Positions 1 to 64,000 of a stretch of 64,000 nucleotides of DNA are shown piece after piece (within the stretch, counting starts at the first letter, position 1; the number at the start of each line of letters is the position of its first letter). Location: positions 101,739 through 165,738 of the forward strand of contig JAKPOP010000027.1 in NCBI GenBank assembly GCA_029547805.1, written 5' to 3'. This stretch comes from Deltaproteobacteria bacterium. GTDB lineage: Bacteria > Myxococcota_A > UBA9042 > DTJE01. Under the pieces are notes generated by a model. It had not been told where the DNA came from and did not search any database. It saw only the letters and a list, made by a program, of their open reading frames with translations. A program made the position numbers and the translations under genes.

Positions 1-406
1 ACCGGGCGCACTCCAGGAAGTTTCCCGGGATCGCCGAGGCGTCCTGGTTCATGCAGAGGACCAGGGGCCGGAGTTTCGCCGGGACCTTCTCGGCGGTGCA
101 GGCCTGGAGCAGGTCCCCGGTCAGCTCGTCCTCTCCGTGCATCGAGTCGAGGCTTCCGTCCTCCCCGATGCCGCCGATGAAGTGGAGCCGGAAGCGGGTG
201 TGGGGATCCAGGCGATCGAGGGCCGGGAAGAGGGCCTGTTCGGCCTGGACGCCGTAAGGACACTGGGACATCACGAAGAGGTCCACCTGCAGGGGGGTCG
301 GGGCCTCCTCCGCCACGGGAGGCGCCTGGACCACGTCGGCCGTCTTGCAGGTCTGGCAGGCCAGGGACGAGACCAGCAGGGGCCACAGCACCGAGGATCG
401 GCTCAT
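1..406 (-). CDS. Thioredoxin-fold/DsbA-like putative lipoprotein, 3' end cut by window edge
   Basis: Reverse-strand reading from ATG at 406 gives MSRSSVLWPLLVSSLACQTCKT (lipobox-like LVSSLAC) then DLFVMSQCPYGVQAEQALFPALDRLDP...FRLHFIGGI. Open to base 1, so absent from the ORF track. Confidence 0.6.
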   Translation of the reverse strand, partial: MSRSSVLWPLLVSSLACQTCKTADVVQAPPVAEEAPTPLQVDLFVMSQCPYGVQAEQALFPALDRLDPHTRFRLHFIGGIGEDGSLDSMHGEDELTGDLLQACTAEKVPAKLRPLVLCMNQDASAIPGNFLECAR

Positions 407-433
407 GGGAGTCTCCCGGAAGGACCGCCTAGA

Positions 434-1333
434 TTACCGCAAGGCGGCCCGGATTGCCTCGTCCAGATCGGCGAGGCGGAAGACGTAGCCCGTATCCAGG
501 GCCACCTGGGGAAGGACGCGCTGGGAGGCCAGCAGTTCCCTGGCGAACTCCCCCAGGACCAGCCGCAGCAGCGGCGTCGGAGCCGGCAGCAGGGCCGGGC
601 GTCCGAGGGCTCGGCCCAGGGCGGTGGCGAAGGCCCGCTGGCGCACCGGATGGGGCGCCGTGACGTTGAGGGGCCCCCGGATCGCCGGCGTCTCGATGGC
701 GTGGCGGATCAGCCCCAGGACGTCCTCCAGGGCCACCCAGGGCAGGAACTGTCGCCCCAGGCCGAAGGGTCCTCCAAGACCCTTGCGGAACAGCGGCAGC
801 ATCGCCTGGACGGTGCCCCCGCCGGGGCCCAGCACGAGTCCCAGGCGGGCCAGGACGACCCGGATGCCCAGGGCCTCGGCCCCTCGGGCCTCCCGTTCCC
901 AGTCCTGACAGACCTGGGCCAGGAAACCGCGCCCTGGCGGAGAGGTCTCCACCAGTTCCTCGTCGCCCCGGTCCCCGTACCAGCCCACCGCCGACGCGGA
1001 CACCAGCACCGCCGGCCGGGAGGGAAGGGCCTGCAGCGCCATGACCAGGTTCCGGGTGCCCTGAGACCGGCTGCGGGACAATGCCTCCTTGTAGGGTCCG
1101 GACCATCGCCGGCCGGCGATGGACTCGCCCGCCAGGTGGACCACGGCCTCGACGCCCTCGAAGGCCTCCCGGGGCGGGGGACCCTCGAGGGCGTCCCAGC
1201 GGAAGGCATCCACCGGTCCCAGGACCCTCCGGGCCTGCACCGGGTCCCTGGCCAGCACGGTCACCGGCCCCGGGGCGGTCTCCACGAGCCGTCGGCCGAT
1301 GAATCCCGTGGCGCCTGTGATGAGCCATCGCAT
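434..1333 (-). CDS. TIGR01777/YfcH-type NAD-dependent epimerase
   Basis: MRWLITGATGFIGRRLVE... Rossmann GxxGxxG, VVHLAGESIAGRRW, GTRNLV; typical about 300 aa. Confidence 0.85.
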   Translation of the reverse strand: MRWLITGATGFIGRRLVETAPGPVTVLARDPVQARRVLGPVDAFRWDALEGPPPREAFEGVEAVVHLAGESIAGRRWSGPYKEALSRSRSQGTRNLVMALQALPSRPAVLVSASAVGWYGDRGDEELVETSPPGRGFLAQVCQDWEREARGAEALGIRVVLARLGLVLGPGGGTVQAMLPLFRKGLGGPFGLGRQFLPWVALEDVLGLIRHAIETPAIRGPLNVTAPHPVRQRAFATALGRALGRPALLPAPTPLLRLVLGEFARELLASQRVLPQVALDTGYVFRLADLDEAIRAALR

Positions 1334-1485
1334 CGGCGTTCCCTGGCGGAAGGGGTCGTGCCTCGATCGCCTGCAGGATAGCAGGAGGCGCCGTTGCTGT
1401 CATGGACTCCCCGGGCATCGGGGCGCTCGGCCGCGAGGTCGAACCGCCGTGCTATCCTTCCCACGCCAAGGAGAGGCGATCCTGC

Positions 1486-3447
1486 ATGGACCGGGGCCGC
1501 AGTCATGTCTGGGCGGTCTGGGTCGCGATGGCGGCGATCCATCTCCCGTACCGGGTCGTCCGGACCGTGGCGCTGGTCCAGGGTGGCGAGTGGGGGGAGG
1601 TGCGGGTGCCCCTGCTGCTGCTCAAGATGCCCCTCTTTCTCGGGATGGACCTCGCCGGCGCGACGATCGGGGCCCTGGTGGCCCTGGGGCTGGCCTGGCC
1701 CCTGCGGCGGGCGGGACGGGAAGGCCCGGCGCGGGTCGTCGAGGGGCTGACCATCGCCCTCCTGGGGTTCTACGTCCCCGTCAGCGGGTTCGTGCGGCTC
1801 GTGCTCGGGACCCCCCTGGATGCCCTCGCTCTCCAGTACCTGCTGGGAGGCGAGGAGTCCTCGGGCGGTCTGGTTTCCGAGGCGCTTCGGGACTCCATCT
1901 CCCTCTACCTGACTCCGGGTCGCCTGGGGGTCGTCGGGGCCTCGATGGTCCTGGGGCTGGCGGTGTGGGGGGGCTGGGGCCGCCTGGGACCGCGGGTCTC
2001 CCGGAGGGGCACGGGGGTGGCTGCCGGCGTCGGGATTCTCTGGATGGCCGCATCGGGCCTCCTGGCGCCGGCCCTCTCGTCGGGGAGGCTGCTCGGAACC
2101 CGGGTGATGACCTGGGAGCAGGAGCGCTCGGAGGTCCCGGACCTGTTGGGTTCGGTGGTCCGCCTGCTCCCGGATCGGTGGCGCACTCCCGAGGAGGAGG
2201 GGCCCTTGACCTTCCGGTTCCAGGCGCCCCTGGACCCCCTGCCCCCGGAGACACCCCCGTTGGCGGAGGCCCGTTCCGGGCGGTCCAACCTGCTGCTGGT
2301 GGTCCTGGAGTCGGTGCCTGGGCGGGTCCTGCAGTCCACCGGGGCCCAGGACCTGCCGGTCCTCCGGTCCCTGGCGGCCCGGGGCGTCTCCTTCGAGGCC
2401 CACTACACCCCATGGCCCCAGACCTTCAAGAGTTTCTTTGCGCTCCTCTGCTCCGAGCAGCCCTGGCCCGGAGACCGTCCCGAGAGCGACCTGCGGTTCC
2501 GGGACGCCTGCCCCGACGGCCTGATCTCGGTGCTGCGGCGGGCCGGGTGGCGGACCTCGGTCTTCCTGTCGGGGGATGGCCGGTTCGAGCGTCTCCGGGA
2601 GTTCCTGGAGCGCCAGCGGCCCGACGTGATCCGGGACATGACCGACATGCCGGGCCAGGAGGGCGCCTGGCGCAACTCCTGGGGACTGGACGAGGACGTG
2701 ACCATCCGGGCGATCCTCCAGGACCTGGCCTCCCGGCCCGTCGATCCGGTCCGGCCCTTCGCGGTGATTTACAACCTGGCCGTCGGGCATCACCCCTACG
2801 ACTTTCCAGGGTTTCCTGGGCAGGCGGTCGGAACGCGGGAGGATCATGCCCGGGCGGTGGCCTACATCGATGGCGTCCTGGGGCGCCTGCTGGAGGGCCT
2901 CCGGGCCGCCGGGCACGGGGATGACACGCTGGTGGTGGTGCTGTCGGACCACGGGGAAGGCTTCCAGGAGCACCCCGGCGGAGCGGGTCACGGTCCCCGG
3001 CTCTTCGAGGAGCATGTCCGGGTGCCCTGGCTGCTGGCGGGACCGGGCATTTCCCCGCAGGTGACGGTGCGTCAGCCGACCACCCACCAGGACGTCGCCC
3101 CGACGCTGGCCTCCCTGCTGGGCATCGAGGCGCCCTGGACCTGGCAGGGGCGGGACCTGACGCGGGACCCCGTCCCGCGCCCCGTCTTCATGGCGGGCCG
3201 CCTCCCGGTGAGCCCCCTGGCGGTGCGCCATGGACCCTGGAAGTGGATCCAGCAGTACGGAGGAGACGACGAGTCCCTGTTCCATCTGGAGGCGGACCCC
3301 GCCGAGAGCCGGGACCTCCGGGCAGAACGGCCGGGACTCGCGGAGGCGCTCAGAAACGCCGCGCTGGCCTGGCGGAACCATGGCCGGCTGCTGCTGGAAC
3401 AGTACTCGGAGGTCCTGTCCCGGGAGGCCCCCGCCCGGGCCCCCTGA
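1486..3447 (+). CDS. Membrane-anchored sulfatase/LTA-synthase-like alkaline phosphatase superfamily protein
   Basis: N-terminal hydrophobic segments, then NLLLVVLESVPGRV...VVLSDHGEGFQEHP. ATG at 1486 with GAGAGG-type RBS is preferred to the upstream ORF start. Confidence 0.75.
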   Translation: MDRGRSHVWAVWVAMAAIHLPYRVVRTVALVQGGEWGEVRVPLLLLKMPLFLGMDLAGATIGALVALGLAWPLRRAGREGPARVVEGLTIALLGFYVPVSGFVRLVLGTPLDALALQYLLGGEESSGGLVSEALRDSISLYLTPGRLGVVGASMVLGLAVWGGWGRLGPRVSRRGTGVAAGVGILWMAASGLLAPALSSGRLLGTRVMTWEQERSEVPDLLGSVVRLLPDRWRTPEEEGPLTFRFQAPLDPLPPETPPLAEARSGRSNLLLVVLESVPGRVLQSTGAQDLPVLRSLAARGVSFEAHYTPWPQTFKSFFALLCSEQPWPGDRPESDLRFRDACPDGLISVLRRAGWRTSVFLSGDGRFERLREFLERQRPDVIRDMTDMPGQEGAWRNSWGLDEDVTIRAILQDLASRPVDPVRPFAVIYNLAVGHHPYDFPGFPGQAVGTREDHARAVAYIDGVLGRLLEGLRAAGHGDDTLVVVLSDHGEGFQEHPGGAGHGPRLFEEHVRVPWLLAGPGISPQVTVRQPTTHQDVAPTLASLLGIEAPWTWQGRDLTRDPVPRPVFMAGRLPVSPLAVRHGPWKWIQQYGGDDESLFHLEADPAESRDLRAERPGLAEALRNAALAWRNHGRLLLEQYSEVLSREAPARAP

Positions 3448-3487
3448 GGGCATTGGCGGATGGCCCGACCCTGGCGTCTGGCGGGGA

Positions 3488-4240
3488 TCACTCCCCGGGA
3501 AACGGCAGGAGACCCCGGATGGCCGACGGGATCCCCGTCCGCACCGCCTCCTGGTGGATCGCCCAGGCCTGGTCCCAGGTCAGGGGCTGCCAGACCTGGG
3601 CCTCCCCCTCCCGTTCCGGTTCTCCGGTCGGCGAGAGGTCCTCGGGGCCCAGGCCCAGCGTCCCGGCATTGCGTTGCGAGAAGTCCCGGTAGAGGCCCGA
3701 GAGGGGGCCGAGGTCCTGTCCCGCCGGGGCCCGGGTCCAGACCGCGAACTCCAGTTCCAGGTCCGCCGCCTCCCCTCCTGCCTGGAACCCCTTGTCTCGG
3801 GCATAAAAGGTTCGGACTCGGGCCTGCCCCCCGGCCTGGCGGACCCGATCCACCAGGTCTCGGGCCTGGGGGGCCGTCAACCCGTCCAGGCGCAGGACCC
3901 AGTCCGGGTCGTCCCGGTAGCGGAGGTCCGGCAGCATGTCCCGGTCCTGGGCGTCGGTCAGTCCCAGGGACTCCAGATTGACCGAGAGATGCCCCCGGTA
4001 GGCCGCGATCACCGCCTCGGTGCCCTGGGCCGACAGCCCCTGGCACAGCACGCTCATCTCGACGGGCGGGAACCGGAAGGGGTCCGCCGCCTGCCTCCGG
4101 GCCGCCTCGGCCATCCGATCCCACCGATTGGCTGCGGCGACGGGCCGCTCCCCCGATCCGACGGCCTTCCGGGACCGGAGCCACCAGGCCCCGGCCCCCG
4201 CCACCACCAGCGCCACCAGGATCCACCATCCCGCGCTCAT
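3488..4240 (-). CDS. Hypothetical protein with N-terminal TM helix
   Basis: MSAGWWILVALVVAGAGAWWLRSRKA then soluble domain; ORF with fitting codon usage. Confidence 0.6.
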   Translation of the reverse strand: MSAGWWILVALVVAGAGAWWLRSRKAVGSGERPVAAANRWDRMAEAARRQAADPFRFPPVEMSVLCQGLSAQGTEAVIAAYRGHLSVNLESLGLTDAQDRDMLPDLRYRDDPDWVLRLDGLTAPQARDLVDRVRQAGGQARVRTFYARDKGFQAGGEAADLELEFAVWTRAPAGQDLGPLSGLYRDFSQRNAGTLGLGPEDLSPTGEPEREGEAQVWQPLTWDQAWAIHQEAVRTGIPSAIRGLLPFPGE

Positions 4241-4306
4241 CGGAGGCCTCCTCGTTGCCATGGGTCCTCAGGATGCCATGATTCCCTCGGGACCGACAAC
4301 GCCGGA

Positions 4307-4335
4307 TGTCATCATTTTGTCACGACTCTGTCACC
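4307..4335 (+). promoter_or_regulatory. Triple Pho-box-like direct repeat (TGTCAYC x3, exact 11-bp period)
   Basis: TGTCATC (4307-4313), TGTCACG (4318-4324), TGTCACC (4329-4335), 4-nt spacers, upstream of DUF47-PiT genes. Confidence 0.75.
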
Positions 4336-4420
4336 AAAGTGGGCAGGGTCCGTGATACACCGCCGCCAGGGTCCGGGCCGCGGATTCCGGACCCCGATGC
4401 CACCAGCAGGGAGGTGCCCG

Positions 4421-5053
4421 ATGTGGGAGAAACTGGCCCCCAGGGAGATCGGATTCTTCGACCTCTTCATCCGCCACACAAAGGCGGGCCTCGACGCGGG
4501 CAAGGCGCTGGTCGATGCCCTCGAGCAGTGGCCCCGGGGAGCCGAGGGGATGGTGCGCCGGATCGAGGAGATCGAGCACGAGTGCGACACCATCGCCCAC
4601 ATGACCATCGACCTCCTGCACCGGACCTTCATCACGCCCCTGGACCGGGACGAGACGCTGAAACTGATCAGCAAGATGGACGACGTGGTGGACGGCATCG
4701 AGTCCGCCGCCCAGCGGATGCTGCTCTTCGACATCCAGAAGGTGCCGCCGCGCCTCGTGGACCTGGCCCGGGTCGTGATGAAGGAGCAGGAGGTGCTCGT
4801 GGAACTGGTGCCGCTGCTCCACGGGTTCAAGCACCCCGATCGCATCCGGTCGCTGATCATCGAGGTCCAGCGCCTCGAGAACGAGGCCGACGGGATCCTC
4901 CGGGCGGGCCTCGGGGAACTCTTCCGGGACCATCGGGGCGACCCCCTGCTGGTGATCCAGTTGAAGGAACTCTATGAGCGGATCGAGGATGCCTCGGACC
5001 AGGCCGAGGACGTCGCCGAGATCATCGAGGGAATCACCCTCGAGCACCTGTGA
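4421..5053 (+). CDS. DUF47/PhoU-like phosphate transport regulator
   Basis: GFFDLFIRHTKAGLDAGKAL...EHECDTIAHMTIDLLHRTFITPLDRDE...MDDVVDGIES: classical DUF47 pattern; adjacent to a PiT permease. Confidence 0.9.
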   Translation: MWEKLAPREIGFFDLFIRHTKAGLDAGKALVDALEQWPRGAEGMVRRIEEIEHECDTIAHMTIDLLHRTFITPLDRDETLKLISKMDDVVDGIESAAQRMLLFDIQKVPPRLVDLARVVMKEQEVLVELVPLLHGFKHPDRIRSLIIEVQRLENEADGILRAGLGELFRDHRGDPLLVIQLKELYERIEDASDQAEDVAEIIEGITLEHL

Positions 5054-5098
5054 CCTCAGCATCGCCGCAGCGTGGAAGGACATGCCGAAGGAGCCAAG

Positions 5099-6112
5099 AT
5101 GGACCTGATTGGATTCCTGGCGGATCACCCCCTGATCCTCGCCACCTTCCTTGTGGCCCTGGTCTTTGATTTCGTGAACGGCTTCCACGACGCCGCGAAC
5201 TCCATCGCCACGGTGGTGGCGACCCGGGTGCTCCATCCGAGACTGGCGGTGGGATGGGCGGCCTTCTTCAACTTCGTGGCGGCCTTCACCTTCGGGGTTG
5301 CCGTGGCCAAGACCGTGGGCAAGGGGGTGGTCGAGACCTCCCAGGTGACGGTCCCGGTGGTCCTCTCGGGGCTCGTGGGCGCCATCGCCTGGAACCTGAT
5401 CACCTGGTGGCTGGGCCTGCCATCCTCCTCCTCCCATGCCCTGATCGGGGGCTATGCCGGCGGGGCGGTGGCCTATGGGGGGTTTGACCTCCTGATCCCC
5501 TCGGGGCTGCTGAAGGTCGCGGCCTTCATCGTGGTATCGCCGGTGGTGGGCATGGTCATGGCGACGGCCCTCCAGCGGCTGGTCCGGTGGATCGTCCGGG
5601 ACCGGTCGCCCCGGCTCATGGGCCGCCTGTTCCGCCGGCTGCAACTGGTCTCGGCGGCCATATACTCCTTCAGCCACGGGACCAACGACGCCCAGAAGAC
5701 CCTGGGGATCCTCTTCGCCCTGCTGGTCTCGGGGGGCTACTTCCAGTCCTCCCACGAGCCTCCCTTCGGGCTGTTGCTTCTCTGCCATTTCTTCATCGCC
5801 CTGGGGACCCTCTTTGGGGGATTCCGGATCGTCCGGACGATGGGCATGAAACTGACCCGCCTGGACCCGATGCACGGCTTCTGCGCCGAGACCGGAGGCG
5901 GCGTGACGATCCTGGCGGTCTCGGAACTGGGGATCCCCGTCTCGACGACCCACACCATCACCGGGGCCATCGTCGGGGTCGGCGTCACCGGGGGCCTGGG
6001 GTCCGTCCGGTGGCTGCTGGCGAGCCGGATCCTCTGGGCCTGGATCCTGACGATCCCCGTCTCGGCCTTCCTGGCCGGGGTCTTCTTCCTGCTGGTGGGG
6101 CAGTTCCTGTGA
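5099..6112 (+). CDS. pit: PiT-family inorganic phosphate transporter
   Basis: VFDFVNGFHDAANSIATVVATRVL, LPSSSSHALIGGYAG, SFSHGTNDAQKTLGI, PVSTTHTITGAIVGVG. Confidence 0.92.
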   Translation: MDLIGFLADHPLILATFLVALVFDFVNGFHDAANSIATVVATRVLHPRLAVGWAAFFNFVAAFTFGVAVAKTVGKGVVETSQVTVPVVLSGLVGAIAWNLITWWLGLPSSSSHALIGGYAGGAVAYGGFDLLIPSGLLKVAAFIVVSPVVGMVMATALQRLVRWIVRDRSPRLMGRLFRRLQLVSAAIYSFSHGTNDAQKTLGILFALLVSGGYFQSSHEPPFGLLLLCHFFIALGTLFGGFRIVRTMGMKLTRLDPMHGFCAETGGGVTILAVSELGIPVSTTHTITGAIVGVGVTGGLGSVRWLLASRILWAWILTIPVSAFLAGVFFLLVGQFL

Positions 6113-6143
6113 CCCGGGGCGCTTCGTGGTAGGCTTCCGGGCG

Positions 6144-7448
6144 ATGGACTCAACCTTCTCCCCCAGGCGCCGGATTCTCTTTCTCACGGACCTCGACGTC
6201 TGGCTGCTCCAGGAGGGGGGGGCGGCGGTCGAGAGGGCGGGGAACCAGAGCCTCTACAACACCTTGCTGGGGTATGCCCAGGCCGGCTGGCAGGTGGACG
6301 TCCTGACCTCCCGGGAGGTCCATGGCGCCCTGGACCATCTCCCGGGGGGCATCCGGATCCACCGGGCCCCCCTGGTGCTCCAGGGATCGGTGCGGGCCCT
6401 GCGGCGATGGCGGGATCGTCTGCGCCCCCCCCCTGCCCCCCCACCCGCCGCTCCCCGGACCCGGCTCGACCCGATGGCCCTCGAGAATCGAGGGCGCTTC
6501 CTGGCCTTCCAGGCCCAGATGACGCTTCTGGCCCTCCGCCAGTGCCTTCCCCGTCCGCCGGACGTCCTCTATGGATACGAGATTTTCGGTGCCCCGATTG
6601 CGGCCTGGTTGGGCCGGAGGTTGGGGGTCGCCTCCGTGAACCGGTTCCAGGGCACCCTGCTCTCGGCCTGGATCGACGACCCGGCGGTCTTCGATGCCCT
6701 CTGGATGAACCGTCTGGCCCTCACGGCCCCGGCGGACCTGATCGTGATGGCCGACGACGGTACCCGGGGTGACGAGGTGCTGGCCCGCCTGGGGGTCCCC
6801 CGGGACCGGGTCCGGTTCTGGATCAACGGCGTCGTGAAGGAAGACATCGAGGCGGCACGGCGTCGCATCCAGGCGCCCAGGGACGGGGTGCTGCGGTTGC
6901 TGACGGCCTCCCGGCTCGTGGAGTGGAAGCGGGTGGACCGGGTGCTGCGGCTGGTGGCACGCCTGCCCCGGGACCTGCCCCCCTGGCGGCTCCACATCGC
7001 CGGCGACGGGCCGGAGCGGCGGGCCCTGGAGGGCCTGGCCGGGGACCTGGGCCTGCAGGGCCGGGTGGTCTTCGAGGGGCCCCTGGCCCATGACCGGGTG
7101 CTGGATCTCCTGGTGCAATCGGAGGGCTACCTCTCGCTCTATGACCTCTCGAACCTCTCCAACGGCGTGCTGGAGGCCATGGTGGCCGGGGTCCCGGTCT
7201 TCACGCTGGATGTCGGGGGGACCTCCCACGTGGTCCGCCCCGGGGAGTCGGGGGTCCTGCTGGCTCCCCGAGACCTGGACCGGGAGGGCCCCGGCCTGCT
7301 GGCCCGCTGGATCCGCGATGCCTCCTGGCGGCGGGCCCTGGCCGAGGGGGCGGCCCGGACCGGTTGGTCTCTCCGGACCTGGGAGGAACGGATGCGCCTG
7401 GAGGTCCAGGAGGTCGAGGCCCTGATCCGCAGACGCGCCCGATCGTGA
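6144..7448 (+). CDS. Glycosyltransferase family 4-like protein
   Basis: N-terminal RILFLTDLDVW; C-terminal LLTASRLVEWKRVDRVLR, GDGPERRALEGLA, NGVLEAMVAGVPVFTLDVGGT. Confidence 0.8.
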   Translation: MDSTFSPRRRILFLTDLDVWLLQEGGAAVERAGNQSLYNTLLGYAQAGWQVDVLTSREVHGALDHLPGGIRIHRAPLVLQGSVRALRRWRDRLRPPPAPPPAAPRTRLDPMALENRGRFLAFQAQMTLLALRQCLPRPPDVLYGYEIFGAPIAAWLGRRLGVASVNRFQGTLLSAWIDDPAVFDALWMNRLALTAPADLIVMADDGTRGDEVLARLGVPRDRVRFWINGVVKEDIEAARRRIQAPRDGVLRLLTASRLVEWKRVDRVLRLVARLPRDLPPWRLHIAGDGPERRALEGLAGDLGLQGRVVFEGPLAHDRVLDLLVQSEGYLSLYDLSNLSNGVLEAMVAGVPVFTLDVGGTSHVVRPGESGVLLAPRDLDREGPGLLARWIRDASWRRALAEGAARTGWSLRTWEERMRLEVQEVEALIRRRARS

Positions 7449-7480
7449 CCGGCGGGTCTTCGCCCTGGTCCGTCGCGAGA

Positions 7481-8251
7481 TCAGTGGGCCAGGGACTCCA
7501 GTTCCCGGCGCCAGCGCCGGGCGGGCCACCCGAAGTCCCGGCGTTCCAGCAGTTCCTGGGCCTGCCGCACCAGGTCCGGGACTCGCTGCTCCCAGCCCTC
7601 GGCCTCGTTGTCCCTCAGGGCCTGGGCCAGGAACAGCAGGTTCAGGGGGTGCTCCGGGTGGGTCACGACAGCCTGCTCCAGCAGTTCCAGGCCCTTGTCC
7701 GTGTCCCCGATTCCCTGGGGCCAGGCGGGGGCCTTCACATAGAGCATGCCCAGCACCCGCAGCGGCCCCCCGGCATCCTCGTCGGGGGTCCCCTGGGCCG
7801 CCAGGCGAAGGTGGTGCTCGATCGAGGGCAGGGCCTTCAGGGCCGCCAGCGGCCTCCGGGCGATGGCCAGTCCCCAGAGCATGCCGACGTAGTAGTGGGA
7901 GACCGGGTGATCCTCCTGGGTCAGGGCCTTCCGGGCGTGTTCCAGGCCCTCGTCGGCCAGGGCCTCGGCCCGGGAGGTGTCCGTCTCCCCGGCCGCGAGG
8001 TCCGAGGCGGCTCGGGCCACCACCCGGTGTTGAGCCGCGGTCAGGGAAGGGGCCTCCCGGGCCGCCACGACGATGCAGGCCAGGTCCTGGTAGGAGGGAG
8101 GGTCCGGCGGTCGGGAGGGCACGTCCTCGGGACACTCGGAGACCCCGTCCAGGCGCACCCGTTGGGCGCCGCAACCGATCCCGATCAGGGCAATCCAGGG
8201 GACCAACGCCCAGCCGACCATTCCGCCGCGTTGTCGGGTCCTCACTTCCAC
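7481..8251 (-). CDS. Putative lipoprotein with TPR-like helical repeats
   Basis: Signal peptide ending LIGIGCGAQ; repeated helical segments (AQHRVVARAASDLAAGETDTSRAEALADEGLEHARKAL). True start may be internal (about 8221). Confidence 0.55.
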   Translation of the reverse strand: MEVRTRQRGGMVGWALVPWIALIGIGCGAQRVRLDGVSECPEDVPSRPPDPPSYQDLACIVVAAREAPSLTAAQHRVVARAASDLAAGETDTSRAEALADEGLEHARKALTQEDHPVSHYYVGMLWGLAIARRPLAALKALPSIEHHLRLAAQGTPDEDAGGPLRVLGMLYVKAPAWPQGIGDTDKGLELLEQAVVTHPEHPLNLLFLAQALRDNEAEGWEQRVPDLVRQAQELLERRDFGWPARRWRRELESLAH

Positions 8252-9054
8252 AGGGCCCTCACCGCGTCATAGACGCTCCCGTTGGCCGGCAGGAAGGCGT
8301 CAATCCCGAACAACTCGCAGAATCCCTTGCCATCCGGGTGCCCGCAGAATCCCTGCATGGCCTTCTGGAGCCGCTTCCGTTCGTCGGGGGTGGTCCGCTG
8401 GACCTGACCCACCACGCCCATGAGGGGGACCGGTTCCGACTGGAAGATGGCCTCCAGTTCACCCCCGAAGGGCAGCGAGTCGATGGATCGGTACTGCTGA
8501 TCGTTCACCATCACGGCCTCCAGTTCCCGTTCGTGGAGCGCTCGGAGGGCCTTCAGGGCCTGCTGGGTGGGGCGAGCGTCGAAGTCCGACAGGCGGTAGC
8601 GGCCCTGGAAGACCACCCGTTCCACGAAACGGGGCTCGGCCAGCGGCGTGCCGCCCAGGGCCTTGCCCTTCAGTCCCTCCAGGTCCCGGTAGGTCCCTTT
8701 TCGGACCACGACCCGGAAGACCTCGGTGGTCTTGCCGTGGACCTTTGGCTGGACCAGGGGTTCCCAGCCGTCGGAGGCCCCGTGATCCAGCCAGTATCCC
8801 AGCGTCACGATGGCAAAGTCGGGCTTCTTCTCCACCATCCACCGCTCGCACTCGTCGGCCTTGGCGGTGAAGAAGGGCTCGAAGGTCCCGGCCTTCCAGC
8901 CCCCCAGTTGCTCCACGAGCCGGAGCATCTTCTCGGTGGAGGGCTGGGCATCCCGGGCCTTCACGCCCCCTCCGGGGTAGCACAGGACCAGCGACCGGGC
9001 CTCGAGGGCCGCCGGAGCCAGAACCAGGAGGGCCACGATTCCCCATCGTCTCAT
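8242..9054 (-). CDS. PhnD/TAXI-like periplasmic substrate-binding protein
   Basis: Signal peptide, ARSLVLCYPGG...FAIVTLGYWLDH...LEGLKGKALGGTPLAEPRF; overlaps the MMPL gene by 4 nt. Confidence 0.6.
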   Translation of the reverse strand: MRRWGIVALLVLAPAALEARSLVLCYPGGGVKARDAQPSTEKMLRLVEQLGGWKAGTFEPFFTAKADECERWMVEKKPDFAIVTLGYWLDHGASDGWEPLVQPKVHGKTTEVFRVVVRKGTYRDLEGLKGKALGGTPLAEPRFVERVVFQGRYRLSDFDARPTQQALKALRALHERELEAVMVNDQQYRSIDSLPFGGELEAIFQSEPVPLMGVVGQVQRTTPDERKRLQKAMQGFCGHPDGKGFCELFGIDAFLPANGSVYDAVRALWK

Positions 9055-11810
9055 CGGTGCCTCCGAACGCGGGAGAGGACCTGCACCAGGGCCGGGGCGA
9101 TCACCAGGGCGCTGCCCAGGCACAGGAAGAGCCCCAGGGTCACGTTGCGCCCCAGCGTCGATACGCCCCGGTAATCGGCGAAGGAGATCGCCCCGAGTCC
9201 CGCCAGGGTCGTCAGGGCGGCCATCAGGATGGGTCCGCCGGCGACCTGGAGCACCTGCCAGGGACCCAGGTCCTGCATCTCGTCAGTACGGTGGGCGAAC
9301 CAGACCCCATAGTCCAGGGCCAGGGCCATGAGGAGCGGCAGGGCGATGATGTTCGCGTAGTTCCACTGGACCCCGAGGGCAGCCAGCAGCAGCAGCATCA
9401 GGCCCTCTCCCACCAGCAGGGGCAGGGACGCGACGGCGAAGGCCGTGAGCCGCCGGAGCAGCACCAGCAGGTAGATGAGGGCCACCGCGAAGGCCAGCAG
9501 CGTTCCCCGGTAGAACGAGTGGAACGCCGCCCGGGACATCACCTGGTGGGTGCTCGGAAACCCGGTGATCTCCGGCGTGATCGTCTTGAGGTCGGCCATC
9601 ATCCGGTCCAGGAAGTCGAGGTCGTAGATGGAGCCCTTGGGGTACACGTAGGTAGCCACGGACCCGTCGGTGCCGAAGAAGCGGTGGGCGATGTCGGGCG
9701 GGAGGTCCTGGACCTGCAGCGGCCTCGCGTCCTTCCAGGCGATCATGGTCCGCACCACCGCCTGGGCATCCCCGAGCATCCGGTCCAGGAAGGCCTGGTT
9801 GGCCCGGGTGGCCCGTTCCGGGTCCGTCCGGAGCCGGGTCGCCAGACGCTTGATCAGACCCCGCAGGTCCTCGATGTCCTTCACGAGGTCCTTGTGCCCG
9901 GCCGAGAAGGCCGCCTCCTGGAAGTCGTCCACCAGGTCCAGGGCCCGGTCCAGGATGGCGGCAATCCGGGGGGCCCCGTCGGCGGGCAGTTCGATGCGGG
10001 CCTGGTCCAGCACCCAGCGGGCGACCTCCGAGGCCTCCATCGCCTCCCCGATCCGCCGGGTCCGCCGGGCCCGCTCCTCGGCGTCCTCGGGGAACAGGGG
10101 GGCGATGGTCTGGACCTTGGCCACCGTGTCCTGCCGTTCCGCCGCCGCCGCCTGGTCCCGGGCCTCGGCGATGTCCCGGGCCAGCAGGATCGTCACCTCC
10201 GACTGGAAGTCGCTCCGCTCCGACATGAGGCGGGAGAGGCGGGCAGCCTCGGAGTCCTTCGGGAGCATCTCCAGGACGTCGTAGTTGAACGGCAGCCGGA
10301 GCCCCAGCACGAACCCTGCCGCCCCCAGCAGGCTGAAGACGGTCACCATGGCGACGGCCACCCGATTCGGCATCTTCCAGGCCCGCCATCCCGTCTCCTC
10401 GGGGGTCCCCAGCAGCGAACGGCCCGAAGGAGCCAGCGGGGGTACGGTCCGGGGGGGCAGCAAGCGATAAAGGGCCGGTAGTCCCAGGAAGGTTGCCAGC
10501 ACGACGGTCACGATCCCCAGGGCCGCCACGATCCCCAGGTCATGGAAGCCCCGGAACTCCGCGGTCGCCAGCGACAGGAACACCGCCACCGAGGCCCCGG
10601 CAGCCAGCAGGATGGCCCGGGCGGATCGGGCGGTCCCGGTGGCGATGGCCTCTGCCAGCAGGCTCCCCTTCTGCTGCTCCTCGAAGATGCGGGAACTCAC
10701 GAAGATCCCGTAGTCCACCCCCATCCCGAAGAGGATCGCGGTGAAGGCCGTGGTGACCATGTTCATGTGCCCCAGGACCGGCAGCACCAGCCCGGTGCCC
10801 CAGAGGGCCCCCATGCCCATCGGCACGAAGACCACCACGGCCCGGCGCCAGGATCGCAAGCCGAACAGGATCACCAGCAGCACCAGCACTGCGGCGGTCC
10901 CGACGGTCCAGACGACGGCCCGCTGGAGGCCCATGAACTCCTCGTAGACGATGGCGGGGTTGCCCCCGAGGCCCACCGTGGGCGTCCGGTGACCCTCGGC
11001 GGCCCAGGCGGATCGGACCTCCTCGGCCTTCTGCCGGACGCCCCGGTAGAAGGGCCCCAGGTATCGGAAGTCCTCGGAGGGGTTCACCGGACGCACGAAG
11101 ACGAAGAGGACCGTTCCGTCCCGGGTGGAGTAGTACCCGTTCCCGCCGATCAGGTCCCGGGCCTCCGGCTGGCCCTTGAGCAGGTGTTCCCAGGAGATGC
11201 GCCGGGGGGTCGCCTCGGACTCCACCCATCGAAGCCACTCCAACAGCAGGAACCGGGCACTGTCCAGCATGCGCCGGGCCTCCTCGAGGCCGATGGACTT
11301 GTCGGCCAGGGAGGGAGGGTCCTCGAACCAGGCCTCGGCCCGGTCCAGGGCCTCGCCCATGGTCCGGGGAACCCCGTCCGGAAATCGCACCAGGGAGTGG
11401 ATGAAGGACTCCGCCTGGCCCAATTGCTCCAGCGGAGCCGAGGTCCAGGCATGGCTCAGGAAGAAGGCCACGTCCACCCGGGCCTCGGCGGTCTTCACCT
11501 CCGGGACCTCCCGCAGGTGTTCGGCCAGCAGCGACGCGAAGTCCTCCATTTCTTCTCGGGGGATCTCCTGTCCCTCCGGGGATTCGAGGGCCAGGATCAG
11601 GTCCGAGGCGGCTCCGTAATGTTCCAGGAAGCGGTCGAACCGCTGCACCTCCGGACTGCCCGGGACCAGCAGGGCCCTCCGGGAGGTGAAGATCGGGGTG
11701 CGGGAGGTGGACCAGGTCGCCAGGGCGCTCACCGCCGCCATGGCCAGCAGGGTCCACCAGGGGTGCCTCGAGACCCCCCGCGCGAGGCGTTCGAACACCG
11801 TCTCCAGCAT
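9051..11810 (-). CDS. MMPL/RND superfamily exporter
   Basis: Two repeats of the RND topology; GMGVDYGIFVSSRIFEEQ and LALDYGVWFAHRTDE; ATG at 11810 (MLETVFERLARGV). Confidence 0.85.
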   Translation of the reverse strand: MLETVFERLARGVSRHPWWTLLAMAAVSALATWSTSRTPIFTSRRALLVPGSPEVQRFDRFLEHYGAASDLILALESPEGQEIPREEMEDFASLLAEHLREVPEVKTAEARVDVAFFLSHAWTSAPLEQLGQAESFIHSLVRFPDGVPRTMGEALDRAEAWFEDPPSLADKSIGLEEARRMLDSARFLLLEWLRWVESEATPRRISWEHLLKGQPEARDLIGGNGYYSTRDGTVLFVFVRPVNPSEDFRYLGPFYRGVRQKAEEVRSAWAAEGHRTPTVGLGGNPAIVYEEFMGLQRAVVWTVGTAAVLVLLVILFGLRSWRRAVVVFVPMGMGALWGTGLVLPVLGHMNMVTTAFTAILFGMGVDYGIFVSSRIFEEQQKGSLLAEAIATGTARSARAILLAAGASVAVFLSLATAEFRGFHDLGIVAALGIVTVVLATFLGLPALYRLLPPRTVPPLAPSGRSLLGTPEETGWRAWKMPNRVAVAMVTVFSLLGAAGFVLGLRLPFNYDVLEMLPKDSEAARLSRLMSERSDFQSEVTILLARDIAEARDQAAAAERQDTVAKVQTIAPLFPEDAEERARRTRRIGEAMEASEVARWVLDQARIELPADGAPRIAAILDRALDLVDDFQEAAFSAGHKDLVKDIEDLRGLIKRLATRLRTDPERATRANQAFLDRMLGDAQAVVRTMIAWKDARPLQVQDLPPDIAHRFFGTDGSVATYVYPKGSIYDLDFLDRMMADLKTITPEITGFPSTHQVMSRAAFHSFYRGTLLAFAVALIYLLVLLRRLTAFAVASLPLLVGEGLMLLLLAALGVQWNYANIIALPLLMALALDYGVWFAHRTDEMQDLGPWQVLQVAGGPILMAALTTLAGLGAISFADYRGVSTLGRNVTLGLFLCLGSALVIAPALVQVLSRVRRHR

Positions 11811-11950
11811 GCGGGACGCCTCCTTCCCAGGGGGCCTGTCGGCGCCGCGATTGTCGAACCCGCCCCGATCCCTGTCAAGGCGGACCGGCCTCCGCCGGGT
11901 CGTCTCCGCGCGTCGCGTCGCCGTCGGACGCGCCGATCCGGCCGGCACCG

Positions 11951-11979
11951 TTGACATGAGACGGCGGAAGGCATAGGAA
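11951..11979 (+). promoter_or_regulatory. Sigma70-like promoter TTGACA-N17-TAGGAA
   Basis: -35 at 11951-11956, -10 at 11974-11979, about 50 nt ahead of the lipoprotein start. Confidence 0.5.
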
Positions 11980-12029
11980 GATTCTTGCAGTCACGAGACT
12001 GTCCGAACGACTTGATGAGAGGAGGGATC

Positions 12030-12593
12030 ATGGTACGCATTCCAATGCTGGCGTTGGGGGTCGTGCTGATGCTGGGCCTCGCGGCCTGCGGACCGGGCCT
12101 GAAGGCCCCGGTGCCTCCCGACGGGGGCAAGGTGGTGGTCTCGGTGGTGTTCGATTACGGCATCACCGAGGACACCGAGGCCGAGAAGGCGAAGCAGCTG
12201 ACCCAGGTCGGGGACTACTTCGCCGCGGACCTCAAGAAGCGGTTCGACAAGAACGGCTACGTGATCGAGACGCTGGAGGCCGCCGACCAGTTCACCCCGG
12301 GACCCAACAAGTTCCTGCTCACGGTGAAGGTCCTGTCGTACAACCCCGGGGCCAAGGGAGCCCGGGTGGCCGGGGCCCTGCTGGGGGGCTATGCGGGCAT
12401 GGCGATGGCGAACGCCGCCGAGGCCCGCCTGGCGGCGTCCTACCGCCTGACCGGGGAGTCGGGGAAACTGGCCGGCGGGGAACTCAACGAGGGCAGCGGC
12501 AGCAGCGACTGGCCTGCGGCGGTCCAGAAGGTGAGCCTGCTGATCCTGAAGGGCAGCGCGAAGGCGATCCAGGGCGTCTACAAGAAGAAGTGA
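12030..12593 (+). CDS. Lipoprotein, DUF4410-like
   Basis: MVRIPMLALGVVLMLGLAACGPG lipobox; FAADLKKRFDKNGYVIETLE; Gly/Ala-rich segment VAGALLGGYAGMAMANAAEARL. Confidence 0.65.
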   Translation: MVRIPMLALGVVLMLGLAACGPGLKAPVPPDGGKVVVSVVFDYGITEDTEAEKAKQLTQVGDYFAADLKKRFDKNGYVIETLEAADQFTPGPNKFLLTVKVLSYNPGAKGARVAGALLGGYAGMAMANAAEARLAASYRLTGESGKLAGGELNEGSGSSDWPAAVQKVSLLILKGSAKAIQGVYKKK

Positions 12594-12600
12594 TGCGGGG

Positions 12601-13191
12601 TCAGGGGCCCGGGACCTCGGGCCTCCGGCACTGATCGACGCCCATCTCCCAGCGATACCCCCATCGAAGGTCCTGGAACCGGACCCGGGGAGGAACCCCG
12701 GGGCAGCCGGTCTCCTGGGACCAGCCCTCGAACGCGATCCGGACCGTCGAACCACGGCGGTGGACCTCCCGACGCACCGGGTGCCCCTGGTCGTCCCGGA
12801 CCTCGGTGACCCGGTGTCCATCCACCTGGCACTGGACCTCGGGACCCTTGAGGCCCGCGGGACAGCCGTCGAAGAAGGCCCACCGGACGTCGTCCAGCAG
12901 CCTGGCCGGGTCCAGTCGTTCCAGGGCGGGGACGGCGGCCCTGGACCGGACCTGGCGACCCTGGGCCTGGACGGTCAGCAGGCGCTGCCCCGTGGGGGCC
13001 AGCAGCAGCAGGTCCAGGCGATCCCCCCGGCGCTGCACGACGCCGCGGCCCAGAAAGGACTGCCCCCCGGCCTCCAGCCAGAGGGCGTGATCGACCCTCA
13101 GGTCCGGTCCCCCCCAACCCCCGACATCGATCGCTCCGGCCGTTCCGCAGGCGACTCCCGACAGGGCCAACCAGAGGGCCGGGTGTCTCAT
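12601..13191 (-). CDS. Secreted protein in aryl-polyene-like cluster (DUF3261-like by position)
   Basis: MRHPALWLALSGVACGTAGA signal; ATG overlaps the stop of the MMPL gene (TCAT at 13188-13191). Confidence 0.5.
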   Translation of the reverse strand: MRHPALWLALSGVACGTAGAIDVGGWGGPDLRVDHALWLEAGGQSFLGRGVVQRRGDRLDLLLLAPTGQRLLTVQAQGRQVRSRAAVPALERLDPARLLDDVRWAFFDGCPAGLKGPEVQCQVDGHRVTEVRDDQGHPVRREVHRRGSTVRIAFEGWSQETGCPGVPPRVRFQDLRWGYRWEMGVDQCRRPEVPGP

Positions 13192-15581
13192 CGAGGCCTC
13201 CGTGCTTCCGCGAGGGCGACCACCGCCAGGGTCCCCACCAGTGCCAGGAGCAGGCCCCCGGCCACGGTGGTCCCGACCGCCACCAGGGCCCCGGTCCTGG
13301 CGAAGGCCATCCCCCCGAAGGCGGCCAGGGTGGTCGCGGCGGCCAGCAGCACGCTGCCGGAGGACCGGGCGACCTCGTCCGAGGTCGCGGCGTCCAGCAG
13401 GAAGATGCCGTAGTCCACCCCCATTCCCAGCACCAGCAGCATCGCCACGCCGTGCAGGAAGTTCAGGGGATGGCCCAGGAGGGTCAGGGTTCCGGTCACC
13501 GAGGCGAGGGCCAGGGCCGAAGGGAGCAGCATCCAGAGGCCTCGCCGGCCCCGCAGGGCGATCAGCCAGGCGCCATTGACCAGGAGCCCCACCCACAGCA
13601 GGGCGAAGGTCTGGGCCTGGGAGTGGGTGATCAGGCGGGAGACCAGGGCCCCGGGATCCAGCACGGTGACCTCCGGGTCCTCGGCCAGGGAGTCCAGGGG
13701 GTCCGGGAGGCCGGCAGGCAATGGCCCGGCGAGGGTCACGGCAGCCCAGCCCTCGGGCAGGGAAAGGAGGAGGCCGTCCCGGGCCTCCGCCAGGGGCGTG
13801 TCGTCCAGGTCCTCGGGGCGCAGGGGGGGAACCTGTCCCCGGCGGGCCTGGTCGAGGGCCGTGAAGAAAGGCTCGAACCGGTCTGGTCGAAACCCCGCTG
13901 CGGCCAGGGCCTGCCGGAGGTCGTCCTCCAGGGAGGGGGGCAGGGCCGCCAGGGCCGCCAGGGTTCGTCGCTGGTGGTCCTCGGAGGGGATCAGGGCGTG
14001 GAGGGAGGCGAAGGCGGGGCCCTGGCCGCCCATCCGGAGATTCGCGAGGTGGCGGTGGACCCGGTCGTTGCATCGGAGCGCCTGCTGGGCGTCGGGACCC
14101 GAGCAGACCACCTGCCGGGGCAGGGCCGAGGAAGGCAGCAGGGAGCGGACATGGGCATCGTCGGCCAGCGTGGCGGGATCGGCATCGTCGAGCGCCCGGG
14201 CGTCGGATTCCAGGCGCAGGGCCGGCAGGGCCAGGGCCGGCAGGGCGACGACGATCAACAGGGGAACGGCCAGGGGCCGGGGCAGGCGGAGGTCGATGCC
14301 CCGGGGGGTGCGGGGAGCGGGGAGGCGCCGGAGGATCGGGGGGACGAAGGCCAGCGTGCAGGCGAAGGCCCCCGCCAGGGCCGTGGCGCAGAAGAGGGCG
14401 ATCTCCCGGAGCCCCGGATAGGTCGAGAAGATGAGCACGCCGAAGGACGACAGGGAGGTCAGGAAGCCGGCCCAGAGGCTTCGTCGCAGGGGCCCCGGGA
14501 GGCGTCCCGACTCCTGGAAGGCCCGGTCGTGGGAGAGGTGATGGATCAGGTGGACCGGGTAGTCGATCGCCGCCCCGATCAGGACTCCCCCGAAGGCGAG
14601 GGTCAGGCCGTGGACCCGTCCGTGGATCAGCGAGAGGAGTCCCGTGGCCAGGGCCAGTCCGCCGGCGACGGGGAGCACCACCAGCGGAAGGGGCCGGACC
14701 CCCCGGAAGAACAGCAGGAACAGCAGCACCGAGGACAGCGAGGCCACCAGGGAGACCCGGGTGATGTCCCCCCGGGCCCGCTGCTCCGATTCGACCACGA
14801 ACCGGGGGAGGCCGGTCAGGCGCAGGGAGGCCCCGGGACAGCGGGCCGGGGCCAGTTCCCCGAAGATCCTCCGGACCTGGTCCAGCACCTCGCCCTGGCG
14901 GGCCGTGTCGAAGGCCGGGGCCTCGGTCTCGGCCAGCAGCAGGGCGCTCTGGAGGTCCTGGGAGTACCACTGGCCCTGCCAGGTTCGTGGGGAGAGGGCC
15001 GAGAGCTCCCGATCCATCCGGTCCAGCAGGTCCCGGGAGAGGAGCAGGGGGTCCTCCGGGGCCAGGGCCCGATCCATCGCCCCCGAGGGGGAGGCCAGGG
15101 ACTGCCGGAGATGGTCCAGGGCCTTCCGAACCCCCTCGGGGGAGAAGCGGGCGGGCACGTCCGACTCGGGGTCCTCGGCGAAGAGGGCGAACCGGCGGGG
15201 CCACAGGAGGCCTCGATAGGCCTCGGCGGTTCCCTCGGGGGGGCCACCCCGGACGTGTCGGAAGAGCCCTGTGGCCACCAGACGGCTCCGAAAGGTGGCC
15301 ACCAGATCCCCGAAGGCCTCGTCGGGGGCCTGCTGTCCCGCAGGAAGTCCCACGGCCAGCACGAGGCCTCGCTGGAAGCCCGAGGCCCGGACCAGCCGCA
15401 TGAGGGCCAGACGGTCCCGGTCCTCCCCCTCCGGGAGGAACCGGGTGATGTCCGTCTCCAGCCGGACCGATCGGGACTGCCACAGGGCCAGGCCCAGCAG
15501 CAGCCCCAGCAGCATCCGCAGGACGGTCTTTCGGTCAGGGGGTGAAATCAGCCTGTTCCTCCTCGGGGCTGAAGGGGACAT
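13188..15581 (-). CDS. MMPL-family exporter of aryl-polyene-like cluster
   Basis: LRMLLGLLLGLALW...LETDITRFLPEG; LIGAAIDYPVHLIHHL and LGMGVDYGIFLLDAATS. Start uncertain because it overlaps the LolA-like gene. Confidence 0.85.
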   Translation of the reverse strand: MSPSAPRRNRLISPPDRKTVLRMLLGLLLGLALWQSRSVRLETDITRFLPEGEDRDRLALMRLVRASGFQRGLVLAVGLPAGQQAPDEAFGDLVATFRSRLVATGLFRHVRGGPPEGTAEAYRGLLWPRRFALFAEDPESDVPARFSPEGVRKALDHLRQSLASPSGAMDRALAPEDPLLLSRDLLDRMDRELSALSPRTWQGQWYSQDLQSALLLAETEAPAFDTARQGEVLDQVRRIFGELAPARCPGASLRLTGLPRFVVESEQRARGDITRVSLVASLSSVLLFLLFFRGVRPLPLVVLPVAGGLALATGLLSLIHGRVHGLTLAFGGVLIGAAIDYPVHLIHHLSHDRAFQESGRLPGPLRRSLWAGFLTSLSSFGVLIFSTYPGLREIALFCATALAGAFACTLAFVPPILRRLPAPRTPRGIDLRLPRPLAVPLLIVVALPALALPALRLESDARALDDADPATLADDAHVRSLLPSSALPRQVVCSGPDAQQALRCNDRVHRHLANLRMGGQGPAFASLHALIPSEDHQRRTLAALAALPPSLEDDLRQALAAAGFRPDRFEPFFTALDQARRGQVPPLRPEDLDDTPLAEARDGLLLSLPEGWAAVTLAGPLPAGLPDPLDSLAEDPEVTVLDPGALVSRLITHSQAQTFALLWVGLLVNGAWLIALRGRRGLWMLLPSALALASVTGTLTLLGHPLNFLHGVAMLLVLGMGVDYGIFLLDAATSDEVARSSGSVLLAAATTLAAFGGMAFARTGALVAVGTTVAGGLLLALVGTLAVVALAEARRPR

Positions 15582-16209
15582 TGACCTGGACGTTCTCGAG
15601 GGTCATCCGGGAGGAGTCCCCGGTGGCCTCGCGTACCAGGACCTCCCGGAGGCTCCCGTCGCGAGCGATCCGGACCTCGATCCCCCGGACGACCCGGTCC
15701 AGCGGGGGCCCCTGGGGAACCAGGCGGACTTCCCATCCCTCGGCCATCCGCAGGGACCGGCACCGATACTCCGCTTCGAGTCGGTCCAGGCGGCCCCCGA
15801 GGACCTGGATCAGACTGGTCACCACGGCCCGGGCGATCACCGAGGCCCCCAGGTCCAGGGATTGGGACCGGCCCAGGTCTGGCTCATGGACCCGCACCTG
15901 GGACCCGACCACGATGACCTCTTGGCGTCCCGGGCTTTCCAGGGCATAGTGAAGTCGATCCGGACGCTGGTAGTACAGGTGGCCTCGGGAGGTCAGCGGC
16001 TCGGACAGCAGGTCCACCTCCCGGCGGTCGATGAAGGAGGCCCGGAGGGTGCGGACCTCCTGGAAGGACCGCACCAGGTCCCGGTCCTGCCGGCAGGGAA
16101 TCCCCTCCGGGTCCCGAGAGGCGGGGGTCTCCGGGGGGTCACCGGCCCGGGCCGGTGCGGTCCAGAGCAGGAAGACCAGCCACCATCCGCGCCCGGTCCA
16201 CGATGTCAT
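15535..16209 (-). CDS. LolA-like outer-membrane lipoprotein carrier
   Basis: Signal peptide; LVRSFQEVRTLRASFIDRREVDLLSEPLTSRGHLYYQRPDRLHYALESP is a LolA-type pattern. Confidence 0.75.
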   Translation of the reverse strand: MTSWTGRGWWLVFLLWTAPARAGDPPETPASRDPEGIPCRQDRDLVRSFQEVRTLRASFIDRREVDLLSEPLTSRGHLYYQRPDRLHYALESPGRQEVIVVGSQVRVHEPDLGRSQSLDLGASVIARAVVTSLIQVLGGRLDRLEAEYRCRSLRMAEGWEVRLVPQGPPLDRVVRGIEVRIARDGSLREVLVREATGDSSRMTLENVQVNVPFSPEEEQADFTP

Positions 16210-16648
16210 CGGGCAACTCCATCACCAGTTCGAAGGTGTCCGCCGTGAGGGCCACCTGCACCGTGTAGCCCTCGGCGGCCTTGCGCCGGGTCGTGTCGTC
16301 CACGACCTCGTAGGCGATCCAGAGCGATCGATCCGCCTCCACGATGAAGGCCCGGACCCGCGCCTCGTGGCCCAGGCGCAACGGGGAGAGATAGCGGCAC
16401 TGGAGGTCCACCACCGGGCAGACCAGGTTCCGGGCCAGCAGTTCCTGGTGCCCGAGGCCCATCCGTCGTTCCAGTTCGGTCCGGGCCAGCTCGAAGTACT
16501 TCACATAGTGGCCGTGCCAGACCACCTGCATCGCGTCCACGTCGTGGAAGGGGACCCGGAAGGGGACCTCCGCCACCTGGGCTCCCGGTCGGGGGGCCAG
16601 ACGCGGGGGCCTCGGGGGGCGGGTCCGGGGGGAGAGCGGTCTGTCCAT
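16139..16648 (-). CDS. Acyl-CoA/ACP thioesterase, hotdog fold (4HBT-like)
   Basis: EVPFRVPFHDVDAMQVVWHGHYVKYFELAR is the 4HBT active-site motif. Confidence 0.85.
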   Translation of the reverse strand: MDRPLSPRTRPPRPPRLAPRPGAQVAEVPFRVPFHDVDAMQVVWHGHYVKYFELARTELERRMGLGHQELLARNLVCPVVDLQCRYLSPLRLGHEARVRAFIVEADRSLWIAYEVVDDTTRRKAAEGYTVQVALTADTFELVMELPDDIVDRARMVAGLPALDRTGPGR

Positions 16649-16650
16649 CG

Positions 16651-18276
16651 TCACCCATCCCAGAAGGGGAAGAAATGATACCACTGGGTCGGGAAGCGCC
16701 GGGCGGCCTCCTCGAGGCCCCGGACGTATTGCATGGCCAGGTCCCTGGTCCGGGCATCCCGGTCCCTGGTGGGGGCCCCCGGGTCGGCGTCACCGGACTC
16801 CAGGGGCCGGAGCACCAGCCGGTAGTCCCTGTGCCCGGTCTTGACCAGGAAGGCCAGCAGCACCGGGGCCTTGAGGGCCACGGCGGCCTTGAAGGGACCC
16901 AGGGGGAATTCCCGTTCCCGTCCCAGGAAGGGAAGGCGGATTCGGGGGCCGGTGGGCCAGACCCGGTCCGCCAGGACCCCGACGTAGTGCCCGGCCTGGA
17001 TCCGGTCCCGGACGACCAGGAGGGCCTCGACCGCCTCCGCCTCGGACCCCATCGGGATCAGGGACTCGTGGAAGCGGGGGTCCAGGCGTCGCAGTTCCCG
17101 GTAGAGGCCCGTGGAGGGGGCCGCGTGCATCCACATCGAGAAGGAGACCCGTTCGGTGACCGCGAAGGCCCGGGCCATCTCCAGGGTCCCCAGGTGGGCC
17201 CCCAGGACCAGGTGTCCCTTCGGCGGCGCCCCGGGGTCCAGCAACCCATCGGGGGCATCCACCGTCAGTCGGAAGATCGAGGCCCGGCCCATCGCCACGA
17301 AGGCCCGGTCCAGGATCGACTCGGCGAACGAGAAGATGGTCCGCCAGGCGAGCCCGAAGGAGGAACGGCCAACGGCCCGGCGGTGGAACTCTTGCAGGGA
17401 TCGTCGGGCTCCGGGGGCGACCATCGCGTACCAGGTGGCCACGGCGGCCGTCAGGGCCCGGGCGGCCCGGTACCCTGCCAGTCGTCCCAGGGCCAGCACG
17501 ATGCGGATGCCGGTCCGGGACCCGACCTCCCGGACCTGGAGCCACCGGGGGACCCTCGGCGCGAGGTCCGGCGTCCGGGTCCGGCCGCTCCAGCGGGCGA
17601 GGCAGAGGCGCGTATGCATCCAGGTCATCCCGAGGTTGTCCCGGAAGGGCCGGAAGTGACTGCGATGGTGCTCGGGCCCACCGTAGTGCACCCGGGTCGG
17701 GAGGCCCCGGACGGGGGTCCCTCGCCACAGGGACCGAACCAGGACCTCCACGTCGAAGTCCATCCGGTCGCCCAGGTCCTCCAGGGGAGGCAGGCCCTCG
17801 AGGGGATAGAGGCGATAGCCGCACTGGGTGTCCGTCAGGGTTCGATCCCCGGTCTCGACCCGCCACCAGAACATCCCGAAGCGCCTGCCGAACCGCGATC
17901 GACCGGGGGCGTCGGCCTCGAAGACCCGCTCTCCGGTCCAGATCGTCCCCGGTTCCCGATCGCCGGCCTCGAGGAACCGGGGGATGTCTTCCGGGTCGTG
18001 CTGGGCATCGGCATCCATCTGGAGGACATGGGTGCAGCCCAGGGCCCGGGCCGCCCGGAGGCCGTCCTTCACCGCAGCGCCCTTCCCGCCGTTGTGGGAC
18101 CGTCGGATCACCACCAGCCCCGGGTCATCGGGGGGCAGGCGGTCCGCGCCGCCGTCGGTGGACCCGTCGTCGACCACGATCACCCGATCCAGGTGGGCCC
18201 GGAGGGCCGCGGCGACCCCGGCCACCGTCTCCCCGTGGTTGAACAGCGGGATCAGGCCGCAGACCCGGATGGCCAT
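16651..18276 (-). CDS. Fused glycosyltransferase family 2 + LpxL-like acyltransferase
   Basis: N-term RVCGLIPLFNHGETVAGV...VIVVDDGSTDGG...HVLQMDADAQHDPEDI; C-term LVLGAHLGTLEMARAFAVTERVSF...WYHFFPFW. Confidence 0.85.
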   Translation of the reverse strand: MAIRVCGLIPLFNHGETVAGVAAALRAHLDRVIVVDDGSTDGGADRLPPDDPGLVVIRRSHNGGKGAAVKDGLRAARALGCTHVLQMDADAQHDPEDIPRFLEAGDREPGTIWTGERVFEADAPGRSRFGRRFGMFWWRVETGDRTLTDTQCGYRLYPLEGLPPLEDLGDRMDFDVEVLVRSLWRGTPVRGLPTRVHYGGPEHHRSHFRPFRDNLGMTWMHTRLCLARWSGRTRTPDLAPRVPRWLQVREVGSRTGIRIVLALGRLAGYRAARALTAAVATWYAMVAPGARRSLQEFHRRAVGRSSFGLAWRTIFSFAESILDRAFVAMGRASIFRLTVDAPDGLLDPGAPPKGHLVLGAHLGTLEMARAFAVTERVSFSMWMHAAPSTGLYRELRRLDPRFHESLIPMGSEAEAVEALLVVRDRIQAGHYVGVLADRVWPTGPRIRLPFLGREREFPLGPFKAAVALKAPVLLAFLVKTGHRDYRLVLRPLESGDADPGAPTRDRDARTRDLAMQYVRGLEEAARRFPTQWYHFFPFWDG

Positions 18277-18617
18277 CAGGGGGTCTCCCGGAGGACCTCG
18301 CCCGAGGAGACCTCCCCCTCCGGTCCGGCGAGGCGCCACTGGACCTTCGGTCCTTCCCAGGCCAGCCGCAGGACCAGATCCATCCCTGGCCGGACCGGGG
18401 AGGTGAACTTGACCCGGTGGACGGACTGGATGCGCAGGGGCCTCCCGACCACTCTCCCCAGGACCCAGGTCACGAGGACCACCTGGGCCACCCCGGGAAG
18501 GATCGGTTCCCCGGGGAAGTGCCCCTGGAAGAAGGGACAGTCGCCGGGGACGTGCACCTGGGCCTCGGCCTGCCGGTCGTCGTGGTCCAGGCGGTCCAGT
18601 CGGAAGGGATCGGTCAT
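18276..18617 (-). CDS. FabA/FabZ-like 3-hydroxyacyl-ACP dehydratase (hotdog)
   Basis: VPGDCPFFQGHFPGEPILPGVAQVVLV: FQGHFPGxPxxPG signature; starts in ATGA overlap with upstream KS. Confidence 0.85.
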   Translation of the reverse strand: MTDPFRLDRLDHDDRQAEAQVHVPGDCPFFQGHFPGEPILPGVAQVVLVTWVLGRVVGRPLRIQSVHRVKFTSPVRPGMDLVLRLAWEGPKVQWRLAGPEGEVSSGEVLRETP

Positions 18618-21010
18618 CGGGGGCGCTCCTCTTCCGGGGGCCCCAGCACGACGGCCCAGTGGGCCCCCAGGGGCGACGATCCCAGGACCACCACCGGCTC
18701 GGAGAGGCCCGCCTCTGGAACCTCTCCCAGGAGGGCCACCAGGGCCAGCAGCGCCGAGGTGGCATCGGCGTAGCCCGCCAGGTCCACGGTGTCCAGGCAT
18801 CGGGGGCCGTCCCCGCCGCCAAAGACCTCCGCGAGGGCCGCTCGGTCCCGGTGGCCCCCCGCGCCGCCTGCCGGGGCCCAGGCCACCGCCGCGATGTCCT
18901 GGGGTCGCAGGCCGGCCCGCTCCAGGGCCTCCCGGAGGACTGCGACGCGTCCTGCCCCGCCCTCGTCGGGACCCTGGATCGTCCCCGGGTCCGTCGCCCC
19001 GGCGATCCCGAGCACCTCGGCCCGGGCCCGGGCGCCTCGGGCACCGGCGGTGCCAGCCTCCTCCAGCAACACTGCCGCGGCTCCCTCTCCCAGGAGGCGA
19101 CGCCGCCAGCCCCCTCCCCCCTCCAGGGTGGGGTCCGGAGGCAGCCACCCCGCCGAGTCCTCGTCCTGGAAACGCGCCTCGAAGACCTCGTCGGCGGCGG
19201 CGGCCACGACCCCGCTTCCGTGGCCCAGCAGGATGGCCTGCGCCGCGACGGCCAGCGCCGCCACCCCCGACTGGGGCCCCGTGGCCAGCGTGGTGGAGTG
19301 GCCCCGGAGATAGAGGGCCTGGGAGACGTAGCCCCCGACGCTGTTGGCGACGCTCTCGGCGAATCCGACGGGATCGGCCAGGCGGTTCGTGGTGCTCCAG
19401 ACCCGCCGCAGCAGCGGCTCCTCCGAAGGGCCCACGTGGACTCCCATCACCAGCCCGAAAGGTTCCAGGGTCCGGGGACGCAGCGGCAGTCCCGACGACT
19501 CCAGGGCCTCCTTCACCGCCAGGGTGGCCATCCGGCTGATGGGGTTCATCCCCCGGAGGTCGATGCGCCGGTCCGCGCTACGCCAGTCCACCGGCGGGAC
19601 CAGACCGGCCCGCCGGCAGCGGCACCGGGACACGTCGAATCGGTCCACTTCCCGAATGGAGCCACGCCCCTCCCGGAGACCCTCTCCCAGGGCCTCGGCG
19701 CCGATCCCGAAGGGGCTCACCGCGCCGATGCCCGTCACGACGACCCGGAATCGGGGCCGTGGGGAGGGCTCCCGGTCCGGCCGGGGAGGGACCGCCACTG
19801 CCAGGGCGGCGTTGTTGCCGCTGAAGGCCAGGTTCAGTTTCAGGAAGCAGGAGGTTCGTGCGGGCCGGGGTTCGGGTCCCACCACGTCCAGCCGGACCCC
19901 GGCCCGGGGCCCCCGAAAGTGCAGGGTCGGGGGGACGAACCCGTTGCGCAGTCCCACCACCGAGGCGGTCGCCTCGAGGACTCCGGCCGCCCCCAGCGTG
20001 TGTCCCAGGAAGGACTTCAGGGAGGTCACCGGCACCACTCGGTCCCCCATCAGCCGGAGCAGCGCCCGTGCCTCGGACCGGTCATTGGCCTCGGTGCCGG
20101 TGCCGTGGGCGTGGATGTGGTCCAGGTCCTCTGGAGCGAGGCCGGCGCGTTCCATGGCCGCCCGGAGAGCCCGGAAGGCCCCTTCTCCCTGGGGCTCCGG
20201 GGCCGTGAGGTGATGGGCGTCGGCCGAGAGGCCATAGGACAGCACCTCGGCCAGGCAGGTCGCTCCCCGCCGGAGGGCGTGGTCCCGGGACTCGACGACC
20301 CAGAAACCGGCCCCCTCCCCGAGGTTCATTCCCGCCTCCTGAGGCGTCCCGGAAAATGGGCGGCAGGGCCCCGGCTCGGCCATCGCCTTCACCGACGAGA
20401 ATCCGGCGAAGGTGGTCAGGCAAAGGGAATCGGAGCCGCCGGCCAGCACCACGTCGGCCAGGTCGGCCTGGATGAGGTCCAGGGCCAGGCCCAGGGCATT
20501 GGTGGAGGAGGAACAGGCCGTCGTGACGACGACCAGGGGACCCCGGACCCCAAAGGCCCCGCCCAGTGCCTGCCCCAGCGCCGCGTAGCGCATCCGGACC
20601 GCATCGGCCTCGTCCAGGGGGGACCCGGGGTCGGCGATCCGGGCCCGCCAGCGCTCCTCGACGGTCCGAAGGCTGCCGTTGCAGGTCCCGACGGAGATCG
20701 CGCTCCGGAGGGACGAGAGGTCCGCCGGCAGTCCTGCATGGTCCAGTGCCTGCCGGGCCGCCGCCAGGGCCAGGAGCAGGTATCGGTCCCGCCAGGCGTC
20801 GGCCAGCCCGGGGCCAAGGGCCTGCTCCGGGTCGAACCCCTGCACCTCTCCGGCCAGGTGGCTCCGGAAGGGGGTGGTGTCGAAGGCCCGCACCGGCACG
20901 ATTCCGCACCGGCCTTCCCGCAGGGCCGTTTCGAACGAGGCCAGGTCGGTCCCGATGGGGCTCACGACCCCGATCCCGGTCACGACGGCCCTTCGGAGGT
21001 CCCGGGTCAT
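18614..21010 (-). CDS. Double ketosynthase: KS (active Cys) fused to CLF/KSbeta-like domain (Cys replaced by Gln)
   Basis: N half RAVVTGIGVVSPIGTD...VVTTACSSSTNALG...HAHGTGTEANDRSEA...SFLGHTLGAAGVLEA; C half begins RFRVVVTGIGAVSPFGIG with TLATGPQSGVAALAVAAQAI at the nucleophile position. Confidence 0.88.
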   Translation of the reverse strand: MTRDLRRAVVTGIGVVSPIGTDLASFETALREGRCGIVPVRAFDTTPFRSHLAGEVQGFDPEQALGPGLADAWRDRYLLLALAAARQALDHAGLPADLSSLRSAISVGTCNGSLRTVEERWRARIADPGSPLDEADAVRMRYAALGQALGGAFGVRGPLVVVTTACSSSTNALGLALDLIQADLADVVLAGGSDSLCLTTFAGFSSVKAMAEPGPCRPFSGTPQEAGMNLGEGAGFWVVESRDHALRRGATCLAEVLSYGLSADAHHLTAPEPQGEGAFRALRAAMERAGLAPEDLDHIHAHGTGTEANDRSEARALLRLMGDRVVPVTSLKSFLGHTLGAAGVLEATASVVGLRNGFVPPTLHFRGPRAGVRLDVVGPEPRPARTSCFLKLNLAFSGNNAALAVAVPPRPDREPSPRPRFRVVVTGIGAVSPFGIGAEALGEGLREGRGSIREVDRFDVSRCRCRRAGLVPPVDWRSADRRIDLRGMNPISRMATLAVKEALESSGLPLRPRTLEPFGLVMGVHVGPSEEPLLRRVWSTTNRLADPVGFAESVANSVGGYVSQALYLRGHSTTLATGPQSGVAALAVAAQAILLGHGSGVVAAAADEVFEARFQDEDSAGWLPPDPTLEGGGGWRRRLLGEGAAAVLLEEAGTAGARGARARAEVLGIAGATDPGTIQGPDEGGAGRVAVLREALERAGLRPQDIAAVAWAPAGGAGGHRDRAALAEVFGGGDGPRCLDTVDLAGYADATSALLALVALLGEVPEAGLSEPVVVLGSSPLGAHWAVVLGPPEEERPR

Positions 21011-22350
21011 CGGCACAGCCGCTCCCACATCGGCCCCGACCGGCCTCGGGCATGGGCCCGGGCCACCAGGGCAGCCAGTTCCTCGGAGGCGTCGTCCAGC
21101 ACGAAGTTGGGACGGTCCTCCGCCTCTCTCCGGAGCCGGTCCCGGAGCCATTCCGGGTCCACCTGGGGGGAACAATAGAACACCGGTCGGAAGAGGTCAT
21201 CCTCCCGGTGGACCAGCCCCTCGGCCAGGGCCCTCCGGTGCAGCGGGGTGCCGGGAAAGATCCGGAGCGTCCGGTAGGGGAAGAAGACCGTGTCCCGCAG
21301 TTCGCGGCTGCGAGCCAGGGTCTCTTCCACGGTCTCTGGTGTCTCCCCGGGTCCCCCGAAGAGCAGAAAGTGGGCCCGGTGGATGCCTGCCCGGCCCAGG
21401 GTCTCGTGGGCCGCACGGACGTCCTCCCACCGGAAGGGCTTCCCGTAGGCCCGGAGCACCGGATCGCTCAGGGACTCGGTGCCCAGTTCCGCGTGGGTCA
21501 TGCCGGCCTCTCGGAGGGCCATGGCCAGCGCCTCCGAGATCCGGAAGGGGGCCAGGTAGGCCGAGAAGGGGAGCCCGACCGGGGCCTTCGAGAAGGCCTT
21601 GCAGGTCGTCTCCAGGCCCTCGGACTGGAGGTTCAGCACCGAGTCCACCAGGAAGAGATGCCGGGCCCCCAGGGCCTTCAGTCGCAGGGCCTCCTGGACG
21701 AGGTCGTCGGGGCTCCGGTACCGCAGGTGTCGTCCCTCGACGGCCGGATAGGTGCAGTAGACGCATCGGAAGTTGCAGCCCCGCTTCGTCTGGAGGTTCA
21801 GGACACCGCCACAGGAGGGGCCATGGCGAATCGCCAGGTCCGCCGCCGCCCGGGCATGTCCGATGGGCCCGGTCCAGTTCCAGGTCGGCCCTGGCTCTCG
21901 CCCCGGCAGCACGAGCCCCGAGACGCGCCAGTCCCGAGGGTCCTTCCCGTCCTCCAGGGCATCAACCAGGGCCCGGAGGTGTTCTCCCTCGCCCACGATC
22001 CCATAGTCGCCCTGAAGGGCCTCCAGGTACTGCCCTGGGAAGAGGGTGAAGGCGGCTCCGCCCAGGACCAGCGGAGCAGGATGGGCCCTCCGGATGCTCC
22101 GGGCGAGGTCCCGGTAGTGGTCCAGGTAGAAGCGGCCGTCGGGGCGGGTGCCGTCCACGTTTCGAAGAGAGAGGCCCACCAGGTGGGGGTCGAAGGCCGC
22201 CAGCGCCTCCGGGAGCCCTTCGTCGGCCAGGGCGTCCCAGAGCCGCACCTCGTGGCGGTCCTCCAGGGCCCGGGCCACGTAGGAGATGCCGATGGGGAAC
22301 ACCGGAAACGGTGTCCGTTCCGGGTTGGCCGAGATCAGAAAGACGCGCAC
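21007..22350 (-). CDS. Cobalamin-binding-type radical SAM enzyme
   Basis: GTG start 22350; N-terminal B12-domain-like VRVFLISANPERTPFPVFPIGISYVARAL; CNFRCVYC cluster motif; GCNFRCVYCTYP...LFGGPGETPETV. Confidence 0.85.
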   Translation of the reverse strand: MRVFLISANPERTPFPVFPIGISYVARALEDRHEVRLWDALADEGLPEALAAFDPHLVGLSLRNVDGTRPDGRFYLDHYRDLARSIRRAHPAPLVLGGAAFTLFPGQYLEALQGDYGIVGEGEHLRALVDALEDGKDPRDWRVSGLVLPGREPGPTWNWTGPIGHARAAADLAIRHGPSCGGVLNLQTKRGCNFRCVYCTYPAVEGRHLRYRSPDDLVQEALRLKALGARHLFLVDSVLNLQSEGLETTCKAFSKAPVGLPFSAYLAPFRISEALAMALREAGMTHAELGTESLSDPVLRAYGKPFRWEDVRAAHETLGRAGIHRAHFLLFGGPGETPETVEETLARSRELRDTVFFPYRTLRIFPGTPLHRRALAEGLVHREDDLFRPVFYCSPQVDPEWLRDRLRREAEDRPNFVLDDASEELAALVARAHARGRSGPMWERLCR

Positions 22351-22357
22351 GGTGACC

Positions 22358-23077
22358 TCACGCGGAAAGGGCCGCCAGGGAGAAGGTCCACCGGCCCCCC
22401 TCGAGCCGGACCTCCCGTTGCCAGGCCCCGCTGCGTCGGGTGGCGGCGACCAGTTCCCGGAGGTCGGTCCCCGGATCGGGATCGCCTGTGCCCAGGAAGC
22501 GGCATTGCAACAGGCGTCCTGGAGCGGCCAAGGATACCGCAACCAGCAGCGCCAGCACCACCCAGGGGGGCGAATCCTCCGGCGGGGGCACGTGGTACTC
22601 CCCGCAGAGGGCCGCATCGCAGGTCCCGAAGGCCACCTCCTGCCAGCCGGCCACCAGGGCCTGCCACCCGGGCGAGGCCTCCTGGACCACCGCCAGGCCC
22701 GGGCCCCGGAGTCCCAGGACCCGGGAGATCTCGGCCCCGGCCGTGGTCGGGAGGGTCCGGGCATAGAGGGACGGCTGGGGACGCAGGGCAAGGGTGGCCG
22801 CGAAGTCCCGATCCACCGACAGGCAGCCTGTGGTGGACCCCAGGAAGACCCCGGTGGTCTCCCGCAGGGACTCCGGCAGGGGCGGCAGCAGCCCCCCGGC
22901 GGCCAGCACGAAGCGGCTGGGCAGGTCGAGGCGTCCCGGCCGGTCCAGGTCCGGGAAGAACTCCCGGGGATCGGGAGCGGCGCGGGAACCATCGGGGTTC
23001 CAGCAGGAGGCCCCCTCGGGTCCGATCCGGTCCCGGTGGTCCACCAGCACCGTCGCCGCCAGCCGCACGTCTCTCAC
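22358..23077 (-). CDS. Small ketosynthase-N-like protein (aryl-polyene-type partner)
   Basis: SLYARTLPTTAGAEISRVLGLRGPGLAVVQEASPGWQALVAGWQEVAFG resembles a reduced KS N-domain; embedded between KS genes. Confidence 0.6.
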   Translation of the reverse strand: MRDVRLAATVLVDHRDRIGPEGASCWNPDGSRAAPDPREFFPDLDRPGRLDLPSRFVLAAGGLLPPLPESLRETTGVFLGSTTGCLSVDRDFAATLALRPQPSLYARTLPTTAGAEISRVLGLRGPGLAVVQEASPGWQALVAGWQEVAFGTCDAALCGEYHVPPPEDSPPWVVLALLVAVSLAAPGRLLQCRFLGTGDPDPGTDLRELVAATRRSGAWQREVRLEGGRWTFSLAALSA

Positions 23078-24252
23078 CGGGATGCCTCCAGGATCAGGGC
23101 CACGTTGAGCCCTCCGAAGCCCGAGTTCACCGACAGGATCCGCCCCTCGGACAGCGGGCGTGGGAACCGGCAGATGTCGAGGCCGAGGCTCCCGGCCCGG
23201 TGTCCGGCCGTCGGAGGCACGAGGCCCGCCTCGAGGGCCATCGCCGAGACCAGGGCCTCCAGGGTGCCACAGGCGCCCAGGGTGTGCCCCGTGGCCCCCT
23301 TGATCCCGAAGACCGGCGGAGGGGAGTCCCCGAAGGCGGATCGGAAGGCCTCGGCCTCCATCGCGTCGTTGGCCTCGGTGGCCGTTCCGTGGCCGCAGAT
23401 GGCTCCCACGGGTCCTCCTCGGGCCTCGGTCCGGGCCTGGCGGATCGCCCGCGCCAGTCCCCCTCCCGAGGGGTCGGGTCGCACCATGCCCACGGCGTCC
23501 TGGGCCTGGCCGGCCCCCGCCAGACGGACGCCGGGGCCCGGGCCCCCCTCGATCCAGAGGGCCGCCACCGCCTCCCCCAGGGAGAGACCTTCCCGCTCGT
23601 CGTCATAGGGGCGGCAGGGCCCGGCGGCCATCGCCCCCAGGCAACGGAACCCCTCCACCAGGAACGGGTCCAGGCGATCCGCCCCGACGACCAGCACCCG
23701 CCGGCAGACCCCGCCCCGGATCAGCCGGTCCGCCCGGACAATCGCCGCGGCCCCCGAGGCGCAGGCCGCCGAGACGAGTTCCGCGGGTCCCCGGTGGTCC
23801 ATCGCCGTCCGCACCCGTCGGAGGAAGGGGCCCAGGGACACGGGCCTCCCCGGGAGTCGCAGCCCCTCGATGTCCCCCTTCGTGGTGGCGACCACCAGTC
23901 CGGTGGTCGGGTCCGCCAGGGCCCGCGCCGGGTCCGCTCCCGAGTCCTCGATGGCCCGACGGGCCACCCCGGCGATGCAGGCCGCCCAGGGATCGCCGTC
24001 GGCGTCCCAGGGGTCATGGGGCATCGCGCCGACCACGGTTCCGGTCCGGTCGGGGGCCAGCCCGCTCGCACCCTCCAGGAGGTTCCGCCAGACGGACCGG
24101 ACGTCGCCCCCCAGGGCGCAGCAGGCCGCCATGCCGGAGATCCGGGGCACCTCGTCGACCAACCGTGCCTCCCATGTCGTCGCGGGGGAATCTTCCTCGG
24201 GAGGGGCTCCCGGGGCAAGTCCCCGGGGCGTCCCAGGCAGTTGATGATACAC
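23074..24252 (-). CDS. Beta-ketoacyl-ACP synthase
   Basis: LVSAACASGAAAIVRADRLI, CGHGTATEANDAMEAEAF, GATGHTLGACGTLEAL catalytic motifs; start site uncertain. Confidence 0.85.
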   Translation of the reverse strand: MYHQLPGTPRGLAPGAPPEEDSPATTWEARLVDEVPRISGMAACCALGGDVRSVWRNLLEGASGLAPDRTGTVVGAMPHDPWDADGDPWAACIAGVARRAIEDSGADPARALADPTTGLVVATTKGDIEGLRLPGRPVSLGPFLRRVRTAMDHRGPAELVSAACASGAAAIVRADRLIRGGVCRRVLVVGADRLDPFLVEGFRCLGAMAAGPCRPYDDEREGLSLGEAVAALWIEGGPGPGVRLAGAGQAQDAVGMVRPDPSGGGLARAIRQARTEARGGPVGAICGHGTATEANDAMEAEAFRSAFGDSPPPVFGIKGATGHTLGACGTLEALVSAMALEAGLVPPTAGHRAGSLGLDICRFPRPLSEGRILSVNSGFGGLNVALILEASR

Positions 24253-24290
24253 TGTCGGTGCCGGTGGACCGGGAGCGAAGGAGAAAGACG

Positions 24291-25595
24291 ATGCCCGTGG
24301 AGCCGAGGTTGTTGAAGGGTTTCCGGGACTTCCTGCCCGGGGAGCAGGCGGGTCGGCAGGCCATGATCGACCGCATCACCCGGGCCTTCGAGACCTGCGG
24401 CTTCGCCCCCCTCTCGACCCCCGCCATCGAGTACGCCGACATCCTGCTGGGCAAGTATGGCGACGAGGGCGAGAAACTCCTCTACCGCTTCCAGGACAAC
24501 GGAGGGCGGGACGTGGCCCTCCGCTATGACCTGACGGTGCCCCTGGCCCGGGTCGTGGCCCAGTACCGGGACCTGCCCCGGCCCTTCCGACGCTATCAGG
24601 TCGGGACGGTCTGGCGGGCCGAGAAGCCCGCCCATGGTCGGTTCCGGGAGTTCCTGCAGATGGACGCCGACATCGTGGGGAGCGCCTCGCCACTGGCCGA
24701 TGCCGACTGCCTGGCAGCGGGGATCCTGGCCCTCCAGGGCCTGGGTCTGGATCGGTTCCGGGTCCGGATCGGGCACCGGGGGGTGCTGGAGGCGATGCTG
24801 GACGGGGCCAACGTGCCGCCTGGGCCCGTGCGGATCGAGGTGCTCCGGGTGCTGGACAAGTGGGAGAAGGTCGGTCGGGACGCCGTCATGGAGATGCTGG
24901 CGGCCCTGCCGGAACTGGGGCCCGAGGCTGCCACGGCGGTGCTGGACGCCCTGGGTGACGGCACCGACGAGGGGCGGGTCGAGGCCCTGGCGGGACAGGC
25001 CCCCGAGGCCGTGGCCCATCTCCGGGCGGTGCTGGGGGCGGTCCGGGCGATGGGATTCGGGGAGTTCGTGGCGCTGGACCTCCGGATCGCCCGGGGCCTG
25101 GACTACTACACGGGGACCGTCTACGAGACCCTTCTGCTGGACCTGCCGACGATGGGCTCGGTGATGAGCGGCGGACGTTACGACGGGCTGCTCCAGACCT
25201 ACGGCGTTCCCAGCCTGCCCTCGGTGGGGATCAGCATCGGGGTGGACCGGCTCTTCGCGGCGCTGGTCGAATCGGGTCAGGCCCCGAAGGGGGCCTCGGG
25301 GCCCCAGGTGGTCGTGTGCCTGCTGGGCAACGAGGCCTGGGAGACGGGGTTGGCGCTGGTCACGGACCTCCGGCGCCTGGGCCTCCGGGCCGAGACGGCC
25401 CCGGACCCCACCGCCCGGCTCAAGAAGCAGTTCGAGCACGCGGTGCGCCGCGAGGCTCGTTACGCGGTGATCCTGGGCGACGCGGAGGTCCGGGAGAGGC
25501 GGGGGGCCGTGAAGGACCTGGCCTCGGGAGACCAGCAGGACGTCCCGATTTCGGGCCTTCCGCAGTGGATTCGGTCCCACCTGGGGGAGGAGTGA
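24291..25595 (+). CDS. hisS: Histidine--tRNA ligase
   Basis: KGFRDFLPGE, VALRYDLTVPLARVVAQY, GRFREFLQMDADIVG, RGLDYYTGTVYE. Confidence 0.95.
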   Translation: MPVEPRLLKGFRDFLPGEQAGRQAMIDRITRAFETCGFAPLSTPAIEYADILLGKYGDEGEKLLYRFQDNGGRDVALRYDLTVPLARVVAQYRDLPRPFRRYQVGTVWRAEKPAHGRFREFLQMDADIVGSASPLADADCLAAGILALQGLGLDRFRVRIGHRGVLEAMLDGANVPPGPVRIEVLRVLDKWEKVGRDAVMEMLAALPELGPEAATAVLDALGDGTDEGRVEALAGQAPEAVAHLRAVLGAVRAMGFGEFVALDLRIARGLDYYTGTVYETLLLDLPTMGSVMSGGRYDGLLQTYGVPSLPSVGISIGVDRLFAALVESGQAPKGASGPQVVVCLLGNEAWETGLALVTDLRRLGLRAETAPDPTARLKKQFEHAVRREARYAVILGDAEVRERRGAVKDLASGDQQDVPISGLPQWIRSHLGEE

Positions 25596-25599
25596 GGCC

Positions 25600-26259
25600 G
25601 TGGCCGGCGACAAGGAGTACGACGCCGAACTCGCGGACCTGGCGACCCGGATCGAGAAACTGCGCATCCACTACCAGGGCTATTTCCTGGGCCTGGAGAA
25701 GGTTCCCCCCCTCTTCGAGCGGGACCAGTTGGAACGGGCCATCCGCCTGAGTCCCCTCCACGAGGCCCGGAGGGCGGTCTACAAGTTCCGCTTCCAGTCC
25801 CTCTGCCAGCGCTTCCGGACCCTGGCGGTGTACTGGGACCGGGTGATGCGGGACCTGGAGGAGGGGAAGGTCACCCGGGAGTCCATGCGCCGGGAGGCGG
25901 GCTACGCCCCGATGGCCCCGGCGCCGGGGGTCGGGGCCGGCGAGGAGGGCTCCGGACCGGGTTCCGCGGCCGAGGTGTTGGGCCCCGATGCCGGCTCCGG
26001 GACTCCCGGTGAGACGCCGTCCTCCCCGGATCCGGTCGTGGGGCTGTGGCGGGACTACCTGTCGGCCCGGTCGGCCCTGGGACTCCCCATCGAGGGGATC
26101 ACCGAGTCGGCCTTCCGGGCCGGGCTGGAGAAGGCCCGCCAGGCCCAGCGGGAGCGCCTGGGGGTGCCGGACGTCCGGTTCTCGGTCGTGGTGAAGGAGG
26201 GGAAGGTGGTGTTGCTGGCCAGGCCTGAGGGGGCGGCCCCCGAGGCGCGGGAGGCGTGA
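25600..26259 (+). CDS. Hypothetical protein, possibly MXAN_5187-like family
   Basis: [33 protein letters not shown]...[27 protein letters not shown]; family name from memory only. Confidence 0.5.
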
Positions 26260-26261
26260 CG

Positions 26262-27614
26262 ATGCTGATGACCGACGTGATCCGCCGCAAGCGGGACGGC
26301 GGGCGACTGGATGCGGACACGATCCGGGAGGTGATCCAGGGCGTCACCACGGGCGCTGTGCCGGACTACCAGGTGGCGGCGCTGCTGATGGCCATCTACT
26401 TCCAGGGACTGGACGGGGGGGAACTGGCGGTCTGGACCGACACGATGCTCCGATCCGGGGACGTCTTCGACCTCTCGGACATTCCGGGGCCGAAGGTGGA
26501 CAAGCACAGCACCGGCGGAGTGGGGGACAAGATCAGCATCCCCCTGGCCCCCCTGGTGGCGGCCTGCGGCGTCCGGGTGCCGATGATCTCGGGCCGGGGC
26601 CTCGGGCACACCGGCGGCACGCTGGACAAGCTGGAGTCGATGCCCGGCTTTCGGACCGACCTCTCGCCCGAGCGGTTCATCCAGGGGGTCCGGGAGGTGG
26701 GGGTCTGCCTGATCGGACAGACCGAGCGGATCGTCCCGGCGGACCGCCGCCTCTATGCCCTGCGGGACGTCACCGGGACCGTGGAGTCGATCCCCCTGAT
26801 CGCTGCGTCGATCCTCAGCAAGAAACTTGCCGAGGGGATCTCGGGGCTCGTGCTGGACGTCAAGATGGGGTCCGGGGCCTTCATGAAGACCCCGGATCGG
26901 GCGCGGCAACTGGCCGAGACCCTGGTGGATCTGGGGGAGCGGTCCGGGGTCCGGACCGTGGCTTGCCTGACCGACATGGACGACCCCATCGGGTGGGCGG
27001 TGGGCAACGCCCTGGAGATCGAGGAGACCCTGGAGGTCCTGCAGGGGGCAGGCCCCGAGGACACCGTGGAACTGGTGGAGGTCCTCGGGGGCCAGATGCT
27101 GCTCCTCGGGGGCGTCGTCGCCGATGGGGAGGAGGGGGCCCGGCGGATCCGGGCGGCCCGGTTCGACGGGTCGGGCCTGGAGGTCTTTCGGCGAATGGTG
27201 GCCTTCCAGGGGGGCGACCCCCGTCTGGTGGACGACCCGGGACGGCTTCCCCGGGCCCGGTTCCAGAAGGAGGTCCCGGCGGAGGCCGAGGGGGTCGTGG
27301 AATCGGTGGACTGCGAGGCGGTGGGAATGGCGGCCCTGGTCCTGGGAGGGGGGCGGCGCCGGAAGGAGGACCCGGTGGACCCGGCGGTCGGGCTTCGAAT
27401 CCGGGTGCACCGGGGGGACCGGGTCCGGCCCGGAGAACCCCTGGCGACTCTGTGCTACAACGACCCGGCTCGGGTCCCGGAGGCGGAGGGACGGCTCCGG
27501 GGGGCCTGGCGCCTGGGTCCCGGTCCCGTGGATCGCCGGCCCCGTCTGGTGGGCCTCGCGGGGCGGCCCCCGAACGGAATGCCCCACCCGGGGGGCCAGG
27601 AAAAAACCCCTTGA
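26262..27614 (+). CDS. Pyrimidine-nucleoside/thymidine phosphorylase
   Basis: [48 protein letters not shown]. Confidence 0.93.
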
Positions 27615-27639
27615 CACATCCGTGTCGTTCTCCTAGCAT
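27611..27639 (+). promoter_or_regulatory. Sigma70-like promoter TTGACA-N17-TAGCAT for rpsO-pnp
   Basis: -35 27611-27616 overlaps the stop codon of the phosphorylase; -10 27634-27639; rpsO ATG at 27674. Confidence 0.7.
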
Positions 27640-27673
27640 TCGCCCGTTTGAAAAGGTGACGTGGAGGATCGGA

Positions 27674-27943
27674 ATGCCCCTGGCTCCCGAGCAGAAGTTG
27701 GCTCTCGTCGAAAAACATCGCGTCCACGAGACCGATACCGGCTCGCCGGAGGTGCAGGTGGCGCTGTTGACCGAGCGGATCCGGTACCTGACGGAGCACT
27801 TCAAGACACACCAGAAGGACCATCACTCCCGGCGAGGCCTGCTGAAACTGGTCAGCCAGAGGCGGCGCCTGCTGGAGTACGTGAAGCGGTCCGACGTCAG
27901 CCGGTACCAGAAGATCATCGCCCAGCTGGGGCTTCGGCGCTAG
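27674..27943 (+). CDS. rpsO: 30S ribosomal protein S15
   Basis: [53 protein letters not shown]. Confidence 0.97.
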
Positions 27944-28060
27944 GCCCCCCGGACCAGGACGAGGCTCGGGTACTCGTCTCCCCCACCCACCGGTGTCCGG
28001 CAGCAGGACGGAAGAGGGACTTCCGTCGGAACGGCCGGCCTGCCTGGAGAGGAGTTCATC

Positions 28061-30190
28061 ATGCATCGAGAGGTCTTCGACTGGTTCGGGAAGAGGCTGT
28101 CCATCGAGACGGGCCGGCTCGCGAAGCAGGCCCATGGGGCGGCCCTGGTCTCCCTGGAGGACACGGTGGTGCTGGTCACCGCCGTGGCCGCCGCGACGGC
28201 CCGGGAGGGAACGGACTTCGTGCCCTTGACGGTCGAGTACATGGAAAGGACCTACTCCGCGGGCCGGATTCCCGGAGGCTACTTCAAGCGCGAGGGACGC
28301 CCCACCGAGGTGGAGATCCTGAATTCCCGGCTGATCGATCGCCCCATCCGGCCGCTGTTCCCGAAGGGTTGGCGCTACGAGACCCAGGTCATTGCCCTGG
28401 TCCTCTCGGCCGACAAGGAGAACGACCCGGGCATCCCGGCGATGATCGGCGCCTCGGCGGCCCTGATGCTGTCGGACATCCCCTTCGAGGGACCCATCGC
28501 CGGGCTCCGGGTGGGACGCCTGGACGGGCAGTTCGTGGTGAACCCCACCTACGGCGAGCGGGAGGAGTGCGACCTGGATCTGGCCGTGGCGGTCGGGCCC
28601 CAGGGCCTCACGATGGTGGAGGGCGGCGCGAAGTTCGTCTCCGAGAAGGCGATGGTCGATGCCCTGCTCTTCGCCGAGAAGGCCGCCCAGCCCGTGCTGG
28701 AGATGCAGCGTCGGCTCCAGGCCGTGGCGGGGAAGCCCAAGCGGTCGGCCCCGGTGGCCCCGAAGGACGAGGTCCTTGGGGCCGAGGTCCGGCGCCTGGC
28801 CTGGGACCCCATGTGCCAGGCCCTCTCCATCCGGGAAAAGCATCCCCGCCACGAGGCGGTCACGAAGGTCCTCGAGGACACCCGGGCGGCGCTGGCGGAG
28901 CGGTTCCCGGGCCGGGAGGCCGAGATTGCCGACGCGGTGGGCGCCCTGGAGCGGGAGCGCCTGCGCGGCATGATCGTGGAGGAGGGGCGGCGCCTGGACG
29001 GCCGGGACCTGGTCACGGTTCGCCCGATCTCCTGCGAGGTGGGGGTCCTGCCCCGGACCCACGGGTCGGCCCTCTTCACCCGGGGCGAGACTCAGGTGAT
29101 CGTCTCGGTGACGCTGGGGACCTCCGAGGACGAGCAGCGGATGGACCTCCTCCGGGGCGAGTTCTTCCGCAGTTTCATGCTCCACTACAACTTCCCCCCT
29201 TTCAGCGTCGGCGAGGTCAAGCGTCTCGGGGGGCCCTCCCGCCGGGACACAGGCCACGGCCACCTGGCGGAGCGGGGGGTCCAGGCCGTGCTGCCGGCGA
29301 AGGACCAGGGGTTCCCCTACACGATCCGGGTGGTCTCGGAGGTGCTGGAGTCCAACGGGTCCTCGTCGATGGCCACGGTCTGCGGGGCCTCGATGGCCCT
29401 CATGGACGCCGGCGTCCCGATCCGCTGCCACGTCGGCGGCGTGGCGATGGGCCTGATCAAGGAGGGGGACCGGGTCGCCGTGCTGACGGACATTCTCGGG
29501 GACGAGGACCACCTGGGGGACATGGACTTCAAGGTGGTCGGCACCCGGGAGGGGATCACCTCGGTGCAGATGGACATCAAGGTGGACGGCCTCGACGAGT
29601 CCATCCTGACCCGGGCCCTGGAGCAGGCCCGCCTGGGTCGGCTCCACATTCTCGACCACCTGGAACGGGCCATCGCGAAGCCTCGGGATGACTACTCCCC
29701 CAACGCGCCCCGGATCCACCTCATGAAGATCAAGACCGATCGCATCCGGGACCTGATCGGGCCCGGTGGGCGCAACATCCGACAGTGCCAGGCGGACTCG
29801 GGGGCCCGGATCGAGGTCGAGGACGACGGCACCGTGACGATCGCCGCGACCTCCGCCGAGTCGATGAACAAGGCGATCGCGCTCGTGAAGGGCCTCACCG
29901 ACGACGCCGAGGTCGGGCAGACCTACCTCGGGGAGGTCGTGAAGGTGACCGACTTCGGGGCCTTCGTCCGGATCCTGCCCGGCGTCGAGGGGCTCGTGCA
30001 CATCAGCGAACTCTCGAGTCAGCGCGTGAAGCGGGTCGAGGACGTGGTCCGGGAGGGGGACGAGGTGCTCGTGAAGTGCATCGGCATCGACCCGAAGAGC
30101 GGCAAGATCCGGCTCTCCCGCCGGGAGGCGATGGAGGACCGGGCGGCCGCCGACCAGGGCCACGGCGAGGCCGGTGACCCCCAGGAGTGA
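28061..30190 (+). CDS. pnp: Polyribonucleotide nucleotidyltransferase
   Basis: Two RNase PH domains, KH ([29 protein letters not shown]) and S1 domain; downstream of rpsO. Confidence 0.97.
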
Positions 30191-30216
30191 CCGCGTTCCG
30201 CGACGCCGGAGGTCCC

Positions 30217-30672
30217 ATGTCCGGTGATCCGCTCCCGCGCCTTCGTGTCCTGCGCCTCTCCCGGCGCCAGCCCCCATTGCCGTTGCCCCGCTATGCCACC
30301 GCCGGATCCTCCGGTCTGGACCTGGCCTCGGACGAGGACCTGGACCTGCAGCCTGGGCAGCGGGCCCTGGTCGCCACCGGGTTTGCCGTGGCCGTGCCTC
30401 CGGGACTCGAACTGCAGGTCCGGCCCCGGAGCGGCCTGGCGGCCCGACACGGCGTCACGGTGCTCAACGCCCCCGGGACCGTGGACAGCGACTATCGGGG
30501 CGAGGTGAAGGTGGTGCTGGTGAACCTGGGGCAGGACCCCTTCCCGGTGCGCCGGGGCGACCGGATCGCCCAGGCGGTCCTCTGTCCCGTGGTCCGGGCC
30601 GAGGTGGAGGAGGTCCCGGACCTGGACCCGACGGACCGGGATGCCGGGGGATTCGGATCGACCGGGCGGTAG
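30217..30672 (+). CDS. dut: dUTP diphosphatase
   Basis: [56 protein letters not shown]. Confidence 0.95.
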
Positions 30673-30709
30673 GCCTCCGCCTCGCGGGACCTGGTGGCGG
30701 CGACGGCCC

Positions 30710-32779
30710 CTAGAGGCTCACCAGCGGGAGCTCGGGCTCCACCTCCCCCGGGGGGGGGACCGGCGTCGGGATGCCGGGCATCGGGGCCCGGGTGCGCTGG
30801 GGTCGGATCCGCGCCCGGCGGATCCCATAGCGCAGGATCATCGCAATCAGGTCGTCGTAGGAGATGCCCACGGCCTTCGCGATCAGGCACATGTCGCTGA
30901 AGTCGGGGGTCAGGCCCGGCAGCGGATTCACCTCCAGCACGTAGGGGACCTGGTTCTGGTCCCCCAGCCGGATGTCCACCCGGGCATAGTCCCGGCACCC
31001 CAGGGCCAGGAAGGCCCGCCGGGCCGTCGCGCCCAGCAGGCGTTCCAGGCGGCGGTCCACCTGGGCCGGGCAGTCGTAGCGGACCTGCTTGTCCCAGTCC
31101 TGCTTGATCTCGTAGGAATAGACCGGGTAGGGCCGGGTCGGGTCCAGGAAGACCACCTCCAGGGGAGGCAGGATCCGGAATCCCCCCTCGGTCTGGAACA
31201 GCGCCACGGTGAACTCTCGGCCCCGGATGTACTGCTCCACCAGCACCGGCTGCTGGTAGCGCGCGATCGCTGCCTGGACCGTGGTCCGGAGCGAGGCCTC
31301 GTCGGTCACGACCGCGTTCGAGAGGATCCCCTTCGAGGAGCCCTCGGCGTTGGGTTTCACGATCAGCGGAAAGGACATCCGGGGGTCCAGGCGGTCCCGG
31401 GCGGTCTGGAACAACTGGCTCGCCGGGGTCGGGATGCCGTTGCGGAGGAACAGTTCCTTGGCCAGGGCCTTGTCCATCGCCACCGACAGGGCCGTCCCGT
31501 CGGACCCGGTGTGGGGGATGCCCAGCATGTCGCAGAGTACCGGGACCTGGGCCTCCCGGGTCCGGCCGCGCCACCCCTCGGCGATGTTGAAGACCACGTC
31601 CACCCGGGCGTCGGCGAGCCGGGCCGCCAGCGTGTCGTTGGCCTCCAGCATCACCACCGTGTGGCCCAGGCGCTCCAGGGCCTCCCGGATGGCCTGGATC
31701 GTCCGGGGCGGGTCGTATTCCGCCTCGGCATCGTGTTCCAGCGTGGGATTCTGCCGCTTCAGGTTGTAGGTGAAGCCGACCCGGAGCCCCTTCCGGTCCT
31801 TCGTGGCGGGCATGCCCCCGAAGGACAGGAACGACCGGCGCCGGCGGGCGGCGGCCTCGACCAGCCTCTGGACCACGTCCTCGGCCGACAGTCCCCGGCG
31901 TTCCGCGGCCACCAGGAAGGGCGCGTGGGGCCGCAACTGGGGCAGGGCGTTCACTTCCAGCAGGTACGGGACCCCGTCGGGGGTCAGGCGGAAGTCGAAC
32001 TGGGCCCAGTCCCGGAGGTTCAGGACCCGGACCAGCCGCTTCACGTAGGCCCGCAGGAGCCCCAGCACCGTCTCCGGAAGGACCGCCGGGCAACGGAGGG
32101 CGGGGCCGGAGGTCTGGCTCCAGGGGAGGTGGCGGAAGGTCAGGCCGCCGGGGAAGAGCACCTCGCAGGGTGGGAGCACCCCGTCGCCCACGCCCTCCAG
32201 GAATCCCACCGCCAGGTCCGTGCCCGGCAGGTAGTCCTCGACCAGGACCGCCTCGTAGCGCGTCAGGGAGGCCCGGACCTTCTCTTCGACCTCCCGGGCG
32301 GTCCGGCAGAGGGCGTCAGGGCCGATGCCCCGGGTCTGGTCCTCGTGGGCGGGCTTCACGAAGGCCGGCAGGTGCAGCGACGACCAGGGAATGGACCCCA
32401 CCATCGAGGCCGTGACCAGGATCCCCGGGGCCACCGGGACCCCGTTCTCCCGGGCCATCACCTTGGTCAGGTGCTTGTCGGCGGTGAGCATCAGCGCCGG
32501 CGGTGCCGACCCGGTGTAGGACAGGCGCAACTCCGCCAGCAGGGCCGGGTAGGGCGTCTCCCGCCCCGGGCCCCGCTGTCGGTCCACCAGCGAGAAGACG
32601 ACGTCCGGGGCGAAGGACCGCAACTGGATCAGCACGGCCTCGAGCCCCTCCTCCGCCGAGAGGGCCTGGACCTGGTGACCCTTCCGCTGCAGGGCCCCGA
32701 CGACCAGTTCCACCTCGGGGGGATCCCGGCCGTCCCAGGCCTCCTCCTCCTGTCCCCCATAGAGAACCCCGACCTTCAT
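30710..32779 (-). CDS. Tandem ATP-grasp protein (two D-Ala-D-Ala-ligase-like halves)
   Basis: Each half has a Ddl-like N-domain and ends in EVN-P motif (LLEVNALPQL; VLEVNPLPGL); LIVKPNAEGSSKGI in second half. Confidence 0.85.
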   Translation of the reverse strand: MKVGVLYGGQEEEAWDGRDPPEVELVVGALQRKGHQVQALSAEEGLEAVLIQLRSFAPDVVFSLVDRQRGPGRETPYPALLAELRLSYTGSAPPALMLTADKHLTKVMARENGVPVAPGILVTASMVGSIPWSSLHLPAFVKPAHEDQTRGIGPDALCRTAREVEEKVRASLTRYEAVLVEDYLPGTDLAVGFLEGVGDGVLPPCEVLFPGGLTFRHLPWSQTSGPALRCPAVLPETVLGLLRAYVKRLVRVLNLRDWAQFDFRLTPDGVPYLLEVNALPQLRPHAPFLVAAERRGLSAEDVVQRLVEAAARRRRSFLSFGGMPATKDRKGLRVGFTYNLKRQNPTLEHDAEAEYDPPRTIQAIREALERLGHTVVMLEANDTLAARLADARVDVVFNIAEGWRGRTREAQVPVLCDMLGIPHTGSDGTALSVAMDKALAKELFLRNGIPTPASQLFQTARDRLDPRMSFPLIVKPNAEGSSKGILSNAVVTDEASLRTTVQAAIARYQQPVLVEQYIRGREFTVALFQTEGGFRILPPLEVVFLDPTRPYPVYSYEIKQDWDKQVRYDCPAQVDRRLERLLGATARRAFLALGCRDYARVDIRLGDQNQVPYVLEVNPLPGLTPDFSDMCLIAKAVGISYDDLIAMILRYGIRRARIRPQRTRAPMPGIPTPVPPPGEVEPELPLVSL

Positions 32780-32959
32780 CGCGACCTCCCTGCATGAACT
32801 GGACACGGGAAGACCGTCCCGCCCCGCTCCTCTCGGAGGAACGGGTCAGACCGGGCAGGTCCGACCTCCGGGACCCGGCATCGCACGGACGCGGAAGCGA
32901 TGGAAGGGCATCGGGTGCACTCTGGCAATCCTGCCGGACTTCTACAACAATTCCCCCTT

Positions 32960-33490
32960 GTGAACAAGACCTGCCTCGTCGCCTCGGCGACCCTCCTGCT
33001 GGTGCTGGCCGCGAGGCCCTCCGAGGCCGGTGCGCCCCCGTCCACCGAGGTGGGATTCGCCGGGTCCTACGTCCACGGGCATCGGCCCGGTGCGCCCGGG
33101 CTCCAGGGGTTCGAGCCCCAGGTGACGGTCCGTCAGGGGGTGGCGCCGGACTGGGACCTCTTCCTCCGGGCCTCCCTGGCCCTCTTTCCCCAGGACCGCG
33201 GCACCGACCTCTTCTCGGTCGTGGGCGGCGTGGCGCTGGTGATCGACGCTGCCACGTGGATTCCCGCCGTCTTCGCAGGGGTCGGTTACCAGGGGGCGAT
33301 GGTCCGGGGCGACCTTGCCCCGAACGGGGTCGTCGTGGGCGGCGCCCTGCTGGATCGCCGGTTCCCCGGGGGGATCCGGGCGGGCATCGGTGGCGAGGTC
33401 CGGGTCCCCTGGCTGCAGCGGTCACGGCTTCCGTGGCTGGCGGCCGTCACCCTGCGCCTCCTGTGGGGACCGGAGGGTTCCTTCCGTTGA
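32960..33490 (+). CDS. Putative outer-membrane/secreted beta-barrel-like protein
   Basis: GTG start, signal peptide VNKTCLVASATLLLVLAARPSEA, alternating hydrophobic strands. Confidence 0.5.
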   Translation: MNKTCLVASATLLLVLAARPSEAGAPPSTEVGFAGSYVHGHRPGAPGLQGFEPQVTVRQGVAPDWDLFLRASLALFPQDRGTDLFSVVGGVALVIDAATWIPAVFAGVGYQGAMVRGDLAPNGVVVGGALLDRRFPGGIRAGIGGEVRVPWLQRSRLPWLAAVTLRLLWGPEGSFR

Positions 33491-33557
33491 CAGGGGGCAA
33501 CGCCGGCCGCATTGTTCCAGGGCCCCTGGTGGGCCGGGACATGAAAGGAGGGACGCC

Positions 33558-34244
33558 ATGTTCTTCGACCCCCTCTACCTGCTGATGATCGCCCCTGCAC
33601 TGCTGCTCTCCGTCTGGGCGCAGTTCAAGGTGAAGAGGAATTTCGCCCGCTACCAGCAGGTCCCCTCCTCATCCGGCCTGTCCGGGGCCCAGGTGGCCCA
33701 GCGGATCCTCCGGGGCAACGGCATCCACGACGTGGCTGTCGAGGAGGTCCAGGGCTTCCTGTCGGACCACTACGACCCGGCCCACCGGGTGCTTCGCCTC
33801 TCCCCGGCGGTCTTTCGGGGCCAGTCGGTCGCCGCGGCGGGGATTGCGGCCCACGAGGCTGGACACGCCCTCCAGCATGCCCAGGCCTATGCCCCCCTGC
33901 GCCTCCGGAGCGCCCTGGTCCCGGCGGCCTCCCTGGGGTCGAACCTCTCCTGGATCCTGATCATGGCCGGCCTGCTGATCCAGTGGACCACGCTGGCCTG
34001 GGTCGGGATCGCCCTGTTTTCCGCGGCGGTGCTCTTCAGCCTTGTGACGTTGCCCGTGGAGTTCGATGCCTCCCGCAGGGCCAAGGCCGTCCTGCCGGCC
34101 CTGGGTCTGGTCTCCCCGGCGGACCAGGGCGGGGTCTCCGCGGTGCTCAACGCGGCGGCGATGACCTACGTGGCCGCAGCAGCGGCGGCGATCCTCCAGC
34201 TCCTGTACTTCGTCCTTCGGGTGATGGGGTCCTCCCGCGATTGA
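33558..34244 (+). CDS. YugP-like membrane zinc metallopeptidase
   Basis: AAHEAGHALQHAQAYAPLRLRSALVP; LPVEFDASRRAKAVL; four TM segments. Confidence 0.9.
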   Translation: MFFDPLYLLMIAPALLLSVWAQFKVKRNFARYQQVPSSSGLSGAQVAQRILRGNGIHDVAVEEVQGFLSDHYDPAHRVLRLSPAVFRGQSVAAAGIAAHEAGHALQHAQAYAPLRLRSALVPAASLGSNLSWILIMAGLLIQWTTLAWVGIALFSAAVLFSLVTLPVEFDASRRAKAVLPALGLVSPADQGGVSAVLNAAAMTYVAAAAAAILQLLYFVLRVMGSSRD

Positions 34245-34268
34245 CAAACCCGCTCCTCGGGATATCAT
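34241..34268 (+). promoter_or_regulatory. Sigma70-like promoter TTGACA-N16-TATCAT
   Basis: -35 overlaps the TGA stop of the upstream peptidase gene; -10 at 34263-34268; small ORF ATG at 34300. Confidence 0.65.
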
Positions 34269-34299
34269 TCGCCGCTCTTTTCCTCGGTGGAGGCTGGAG

Positions 34300-34479
34300 A
34301 TGGCGTCTCCGACGAACAAGGTGGACAAGATCCGGAAGAACAAGAGGGCGGCCCTGGGGCAGCGGCGGAAGCGGGAGATCCGGAGGGACATCCGCCAGCG
34401 GACCGCGGAGGTCGGACGGATGCTGGGCCTCCTGGGGCCCGGGGCCCTCGAGGTCCCCTCGGCCGACCGAAAGGACTGA
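34300..34479 (+). CDS. Small basic protein (59 aa)
   Basis: MASPTNKVDKIRKNKRAALGQRRKREIRRDIRQRTAEVGRMLGLLGPGALEVPSADRKD; promoter directly upstream; below the ORF-track cutoff. Confidence 0.55.
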   Translation: MASPTNKVDKIRKNKRAALGQRRKREIRRDIRQRTAEVGRMLGLLGPGALEVPSADRKD

Positions 34480-34539
34480 TTCGACCCCCTTCCTGGGCGG
34501 GACCGGAGGGCCCGTCCGCCCCGGGAGGCAGAAAGGAGC

Positions 34540-34830
34540 ATGGCCATGCCGCACGTGCTGAAATCCCTGGACCCCGCGATCCTCGCCAAACTGCCTCCGA
34601 CCCTGTCGGGCAATCCGGCCCACCGGATCGTGGACGCCTGCGTCGGTTGCGCCCACATCCAGGACATCGGAGACCAGCGATACTGCAAGGCCTTCGTGGA
34701 CCCGGCGGCCAAGTGGCAGTTCGGGCCGTGCAACCTCGGGACCCACGTGGTGCGCAAGATCGCCACCGAGACCCGCAAGGTGAACCCCCAGAAGGCCTCC
34801 AAGAAGGCCATGAAGGGCGGCGGCAAGTAG
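34540..34830 (+). CDS. PxxKW-family cysteine-rich protein
   Basis: ACVGCAHIQDIGDQRYCKAFVDPAAKWQFGPCNLGTH contains the PxxKW motif between Cys residues. Confidence 0.75.
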   Translation: MAMPHVLKSLDPAILAKLPPTLSGNPAHRIVDACVGCAHIQDIGDQRYCKAFVDPAAKWQFGPCNLGTHVVRKIATETRKVNPQKASKKAMKGGGK

Positions 34831-35001
34831 GGTCGCCGGACCCCCTCGCGGAAACCGCGATCGCCTTCCACGAACGGCAGGTCTCTGGCCTGTCAGGTGT
34901 CTCTCGCGTCCGATGCTGCCCTGCATTGGATGGGCATGCCCATGTCCGCGGAGTCTCTGGCGGTCTTTGGGAAGATCACGGGGGATGGGGACGCCGCCCG
35001 G

Positions 35002-35430
35002 TCAGTCTCCGGCCGGTGGTGCCGGCGGCGGGGCGGGAGGCGGCGGGGGCGCGGCCTTCGGAAAGACGATCTTCTTCTCGACCCGCCAGACCTTCTCCTT
35101 CTTGCCGATGGACGCCAGCTTCCATTCCGACGGCTCGATGTGGAACTGCACCGGACCCAGGTTCGGGTAGATGGGCGTCAGGGTGATCTCGTGCTCCACG
35201 GTCCGGGGCAGCAGGTGGATGATCAGGAACCTCCCGTTGTCCTCGAAGACCGCCTCGTCCCAGACCTCCCCGTCCACCAGCAGTTTCGCGTAATCCGAAC
35301 TGAGGTGGATCCGGACCTCGCCGGTCGTCACCTCCTCCGGACTGGCGGGGGCCGGTTCCCCCTGGGCCCGCGCCAGTCCCGGGACCACCAGGAGGATCAT
35401 CCAGAACCACGACCCGATCGAGACACGCAT
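35002..35430 (-). CDS. Secreted protein with PEGA-like beta domain and Pro-rich tail
   Basis: Signal peptide MRVSIGSWFWMILLVVPGLARA; EVRIHLSSDYAKLLVDGEVW; tail PPPPPAPPPAPPAGD. Confidence 0.55.
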   Translation of the reverse strand: MRVSIGSWFWMILLVVPGLARAQGEPAPASPEEVTTGEVRIHLSSDYAKLLVDGEVWDEAVFEDNGRFLIIHLLPRTVEHEITLTPIYPNLGPVQFHIEPSEWKLASIGKKEKVWRVEKKIVFPKAAPPPPPAPPPAPPAGD

Positions 35431-35610
35431 GGCAGGCCTCCACGGTGAGCACCTGGGGGAATGCTAGGACTTCCGGGAGTTGCTGGCAAGCGGTCCCCCC
35501 ACGGCGAACCACCTTCCAGGGGGCCTGTGACCGGCCCGGGCACCCGCCCCTGGATGCCGCCGCCGATGGACCTTCCATCGCGATCAAGATTTCCTTGCAA
35601 CCGGAGACTT

Positions 35611-35619
35611 TGCTATCAT
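35611..35619 (+). promoter_or_regulatory. Extended -10 promoter (TGCTATCAT) upstream of giant lipoprotein gene
   Basis: TGn-TATCAT with no well-spaced -35 consensus; AGGAGG SD at about 35692 before ATG 35704. Confidence 0.5.
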
Positions 35620-35703
35620 CAGATGGTTCACTGCGTTCCAGGATTCCCGGCTCGTCTGGTAGGGGGGAATCGGGCAACGTCCCTGAAGGCCGAGGAGGTT
35701 CCC

Positions 35704-38700
35704 ATGGAGCCGCGCTGTCGCCGGTACGCCTTGATGGCCCTGCTGACGCTCTCGATGGCCGCCTGTGGCGGAGGAGGGAGTCATCCACCGGACTTCGGGT
35801 TCGAGGACGCCCCGGACGAGGGGGCGGACCTGGTGACGCCGGACCTGCCTCGGGACGTGCCGGAGGACGGGACCCGGGACCTCGGGAGCGACGAGGGCAA
35901 GGACGCTCCGGACGTCCGCGACGTACCCGACGTCGCCCCGGACCCGGGGGACACCGGGCCCGACGTGGTGACCTGCGAGGTGGATGGGGACTGCCCCGAC
36001 GACCCGGTGAACCAGTGCCTGGTGGGCCGTTGCGAGGCCCGGCGGTGCACGCTGGCCCCCCGGGACTGCAACGACGGCCTCGACTGCACCTACGACGAGG
36101 CCTGCGACCCCGATCGCCCCGGCGGGTGCAACCACATCTTCCTGCCCAACGTGCCGTGCCAGCCCTGCTCCTCGGACGACCAGTGCCGGAGCGCCAGTTC
36201 CTGCGACCAGAACACCTGCGTGGAGTGCCCGAAGCCCGGATCGACCCTGGACCAGTTCGACTGCCCGGAGACGGGAAAGGTCTGTCGGCACCTGCCCTGC
36301 GCCAACTGCGAGGACCAGAATCCCTGCACGATCGACTCTTGCGACTCCCAGGGGGTCGTCCACCATGACCCGAAGCCCTGCACCGACTACAACCCCTGCA
36401 CGGCCGATTCCTGCAACCCCCAGACGGGGGAGTGCGTCTTCACGCCCATCTCGGACTGCATCCTGTGCCAGGTCGGAGACAACACCTGCAACTCTCCTGA
36501 GAACAATCCCAGCCCGAAGTGCCTGATCGGGACATGCACCGGCATTCCCCTGGAGAACGGGTCGGTGCCGTGCGGGTCGGGGTGCCCTGGCGGGTCGGTC
36601 TGCGATCAGGCCAGCGGGCTGTGCCAGGTGAACATCTGCCGCTACACCCGGAACTCCTGTCAGGACGGGGACCTCTGCACGTCGGACCGCTGCGACGACA
36701 CCCTGGGCTGCGTTCACGAGTGCGTCTGCCCCGAATGCACCCAGCCCGGCGAGGACGCCCCCGAGTGCAACGACGGCAACCTCTGCACGCTGGACGCCTG
36801 CATCGCGGTGACTCCCGGGAGCACCTGCGCCGAGGGCGCCAACTACTGTGCCTACCGGCCCCTGTCCTGCGACGACGACAACCCCTTCACGTGGGACACC
36901 TGCGACCCGGTCGTGGGGTGCCTGCACAACCTGCTGCCCCAGGAATGCCAGTTCGACGAGGAGTGTCAGCAGGTGGTGGGGCTGTGCGGCGACGGAATCT
37001 GCGAGGGCGGGACCTGCCGCCTGGAACCGCGGTCCTGCGACGACGGGGACCCCTGCACGATGGACGACTGCGCGTCGGATCGCGGCTGCGTCTATTCGCC
37101 GATCCCCGGCGGCTGCGGCGAGAGCATCTGCCGGAGCGAGCGGGACTGTGACGACGGGGACCCCTGCACAATCGACTCCTGTGCCGCGGACCCCCTGGAC
37201 CCGGGGAAGTCCTACTGCCATCACCGGGTGGACCCCTGCAACGACAGCAACCCCTGCACGACGGACTACTGCCAGGCCGGAAGCGGCTGCGTCCACATCA
37301 CGATTCCCCAGTGCATCGGGCCGGTCTGCCGCACCGACGGCGATTGCGAGGACGCCTCGCTCTGCTCCTTCGGGAAGTGCAACCGCCAGACGGGCGTTTG
37401 CTACCAGGTCCCGAAGAACTGCGACGACGGGGACCAGTGCACGCTGGACGAGTGCAACCTGGCGAATGGGCAGTGCCGTCACTCCCTGGACGAGACGAAG
37501 CCCAATTGCGTGGGGTGCAGCACCGACAAGGAGTGCGAGGCGGCCAACACGAACCCCTGCCGGACGGCCTCTTGCAACCGGGACACCGGCTATTGTCGCT
37601 TCGAGGAGAAGACCTGCAACGACGGGGACCAGTGCACCGCCGACTCCTGCGACCAGAACACGGGCAACTGCCGGTTCCAGCGCATCCCGGGCTGCTTCCA
37701 CTGCCCCAACGGCGTGCTGGACTGCCCCGAGCCCGCCGACTGCTGCCGCTATGCGATCTGCGACAAGAGCCAGGACCCCCAGGGCGTCTGCGTCTATGAG
37801 CCCCTGGTCTGCAACAGCGGGAACCTGTGCCAGACGGGCCAGTGCAACCCGGCGACCTGCAAGTGCGAGTTCGGGCCCCGGGATTGCGACGATGGCAACC
37901 CCTGCACGACCGACGAGTGCCGCATCGCCGTGGGCTGCGTGAACACCCCGGTCATCTGCAACGACAACAACAGGTGCACGAACGACTCCTGCGACCGGGC
38001 CACGGGGCAGTGCGTCTTCACGCCCCGGGTCTGTGACGACGGAGACCCCTGCACCGAGGACTACTGCAGCCCCACCTCGGGAACCTGCGAGGCCCGGCCC
38101 TACGACTGCGACGACGGCAACCAGTGCACCTTCGATACCTGCATCCAGGGGGTCGGGTGCAGCCACACCCTGAATCCCTTCCCGCCCTGCGGAACCGGGT
38201 GCCAGAAGGACAGCGACTGCAACGACTCGAACGCCTGCACGACGGACCGCTGCGACCAGTCCCAGACCCCGAGCCGGTGTCTCTTCACGGTGAAGGACTG
38301 CGAGGACGCGGACCCCTGCACGCTGGACTACTGCAACCCGGCCACCGGGCAGTGCGAGCACCGGGGGCAGTTGTGCGACGACCAGGACCCATGCACGATC
38401 GACTGGTGCGATCAGTCGGGCAACTGCCGGCACACCTCGGCCTTCCCCTCCGACGGGAACCGCTGCACCCAGGACTCCTGCGACGAGAACTGCGGGGGGG
38501 CCATCTTCCTGCCCTACAAGAATCCCGACGAGCCGGCCTGCGCGAACTTCCGCTGTACGAAGGACGCCGACTGCACGATCCAGGGGAATCGCTGCGCCAC
38601 GGGCAAGTGCAACACCGCGACGGGGGTCTGCTCGGCCCAGTGCGTGGCCTGCAACGACAACAACCCCTGCACGGTGGACCGGTGCAACCCGGTCACGGGT

Positions 38701-41700
38701 CAGTGCCAGTACCTGGCCACGATCTGCGATGACGGCAACCTCTGCACCCGGGACACCTGCGACCGGAACACGGGGCGATGCCTGTTCACGCCGGCCGATT
38801 GCGACGATGGCGACCCCTGCACGATCGACTTCTGCAACAGCACGACCGGCGCCTGCCAGCACGAGCTGATCCTCTGCAACGACAACGACCCCTGCACGAA
38901 GGACCAGTGCGACCGGACCACGGGCCAGTGCACCTACACGCTGACCCCCTACGACGACAACAATCGTTGCACGGAGGACTACTGCGACCGGTCCACGGGG
39001 CAATGGGTCAGCGTGCCCATCGACTGCGACGACGGCAATCCGTGCACCCAGGACCTGTGCGACCCGAGGACCGGGCTCTGCTCCTACCAGGTGAAGGCAT
39101 GCGACGACGGCAACGCCTGCACCGAGGACGCCTGCTCGCCGCTGACCGGCGCATGCGTCTTCCTGGAGAAGGTCTGCGGCGAGGCGCCTCCCTGCACGAC
39201 GCTGGCCTGCGACTCCCGGACCGGGCTCTGCGTCGCCTCCCCGCGGAATTGCGATGACGGCAACGCCTGTACGGACGACTTCTGCGACCCGAACACGAAC
39301 CAGTGCGCCCACCGGGTGATCGACTGTGCCGACGACAACCTCTGCACGGAAGACACCTGCGACCCGGCCCGGGGCTGCCGCCATGCGGACCGGAGCCTGC
39401 TGTGCAACGACGCGGACCCCTGCACGACGGACACCTGCGACCCGATGGTCGGGTGCCGCCATGCCCGGATCACGGCGCCGCCCCAGTGCCCCGCCTGCAC
39501 GCGGGACATGGAGTGCTTCGATGGCAACCTCTGCGTCCAGGCCCGGTGCCAGGAGGGCGCCTGCGTCTATGAGCCGACCACCGCCTGCGAGGACCTGGAC
39601 CTCTGCACGACCAACCTCTGCGACGGTCGGACCGGGTCGTGCGTGGCGATCCGGAAGGACTGCCAGGACGGCCTGAAGTGCACCCAGGACCTGTGCAATC
39701 CCGTCACCGGGGCCTGCTACTACCAGCCGGTGGTCTGCGACGACCTGAATCCCTGCACGGTGGACCAGTGCGACCTCAACACCGGGGCCTGCGGCTACGT
39801 CGAGGCCACCTGTTCCGACGGCAATCCCTGCACGCTGGACTTCTGCGACCCCGTGCTGGGATGCGTCCACGCTGACGCCTCGGCGGCCTGCGACGATGCG
39901 AATCCCTGCACCGTCGACTCCTGCGACCTGCGGACCGGGGAGTGCCGGCACGAGGCGAAGGCCTGCTCCACGACCGACAAGTGCCGGGAGGCCTACTGCT
40001 CCCCCATCACCGGGGAGTGCGAGACGGCCCCGAAGTCCTGCGACGATCGGAATGCCTGCACGGCCGACTCCTGCGACCCCGCCACCGGGAAGTGCCTCCA
40101 CGTTGCGAAGTCCTGCGACGACGGCAACTGCTGCACCCGGGACCTCTGCGAGGCCTCGACCGGCGTCTGCACCCACACGCCGGAGACCTGCGACGACCAG
40201 AACCCCTGCACGCTGGGGACCTGCAATGCCCAGACCTGTGGCTGCGAGTACCGGGCGGTGAACTGCGACGATGGCAATCCCTGCACGCTGGACCGGTGCT
40301 CGCCGTCCTCGGGCGGGTGCGTCCATGACCCGATGACCTGCAACGATGACAATCCGAACACGCTGGACCTCTGCGTGCCCGAGGTGGGGTGCGTCTATCG
40401 CCCGACGGGGACCTGCACGAAGAACAGCGACTGCAACGACCAGAACGCCTGCACGACGGACACCTGCTCCGGAAGCCGGTGCACCTGGTCCAACAAGGCC
40501 TGCAACGACAACAACCCGTGCACGGTGGACTGGTGCTCGGCGGTGTCCGGGGCCTGCCAGAACACCCCGGTGAGCTGCGACGACGGGGACTTCTGCACCG
40601 TCGACTCCTGCGACCCGGTGACCGGGGCCTGCCGACACGTGCCCCGGTTCTGCGACGACGGGACCAAGTGCACCACCGACGCCTGCGACCCCGCGACCGG
40701 TGCCTGCGTCTTCACGCCGCTGAACTGCAACGACAACGACCCCTGCACCCGGGACGAGTGCTGGACCGCCTCGGGCTGCGTCCACCTCCCGGTGGAGACC
40801 GACGACGGCAATCTCTGCACGACCGATGCCTGCGACCCGGTCTCGGGGCGGGTCACCCACACCCCGAAGAACTGCAACGACGGGGACCCCTGCACGGTGG
40901 ACTTCTGCCAGGCCTTCAACGGGGAGTGCCGCAACGAGCCCAAGGACGTCGATGACGGCAATGCCTGCACGGTGGACCTCTGCGACCCGCAGACGGGCAT
41001 CGTCCGGCACTTCGGCAAGGACTGCAGCGACAACGACCCCTGCACGGTGGACACCTGCGAGCCCGGGAGCGCCCGCTGCATCCACACCCCGAAGCCGCTG
41101 GACGACGGCAACCGCTGCACGATCGACTTCTGCGACCCGATCTCGGGCATCGTGCATCACGACCCGAAGCCCTGCAATGACGGGAACCCCTGCACCCAGG
41201 ACCTGTGCGACGAGCAGACCGGGGACTGCTACTTCCCGGACGTGCTGGTGGACGACTTCAACCCCTGCACGATCGACTCCTGCGACCGGGCCACGGGCCT
41301 GATCCGCCACGACCCCGTGACCTGCCCCGCCGACAACGACCCCTGCACGGACGACATCTGCATTCCGGGCCTCGGCGGCTGTGGCAACGTTCCGAAGGTG
41401 GTGGACGACCGGAACTTCTGCACGCTGGACTGGTGCGACCCGACGACCGGCGTGGTGCACCATGACCCGGTGGACTGCTTCGACGAAAATCCCTGCACGG
41501 CCGACGAGTGCGATCCGGCCCGCGGGTGCGTGCACCCCGAGGTGAATTGCGACGACGGGCTCGGGTGCACCTACGACCTCTGCAACCCCCTGACCGGGGC
41601 CTGCATCCATCGCCAGAATCCCTGCGACGACGGCAACGAGTGCACCAGCACCGAGTGCGTGGAGCCAGAGGGTGTCTGCACCTTCGCCCCGAAGGACTGC

Positions 41701-44700
41701 AACGACAACGATCCCTGCACGATCGTGGACGTCTGCAACACCGGGACCGGGGCCTGCCAGTACATCATCCGCGACTGCACCGACGAGGACGCCTGCACGG
41801 TGGACTTCTGCGACCCGGCGGACGGCACCTGCCGGCACACGCCACGGGTGTGTCCCGGAGACCCCGACGACAAGTGCCTGGTCGGCTGGTGCAACCCTCC
41901 CGACGGGGAGTGCCGGATCGTCGCCAAGACCGACGTGGGCCGGGAGTGCGATGACCGGAACCCCTGCACGGTGGACTCCTGCGACCCGGCCACCGGGGCC
42001 TGCACCCACACCCCGACCGGGAACTGCACGCCCTGTGCCTCCGAGGAGGACCCGGCCTGCGACGACGGGAACGCCTGCACGCTGGATCGCTGCGACATGG
42101 TGCTGGGGATCTGCTACTCGGTGCCGGTGATCTGTGACGACGGCAACCTCTGCACGACCGAGTCCTGCGACCCGGCGGTCGGGTGCGTCTACGTGGAGAA
42201 GGACTGCTCCGACGGCAATCTCTGCACGGTGGACCTCTGTGACATCTACTCGGGCAACTGCTACTACCCGCCGGTGAACTGCGATGACGGGTCGGTCTGC
42301 ACGACGGACACCTGCACTCCTGCCACCGGGTGCGAGCACGTGATCCGCTGCCAGGACACGGACCCCTGCACGGAGGACACCTGCGACTTCGCCACCGGGG
42401 AGTGCCTCTACCCGGTCAAGTCCTGCGACGACAACAATGCCTGCACCCGGGACTACTGCGTGGTCGAGGCCGGCGTCCCCGTCTGCCACAACGACGTCAT
42501 CTCCACCTGCGAGGACGGGGACCCCTGCACGATCGACTACTGCAACCCCGGGACGGGACGATGCGAGAACCCGCCGGAGTGCGAGGACCTCGATGCCTGC
42601 ACGATCGACGTCTGCGTCACGTCGGGCGGGGTCTTCGAGCGGTGCGAGTTCCAGGAGAAGAACTGCGACGACGGCAACCTCTGCACGCTGGACCTCTGCG
42701 ACCCGGCCAGCGGGGCCTGCCTGCATGTCCCGATCGACTGCGACGACGCGAACCTCTGCACGCTGGACTCCTGCGACCTGGCCACCGGACAGTGCGTGAA
42801 CCAGCCTCGGACCTGCGACGACGGGGACCTCTGCACCGACGACTACTGCTACCCCCTGGACGGCAGTTGCCGGACTCGGCCGACGGTCTGCGACGACCGG
42901 AATCCCTGTACCGATGACGCGTGCGTGCCGGGCCAGGGCTGCGTCTTCACGCCGGTCGTGCCCTGCACCCCGTGCACCGAGGACGCCGAGTGCGCCGATA
43001 CGGACCCCTGCACCGACGACGTCTGCAACCTGGGCCTCGGCGGACGATGCACGAACGAGCCCAAGAACTGCTCGGACCTGAATCCCTGCACGGCGGACCT
43101 CTGCGACCCGGCGACCGGCCAGTGCCAGAACCCGGCCCTCTGCGTGGACGGCCTGAACTGCACGGTGGATGGCTGCCTCCCTGATGGAAGCGGCATCGTC
43201 TGCGTGTTCACGCCCATCGACTGCAACGACGACAACCTCTGCACGATCGATGCCTGCGTCGAGGCGACGGGCAAGTGCGTCCGGGAGCCGGTGGTCTGCA
43301 ACGACTTCCTGCCGTGCACGCTGGATGCGTGCAGCCCCCTGATCGGGTGCTACACCACCGATGTGACCTGCAACGACGGGGACCCCTGCACCGCCGACTC
43401 CTGCAACCCGGCCAACGGCGACTGCGTCTTCACGCCGTTGACCTGCGACGACAACAATGCCTGCACGGTGGACTCCTGCGATGCGAACGGATGCCAGCAT
43501 CGGCCCGTCACCTGCGATGACGGCGACCTCTGCACGATCGATTCGTGCGAACCGGGCATCGGTTGCGTCTTCACGCCGAAGGTCTGCGATGACGGGGACC
43601 CGTGCAGCAACGACTACTGCAATCCGACCGACGGGGGCTGCTACACCCGGAACAAGTGCGATGACGGCAATGCCTGCACCCAGGACCTCTGCGACTCGAA
43701 CACCGGGGCGTGCCTGCACCTGCCGCCGCCGTCCTGCGACGACCGGATCGCCTGCACGGTGGACTCCTGCAACCCGGTGACCGGGGCCTGCGTGCACGAC
43801 GACTCGGCCTGCATTCGGTGCTCGGCGACGAACCCCTGCCCCTCGGATGACAACGCCTGCACCGAGGACACCTGCAACCTGTCCCTGGGCTACTGCACCT
43901 ACGGCGCGAACCGCTGCGAGGACCCGGCGGACCCGGACAACTTCTGCCGCCAGGGGACCTGCAACCCGGCCACCGGGGAGTGCAGTCCTCCGACAGACGT
44001 GGTCTGCCCCGACGACGGCAATCCCTGCACGATCGAGACCTGCGAGCGGGCGACCGGGTTCTGCCGAAGCACCTACAAGGACTGCGACGACGGGGACCTC
44101 TGCACCCGGGACTCGTGCAGCCTGACCACCGGCCAGTGCGTGCATGAGCCGATCACCTGCGCTCCGAACGAGGACCCCTGCCTGGAGAATCGATGCGACC
44201 CGGCCAACGGCGTCTGCCGTCCCTTCGACCGGAACTGCGACGACGGGGTCCTGTGCACGATCGACTCCTGCGCGCCGGGGGTCGGATGCGTGCACAACGA
44301 CAGCACCTGCACCACCTGCGGTCCGACCCGGCCCTGCCAGGGGGGCAACGGCTGCGTGCTGGTCGAGTGCATCTCGGGCTACTGCGAGGCCCGCCTGAAG
44401 GACTGCGATGACGGCGATGCCTGCACGGTGGACGAGTGCAACGGGGAGACCGGGGAGTGCGTGACCGGGCCGGACCCGGTGGACTGCGACGACGGAGACC
44501 CCTGCACGATCGACACCTGCGACCCCATCGATGGCTGTCAGCACGGCGCGGTGAACTGTGACGACGGCAACCCCTGCACCCAGGACCTCTGCGACAACCA
44601 GGGGCAGTGCCAGCATCCACCGACGGTCTGCGACGATGGCCTCGCCTGCACCACCGACTCCTGCGACCCGGCCCAGGGGTGCGTGTCTGAACCCATCCAG

Positions 44701-45648
44701 TGCCCGGACCCGCCGAACCCGCTCAACCTCTGCCGGTTCTACGTCTGCCGGGAGCCCGCGGGGCAGTGCGCGCTGATCGACAACGACTGCAATGATGGCA
44801 CCGCCTGCACGGACGACTCCTGCGTGCCCTTGACCGGGGAGTGCCGCTACACGCGGAACGCCTCCTGCCAGGCGTGCACCTCCGATGCCCAGTGCAACGA
44901 CGGCAACCTCTGCACCGGGGACTTCTGCGTCACGGTCAGCGGCGTTCAGTTCTGCGCCTTCCTGCCCCGGGACTGCGACGACGGCGTCACGTGCACCACG
45001 GACGCCTGCGACCCCGGCACCGGGCAGTGCATCCATGATCCGAACTGCCCCGACGACGGCAACAAGTGCACGCTGGAGGAGTGCAACCCCATCACCAACG
45101 CCTGCTTCAGCACGCCGAAGGTCTGCGACGACAACGACCCCTGCACGGTGGACTCCTGCGACCAGGCGACGGGCCTGTGCGTGTTCCAGCGCATCCCGGG
45201 CTGCTGCCAGACCGCCGCGGACTGCAACGACGGCTTCGCCTGCACGATCGATGACTGCATTGCCGGGCAGTGCACGAACGACCCGAAGGTCTGCGACGAC
45301 GTGAACCCCTGCACCGAGGACGCCTGCAACCCCGCCAACGGGCAGTGCGTCTTCACGCCGATCCCCTACTGTTGCCGGAGTCCCCAGGACTGCGACGACC
45401 AGGACCTCTGCTCGATCGACGAGTGCAACTCCGAGACGAGGACCTGCGTCTACACGCCGGTTCCCTGCGTGGACTTCAACCCCTGCACGCGGGACTCCTG
45501 CGACAGCGCCACCGGACAGTGCCGCCACGACGAGATTCCGGGCTGCTGCCTCAACGACGCCCAGTGCGACGACGGCAACTACTGCACCCGGGACTTCTGC
45601 AACGACGGGAACTTCTGCTCCCACGACCCGATTCCCGGGTGCACCTGA
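35704..45648 (+). CDS. Giant Cys/Asp-rich repeat lipoprotein (3,314 aa; Dicty_CTDC-like repeats)
   Basis: Signal peptide MEPRCRRYALMALLTLSMAACGGGG with lipobox, Asp/Pro-rich linker, then about 112 hand-counted C-x5-C-T-x-D-x-C-x6/7-C units to the C-terminus. Confidence 0.93.
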   Translation: MEPRCRRYALMALLTLSMAACGGGGSHPPDFGFEDAPDEGADLVTPDLPRDVPEDGTRDLGSDEGKDAPDVRDVPDVAPDPGDTGPDVVTCEVDGDCPDDPVNQCLVGRCEARRCTLAPRDCNDGLDCTYDEACDPDRPGGCNHIFLPNVPCQPCSSDDQCRSASSCDQNTCVECPKPGSTLDQFDCPETGKVCRHLPCANCEDQNPCTIDSCDSQGVVHHDPKPCTDYNPCTADSCNPQTGECVFTPISDCILCQVGDNTCNSPENNPSPKCLIGTCTGIPLENGSVPCGSGCPGGSVCDQASGLCQVNICRYTRNSCQDGDLCTSDRCDDTLGCVHECVCPECTQPGEDAPECNDGNLCTLDACIAVTPGSTCAEGANYCAYRPLSCDDDNPFTWDTCDPVVGCLHNLLPQECQFDEECQQVVGLCGDGICEGGTCRLEPRSCDDGDPCTMDDCASDRGCVYSPIPGGCGESICRSERDCDDGDPCTIDSCAADPLDPGKSYCHHRVDPCNDSNPCTTDYCQAGSGCVHITIPQCIGPVCRTDGDCEDASLCSFGKCNRQTGVCYQVPKNCDDGDQCTLDECNLANGQCRHSLDETKPNCVGCSTDKECEAANTNPCRTASCNRDTGYCRFEEKTCNDGDQCTADSCDQNTGNCRFQRIPGCFHCPNGVLDCPEPADCCRYAICDKSQDPQGVCVYEPLVCNSGNLCQTGQCNPATCKCEFGPRDCDDGNPCTTDECRIAVGCVNTPVICNDNNRCTNDSCDRATGQCVFTPRVCDDGDPCTEDYCSPTSGTCEARPYDCDDGNQCTFDTCIQGVGCSHTLNPFPPCGTGCQKDSDCNDSNACTTDRCDQSQTPSRCLFTVKDCEDADPCTLDYCNPATGQCEHRGQLCDDQDPCTIDWCDQSGNCRHTSAFPSDGNRCTQDSCDENCGGAIFLPYKNPDEPACANFRCTKDADCTIQGNRCATGKCNTATGVCSAQCVACNDNNPCTVDRCNPVTGQCQYLATICDDGNLCTRDTCDRNTGRCLFTPADCDDGDPCTIDFCNSTTGACQHELILCNDNDPCTKDQCDRTTGQCTYTLTPYDDNNRCTEDYCDRSTGQWVSVPIDCDDGNPCTQDLCDPRTGLCSYQVKACDDGNACTEDACSPLTGACVFLEKVCGEAPPCTTLACDSRTGLCVASPRNCDDGNACTDDFCDPNTNQCAHRVIDCADDNLCTEDTCDPARGCRHADRSLLCNDADPCTTDTCDPMVGCRHARITAPPQCPACTRDMECFDGNLCVQARCQEGACVYEPTTACEDLDLCTTNLCDGRTGSCVAIRKDCQDGLKCTQDLCNPVTGACYYQPVVCDDLNPCTVDQCDLNTGACGYVEATCSDGNPCTLDFCDPVLGCVHADASAACDDANPCTVDSCDLRTGECRHEAKACSTTDKCREAYCSPITGECETAPKSCDDRNACTADSCDPATGKCLHVAKSCDDGNCCTRDLCEASTGVCTHTPETCDDQNPCTLGTCNAQTCGCEYRAVNCDDGNPCTLDRCSPSSGGCVHDPMTCNDDNPNTLDLCVPEVGCVYRPTGTCTKNSDCNDQNACTTDTCSGSRCTWSNKACNDNNPCTVDWCSAVSGACQNTPVSCDDGDFCTVDSCDPVTGACRHVPRFCDDGTKCTTDACDPATGACVFTPLNCNDNDPCTRDECWTASGCVHLPVETDDGNLCTTDACDPVSGRVTHTPKNCNDGDPCTVDFCQAFNGECRNEPKDVDDGNACTVDLCDPQTGIVRHFGKDCSDNDPCTVDTCEPGSARCIHTPKPLDDGNRCTIDFCDPISGIVHHDPKPCNDGNPCTQDLCDEQTGDCYFPDVLVDDFNPCTIDSCDRATGLIRHDPVTCPADNDPCTDDICIPGLGGCGNVPKVVDDRNFCTLDWCDPTTGVVHHDPVDCFDENPCTADECDPARGCVHPEVNCDDGLGCTYDLCNPLTGACIHRQNPCDDGNECTSTECVEPEGVCTFAPKDCNDNDPCTIVDVCNTGTGACQYIIRDCTDEDACTVDFCDPADGTCRHTPRVCPGDPDDKCLVGWCNPPDGECRIVAKTDVGRECDDRNPCTVDSCDPATGACTHTPTGNCTPCASEEDPACDDGNACTLDRCDMVLGICYSVPVICDDGNLCTTESCDPAVGCVYVEKDCSDGNLCTVDLCDIYSGNCYYPPVNCDDGSVCTTDTCTPATGCEHVIRCQDTDPCTEDTCDFATGECLYPVKSCDDNNACTRDYCVVEAGVPVCHNDVISTCEDGDPCTIDYCNPGTGRCENPPECEDLDACTIDVCVTSGGVFERCEFQEKNCDDGNLCTLDLCDPASGACLHVPIDCDDANLCTLDSCDLATGQCVNQPRTCDDGDLCTDDYCYPLDGSCRTRPTVCDDRNPCTDDACVPGQGCVFTPVVPCTPCTEDAECADTDPCTDDVCNLGLGGRCTNEPKNCSDLNPCTADLCDPATGQCQNPALCVDGLNCTVDGCLPDGSGIVCVFTPIDCNDDNLCTIDACVEATGKCVREPVVCNDFLPCTLDACSPLIGCYTTDVTCNDGDPCTADSCNPANGDCVFTPLTCDDNNACTVDSCDANGCQHRPVTCDDGDLCTIDSCEPGIGCVFTPKVCDDGDPCSNDYCNPTDGGCYTRNKCDDGNACTQDLCDSNTGACLHLPPPSCDDRIACTVDSCNPVTGACVHDDSACIRCSATNPCPSDDNACTEDTCNLSLGYCTYGANRCEDPADPDNFCRQGTCNPATGECSPPTDVVCPDDGNPCTIETCERATGFCRSTYKDCDDGDLCTRDSCSLTTGQCVHEPITCAPNEDPCLENRCDPANGVCRPFDRNCDDGVLCTIDSCAPGVGCVHNDSTCTTCGPTRPCQGGNGCVLVECISGYCEARLKDCDDGDACTVDECNGETGECVTGPDPVDCDDGDPCTIDTCDPIDGCQHGAVNCDDGNPCTQDLCDNQGQCQHPPTVCDDGLACTTDSCDPAQGCVSEPIQCPDPPNPLNLCRFYVCREPAGQCALIDNDCNDGTACTDDSCVPLTGECRYTRNASCQACTSDAQCNDGNLCTGDFCVTVSGVQFCAFLPRDCDDGVTCTTDACDPGTGQCIHDPNCPDDGNKCTLEECNPITNACFSTPKVCDDNDPCTVDSCDQATGLCVFQRIPGCCQTAADCNDGFACTIDDCIAGQCTNDPKVCDDVNPCTEDACNPANGQCVFTPIPYCCRSPQDCDDQDLCSIDECNSETRTCVYTPVPCVDFNPCTRDSCDSATGQCRHDEIPGCCLNDAQCDDGNYCTRDFCNDGNFCSHDPIPGCT
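36060..45645 (+). repeat. Degenerate coding tandem repeat, about 75-bp basic unit (CDDGNPCTxDxCDPxTGxCxHxPx)
   Basis: Recurring gactgcgacgacggcaacccctgcacg-type blocks throughout. Confidence 0.93.
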
Positions 45649-45739
45649 TCCGGTGGGGGCGAGGCATCCCGTTGCAGGTCGAACCGCCGCCCGGGTCGGG
45701 GCCGGGTCCGTCTGCTCCCCCAGGACCGACGTCTCGCGA

Positions 45740-45768
45740 TTGACGCCCTGGCGGGGCGGGAGTATATA
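45740..45768 (+). promoter_or_regulatory. Sigma70-like promoter TTGACG-N17-TATATA for prs
   Basis: -35 45740-45745, -10 45763-45768, prs ATG 45800. Confidence 0.7.
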
Positions 45769-45799
45769 GGCGCCGCCTGCCCCGCTCCGGGAGGACCCG

Positions 45800-46786
45800 A
45801 TGAATGCCGAGCTGATCCTCTTCTCCGGTTCCTCCCATCCGGAACTGGCCCAGCGGATCGCCGACCAGATGGGGCTTCCCCTGGGAAGGAGCCAGAGCCA
45901 CCGATTCTCCAACGAGAACGTGATGGTGCGCCTGGAGGACAACGTCCGGGAGAAGGACGTCTTCGTGATCCAGACCTCCAGCAGCCCGGTCAATGACCAC
46001 CTGGTGGAGCTCCTGATCTTCATCGATGCGATCAAGTACGCCAGCGCGGCGCGGATCACCGCGGTGCTCCCCTACTACCCCTACTGCCGGTCGGACAAGA
46101 AGGACGAGCCCCGGATCTCGGTGGCGGCCCGGCTGGTGGCGGACCTGCTCCAGACGGCCGGCGCCGACCGGGTCCTGTCGATGAACCTCCACTCGCCCCA
46201 GATCATGGGGTTCTTTCACATCCCGGTGGACCAGTTGCTGGCGGCGCCCATCTTCTTCGACCACTTCGATCGGACCCTGTTCCGGCAGAAGAGCCGGAAG
46301 AGCGAGTGGGTGCTGGTCTTCGGCGACGCGGGGGCGGCCAAGGCCTTCGCCTACTACGCCGACGAACTGGGGCTCCCGGTGGCGATCATGGACAAGGCCC
46401 GGACCGACCACTCGGAGCGCCCGGTGGTGCGCCAGGTCATCGGGGACGTCCGGAACAAGGCCTGCCTGATCGTGGACGACGAGATCACCTCCGGGGGGAC
46501 CCTCGTGGAGGCCGCGATCAAGTTGAAGGAGGTGGGCGCCCGGCGCATCCTGGCCGCCGCAGTGCACCCGGTCCTCTCGGGCAACGCCGTCGAGAAACTG
46601 GTCAAGTCGCCCATCGAGCGAGTGATCGTCGGCAATACCCTGCCGGTGCAGCACAAGATCCAGGCCCACCGGAAGCGCTTCGAGGTGCTGGACCTCTCGC
46701 CGCTGTTCGCGAAGGCCATCCGGTGCATCCATGACGGCACGTCGATGTCGGCCCTCTTCCCGCCGTCGGTGCGGCGCCGGGGTTGA
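45800..46786 (+). CDS. prs: Ribose-phosphate pyrophosphokinase
   Basis: LILFSGSSHPELAQRIA, FSNENVMVRLEDNVREKDVFVIQ, PYYPYCRSDKKDEPRISVAARLVADLLQTAG, LIVDDEITSGGTL. Confidence 0.93.
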   Translation: MNAELILFSGSSHPELAQRIADQMGLPLGRSQSHRFSNENVMVRLEDNVREKDVFVIQTSSSPVNDHLVELLIFIDAIKYASAARITAVLPYYPYCRSDKKDEPRISVAARLVADLLQTAGADRVLSMNLHSPQIMGFFHIPVDQLLAAPIFFDHFDRTLFRQKSRKSEWVLVFGDAGAAKAFAYYADELGLPVAIMDKARTDHSERPVVRQVIGDVRNKACLIVDDEITSGGTLVEAAIKLKEVGARRILAAAVHPVLSGNAVEKLVKSPIERVIVGNTLPVQHKIQAHRKRFEVLDLSPLFAKAIRCIHDGTSMSALFPPSVRRRG

Positions 46787-46814
46787 CGGGCCGCCTTCGG
46801 GAGCGCTTCCGACC

Positions 46815-48026
46815 ATGACCACCAACGTGATCGCCGTGCGGTTCGGGGAGGTGTTCCTCAAGGGAGGCAAGCGGGCCTGGTTCACGAAGCGCCTCCGGGA
46901 GTCCCTGGAACGGCAGGTCCGCCGGGCCGGGGACTGGCGGGTCCGGGAACTGCACGACCAGTTCCTGGTGGTCCACGGCGGGTCCCGGGGCCTCCAGGAC
47001 CTCCGGGACTTCGAGATCACCGACTCGTTGCGACAGGCGCTCCAGAGGACCTTCGGGGTGGCGTCCTGGTACCCGGGCCGCCTGGTCTCCCGGGAGATCG
47101 GGGACCTGGAGCGGGAGGTGGCCTCCCTCGTGGAGACCCACGTGGCCGGGAGGGCCTCCTTCAAGGTCGAGTCGAGCCGGGCCGACAAGGAGTATCCGCT
47201 GGACTCGATGGCCCTGAACCGACGCCTGGGGGCGGTGATCTTCCAGCGGTGCCAGGTGCCGGTGCGGCTTCAGGACCCGGAGGTGGTGGTCCGGGTCCAC
47301 ATCCTGCCCCAGGGGGCCCTGATCTCCGTCGGGTCCGAGAAGGGGCCCGGAGGACTCCCGGTGGGGACCGCCGGCCGGGTGCTGCTGCTCCTCTCGGGAG
47401 GGATCGACTCCCCGGTGGCGGGCTGGCAGATGTTGCGCCGGGGGTGCGACCTCGACGCGGTGCACTTCGAGGCGGCTCCCTGGACCCGCCCCGAGGCCCG
47501 GGACAAGGTCCGGGTGCTGTCGGAGTTCCTGGCGTCCTTCCAGCAGGGGATGCGCCTCTTCGTGGTTCCCTTCGGGGCGGTCCAGGCCCACCTCCGGGAC
47601 CATGCCCCCGGGCCGCTGCTGGTGGTGCTCTACCGGCGCATGATGATGCGGATCGCCAGCCGGCTGGCCCGCCGGACCGGTGCCCTGGCGCTGGCCACCG
47701 GGGAAAACCTGGCCCAGGTGGCCAGCCAGACCCTGCCAAATCTGGCCGTGATCGAAGAGGCCGCCGAACTGCCGGTCCTGCGCCCGTTGCTGGCCTTCGA
47801 CAAGCAGGAGACGATGACCCTGGCCCGGCGCATCGGGACCTACGAGACATCCATTCTGCCTTACGACGACTGCTGCAGCCTCTTCGTGCCTCCGCATCCC
47901 GAGACGGCCGCCGGCGCGGATCGGGTCCGGGCGGTGGAGGCACAGGCGGACCTGGCCCCCTGGGTGGATCAGGCGGTCGGCGCCACCGAGGAGATCTGCC
48001 TGGGGGAGACCGTCACGGCTCGATGA
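46815..48026 (+). CDS. thiI: tRNA 4-thiouridine synthase
   Basis: AVRFGEVFLKGGKRAWF, LLLLSGGIDSPVAGWQMLRRG PP-loop, ALATGENLAQVASQTLPNL, YDDCCSLFVPPHPET. Confidence 0.92.
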   Translation: MTTNVIAVRFGEVFLKGGKRAWFTKRLRESLERQVRRAGDWRVRELHDQFLVVHGGSRGLQDLRDFEITDSLRQALQRTFGVASWYPGRLVSREIGDLEREVASLVETHVAGRASFKVESSRADKEYPLDSMALNRRLGAVIFQRCQVPVRLQDPEVVVRVHILPQGALISVGSEKGPGGLPVGTAGRVLLLLSGGIDSPVAGWQMLRRGCDLDAVHFEAAPWTRPEARDKVRVLSEFLASFQQGMRLFVVPFGAVQAHLRDHAPGPLLVVLYRRMMMRIASRLARRTGALALATGENLAQVASQTLPNLAVIEEAAELPVLRPLLAFDKQETMTLARRIGTYETSILPYDDCCSLFVPPHPETAAGADRVRAVEAQADLAPWVDQAVGATEEICLGETVTAR

Positions 48027-49000
48027 CCGCGGTGCCGTCCTTCGGGATCGCGGCGGCGGATCCCTGGACCTGGGCCTCACTGCGAGTCGGCGAGACCTTG
48101 CGGACCCGGAAGGTCACGCCACCGACCCGCCCGGTGGCGCCGACCCGGACCCCGTCCTCGGAGCCGACGTTGAGCAGGATCACCGCGCCCCCGTCCCGAT
48201 CGATGACCGACAGGACCCGGGCCCGGATGCCCTGGGCGGGAGCCTCGCTGGCCTCGCAGCGACCGGTGGACTCGTTGCACTGTTGACCCGAGGGACAACG
48301 GGCGGGACAGCGGGCCCTTGCGGGGGGAGGGGAGACCTCCCGGGGTGGCCGGGAGGCCCGGACGCACTGGCGGGAGTCCTCGTCGCAGGTCATCCCGGAG
48401 CGGCACCCGCCGGGGCAGGCCTCGACACACCGGCCGTCCTCGCAGACCTGGCCCCGGTCACACCGGGGGCGGCACTCCAGGGCCACGCAGGTCCCGCCTC
48501 GGCAGACCTGCCCCGGGGCACAGCAGCCCGCGGGAGGACAACAGGTGGAACCCGGGCCGCAGGCGGCGCAGGGGTCCTGGGGGTCCACCCGGGCCTCGAC
48601 CAGATAGCCGGCCTTGCCCTTCCGGGAGGCGATGCGGAAGAAGTAGTGCTGCTCCGCCGTGACGTCGAAGGTGAACACGTAGTCCCGCTGTCCCGGAACG
48701 ATCTGGCGGCTCTGGAGGGTGTTCCCCGCAAAGTCGAAGAGGGTGATGTCCCCCTGGACCCCGTGGGGCTTGTAGGGGTCGCCGATGCTGATCGTGACGG
48801 TGGCCCTGCCTCCCTGGAAGTGGCTGAAGTCCTTCCAGTCGACCGGGTCGTTGCCGGCGTCGATCGTGTCCTTGACCAGCACGCCGGTGCTGATCCGGAA
48901 GGCGCCGGGGCGCTCTCCATCGACATCGGGCGCGGCCTTTCCGCAGGACGCCAGCACAAGGCCGATTCCGAGGGCGAGGTTCAGGAGCCGGTGTGTCATG
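48013..49000 (-). CDS. Cys-rich lipoprotein with central disulfide-module array
   Basis: MTHRLLNLALGIGLVLASCGK lipobox; central CAACGPGSTCCPPAGCCAPGQVCRGGTCVALECRPRCDRGQVCEDGRC; C-term GSEDGVRVGATGRV. Confidence 0.75.
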
Positions 49001-50666
49001 TCTCCTCCTTTCCGGGCGCTGGATGGCCCGACGTCCGGGCTCGCTGCATGGCCGCCCGGACGAATTCGGCGAACAGGGGATGGGGGCTCAGGGGCCGGGA
49101 CTTGTACTCGGGATGGAACTGGCAGGCCACGAAGAACGGGTGATCGGGGATCTCGATGATCTCCACGAGCCCCTGACGGCCGTCGGGCAGCGGGTCGCTC
49201 CCCTCGGCCAGGGGGCCCCGGTGGATCCCTGTGACCCGGAATCCCCGTTCCAGCAGCGACCCGATCCGGGAGTTGATCACCTCGTACCGGTGCCGATGGC
49301 GCTCGTGGATCACCCCGGCGCGATAGATGCGCCGGGCCAGGCTGCCCTCCTCGATCTCGCACTCGTAGGACCCGAGGCGCATCGTGGCGCCCTTCCGGTC
49401 CTGCTCCCGCTGGCCCGGCAGGAAGTCCACCACCGGGTGGGGCGTCTCGGGGTCGAACTCGGTGCTGTTGGCCCCCTGCATCCCGCAGACGTTTCGGGCG
49501 AACTCGATCGTGGCCAGTTGGAGCCCCAGGCAGATGCCCAGGAACGGGATGCCCTGGGTCCGGGCACACGAAATCCCCCGGATCTTGCCCTCGACGCCCC
49601 GCCTGCCGAAACCTCCGGGGACCAGCACGCCGTGCATGCCCGCCAGCAGGGCTGCCGGGTCGGGACTCTTCTCCAGGTCCTCGGCCTCCAGGAACTGGAG
49701 ACGGACATGGCATCCAGCCGCGAGACCCCCGTGGAAGAGGGCCTCGTTGAGCGACTTGTAGGACTCCTGGAGGTCCACATACTTGCCGATGATCGCGATG
49801 ATGACCTCGGGCCCCGGGGCCTTCATCCGTTCCTGGAGGCGCTGCCACGGGGAGAGGTCCGCGTCCCGGGACCAGATGTTCATCTGGTCCACCAGCCGCT
49901 GGTCGAGCCCCTCCTGGTGGAAGCGCAGAGGGATCTCGTAGACCGAGTCGGCGTCCTCGGCGGCGATGACGTTCTCCGGGGGGACGTTGCAGAAGAGGCT
50001 GATCTTCCGCTTGACCTCCGGGGGCATGGGCCGCTCCGATCGGCAGATCAGCAGGTCCGGCTGGATGCCGATGGTCCGCAATGCCATCACGCTGTGCTGG
50101 GTCGGCTTCGTCTTCAACTCGCCGGCAGTCCGGATGTAGGGCACGTAGGTGACATGGACGCAGGCCACGTGCTCCCGGCCCATCTCCAACCGGATCTGCC
50201 GGACGGTCTCCAGGAAGGGCTGGCTCTCGATGTCCCCGACGGTCCCCCCGACCTCCACGATGCAGAGGTCCGTATGCTCCGAGGCCAGCTGGATCCGCCG
50301 GCGGATCTCGTCGGTGATGTGGGGGATCACCTGCACGGTCCCCCCGAGGAAGTCGCCCCGGCGCTCCTGCTCCAGCACGTGGGCGTAGATCTGCCCCGAG
50401 GTGACGTTGTTCTGGCGGGTCATGGTCGCCCCGGTAAACCGCTCGTAGTGGCCGAGGTCCAGGTCGGTCTCGGCCCCGTCATCGAGCACGTAAACCTCCC
50501 CATGTTGGAACGGGCTCATGGTGCCCGGATCCACATTCAGGTACGGGTCGAATTTTTGGAGCGTGACCTTCAGCCCACGGTTCTCGAGCAGCGTGCCCAA
50601 CGATGCCGCGGTGAGTCCCTTGCCCAACGAACTGATCACCCCGCCTGTGACAAAGATGTATTTCAT
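48996..50666 (-). CDS. pyrG: CTP synthase (composition changes within its 5' portion)
   Basis: MKYIFVTGGVISSLGKGLTAASLGTLLENRGLKVTLQKFDPYLNVDPGTMSPFQHGEVYVLDDGAETDLDLGHYERF; C-terminal GATase GICLGLQLA. Confidence 0.95.
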   Translation of the reverse strand: MKYIFVTGGVISSLGKGLTAASLGTLLENRGLKVTLQKFDPYLNVDPGTMSPFQHGEVYVLDDGAETDLDLGHYERFTGATMTRQNNVTSGQIYAHVLEQERRGDFLGGTVQVIPHITDEIRRRIQLASEHTDLCIVEVGGTVGDIESQPFLETVRQIRLEMGREHVACVHVTYVPYIRTAGELKTKPTQHSVMALRTIGIQPDLLICRSERPMPPEVKRKISLFCNVPPENVIAAEDADSVYEIPLRFHQEGLDQRLVDQMNIWSRDADLSPWQRLQERMKAPGPEVIIAIIGKYVDLQESYKSLNEALFHGGLAAGCHVRLQFLEAEDLEKSPDPAALLAGMHGVLVPGGFGRRGVEGKIRGISCARTQGIPFLGICLGLQLATIEFARNVCGMQGANSTEFDPETPHPVVDFLPGQREQDRKGATMRLGSYECEIEEGSLARRIYRAGVIHERHRHRYEVINSRIGSLLERGFRVTGIHRGPLAEGSDPLPDGRQGLVEIIEIPDHPFFVACQFHPEYKSRPLSPHPLFAEFVRAAMQRARTSGHPAPGKEET

Positions 50667-50690
50667 GCCTGAGAAATCGGTCCTGGTCCC

Positions 50691-51437
50691 CTACCCCGAC
50701 CCGAGCATCCGCTCCACCCGCACGGCGTCCTCCGGCGTATCCACGCCCACGCTTTCATAGTCCACACGCAGCACGGCGATTGCGACATCGTTCTCCAGCG
50801 CCCGCAACTGCTCGAGCCGCTCCGCCCGCTCGAGGGCGGACACCGGCCATCGGACAAGTCGCAACAGCGTTTCACGTTGATAAGCGTAGATGCCGATGTG
50901 CTTCAGAAAAGCAAACGCCGCCAACTGATCGGGAATCGAACGACTGGCGGCCTCTCGCAGATACGGAATCGTGCGCCGGGAGAAATATAGGGCTCGCCCG
51001 CTCGAGCTGACAACGACCTTTACGACGTTCGGGTTGTCGTAATCGGCGGGATCGCGGATAGGGGTGGCGGCGGTGGCCATTGCATTCGCCCTCAAGGCGC
51101 CGGCAACCGCGTCGATCACCGCCGGGTCCAGAAGCGGTTCGTCGCCCTGGACGTTCACCGCCGCCCCCGCCTGGCAGCGCTCCACAACCTCGGCGATCCG
51201 ATCGGTCCCGCTGGCATGGTCCGCCGCGGTCATCTCTACACGGACAAACCGGCTCGCCACCGCCCTGATCCGCTCGTCGTCCGTCGCCACGACAACGTCG
51301 GCCAGCGCCCGCGCCTGGCGGCATCGCTCGACCACGTGCTGAAGCAGCGGTTTCCCCGCGATCACATGCAGCGGCTTGCCCGGAAACCGGGTCGAGCCAT
51401 AACGTGCTGGTATCACGCCCAGAATCTTCATCGACAA
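50691..51437 (-). CDS. kdsB: 3-deoxy-manno-octulosonate cytidylyltransferase
   Basis: ILGVIPARYGSTRFPGKPLHVIAGKPLLQHVVERC; VQGDEPLL. Confidence 0.95.
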   Translation of the reverse strand: MSMKILGVIPARYGSTRFPGKPLHVIAGKPLLQHVVERCRQARALADVVVATDDERIRAVASRFVRVEMTAADHASGTDRIAEVVERCQAGAAVNVQGDEPLLDPAVIDAVAGALRANAMATAATPIRDPADYDNPNVVKVVVSSSGRALYFSRRTIPYLREAASRSIPDQLAAFAFLKHIGIYAYQRETLLRLVRWPVSALERAERLEQLRALENDVAIAVLRVDYESVGVDTPEDAVRVERMLGSG

Positions 51438-52045
51438 TCCTCCCTCCTTCCGCCCTCCATGCCGCCCGCTGTACCGGCATCCGGCCCGCCGGGCGCCTGA
51501 TCCAGAATCCAGGCCACAGCCGACGGCAGATCATCAACCACCACGGCCCGGCCCAGTTTGTCCGGCGCGTCCCGTTCCACCTGGGCGCCGTAGCCCGTGC
51601 GGACCAGCAGGCTGCGGCGCACCCCGGCATTCCAGCCGCACTCGAGATCGGCCAGCTTGTCGCCGATCATGTAACTTTGCGACAAATCCACCCCGAACTC
51701 ATCCCGGGCGTCCAGAAGGAAGCGGGGCGAGGGTTTCCGACCGCGACTCGGCTGATCCGGAGCCTCGGGGGCGAAATAGATGCGGCTCAACCGAACGCCA
51801 TGACGGCGCAACTCGGACTCCAAAAACCGGTGAACCCGGTCCATCGCCTCGAGGGTGAAATACCCGCGCCCGATCCCCGACTGATTTGTCACCAGGAACA
51901 GGAGATAACCCGCTTCGTGCAGCCGGCGCAGGGCGCGTCCCGTCCCGGCGAAGAGCCTGAAGTCCTCGATGCGATGAATGTAGCCGAGGTCTTCGTTCAG
52001 CACGCCATCGCGATCGAGAAACACGGCCGGGCGCATGGTGCTCAC
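51428..52045 (-). CDS. gmhB: D-glycero-D-manno-heptose bisphosphate phosphatase (HAD family)
   Basis: [71 protein letters not shown]. Confidence 0.92.
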
Positions 52046-53061
52046 CGATTGAAACTCGCCAGCAATTCCCCGCCCTGAACGGTCGCTGTCCCAACCTTTC
52101 CAACAACCACGCCCGCGGCATGGTTCGACAGGACGGCGGCCTCGACCGGCGAGCCTCCGGCGGCGATCGCCAACGTGAACGTGGCGATCACGGTGTCGCC
52201 CGCCCCCGACACGTCAAACACATCGCGGGTTACTGTCGGGATGTGAACCGGGGGTCGTGCGCGCTGGCACAACAGCATGCCCTGCTCGCCCAATGTCACA
52301 AGCAGGAGGGCCGGCTGCAGTTTCGACAGAAGTCGATCGACGGTGCGCATAAGAGCCGTGTCCAAACCCTTGCCGCCGCTTCTGGCACCGTCGGGTTCGC
52401 CCGCCAACTCGAAGGCCTCCTTCCGATTGGGCGTGATGAGCGAGAGCCGGCTCAAATCCAAGCTGTGGACCGGTTTGGGATCAAGGCTCAGCCAGATGCC
52501 TCGTTCCCGACAGAAGACCCTCAGTTGGTCCAGGAGGGTCTGGGACACGACCCCTTTGCCGTAATCGCCAACGATGACGGCATCGGCCCCGTCCAGGCGC
52601 GCCCGCATCGCGTCCAGCAAGGCGTCCGTGGCGTCCGCATCGAGATCGTTGCGCGTCTCGCGATCGACCCGCACGACCTGCTGCCGATGCGCCAGAATGC
52701 GGGTCTTGACGCTCGTCGGCCGGGTCGCATGGCTCAGGCATCCATCGCAGGCGACGTGGTTCTCTTCGAGGAGCCGACGCAACCGTGCGCCCGGATCGTC
52801 GCGTCCCACAACGCTGAACAACTCGGTTTGGACTCCGAGGGCCGTGAGGTTACGGGCGACATTCGCGGCTCCGCCGGGCATGAAGCTCTCCCGTTCGAAA
52901 TCAATCACGGGGACGGGGGCCTCCGGCGAGATTCGGCTCACCTCGCCCCAGACAAACTGATCGAGCATCACGTCGCCGACAACGAGAATCCGCCGGCAGG
53001 CCGCGGCCGCCAGCAGGGCGCGTACGCGCGAGACGCTGAGAGTCGGAATGGACTCGTTCAT
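52042..53061 (-). CDS. rfaE1: D-glycero-beta-D-manno-heptose-7-phosphate kinase (RfaE domain I)
   Basis: [68 protein letters not shown]. Confidence 0.93.
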
Positions 53062-53864
53062 GCCGCTCCGAGGAAGGCGGTGAGCGGGCTTGTCGGACTG
53101 GCGGTCTGCTGCTCGGCGGCCAAACCCATCTCGAAGGCCGCTCGTCCCGCTTCAACCGCCTGCTTGAACGCGACGGCCATGCGGCTGGGATCGCTCGCCA
53201 CCGCGATCGCCGTGTTCACCAGCACGGCGTCCGCTCCCAGTTCCATCGCCTCCGCGGCGTGGCTGGGCGCCCCCAAGCCCGCGTCCACCACGACCGGGAC
53301 CGTCGCCTGCTCGATGATGATGCGCAATTGATCTCGCGTCTGGAGACCGCGATTGGACCCGATGGGCGATCCCAGCGGCATGACGGTGGCCGTGCCGGCT
53401 TCCTCGAGCCGTTTCGCCAACACCGGATCCGCATTGATGTACGGAAGCACCGTGAAGCCCTCCTGCACAAGCATCTGGGCGGCCGCGAGGGTCTCGACCG
53501 GATCGGGCAGCAGATAACGCGGGTCCGGGTGGATTTCGAGTTTGACCCACTTGGGCAAACCTGCCGCCGCCGCCAGCCGCGCCAGCCGAACCGCCTCGCT
53601 TGCGTTCATCGCGCCGCTCGTGTTCGGCAAAACCAGGTAGCGCGCCGGATCCACATATTCGAGGATGTTGGCAAAAGCATCCTTCCGCCCACTCAAATCC
53701 GCGCGCCGCAACGCCACGGTCACGATCCCGGTTCCGCTCGCCGCCAAGGCATCACGCATCGCTTCCGGCGATGCGAACTTGCCCGTGCCGACGAGCAGGC
53801 GCGATCCGAACGAGCGCCCCGCAATCGTCAAGGGTTGGGTCATCGACTGAGTGACCAGCGACAT
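53058..53864 (-). CDS. thiG: Thiazole synthase
   Basis: [82 protein letters not shown]. Confidence 0.95.
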
Positions 53865-53933
53865 GCCGGTAAACTAGACGCGTTCTCCGACGTGTGTCGA
53901 GGCGCAAACCGGCGACCAGACAAGCGCCCGGAT

Positions 53934-53962
53934 TTGTCACCTGTGCTGTCAGCGTGTATTGT
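53934..53962 (+). promoter_or_regulatory. Sigma70-like promoter TTGTCA-N17-TATTGT
   Basis: -35 53934-53939, -10 53957-53962, upstream of ATG 53974. Confidence 0.5.
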
Positions 53963-53973
53963 CGCGCAGCAAA

Positions 53974-55599
53974 ATGCGCGCGCCCATCTTCATTGCCCTT
54001 GCACTCATGCTCTGCGCCGGTTCCGTGACACAGGCCGCCGCGCCCGCGGGCAGCAAAGAACGCCTGCGGCGTCTTGTACGCCTGCCTCGCCTCAGTCTGA
54101 CCCTCGGCATGAGCTTCGATCCATTGCGCGGCATCGTTCTCATGCCCGACCGTGTCCTGGCCATGTATGAGATCGAGGATTTGCGCAAGGGGATGCAGGA
54201 CAACGCCAGCGACGCTCCGCGACACACGCGGATCGGGCGGCTGCTCGATGGGATCGGCAGTCACAACGAGGCCCGCCAGGCCTACACCAATGCCGTTTCT
54301 CTGTATCGCCGTCAGGGCGCCGAGCAAAGCGATGACGGACCGACGCTGGCCGACTACGGCGCCGCGTTGCACGGTCTCGGGGAACTGGATGCCGCGGAGC
54401 GGGTGCTGCGCCGCGGCGTCCAGGTGGCGCCCGCCGCATGGAAACCGCACGCTGCCCTGGGCAGATTGCTGTCCGCCCAAGCGCTTGCATCGCTCGTGCC
54501 GGCGACGGGAAGCGCAGGAGCTGATCCGTTCAAGGCTTTGCTCTCCGGTGAGGCCGCATCCGGAAAGCTCAAGCCCGCCCAACTCGAACAGGCCCAAACG
54601 CGAATCGAGGAGTCTGTTCTCTGCTACGACCGCGCGATCGAGTCGGCGCCCGACGTTGCAGAGCCGTATACCGGACGCGCCGCGGTCCGGGTCTTTCACA
54701 ATCTTCTCGGATGGTTGCGCAACCCCGATGCCGAGTCGGAACCGCAGCCCGTGCGTTTGGCCAGGGCGATGTACCCGCCGGAGGCGCTGCCGGACCTGCG
54801 GCAGGCAATGCGGCTTGCGCCGAAGGACCCGATGGCCCTGGGCACAGCCCTGTTGTTCGAGTTGTTCAGCAGCGCGCTCGAACAGGGATCGTTGCAGTCC
54901 GAATCCATCGGCACCGGCAATTCCTGGGCGAATCTGCCCGAGCGAACCCGCCAACCGGTCCGCGAATCGCTCACCCGACTCGAAGAAATGAGCCAGGACA
55001 CGGAAAGCCACACCGCGGCTGCCGCGCTCGAATTGCTGGGGTCCTTGCAGTGTTTTGTCGTCAATGATGTGCCGGGGGCCGAGCAAACCCTGCGTCGCGC
55101 CACAGCGTTGGATTCGAAACGAACCCAGGCCTGGGAGACGCTCATCTTTATCCTCGCCACGTCCAAACGGTCTGAGGCGCTTCAGGCGGTCTGCGAGGAC
55201 CGGTTGAAAGCCGAGGAATCCGCCCGCGCACGCCTGTTCCTGGCCAAGAGCCACGAGATGCGGTCGGATTGGAACCGGGTCTTCGAAACGACCGAGACCC
55301 TCGAACGGCGCTACCCGGAGGACGTGTACGCCAATCTCGCCGCCGCCGCCGCCATCCTCCACACCACACGGGACGAGGCCGGCCTGCGCCGCGCCGCCCA
55401 GTCCATCGCCAAAGCCGAGAAACTGCTCGGCGCCGCGCCCGCCCGCGACGAAGTCGTCAACCTGCTCTTCCTGCGCGGCCTCCTCTTCGCCCTGGCCGAC
55501 GCCACCGAACCCGCCCTCCACCAACTCAGGCAGATCAAACAGATCGATCCGCATTTCGAGGGGATCGAGGAAGCGCTGGAAATCGTCGAACAGATGTAG
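53974..55599 (+). CDS. Secreted TPR-repeat protein
   Basis: Signal peptide MRAPIFIALALMLCAGSVTQAAA; repeated YGAALHGLGELDAAERVLRRGVQVAPAAWKPHAALGRLL-type helices. Confidence 0.75.
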   Translation: MRAPIFIALALMLCAGSVTQAAAPAGSKERLRRLVRLPRLSLTLGMSFDPLRGIVLMPDRVLAMYEIEDLRKGMQDNASDAPRHTRIGRLLDGIGSHNEARQAYTNAVSLYRRQGAEQSDDGPTLADYGAALHGLGELDAAERVLRRGVQVAPAAWKPHAALGRLLSAQALASLVPATGSAGADPFKALLSGEAASGKLKPAQLEQAQTRIEESVLCYDRAIESAPDVAEPYTGRAAVRVFHNLLGWLRNPDAESEPQPVRLARAMYPPEALPDLRQAMRLAPKDPMALGTALLFELFSSALEQGSLQSESIGTGNSWANLPERTRQPVRESLTRLEEMSQDTESHTAAAALELLGSLQCFVVNDVPGAEQTLRRATALDSKRTQAWETLIFILATSKRSEALQAVCEDRLKAEESARARLFLAKSHEMRSDWNRVFETTETLERRYPEDVYANLAAAAAILHTTRDEAGLRRAAQSIAKAEKLLGAAPARDEVVNLLFLRGLLFALADATEPALHQLRQIKQIDPHFEGIEEALEIVEQM

Positions 55600-55764
55600 A
55601 GGCCGTGCGGTCGCATCGACCCACACTCCTGAGCTTCACCGATAGCAGTTCGTATGCCCGTGCCGGTGACGAGCCCATGGGCAGGCAGACCAGCGCGTCC
55701 GGGACACGCCCAATCTCGCCCATGATGAATTCGGCGCCCGATCGGCTCATCGCCTCAATCTGGC

Positions 55765-57162
55765 TTATGGGATCGGCTCGTCGAGCAGCTTTCGGATCGC
55801 GCTCAGCAGGACGGCCTCCGCGTCCGGCGCGACATTCGAGGCCTCGGGGCTGGTCTCGTATCCACCCTGTTCGTAAGCCACGGCGGTGCCAATATACCAT
55901 GGGGCGTAGTCTCCATACGCAGCCATGGCCACGAATAGATCCGGACGCATCGCCTTGGCGGCAAGCTGGTATTCGACAAACAGCTCGCCTGGAAGATGCA
56001 GCAAACGGGCCCTACCCAGCGCCAGGCAGGCCACATCTGGGTGTTGTCCGGACTCGCACCGGCGCACCCAGGCGAGCCGGGACGCCGCACTCGACGCCGG
56101 GGGTCTGCCTTGATCGCCGCGGACAGCGGCTTCGAGTGCGGACGCACTCAGATGTTTCGCAGGCGGCAGCGCCACCGACTCGACCGTCCACTGCACGTCG
56201 CCTGGCCTGATGGGCCGGCGCTCGGTTGTCTCCCAGGCCTGGCGCATGCCGGCCGCAAGCCGCTCGGCCAGACGCAGCCTATTCTCATGCGCGCCGTCGT
56301 TGTACTTGCCTGCGCCCAGATTGCCGCCCGCACCGTTGAAATGGACATGCAAGGCGGACGGCACCGCCAGTTGGCGGAGAAACCGGGCCAGGCCGGGGAA
56401 GTCCGGATTCGGCAAGCCGGTGCGGTAGTAGCTTTGCGGGTGGGTTGCGTAGTAGCTCAGAACGGCCAGCGGTCGTTCCCCGTTCCAGAAGCTGATCAGG
56501 GACACGACAGGGTCAATCGTGCCCTCGGGCTCGGCGCGCAGTGCGGGATCGAGGGTGGTGGTCCAGCGTGTCGCCCGCACCTTGCCGTCCTCGCCCAGAA
56601 GGCGCCGGTTTGACGCGACCTGGTCGACGCGCGCCTCGCCCAGCCCCAGATGGGTGACGGGCTGTGCCTGAGCCAGCGACGCAGCCACGGCTCGTTCCAG
56701 ATTCGCAATCACCTCGCGCTGAAAGGTGCCCTCGTACTGGCGTGCATCGAGCCCGGCCTCCTTGAGAATGCGCTCCGCCGAGAAGTCGCAATCCGGGGCG
56801 TCGTGCTGGTGGAGCGAATGCACGGCCACGCGGCGGACCGATGTGCTGGCCGCCCGGGCAAGCGCCTCACGAAACGCGTCATGGCCTCCGTTGGCGATCC
56901 CGATCCAGTCCACCGCGCAGAGCACGATCGGGTCGCCCGCCCCCGACAGCACGATTCCGCGCACCCGCAACCCGAGGTCCCAGCGGTTGGTCACCGGATC
57001 GTAGGCCATTTGGGATCCGATGGGCGGCGTCGCATCGATGTCGAACGTAGCCAGGCACAGCGTTGGCGCGATTGACTGCGCGGCGATCGGCGAGTCTGCG
57101 GCCGGAAGGCGAACGCTCCACGCGCACGCCAAAACAAGGACAAGAGCGAAGCGGATATGCAT
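55765..57162 (-). CDS. Neutral/alkaline non-lysosomal ceramidase-like protein
   Basis: Signal peptide; [18 protein letters not shown]...[36 protein letters not shown]...[15 protein letters not shown]. Confidence 0.75.
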
Positions 57163-57516
57163 GGGGGCATGTTAAGCCGGGTTGCAGTCCGCGAAAAGAG
57201 AAAGTCTTGCCGCCGGGCCTGCCAGTCGTGCTACAGTGATGACCGTGAGAATCTTGACGGTGACAGCATTGAGCGATCCAATCGGCGTTCGCCCGGCCCG
57301 TGGCGCGGCGAACCTCCACACTCTGACTCCACCCTGACCGTCTCCGTCCCGCCTGCCGGGCTGGTGGGGCCGTTCTCGTCTGATCCGACGCGTTCCGCGC
57401 CCAGAGTCCCGGCCTCCGCGGTCCGCGCGACGGATGTTCCACGCAGGCATTTGCGCCGGATTCTGACGGGAACAACGACCTCGACCGATCGAAGATGTTC
57501 GGGAACGAACCAAGCC

Positions 57517-59151
57517 ATGAAGACGTTGCCTTTTGAAGACGATGTGAAACGCCGCCGCACGTTTGCGATCATATCGCACCCGGACGCGGGCAAGACGACG
57601 CTGACCGAGAAGCTGCTGCTCTACGGCGGCGCCGTGCAGTTGGCCGGATCGGTCACGGCGCGCAAGCACCAGCGCGCCACCACGTCGGATTGGATGGAAC
57701 TCGAGAAGAAGCGCGGAATCTCCGTCAGTTCGACGGTGCTGCAGTTCGAGTTCGGCGGCTACTGCGTCAACCTGCTCGATACGCCCGGTCACAAGGACTT
57801 CTCGGAGGACACCTACCGCGTTCTGACGGCGGTGGACGCGGCGGTGATGGTGATCGATGCGGGCAAGGGCATCGAGAGCCAGACACGCAAGCTCTTCGAG
57901 GTCTGCCGCCAGCGCGGGATTCCCATTTTCACCTTCATGAACAAACTCGATCGCCCGGCGCGGGGTCCTTTGATGCTGCTGGACGAACTCGAACGGGTCC
58001 TCGGCCTGCACCCGTGTCCGCTCAACTGGCCCCTGGGCGATGGCGCCGACTTTCGCGGCGTCTATGACCGCCGTTCGCTGCAAGTGCATTTTTTCGAGCG
58101 CGTGCCGGGCGGCGCCTTCCGCGCCCCGGTCTCGGTGCATGATCTCGGGGATTCCGCCGTGCGGGACGCGCTGCCCGCCGATGTCTACACGCGCGTCGTC
58201 GAGGAACTGGCAATGCTCGAAGGCGCCGGATCGCGCTTCGACCCGGCGCGAATTCTGGCAGGGGAACAGACGCCGGTGTGCTTTGGCAGCGCGGTGCACA
58301 ATTTCGGGGTGCAGCTTTTGCTGGACGCATTTCTCGAGCTCGCGCCGACCCCCCAGCCGCGCGTGGCAAACGGACACGTGGTGTCGCCCGCGGGGGACGG
58401 TTTCTCGGGGTTCATCTTCAAGATGCAGGCGAACATGGACCCCAACCATCGGGACCGCCTGGCCTTCGTCCGCATCTGCTCCGGTCGATTCGAGCGCGAC
58501 ATGACAGTCATTCACACCCGCACGGGCAAACGGGTGCGGCTGGCCTGTTCGCACAAGCTTTTCGGACGCAAGCGCGAGACCGTGGACGTCGCGTACGCAG
58601 GCGACGTGGTCGGATTGGTCGGCCATTCCGAGTTCCGGATCGGCGACACGCTTGCGGAGAACTCGGCATTGCGGTACGACGAAATCCCTCGGTTCGCTCC
58701 GGAGAGTTTTGCGTGGTTGCACAGCGCGAGCACGGCGCAGTTCAAGCGCTTTCGCGAGGGCTTGGCCCAACTACTCGAGGAAGGGGTGGTGCAGTCGTTC
58801 CGCCTGCCCAATGCCACCCAGCGCGTTACCCTGATCGGCGCAGTCGGCCCCCTCCAATTCGAGGTGGTCCAGTACCGCTTGCAGACCGAGTACGGCGCCG
58901 AGTCCCGACTCGAACCCGCGCCGTGGCAGTTGCTTCGGTGGGTGGTGGACGGCATGGTTGGCGAGCCGACGCTACCCTCTGGAGCGCGCCTGGCGATCGA
59001 TGTCGCCGGTCAGACCGTGATCTTATTCACCGAGGAGTGGTCCTGCAATTTCTTCGCCGAGCGCAATCCCGGCGTGAAGCTGGCCGTTCTGCCTCCCAGG
59101 ATTCCTGTCGACGGGCCGGAGGCGGCTTTGAGCGCGTCAGGCCACGGTTGA
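57517..59151 (+). CDS. prfC: Peptide chain release factor 3
   Basis: RRRTFAIISHPDAGKTTLTEKLLLYGGAVQLAGSVTARKHQRATTSDWMELEKKRGISVSSTVLQFEF; ATG at 57517 preferred to the longer ORF. Confidence 0.95.
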   Translation: MKTLPFEDDVKRRRTFAIISHPDAGKTTLTEKLLLYGGAVQLAGSVTARKHQRATTSDWMELEKKRGISVSSTVLQFEFGGYCVNLLDTPGHKDFSEDTYRVLTAVDAAVMVIDAGKGIESQTRKLFEVCRQRGIPIFTFMNKLDRPARGPLMLLDELERVLGLHPCPLNWPLGDGADFRGVYDRRSLQVHFFERVPGGAFRAPVSVHDLGDSAVRDALPADVYTRVVEELAMLEGAGSRFDPARILAGEQTPVCFGSAVHNFGVQLLLDAFLELAPTPQPRVANGHVVSPAGDGFSGFIFKMQANMDPNHRDRLAFVRICSGRFERDMTVIHTRTGKRVRLACSHKLFGRKRETVDVAYAGDVVGLVGHSEFRIGDTLAENSALRYDEIPRFAPESFAWLHSASTAQFKRFREGLAQLLEEGVVQSFRLPNATQRVTLIGAVGPLQFEVVQYRLQTEYGAESRLEPAPWQLLRWVVDGMVGEPTLPSGARLAIDVAGQTVILFTEEWSCNFFAERNPGVKLAVLPPRIPVDGPEAALSASGHG

Positions 59152-59447
59152 GCCTAACGCGCCTATTTCCTGCCCCGTCAATGCACAAGGGGTCCGCTCT
59201 CGTATGATGTCTGGAGAGGAGCGCATCAGACCGAATCCAGTCCTCCCCATGAGGCGTCCCCGTGTTTCACCGTCCTTCTCTGCCGCGCCTCGCGCATTAG
59301 AATCCTTGACTCGTTTAACGCAGCACGGAAACTTGACTTGTCTGCAACGTGTTTCATCCGGTCAAGGATTCAAGGCGGTTTCGAAAGCCCGGATATCCGA
59401 TCACGCGCACCGGTGTGAAACGTCCGGGCTGGGGATTGCACCCGGGG

Positions 59448-59705
59448 TCAGGTGACTTTCCGAACGGCGTTTTCCGACCCGAACGGGTTGGAGACCCGGA
59501 GCGTGCTTTCGGGATCGTCCCGCCATTCTCCATCGACCATGAAACGGTAATGATAAACCCCCGGTGGCAGGTCCACGCTCGCCCTCCAAATCCCATGACC
59601 CGATTTCTTCATTGCGATCGGCTTCTCTTGCCAATGGGTAAAGTCTCCAACCAACAGGACACTCAGCGCGCCGGGACTCTTAAAACGAAACGTTTGCTTT
59701 GCCAT
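59448..59705 (-). CDS. Glycogen-binding (CBM48/AMPK-beta-like) small protein
   Basis: MAKQTFRFKSPGALSVLLVGDFTHWQEKPIAMKKSGHGIWRASVDLPPGVYHYRFMVDGEWRDDPES. Confidence 0.85.
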   Translation of the reverse strand: MAKQTFRFKSPGALSVLLVGDFTHWQEKPIAMKKSGHGIWRASVDLPPGVYHYRFMVDGEWRDDPESTLRVSNPFGSENAVRKVT

Positions 59706-59797
59706 AGTATCGGGCAAGAGTAGCACAGTCGGGCGGGTCCGCAAGAAAGTCCGGCACAGAAACCCACACAAAGAACCCAAAACAGGTTTCACACCAT

Positions 59798-60016
59798 ATG
59801 CGGGAGCACCATGCTGGGGAGTTGCGGCGGGAGAGCGCGGAGTTGCGGGCCGAGGGGATCGTCGCGAAGGAGCTGAGGCGGGAGACGGCGTTGACGGTGG
59901 GATGGACCGCGCGCGGACTGGAACTGAGGACGCTGAAGAGCGCGGGGGTCGAACTGCATCGGTGGACCAAGGGTACTCAGGAGCGATGCGTTGGCGATGG
60001 CAAGACTACGGTTTGA
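59798..60016 (+). pseudogene. Decayed C-terminus of REP-associated tyrosine transposase-like protein
   Basis: LRAEGIVAKELRRETALTVGWTARGLEL resembles the RAYT/Y1 C-terminal ...LRxETTLTLKWIAxRL segment; no N-terminal catalytic domain. Confidence 0.4.
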
Positions 60017-60038
60017 CCACAGTGTCGATGAATCGTGT

Positions 60039-61043
60039 TCATTGAAAAGGCTCACGAAAACCCGGCCGTCCGGGAACCGGTTCCGAACCGGGCACGGACC
60101 GTATCAGCCGGTCGGTCCGCGGCGTCGTGGGCGCCTCGAGGTCGCCGGTGGCGAACTGGATGGCATCCAGGTAGAACGCCAGAATTCGAGGCTCCCAGAA
60201 CAACTCGGTGCGGTGACCGAACGAGGTGTTGAAGACGCGTCCCTTGCCGTGCGCCTTCACCCAGGCGAGGGCGAAATCGTTGTCTGTCCGGTTGATCCAC
60301 TTCACGCCCATGTTCGAACGGGCCGGATCGAGCGAGAGCAGGACCCGCAGTTTCGCGCGGTCGTACGGCGGACCGTACTCGTATATCTCATCGGCGATCC
60401 GGAAGCTTTTTCCGCCAAACGCGGCCACTAGTGGATGTGATGGCTCCTCGACGGTCACGCCGATCTCTTCGTTCCAAGGATGGCCGGTGAACCTGGCGCC
60501 GATCAACTGCTGGAACTCCGGCCAGTGCGCGTTCCCTGCGATGGCGAAATGAAGCGCCACCACCCCACCGCCGTTCGCGACGTAGTCCAGGAAGCTGCGG
60601 CGAAGCGCTCGCTCGACGGACTCCGCATCGGCGCCCAATGCGCGGAAGGCATCCGTGGTGAGGTTGGCGGGAGTGGGAGTGATCCAGGCACCCGAGCTGT
60701 TGTTCAGGACCACCGCACCGAAGGCCCGGAGGTTCCCCGGCAGAAAGGCGCTCAGGTCATCGCTGATCACCGGCTCGAAGGCACCGCTCTTGCGACCGAT
60801 CGCCTCCAAGGCGACGGCTCCGTACGGGATGCAGTAACCCTTGTGCGGGTCTTTCTCCATCAAGTGCGCAGGCGTGTTCCAGATCAGGACGCGGCGGGGC
60901 TGCTTCGGCGCTACCCGGGGCGAAGCAGGCGCCGCATCCCAGATTTGTTTGCGCTGGTGCTCCGGGATGGCGTCGCCCGCCGCGACAGAAAGGCAGGCCA
61001 ACCCCACGATGAGGGATAGGACCCAGGGGAGTTGAGGGCGCAT
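60039..61043 (-). CDS. ThuA-like domain protein
   Basis: RVLIWNTPAHLMEKDPHKGYC...YVANGGGVVALHFAIAG...FTGHPWNEEIGVTVEEPSHPLVAAF...GKGRVFNTSFGHR. Confidence 0.88.
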   Translation of the reverse strand: MRPQLPWVLSLIVGLACLSVAAGDAIPEHQRKQIWDAAPASPRVAPKQPRRVLIWNTPAHLMEKDPHKGYCIPYGAVALEAIGRKSGAFEPVISDDLSAFLPGNLRAFGAVVLNNSSGAWITPTPANLTTDAFRALGADAESVERALRRSFLDYVANGGGVVALHFAIAGNAHWPEFQQLIGARFTGHPWNEEIGVTVEEPSHPLVAAFGGKSFRIADEIYEYGPPYDRAKLRVLLSLDPARSNMGVKWINRTDNDFALAWVKAHGKGRVFNTSFGHRTELFWEPRILAFYLDAIQFATGDLEAPTTPRTDRLIRSVPGSEPVPGRPGFREPFQ

Positions 61044-61055
61044 GATCGGCCTCCT

Positions 61056-62444
61056 TCAGAGGGTCCAGCCTTCGCGATAGAGGGCTTTGCAGAGCCGATT
61101 GGCGGACTCGTTGTTCACGACGCGGCCAGCGCGCGGATCGTACTCGATCGCACCCTCGGTCTGTGTGGCTACGTTCCCGAGGAGCAGCCACTCGGTCAGC
61201 AGCGAACCGTAGTCCGCGAAATTCGAGCACGCCGACGCCCCGCCGCGAATGGCGTCGAGCCATTCCCGTTCGTGTCCGGGCGACCGCGGCAGGCTGCGTG
61301 GCGGTCCGAGCAGATCCTGGAAGTCGGCTTCCGGCAAAAGCGAGAACGTCATGTTGTGCCCGGTGGAATGGAGCATCCCGCGCGTCCCCACGATCAGCAG
61401 GCCCGCGTGATCGTTCCACTTTCTCTCCCCGGCGTCCCCCCAGTCCAGCTTCCGTCCGAGGCGTTCCTCGATGCGCTCGCGTCCGCCGGGCGCGCGGCCG
61501 TTGCACCAGATCATGGCGAACGCCGGCTGATTTCTGCGCCGGGGCGCCGAAAACTCGATGAGCTCCCACGTCGGGAACGTGTCGGCCAAAACCTCGGACA
61601 CCTTTGCCGCAACGCGGAAGTGGCATCCCTCGGGCAGCTCCGCCGAGGTGCCTTTCCAGAATTCGTCGAGACGAAACGCCTTGAACGCCAGGTTGGCTGA
61701 GTGCACAGCCCAGTTGCCGAGCTGGCCGGTGGCGAAGTCGCGCCACCGATGCCAGTTTGCCCATTCGCGGTGGTACGGACGCGCCGCGGCCGGGCCCAGC
61801 CACACGTCCCAGTCGAGGTCCTCCGGGACGGCTTCGCTGGTGGTCGGGCGCGGATGCGGTCCGCCGCCGCCGGACTCGTTCCAAGTCAGCACTTCACGAA
61901 TTTCTCCCAGCACGCCCGACTGGACGATTTCCACCGAACGGCGAAACGGGTCGCTGGACGTGCCCTGGTTCCCCATCTGCGTGGCAACTTGCGTGGACGC
62001 CGCAAGTTCGCGGAGCGCGCGGGTCTCGCTGATGGTACGGGTCAGCGGTTTCTCGCAGAACACCGGTTTGCCGGCGCGCATAGCTCGGGCGCTGATCACC
62101 GCATGGCTGTGATCGGGCGTCGCGACCACCACGCCGTCGAGTCGATCGGCCGATTCCTCAAGCATCCGCCGGAAGTCCCGGTAGCGTTTCGCCTCAGGGA
62201 ACTTCTCGCCCGCGCGGTTCAGCCGATAGGCGTGCGTGTCGCACAAGGCGGCAAAGCGCGTCCGCATGCCCGGCAGGGCGCCGAGAAACCACTCGCCACG
62301 CCCACCCACACCAACCAGTGCGAGGTTCAATTCCTCGTTGGCGGCCGCGGCTGTCGCGAAGCCATGGCGTGTGCTGAGGAAGAACCCAAACGCGCTGGTG
62401 GCGGTGCGGGCCAGAAACTGCCGGCGGGTGCGGTGAGCCTTCAT
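61056..62444 (-). CDS. Gfo/Idh/MocA oxidoreductase with Tat-like signal
   Basis: TRRQFLARTATSAFGFFLSTRHG; NLALVGVGGRGEWFL; VVVATPDHSHAVISARAMRAGKPVFCEKPL. Confidence 0.92.
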   Translation of the reverse strand: MKAHRTRRQFLARTATSAFGFFLSTRHGFATAAAANEELNLALVGVGGRGEWFLGALPGMRTRFAALCDTHAYRLNRAGEKFPEAKRYRDFRRMLEESADRLDGVVVATPDHSHAVISARAMRAGKPVFCEKPLTRTISETRALRELAASTQVATQMGNQGTSSDPFRRSVEIVQSGVLGEIREVLTWNESGGGGPHPRPTTSEAVPEDLDWDVWLGPAAARPYHREWANWHRWRDFATGQLGNWAVHSANLAFKAFRLDEFWKGTSAELPEGCHFRVAAKVSEVLADTFPTWELIEFSAPRRRNQPAFAMIWCNGRAPGGRERIEERLGRKLDWGDAGERKWNDHAGLLIVGTRGMLHSTGHNMTFSLLPEADFQDLLGPPRSLPRSPGHEREWLDAIRGGASACSNFADYGSLLTEWLLLGNVATQTEGAIEYDPRAGRVVNNESANRLCKALYREGWTL

Positions 62445-62582
62445 GCTTTCTGACCGGCACTGTGGGTCATAACCGGGCGGTGGACAACTCTATTATGCCG
62501 GCTCGGCGCTGGCCCGAGTGGGGGCCTGGAGTTTTGGTTGTCGAAGCAGACCGCGGCCATCGCTCAAGGTGAACTGCGTTGG

Positions 62583-63320
62583 TCAGGGAGGCGTTGGCTT
62601 TTTCGGACCGATCATGCAGGAAAAGTCGTTTTGACCGATGCAAAGGAAGCGATCCTGGCTCCACCCCATTGTCCAATTCGAGGTCCCTTGCCCGGCAGGC
62701 AGGACCAGGGCTGACACGGTATCAATCACTTCTTTCCAGAGGGCGGTCATCTGCCGCATGGCGCGGTGGATCGCAGCCGGGGCGAGCTTCAAGTCCAGCG
62801 CGAGTTGCTCCGGGCCGCGGAGCGCGCTCAGCGCATCGATGCCCGAATGAAGATCGGGATAGCCGGTGACCCATTTTCCGCGGCCTGCCCGAACCGACTC
62901 CCGCACGAGCTGAAGGTAGAGCTGCCACCAGCGGTTGCCCGGGTCGATACGCAGGTCGGCATGGTTCCCCCAATCCTGCACGAAAGGCTTGCTCCACGAG
63001 GTGGATTGTCGGGGGCAAAGCACCAGGTCCGCCCCCAGCCAGGCGGCGAACTGATTCGGGCCCAGCCAGGGGCAAAACACCGGCAGCGCGTCGCCGGCGT
63101 AGTGGGTTCCCGCCAACGCGCTTTCCGCGGCTGCGATCACGTAATCCACGTCGGTCCACAACTGGGCTTCGGACGCCGGTTCGGGAACCGGTCGGCTTGG
63201 TCGGGCGCCGGGCACGGTCACCCACATCAGCGGGCCGGTTTCGAGTTCGCCGCGCCAGAACGCTTCATGGCGCCGGAGTGTCTGGGCCAGTTGCTTCTCC
63301 TCAATCCACTCGGTTTGCAT
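62583..63320 (-). pseudogene. C-terminally truncated uroporphyrinogen-decarboxylase-like protein
   Basis: URO-D-like N-terminal two thirds (GPLMWVTVPGARPSRP...LGADLVL...WTMGWSQDRFLCIGQNDFSCMIGP) then abrupt KKPTPP-stop. Confidence 0.55.
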
Positions 63321-63678
63321 GGGCGGCGGCGTGCGGGAAACACGGATTGTGCTCAAAACCGTGTCGTCAGCAGTTCCAGGTACTCTTTTCGCTCAATCAC
63401 GGCCCAAGAACACGGTGGAATACCGGAGTCTAAGTTGCGATCCTCACGGATGCAAGATTTGTCGCTGATCGCCAAAAGCTTACAGCACAAAGCTCCCTGC
63501 CAGTCATGCCTTTCCCCCCCTCAGAGCCTGTCTTAAGACTCCGAGTGGTGTTATTTCCCCAGGAAGGGCTGGATGGCGAGCTGCAATCCTCAGGCTGTGT
63601 TTCCCGCTCGCCGCCGTCTGGTCCGTCGCCAGGATCGCATCGTCGCCGTTTTCGACGTTGTTCTGGGAGCCCGACGCG

Positions 63679-63857
63679 CCTCCGTAGCCGCCGTCGTCAG
63701 ACGGCGCTGATGTCTGTATTCGCCGGAGCGAGTCAGCGCGGACTGACGTCCGCGGCTACGCGGCGGCCGCGGGACGGCTACGCCTCCGTAGCCGCCGTCG
63801 TGAGATGGCGCTGGTGTCTGCGTTCGCCGGAGCGAGTCAGCGCGGACTCCTGTCCGC
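63679..63857. repeat. REP-like direct repeat pair, period 104 bp, with internal hairpin
   Basis: cctccgtagccgccgtcgtCAGACggcgctgAtgtctgTAttcgccggagcgagtcagcgcggact (63679) vs cctccgtagccgccgtcgtGAGATggcgctgGtgtctgCGttcgccggagcgagtcagcgcggact (63783); hairpin cggctac-gcctcc-gtagccg (63775-63794). Confidence 0.8.
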
Positions 63858-63912
63858 GACCTGGAGTTTGGACATTTTTTTGCTGGACTCGAAACGGCCA
63901 CTGGGGTAAATC

Positions 63913-64000
63913 GTGGGCGCAGTGGAACCGATCCGCGTCCAGGGCCGCACGCTCACGGGCGATGATCTGGCGTGGTTGCAGGCTCTAATCGAGCAGCATC
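63913..64000 (+). CDS. 5' end of DUF4338/DruA-like protein, truncated by window edge
   Basis: GTG start: VGAVEPIRVQGRTLTGDDLAWLQALIEQH resembles DUF4338 N-termini (RGRxxxxxDLxxIRxLIxxHP); only 29 aa visible. Confidence 0.35.
   Translation, partial: MGAVEPIRVQGRTLTGDDLAWLQALIEQH

Follow-up and report, generated by a model that had tools for sequence, protein, structure and literature searches.

A stretch of 64,000 nt (hereafter the window) from a Myxococcota genome of 4.08 Mb, in 32 contigs and 97% complete, carries a giant gene for a CTDC-repeat lipoprotein, and in related proteins the cysteines of this repeat have been lost in specific pairs that point to a ladder of disulfides running from one unit to the next. 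We put at roughly 60% the probability that the product is a lipid-tethered, oxidised, disulfide-laddered extracellular rod or matrix fibre. Such a protein would be exported as a lipoprotein, and its mature part would consist of ~113 small beta-hairpins in series, probably oxidised by periplasmic VKOR-thioredoxin fusion enzymes; C1 would bond to C4 and close each hairpin, C2 would be joined to C3 of the next hairpin to give a continuous ladder, inserts would supply cysteines that patch the ladder and a lone cysteine would cap its C-terminus. The lipid and a flexible Asp/Pro tether would hold the protein to the outer membrane, and its extracellular role would most likely be that of a long rod or matrix fibre, resistant to proteases and to force, with no binding head. 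More than 100 hairpins joined in a covalent ladder and kept in register across genera would, if true, be an unusual bacterial surface material.

The giant 3,314-aa gene of the original prediction is indeed present, with a frame that is open throughout (Table 1), as are the lipobox signal peptide and the Asp/Pro linker that had been ascribed to it. Read from the translation and from orthologues, the protein begins with MEPRCRRYALMALLTLSMAAC followed by GGGG, the lipobox being residues 16-21 and present also in the complete orthologues. Glycine at position +2 is no inner-membrane retention signal in E. coli, a rule that is unproven in the phylum Myxococcota. The linker is the fastest-evolving part of the protein, with a dN/dS of 0.39 against the same-genus copy described below. 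Cysteine accounts for 508 of the 3,314 residues (15.3%), a content far from chance, and Asp for 468. The array follows a tandem ~24-residue C-x5-C-T-x-D-x-C-x5/6-C pattern with a modal spacing of 25 residues and a nearly invariant Asp in the unit core, and the last unit extends to the C-terminus of the protein. The 112 CTxDxC units first counted stand as a number of four-cysteine units, 113 of which have the relaxed form C-x5-C-x4/5-C, but not as a number of literal CTxDxC motifs, of which there are 88 (79 within a strict C-x5-CTxDxC). It was fair to call the array almost unbroken, with ~30 junctions in it that exceed 30 residues, many of these containing degenerate units. The promoter that the gene was thought to have of its own was not recovered, the sole sigma-70-like match upstream being on the minus strand and none being found on the plus strand. 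A 3,491-aa open frame (window 35584-46059, minus strand) runs antisense to the entire gene; it is probably no gene, and would be open because stop codons are scarce on the antisense strand of a gene with such GC-rich codons (GC3 0.93).

Table 1. Features of the giant gene and its surroundings, numbered by position in the window.
Feature	Position	Strand	Description and basis
Shine-Dalgarno-like GAGGAGG	35692..35698	+	5 nt before ATG; read from sequence
Giant CTDC-repeat lipoprotein gene	35704..45648	+	3,314 aa plus stop; open frame, translation, Pfam
Signal peptide and lipobox LSMAAC	35704..35766	+	Predicted lipidated Cys21, Gly at +2; translation, complete orthologues
Asp/Pro-rich flexible linker, residues 22-90	35767..35973	+	Translation; G011 comparison
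Irregular Cys-rich N-terminal stretch, residues 91-201	35974..36306	+	Precedes first clear CTxDxC unit; translation, unit table
CTDC array, residues 202-3314	36307..45645	+	Tandem 23-27-residue four-Cys units; PF00526, unit table
Five-unit segment, AlphaFold2 model	40423..40797	+	Beta-hairpin per unit, mean pLDDT 94.8
14-unit segment, AlphaFold2 model	40492..41553	+	pLDDT 87.7, pTM 0.37; Foldseek
Segment, residues 1699-1924	40798..41475	+	Alternate units (1699, 1749, 1799, 1849, 1900) without both C1 and C4; unit table, orthologue paired changes
C-terminal capping Cys3313 (IPGCT)	45640..45642	+	Predicted partner is C2 of last unit; orthologue tails
prsA, ribose-phosphate pyrophosphokinase	45800..46786	+	Family-conserved neighbour

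The gene has a 3,315-aa counterpart in another genome of the genus, G011, with 89.5% amino acid identity, one indel of a single residue and 508 of 508 cysteines identical; dN/dS against this copy is 0.16, the value for prsA being 0.037. A database search found the same gene in JAGOKF010000018.1 (Myxococcota MAG, isolate Go_SlDig_bin_299), which is probably not additional to the G011 copy. The gene is also present in further genera of the family, immediately 5' of prsA and in the same orientation. In two of these genera it encodes copies of 3,328 and 3,335 aa that can be aligned over their full length, every gap being shorter than 15, and that retain 97-98% of the cysteines against an identity of 41-43% at other residues. 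When units are compared one by one, their identity is 0.41-0.44 at matching positions of the array and falls to 0.25-0.30 if the register is moved by one to four units; individual units have therefore retained their identity without being homogenised. Copies in genus g2 are ~1,500 residues shorter, which is consistent with a large internal deletion, and copies elsewhere are truncated solely at contig ends. With draft genomes and a repetitive gene it might be supposed that the length of the array is an error of assembly or gene calling, or that the gene has decayed; we consider this extremely improbable and, as far as sequence allows, refuted. Exact direct repeats inside the gene reach 27 nt at most, with no 31-mer occurring twice, so the gene is no assembly artefact, and this, together with the single one-residue difference from G011, speaks against the earlier concern that it might prove shorter or frameshifted. 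The dN/dS value and the intact copies in further genera argue in the same direction.

The pairing of the cysteines was approached through natural variation in ~3,500 bacterial units, located by their non-cysteine residues, from which a set of 1,399 distinct units and then a set of ~3,400 units with C2 and C3 present were scored for joint losses. In the former C1 and C4 were both absent from 35 units, C1 alone from 7 and C4 alone from 25 (odds ratio 266, p 1.5e-46), far above the odds ratios of 2-10 for other pairs, and in the larger set the corresponding figures were 44, 12 and 36 with 3,302 units lacking neither (odds ratio 336, p 6e-67). When orthologues are compared, C1 and C4 change jointly at 11 unit positions. 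At direct junctions C2(n) and C3(n+1) were both lost in 3 cases, singly in 1 and 1, and both kept in 2,044 (p 1.1e-8). The sequences are related and independent events are fewer than all these counts, amounting to ~11 positions for the C1-C4 pair and 7 junctions at which the loss of C3 is informative. C3 was missing from its usual place in 12 units, having been displaced by an insertion in 3 and genuinely lost in 9; of the nine, six come after a unit without C2, two open their arrays and the remaining one is preceded by a junction that has a single extra cysteine. Most apparent C3 losses in the 1,399-unit set are CTxDDxC units, in which C3 is shifted by one.

Where a unit has no C2, the subsequent junction or insert brings the cysteine count back to even in 14 of 15 cases, which fits substitution of the lost C2 by an insert cysteine. 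Furthermore, every orthologue compared has a lone cysteine after its last unit (here ...IPGCT), as is expected because the ladder would leave the C2 of that unit unpaired. Counted from the C1 of that unit to the C-terminus, the cysteines are odd in number for 39 of 46 tails, with several of the remaining 7 looking to have been cut by a contig end. The paired and compensated losses and the lone capping cysteine together imply, in so far as variation can reveal bonds, that C1 would pair with C4 within the unit and C2(n) with C3(n+1) between units. Two other pairings were rejected, a C2-C3 bond inside one unit and a C3(n)-C2(n+1) bond with the polarity of the Entamoeba lectin discussed below, each having zero double losses in direct junctions. 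A parity test of three C2/C3 pairings with a loose unit anchor, which counted low-complexity linkers and displaced cysteines as units, gave even:odd counts of 40:24, 26:38 and 39:25. The bond scheme drawn from bacterial unit variation is new here and would turn the paired-loss analysis into a concrete bond map for every CTDC protein, Dictyostelium matrix proteins included.

The product had been described as disulfide-armoured, for which there is now strong indirect support in the paired losses, the invariance of the cysteines, cysteine counts that are mostly even and the predicted periplasmic oxidases. After the lipobox the count is even in the window protein and in L100, L101, L103, L105 and L106, and odd in L104. 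Two VKOR fusions are encoded in the source genome, in which no match to DsbB was found, one being VKOR-DsbA and the other VKOR-thioredoxin with a thioredoxin match below the Pfam cut-off; their presence makes the oxidation of exported proteins plausible, and the giant protein may be one of their substrates. The VKOR-thioredoxin gene (L150:730-3415, G000:C19 near 101215) immediately follows, in the same orientation, a gene for a carbon-nitrogen hydrolase resembling apolipoprotein N-acyltransferase, and a single transcript at this locus may serve both the maturation of lipoproteins and the formation of disulfides. The VKOR-DsbA gene is adjoined by a gene for a Cys-rich putative lipoprotein (L149:229-1206, minus strand).

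We regard it as unlikely that the protein never reaches the surface and is instead a spacer, either periplasmic or tethered to the outer membrane, or else a protein that binds Ca2+ or other metals or buffers thiols, with ions held by its Asp residues and its cysteines acting as a redox sink. The 468 Asp residues, the near invariance of the Asp in the unit core and the MopE metal-binding motifs of one paralogue in the same genome would suit such a protein, and a lipobox alone is no proof of surface display. However, a thiol buffer has no need of exact pairing, yet the cysteines have been lost in specific pairs and compensated, and more than 100 hairpins in a row would be very long for the periplasm unless the chain is folded back.

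The profile search places the protein in the CTDC family, as had been proposed, with 1478.6 bits over 91 stretches for Pfam PF00526 Dicty_CTDC (curated cut-off 27 bits); no other Pfam domain and no NCBIfam family was matched, and neither search revealed a separate ligand-binding head. Phmmer and profile searches of PDB sequences with the protein gave no match, and PF00526 was among the repeat families without known structure in a 2021 modelling survey (PMC8078820). AlphaFold2 modelling of a short segment predicts a hairpin for every one of five units with a pTM of 0.67, and with pLDDT values that are high but pTM values that are low for both five and 14 units, the local hairpin fold can be taken as confident whilst the overall shape and length of a rod cannot. 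The heavy chain (HgL) of the Entamoeba Gal/GalNAc lectin was the top Foldseek match of both models (E 1.9e-4 and 1.8e-9, probability 1.00), with low global TM-scores of 0.16-0.32 that make the similarity a local one. For the filament of the original prediction, the models and the match to the lectin arm thus lend support to an extended chain of hairpins, but not to any overall shape or length.

Surface exposure and a part in adhesion, cell-cell contact or predation, as the original prediction suggested, are conjecture. That the array or particular units of it bind prey or other cells, its length giving reach, is in our estimation improbable. The nearest solved fold does belong to an adhesin complex (PMC12948311), and position-specific unit sequences have been kept between genera, which would be needless for a mere spacer; against this, the Entamoeba heavy chain showed no binding of sugar, the site being on the light chain (PMC12948311), and the conserved neighbourhood of the giant gene holds nothing that points to predation. 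A structural role as a rod or in a matrix fits better than an adhesin, because CTDC is the sole family detected and no separate adhesive head was found.

The giant array is no isolated oddity in its genome, which has ~20 CTDC-containing frames, most of them with a readable lipobox and an Asp-rich linker. The CTDC lipoproteins at L113, L114, L115 and L118 resemble the giant protein in having a lipobox where the start is readable, an Asp-rich linker and CTDC units, but there are fewer clear units in them, the giant protein being an almost pure array. Extra domains are found in CTDC proteins of the genome, namely a lamin-tail domain (L114), the MopE motifs mentioned above (L125) and cohesin, the last of these in a 4,615-aa open frame with CTDC units and two cohesin-domain matches (L112, G000:C12:20000-39000). 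A second giant Cys-rich frame of 3,559 aa (L113, G000:C23:303000-316000) has 123 relaxed four-Cys frameworks and 35 CTxDxC motifs.

In a sample of the phylum 142 of 237 genomes had a CTDC match; the genomes listed from the same class all had matches, nearly all of them at least 34, the rest of the phylum was patchy, and there were no matches in 14 control genomes. A related family of the same class (f3) has ~800-2,969 first-look CTDC candidates per genome, mostly several-fold above the 549 of the window genome. A CTDC frame in genome G162 has 5,296 aa and the window protein is thus not the record. One array, L142:2739-5915 (G143:C421), consists of nearly identical 24-residue units, that is a recent expansion, the units of the window gene being diverged and fixed. 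Outside the Myxococcota a database search found CTDC matches in Chitinophagales, Saprospiraceae and one Candidatus Uhrbacteria MAG; both the latter (L066) and a Chitinophagales MAG (L061) have CTDC arrays, and those of L066 terminate in a lone cysteine. No description of bacterial CTDC proteins was found in the literature searched. A broader proposal, to which we give slightly less than even odds, is that an interlocking, capped and patched CTDC disulfide ladder, fixed unit by unit, serves some Myxococcota as a general scaffold in the form of surface cables of great length that are stapled covalently; the ladder would be either related to amoebozoan matrix proteins and lectin arms or convergent with them.

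Among known systems the Cys-rich arc and arm of HgL (Entamoeba histolytica, PDB 9gja-9gjg) and the CTDC units are alike in being small beta units with four cysteines and, on the bond scheme proposed above, in having C1-C4 within the unit. Cryo-EM of HgL has shown pseudo-domains of 20-35 residues with four cysteines, in which C1-C4 lies within, C2 bonds the previous domain and C3 the next, such that the arm is rigidified (PMC12948311). This direction is opposite to the C2(n)-C3(n+1) linkage proposed for the CTDC array, and because of this reversal we do not claim membership in the HgL arrangement, although the principle of linking units by disulfides would be common to both. HgL also has mostly three-stranded pseudo-domains, globular domains and a transmembrane helix where the CTDC model has hairpins, and no sequence match between the two was found by phmmer or profile search. 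The dictyostelid proteins EcmA, EcmB, PdiA, PsiA, PsiF and PsiN have the same PF00526 repeat model as the giant protein, EcmA and EcmB being matrix proteins that bear the CTDC domain (PMC4931340, PMC9117722). Compared through the Pfam model and published descriptions, the giant protein differs from them in being bacterial and predicted to be lipid-anchored, with an Asp/Pro tether, no PA14 and an array that is fixed unit for unit between genera; Ecm-type proteins are soluble and secreted, whereas the giant protein carries a lipobox. One small fold would connect a bacterial group, the slime moulds and the arm of an amoebal adhesin.
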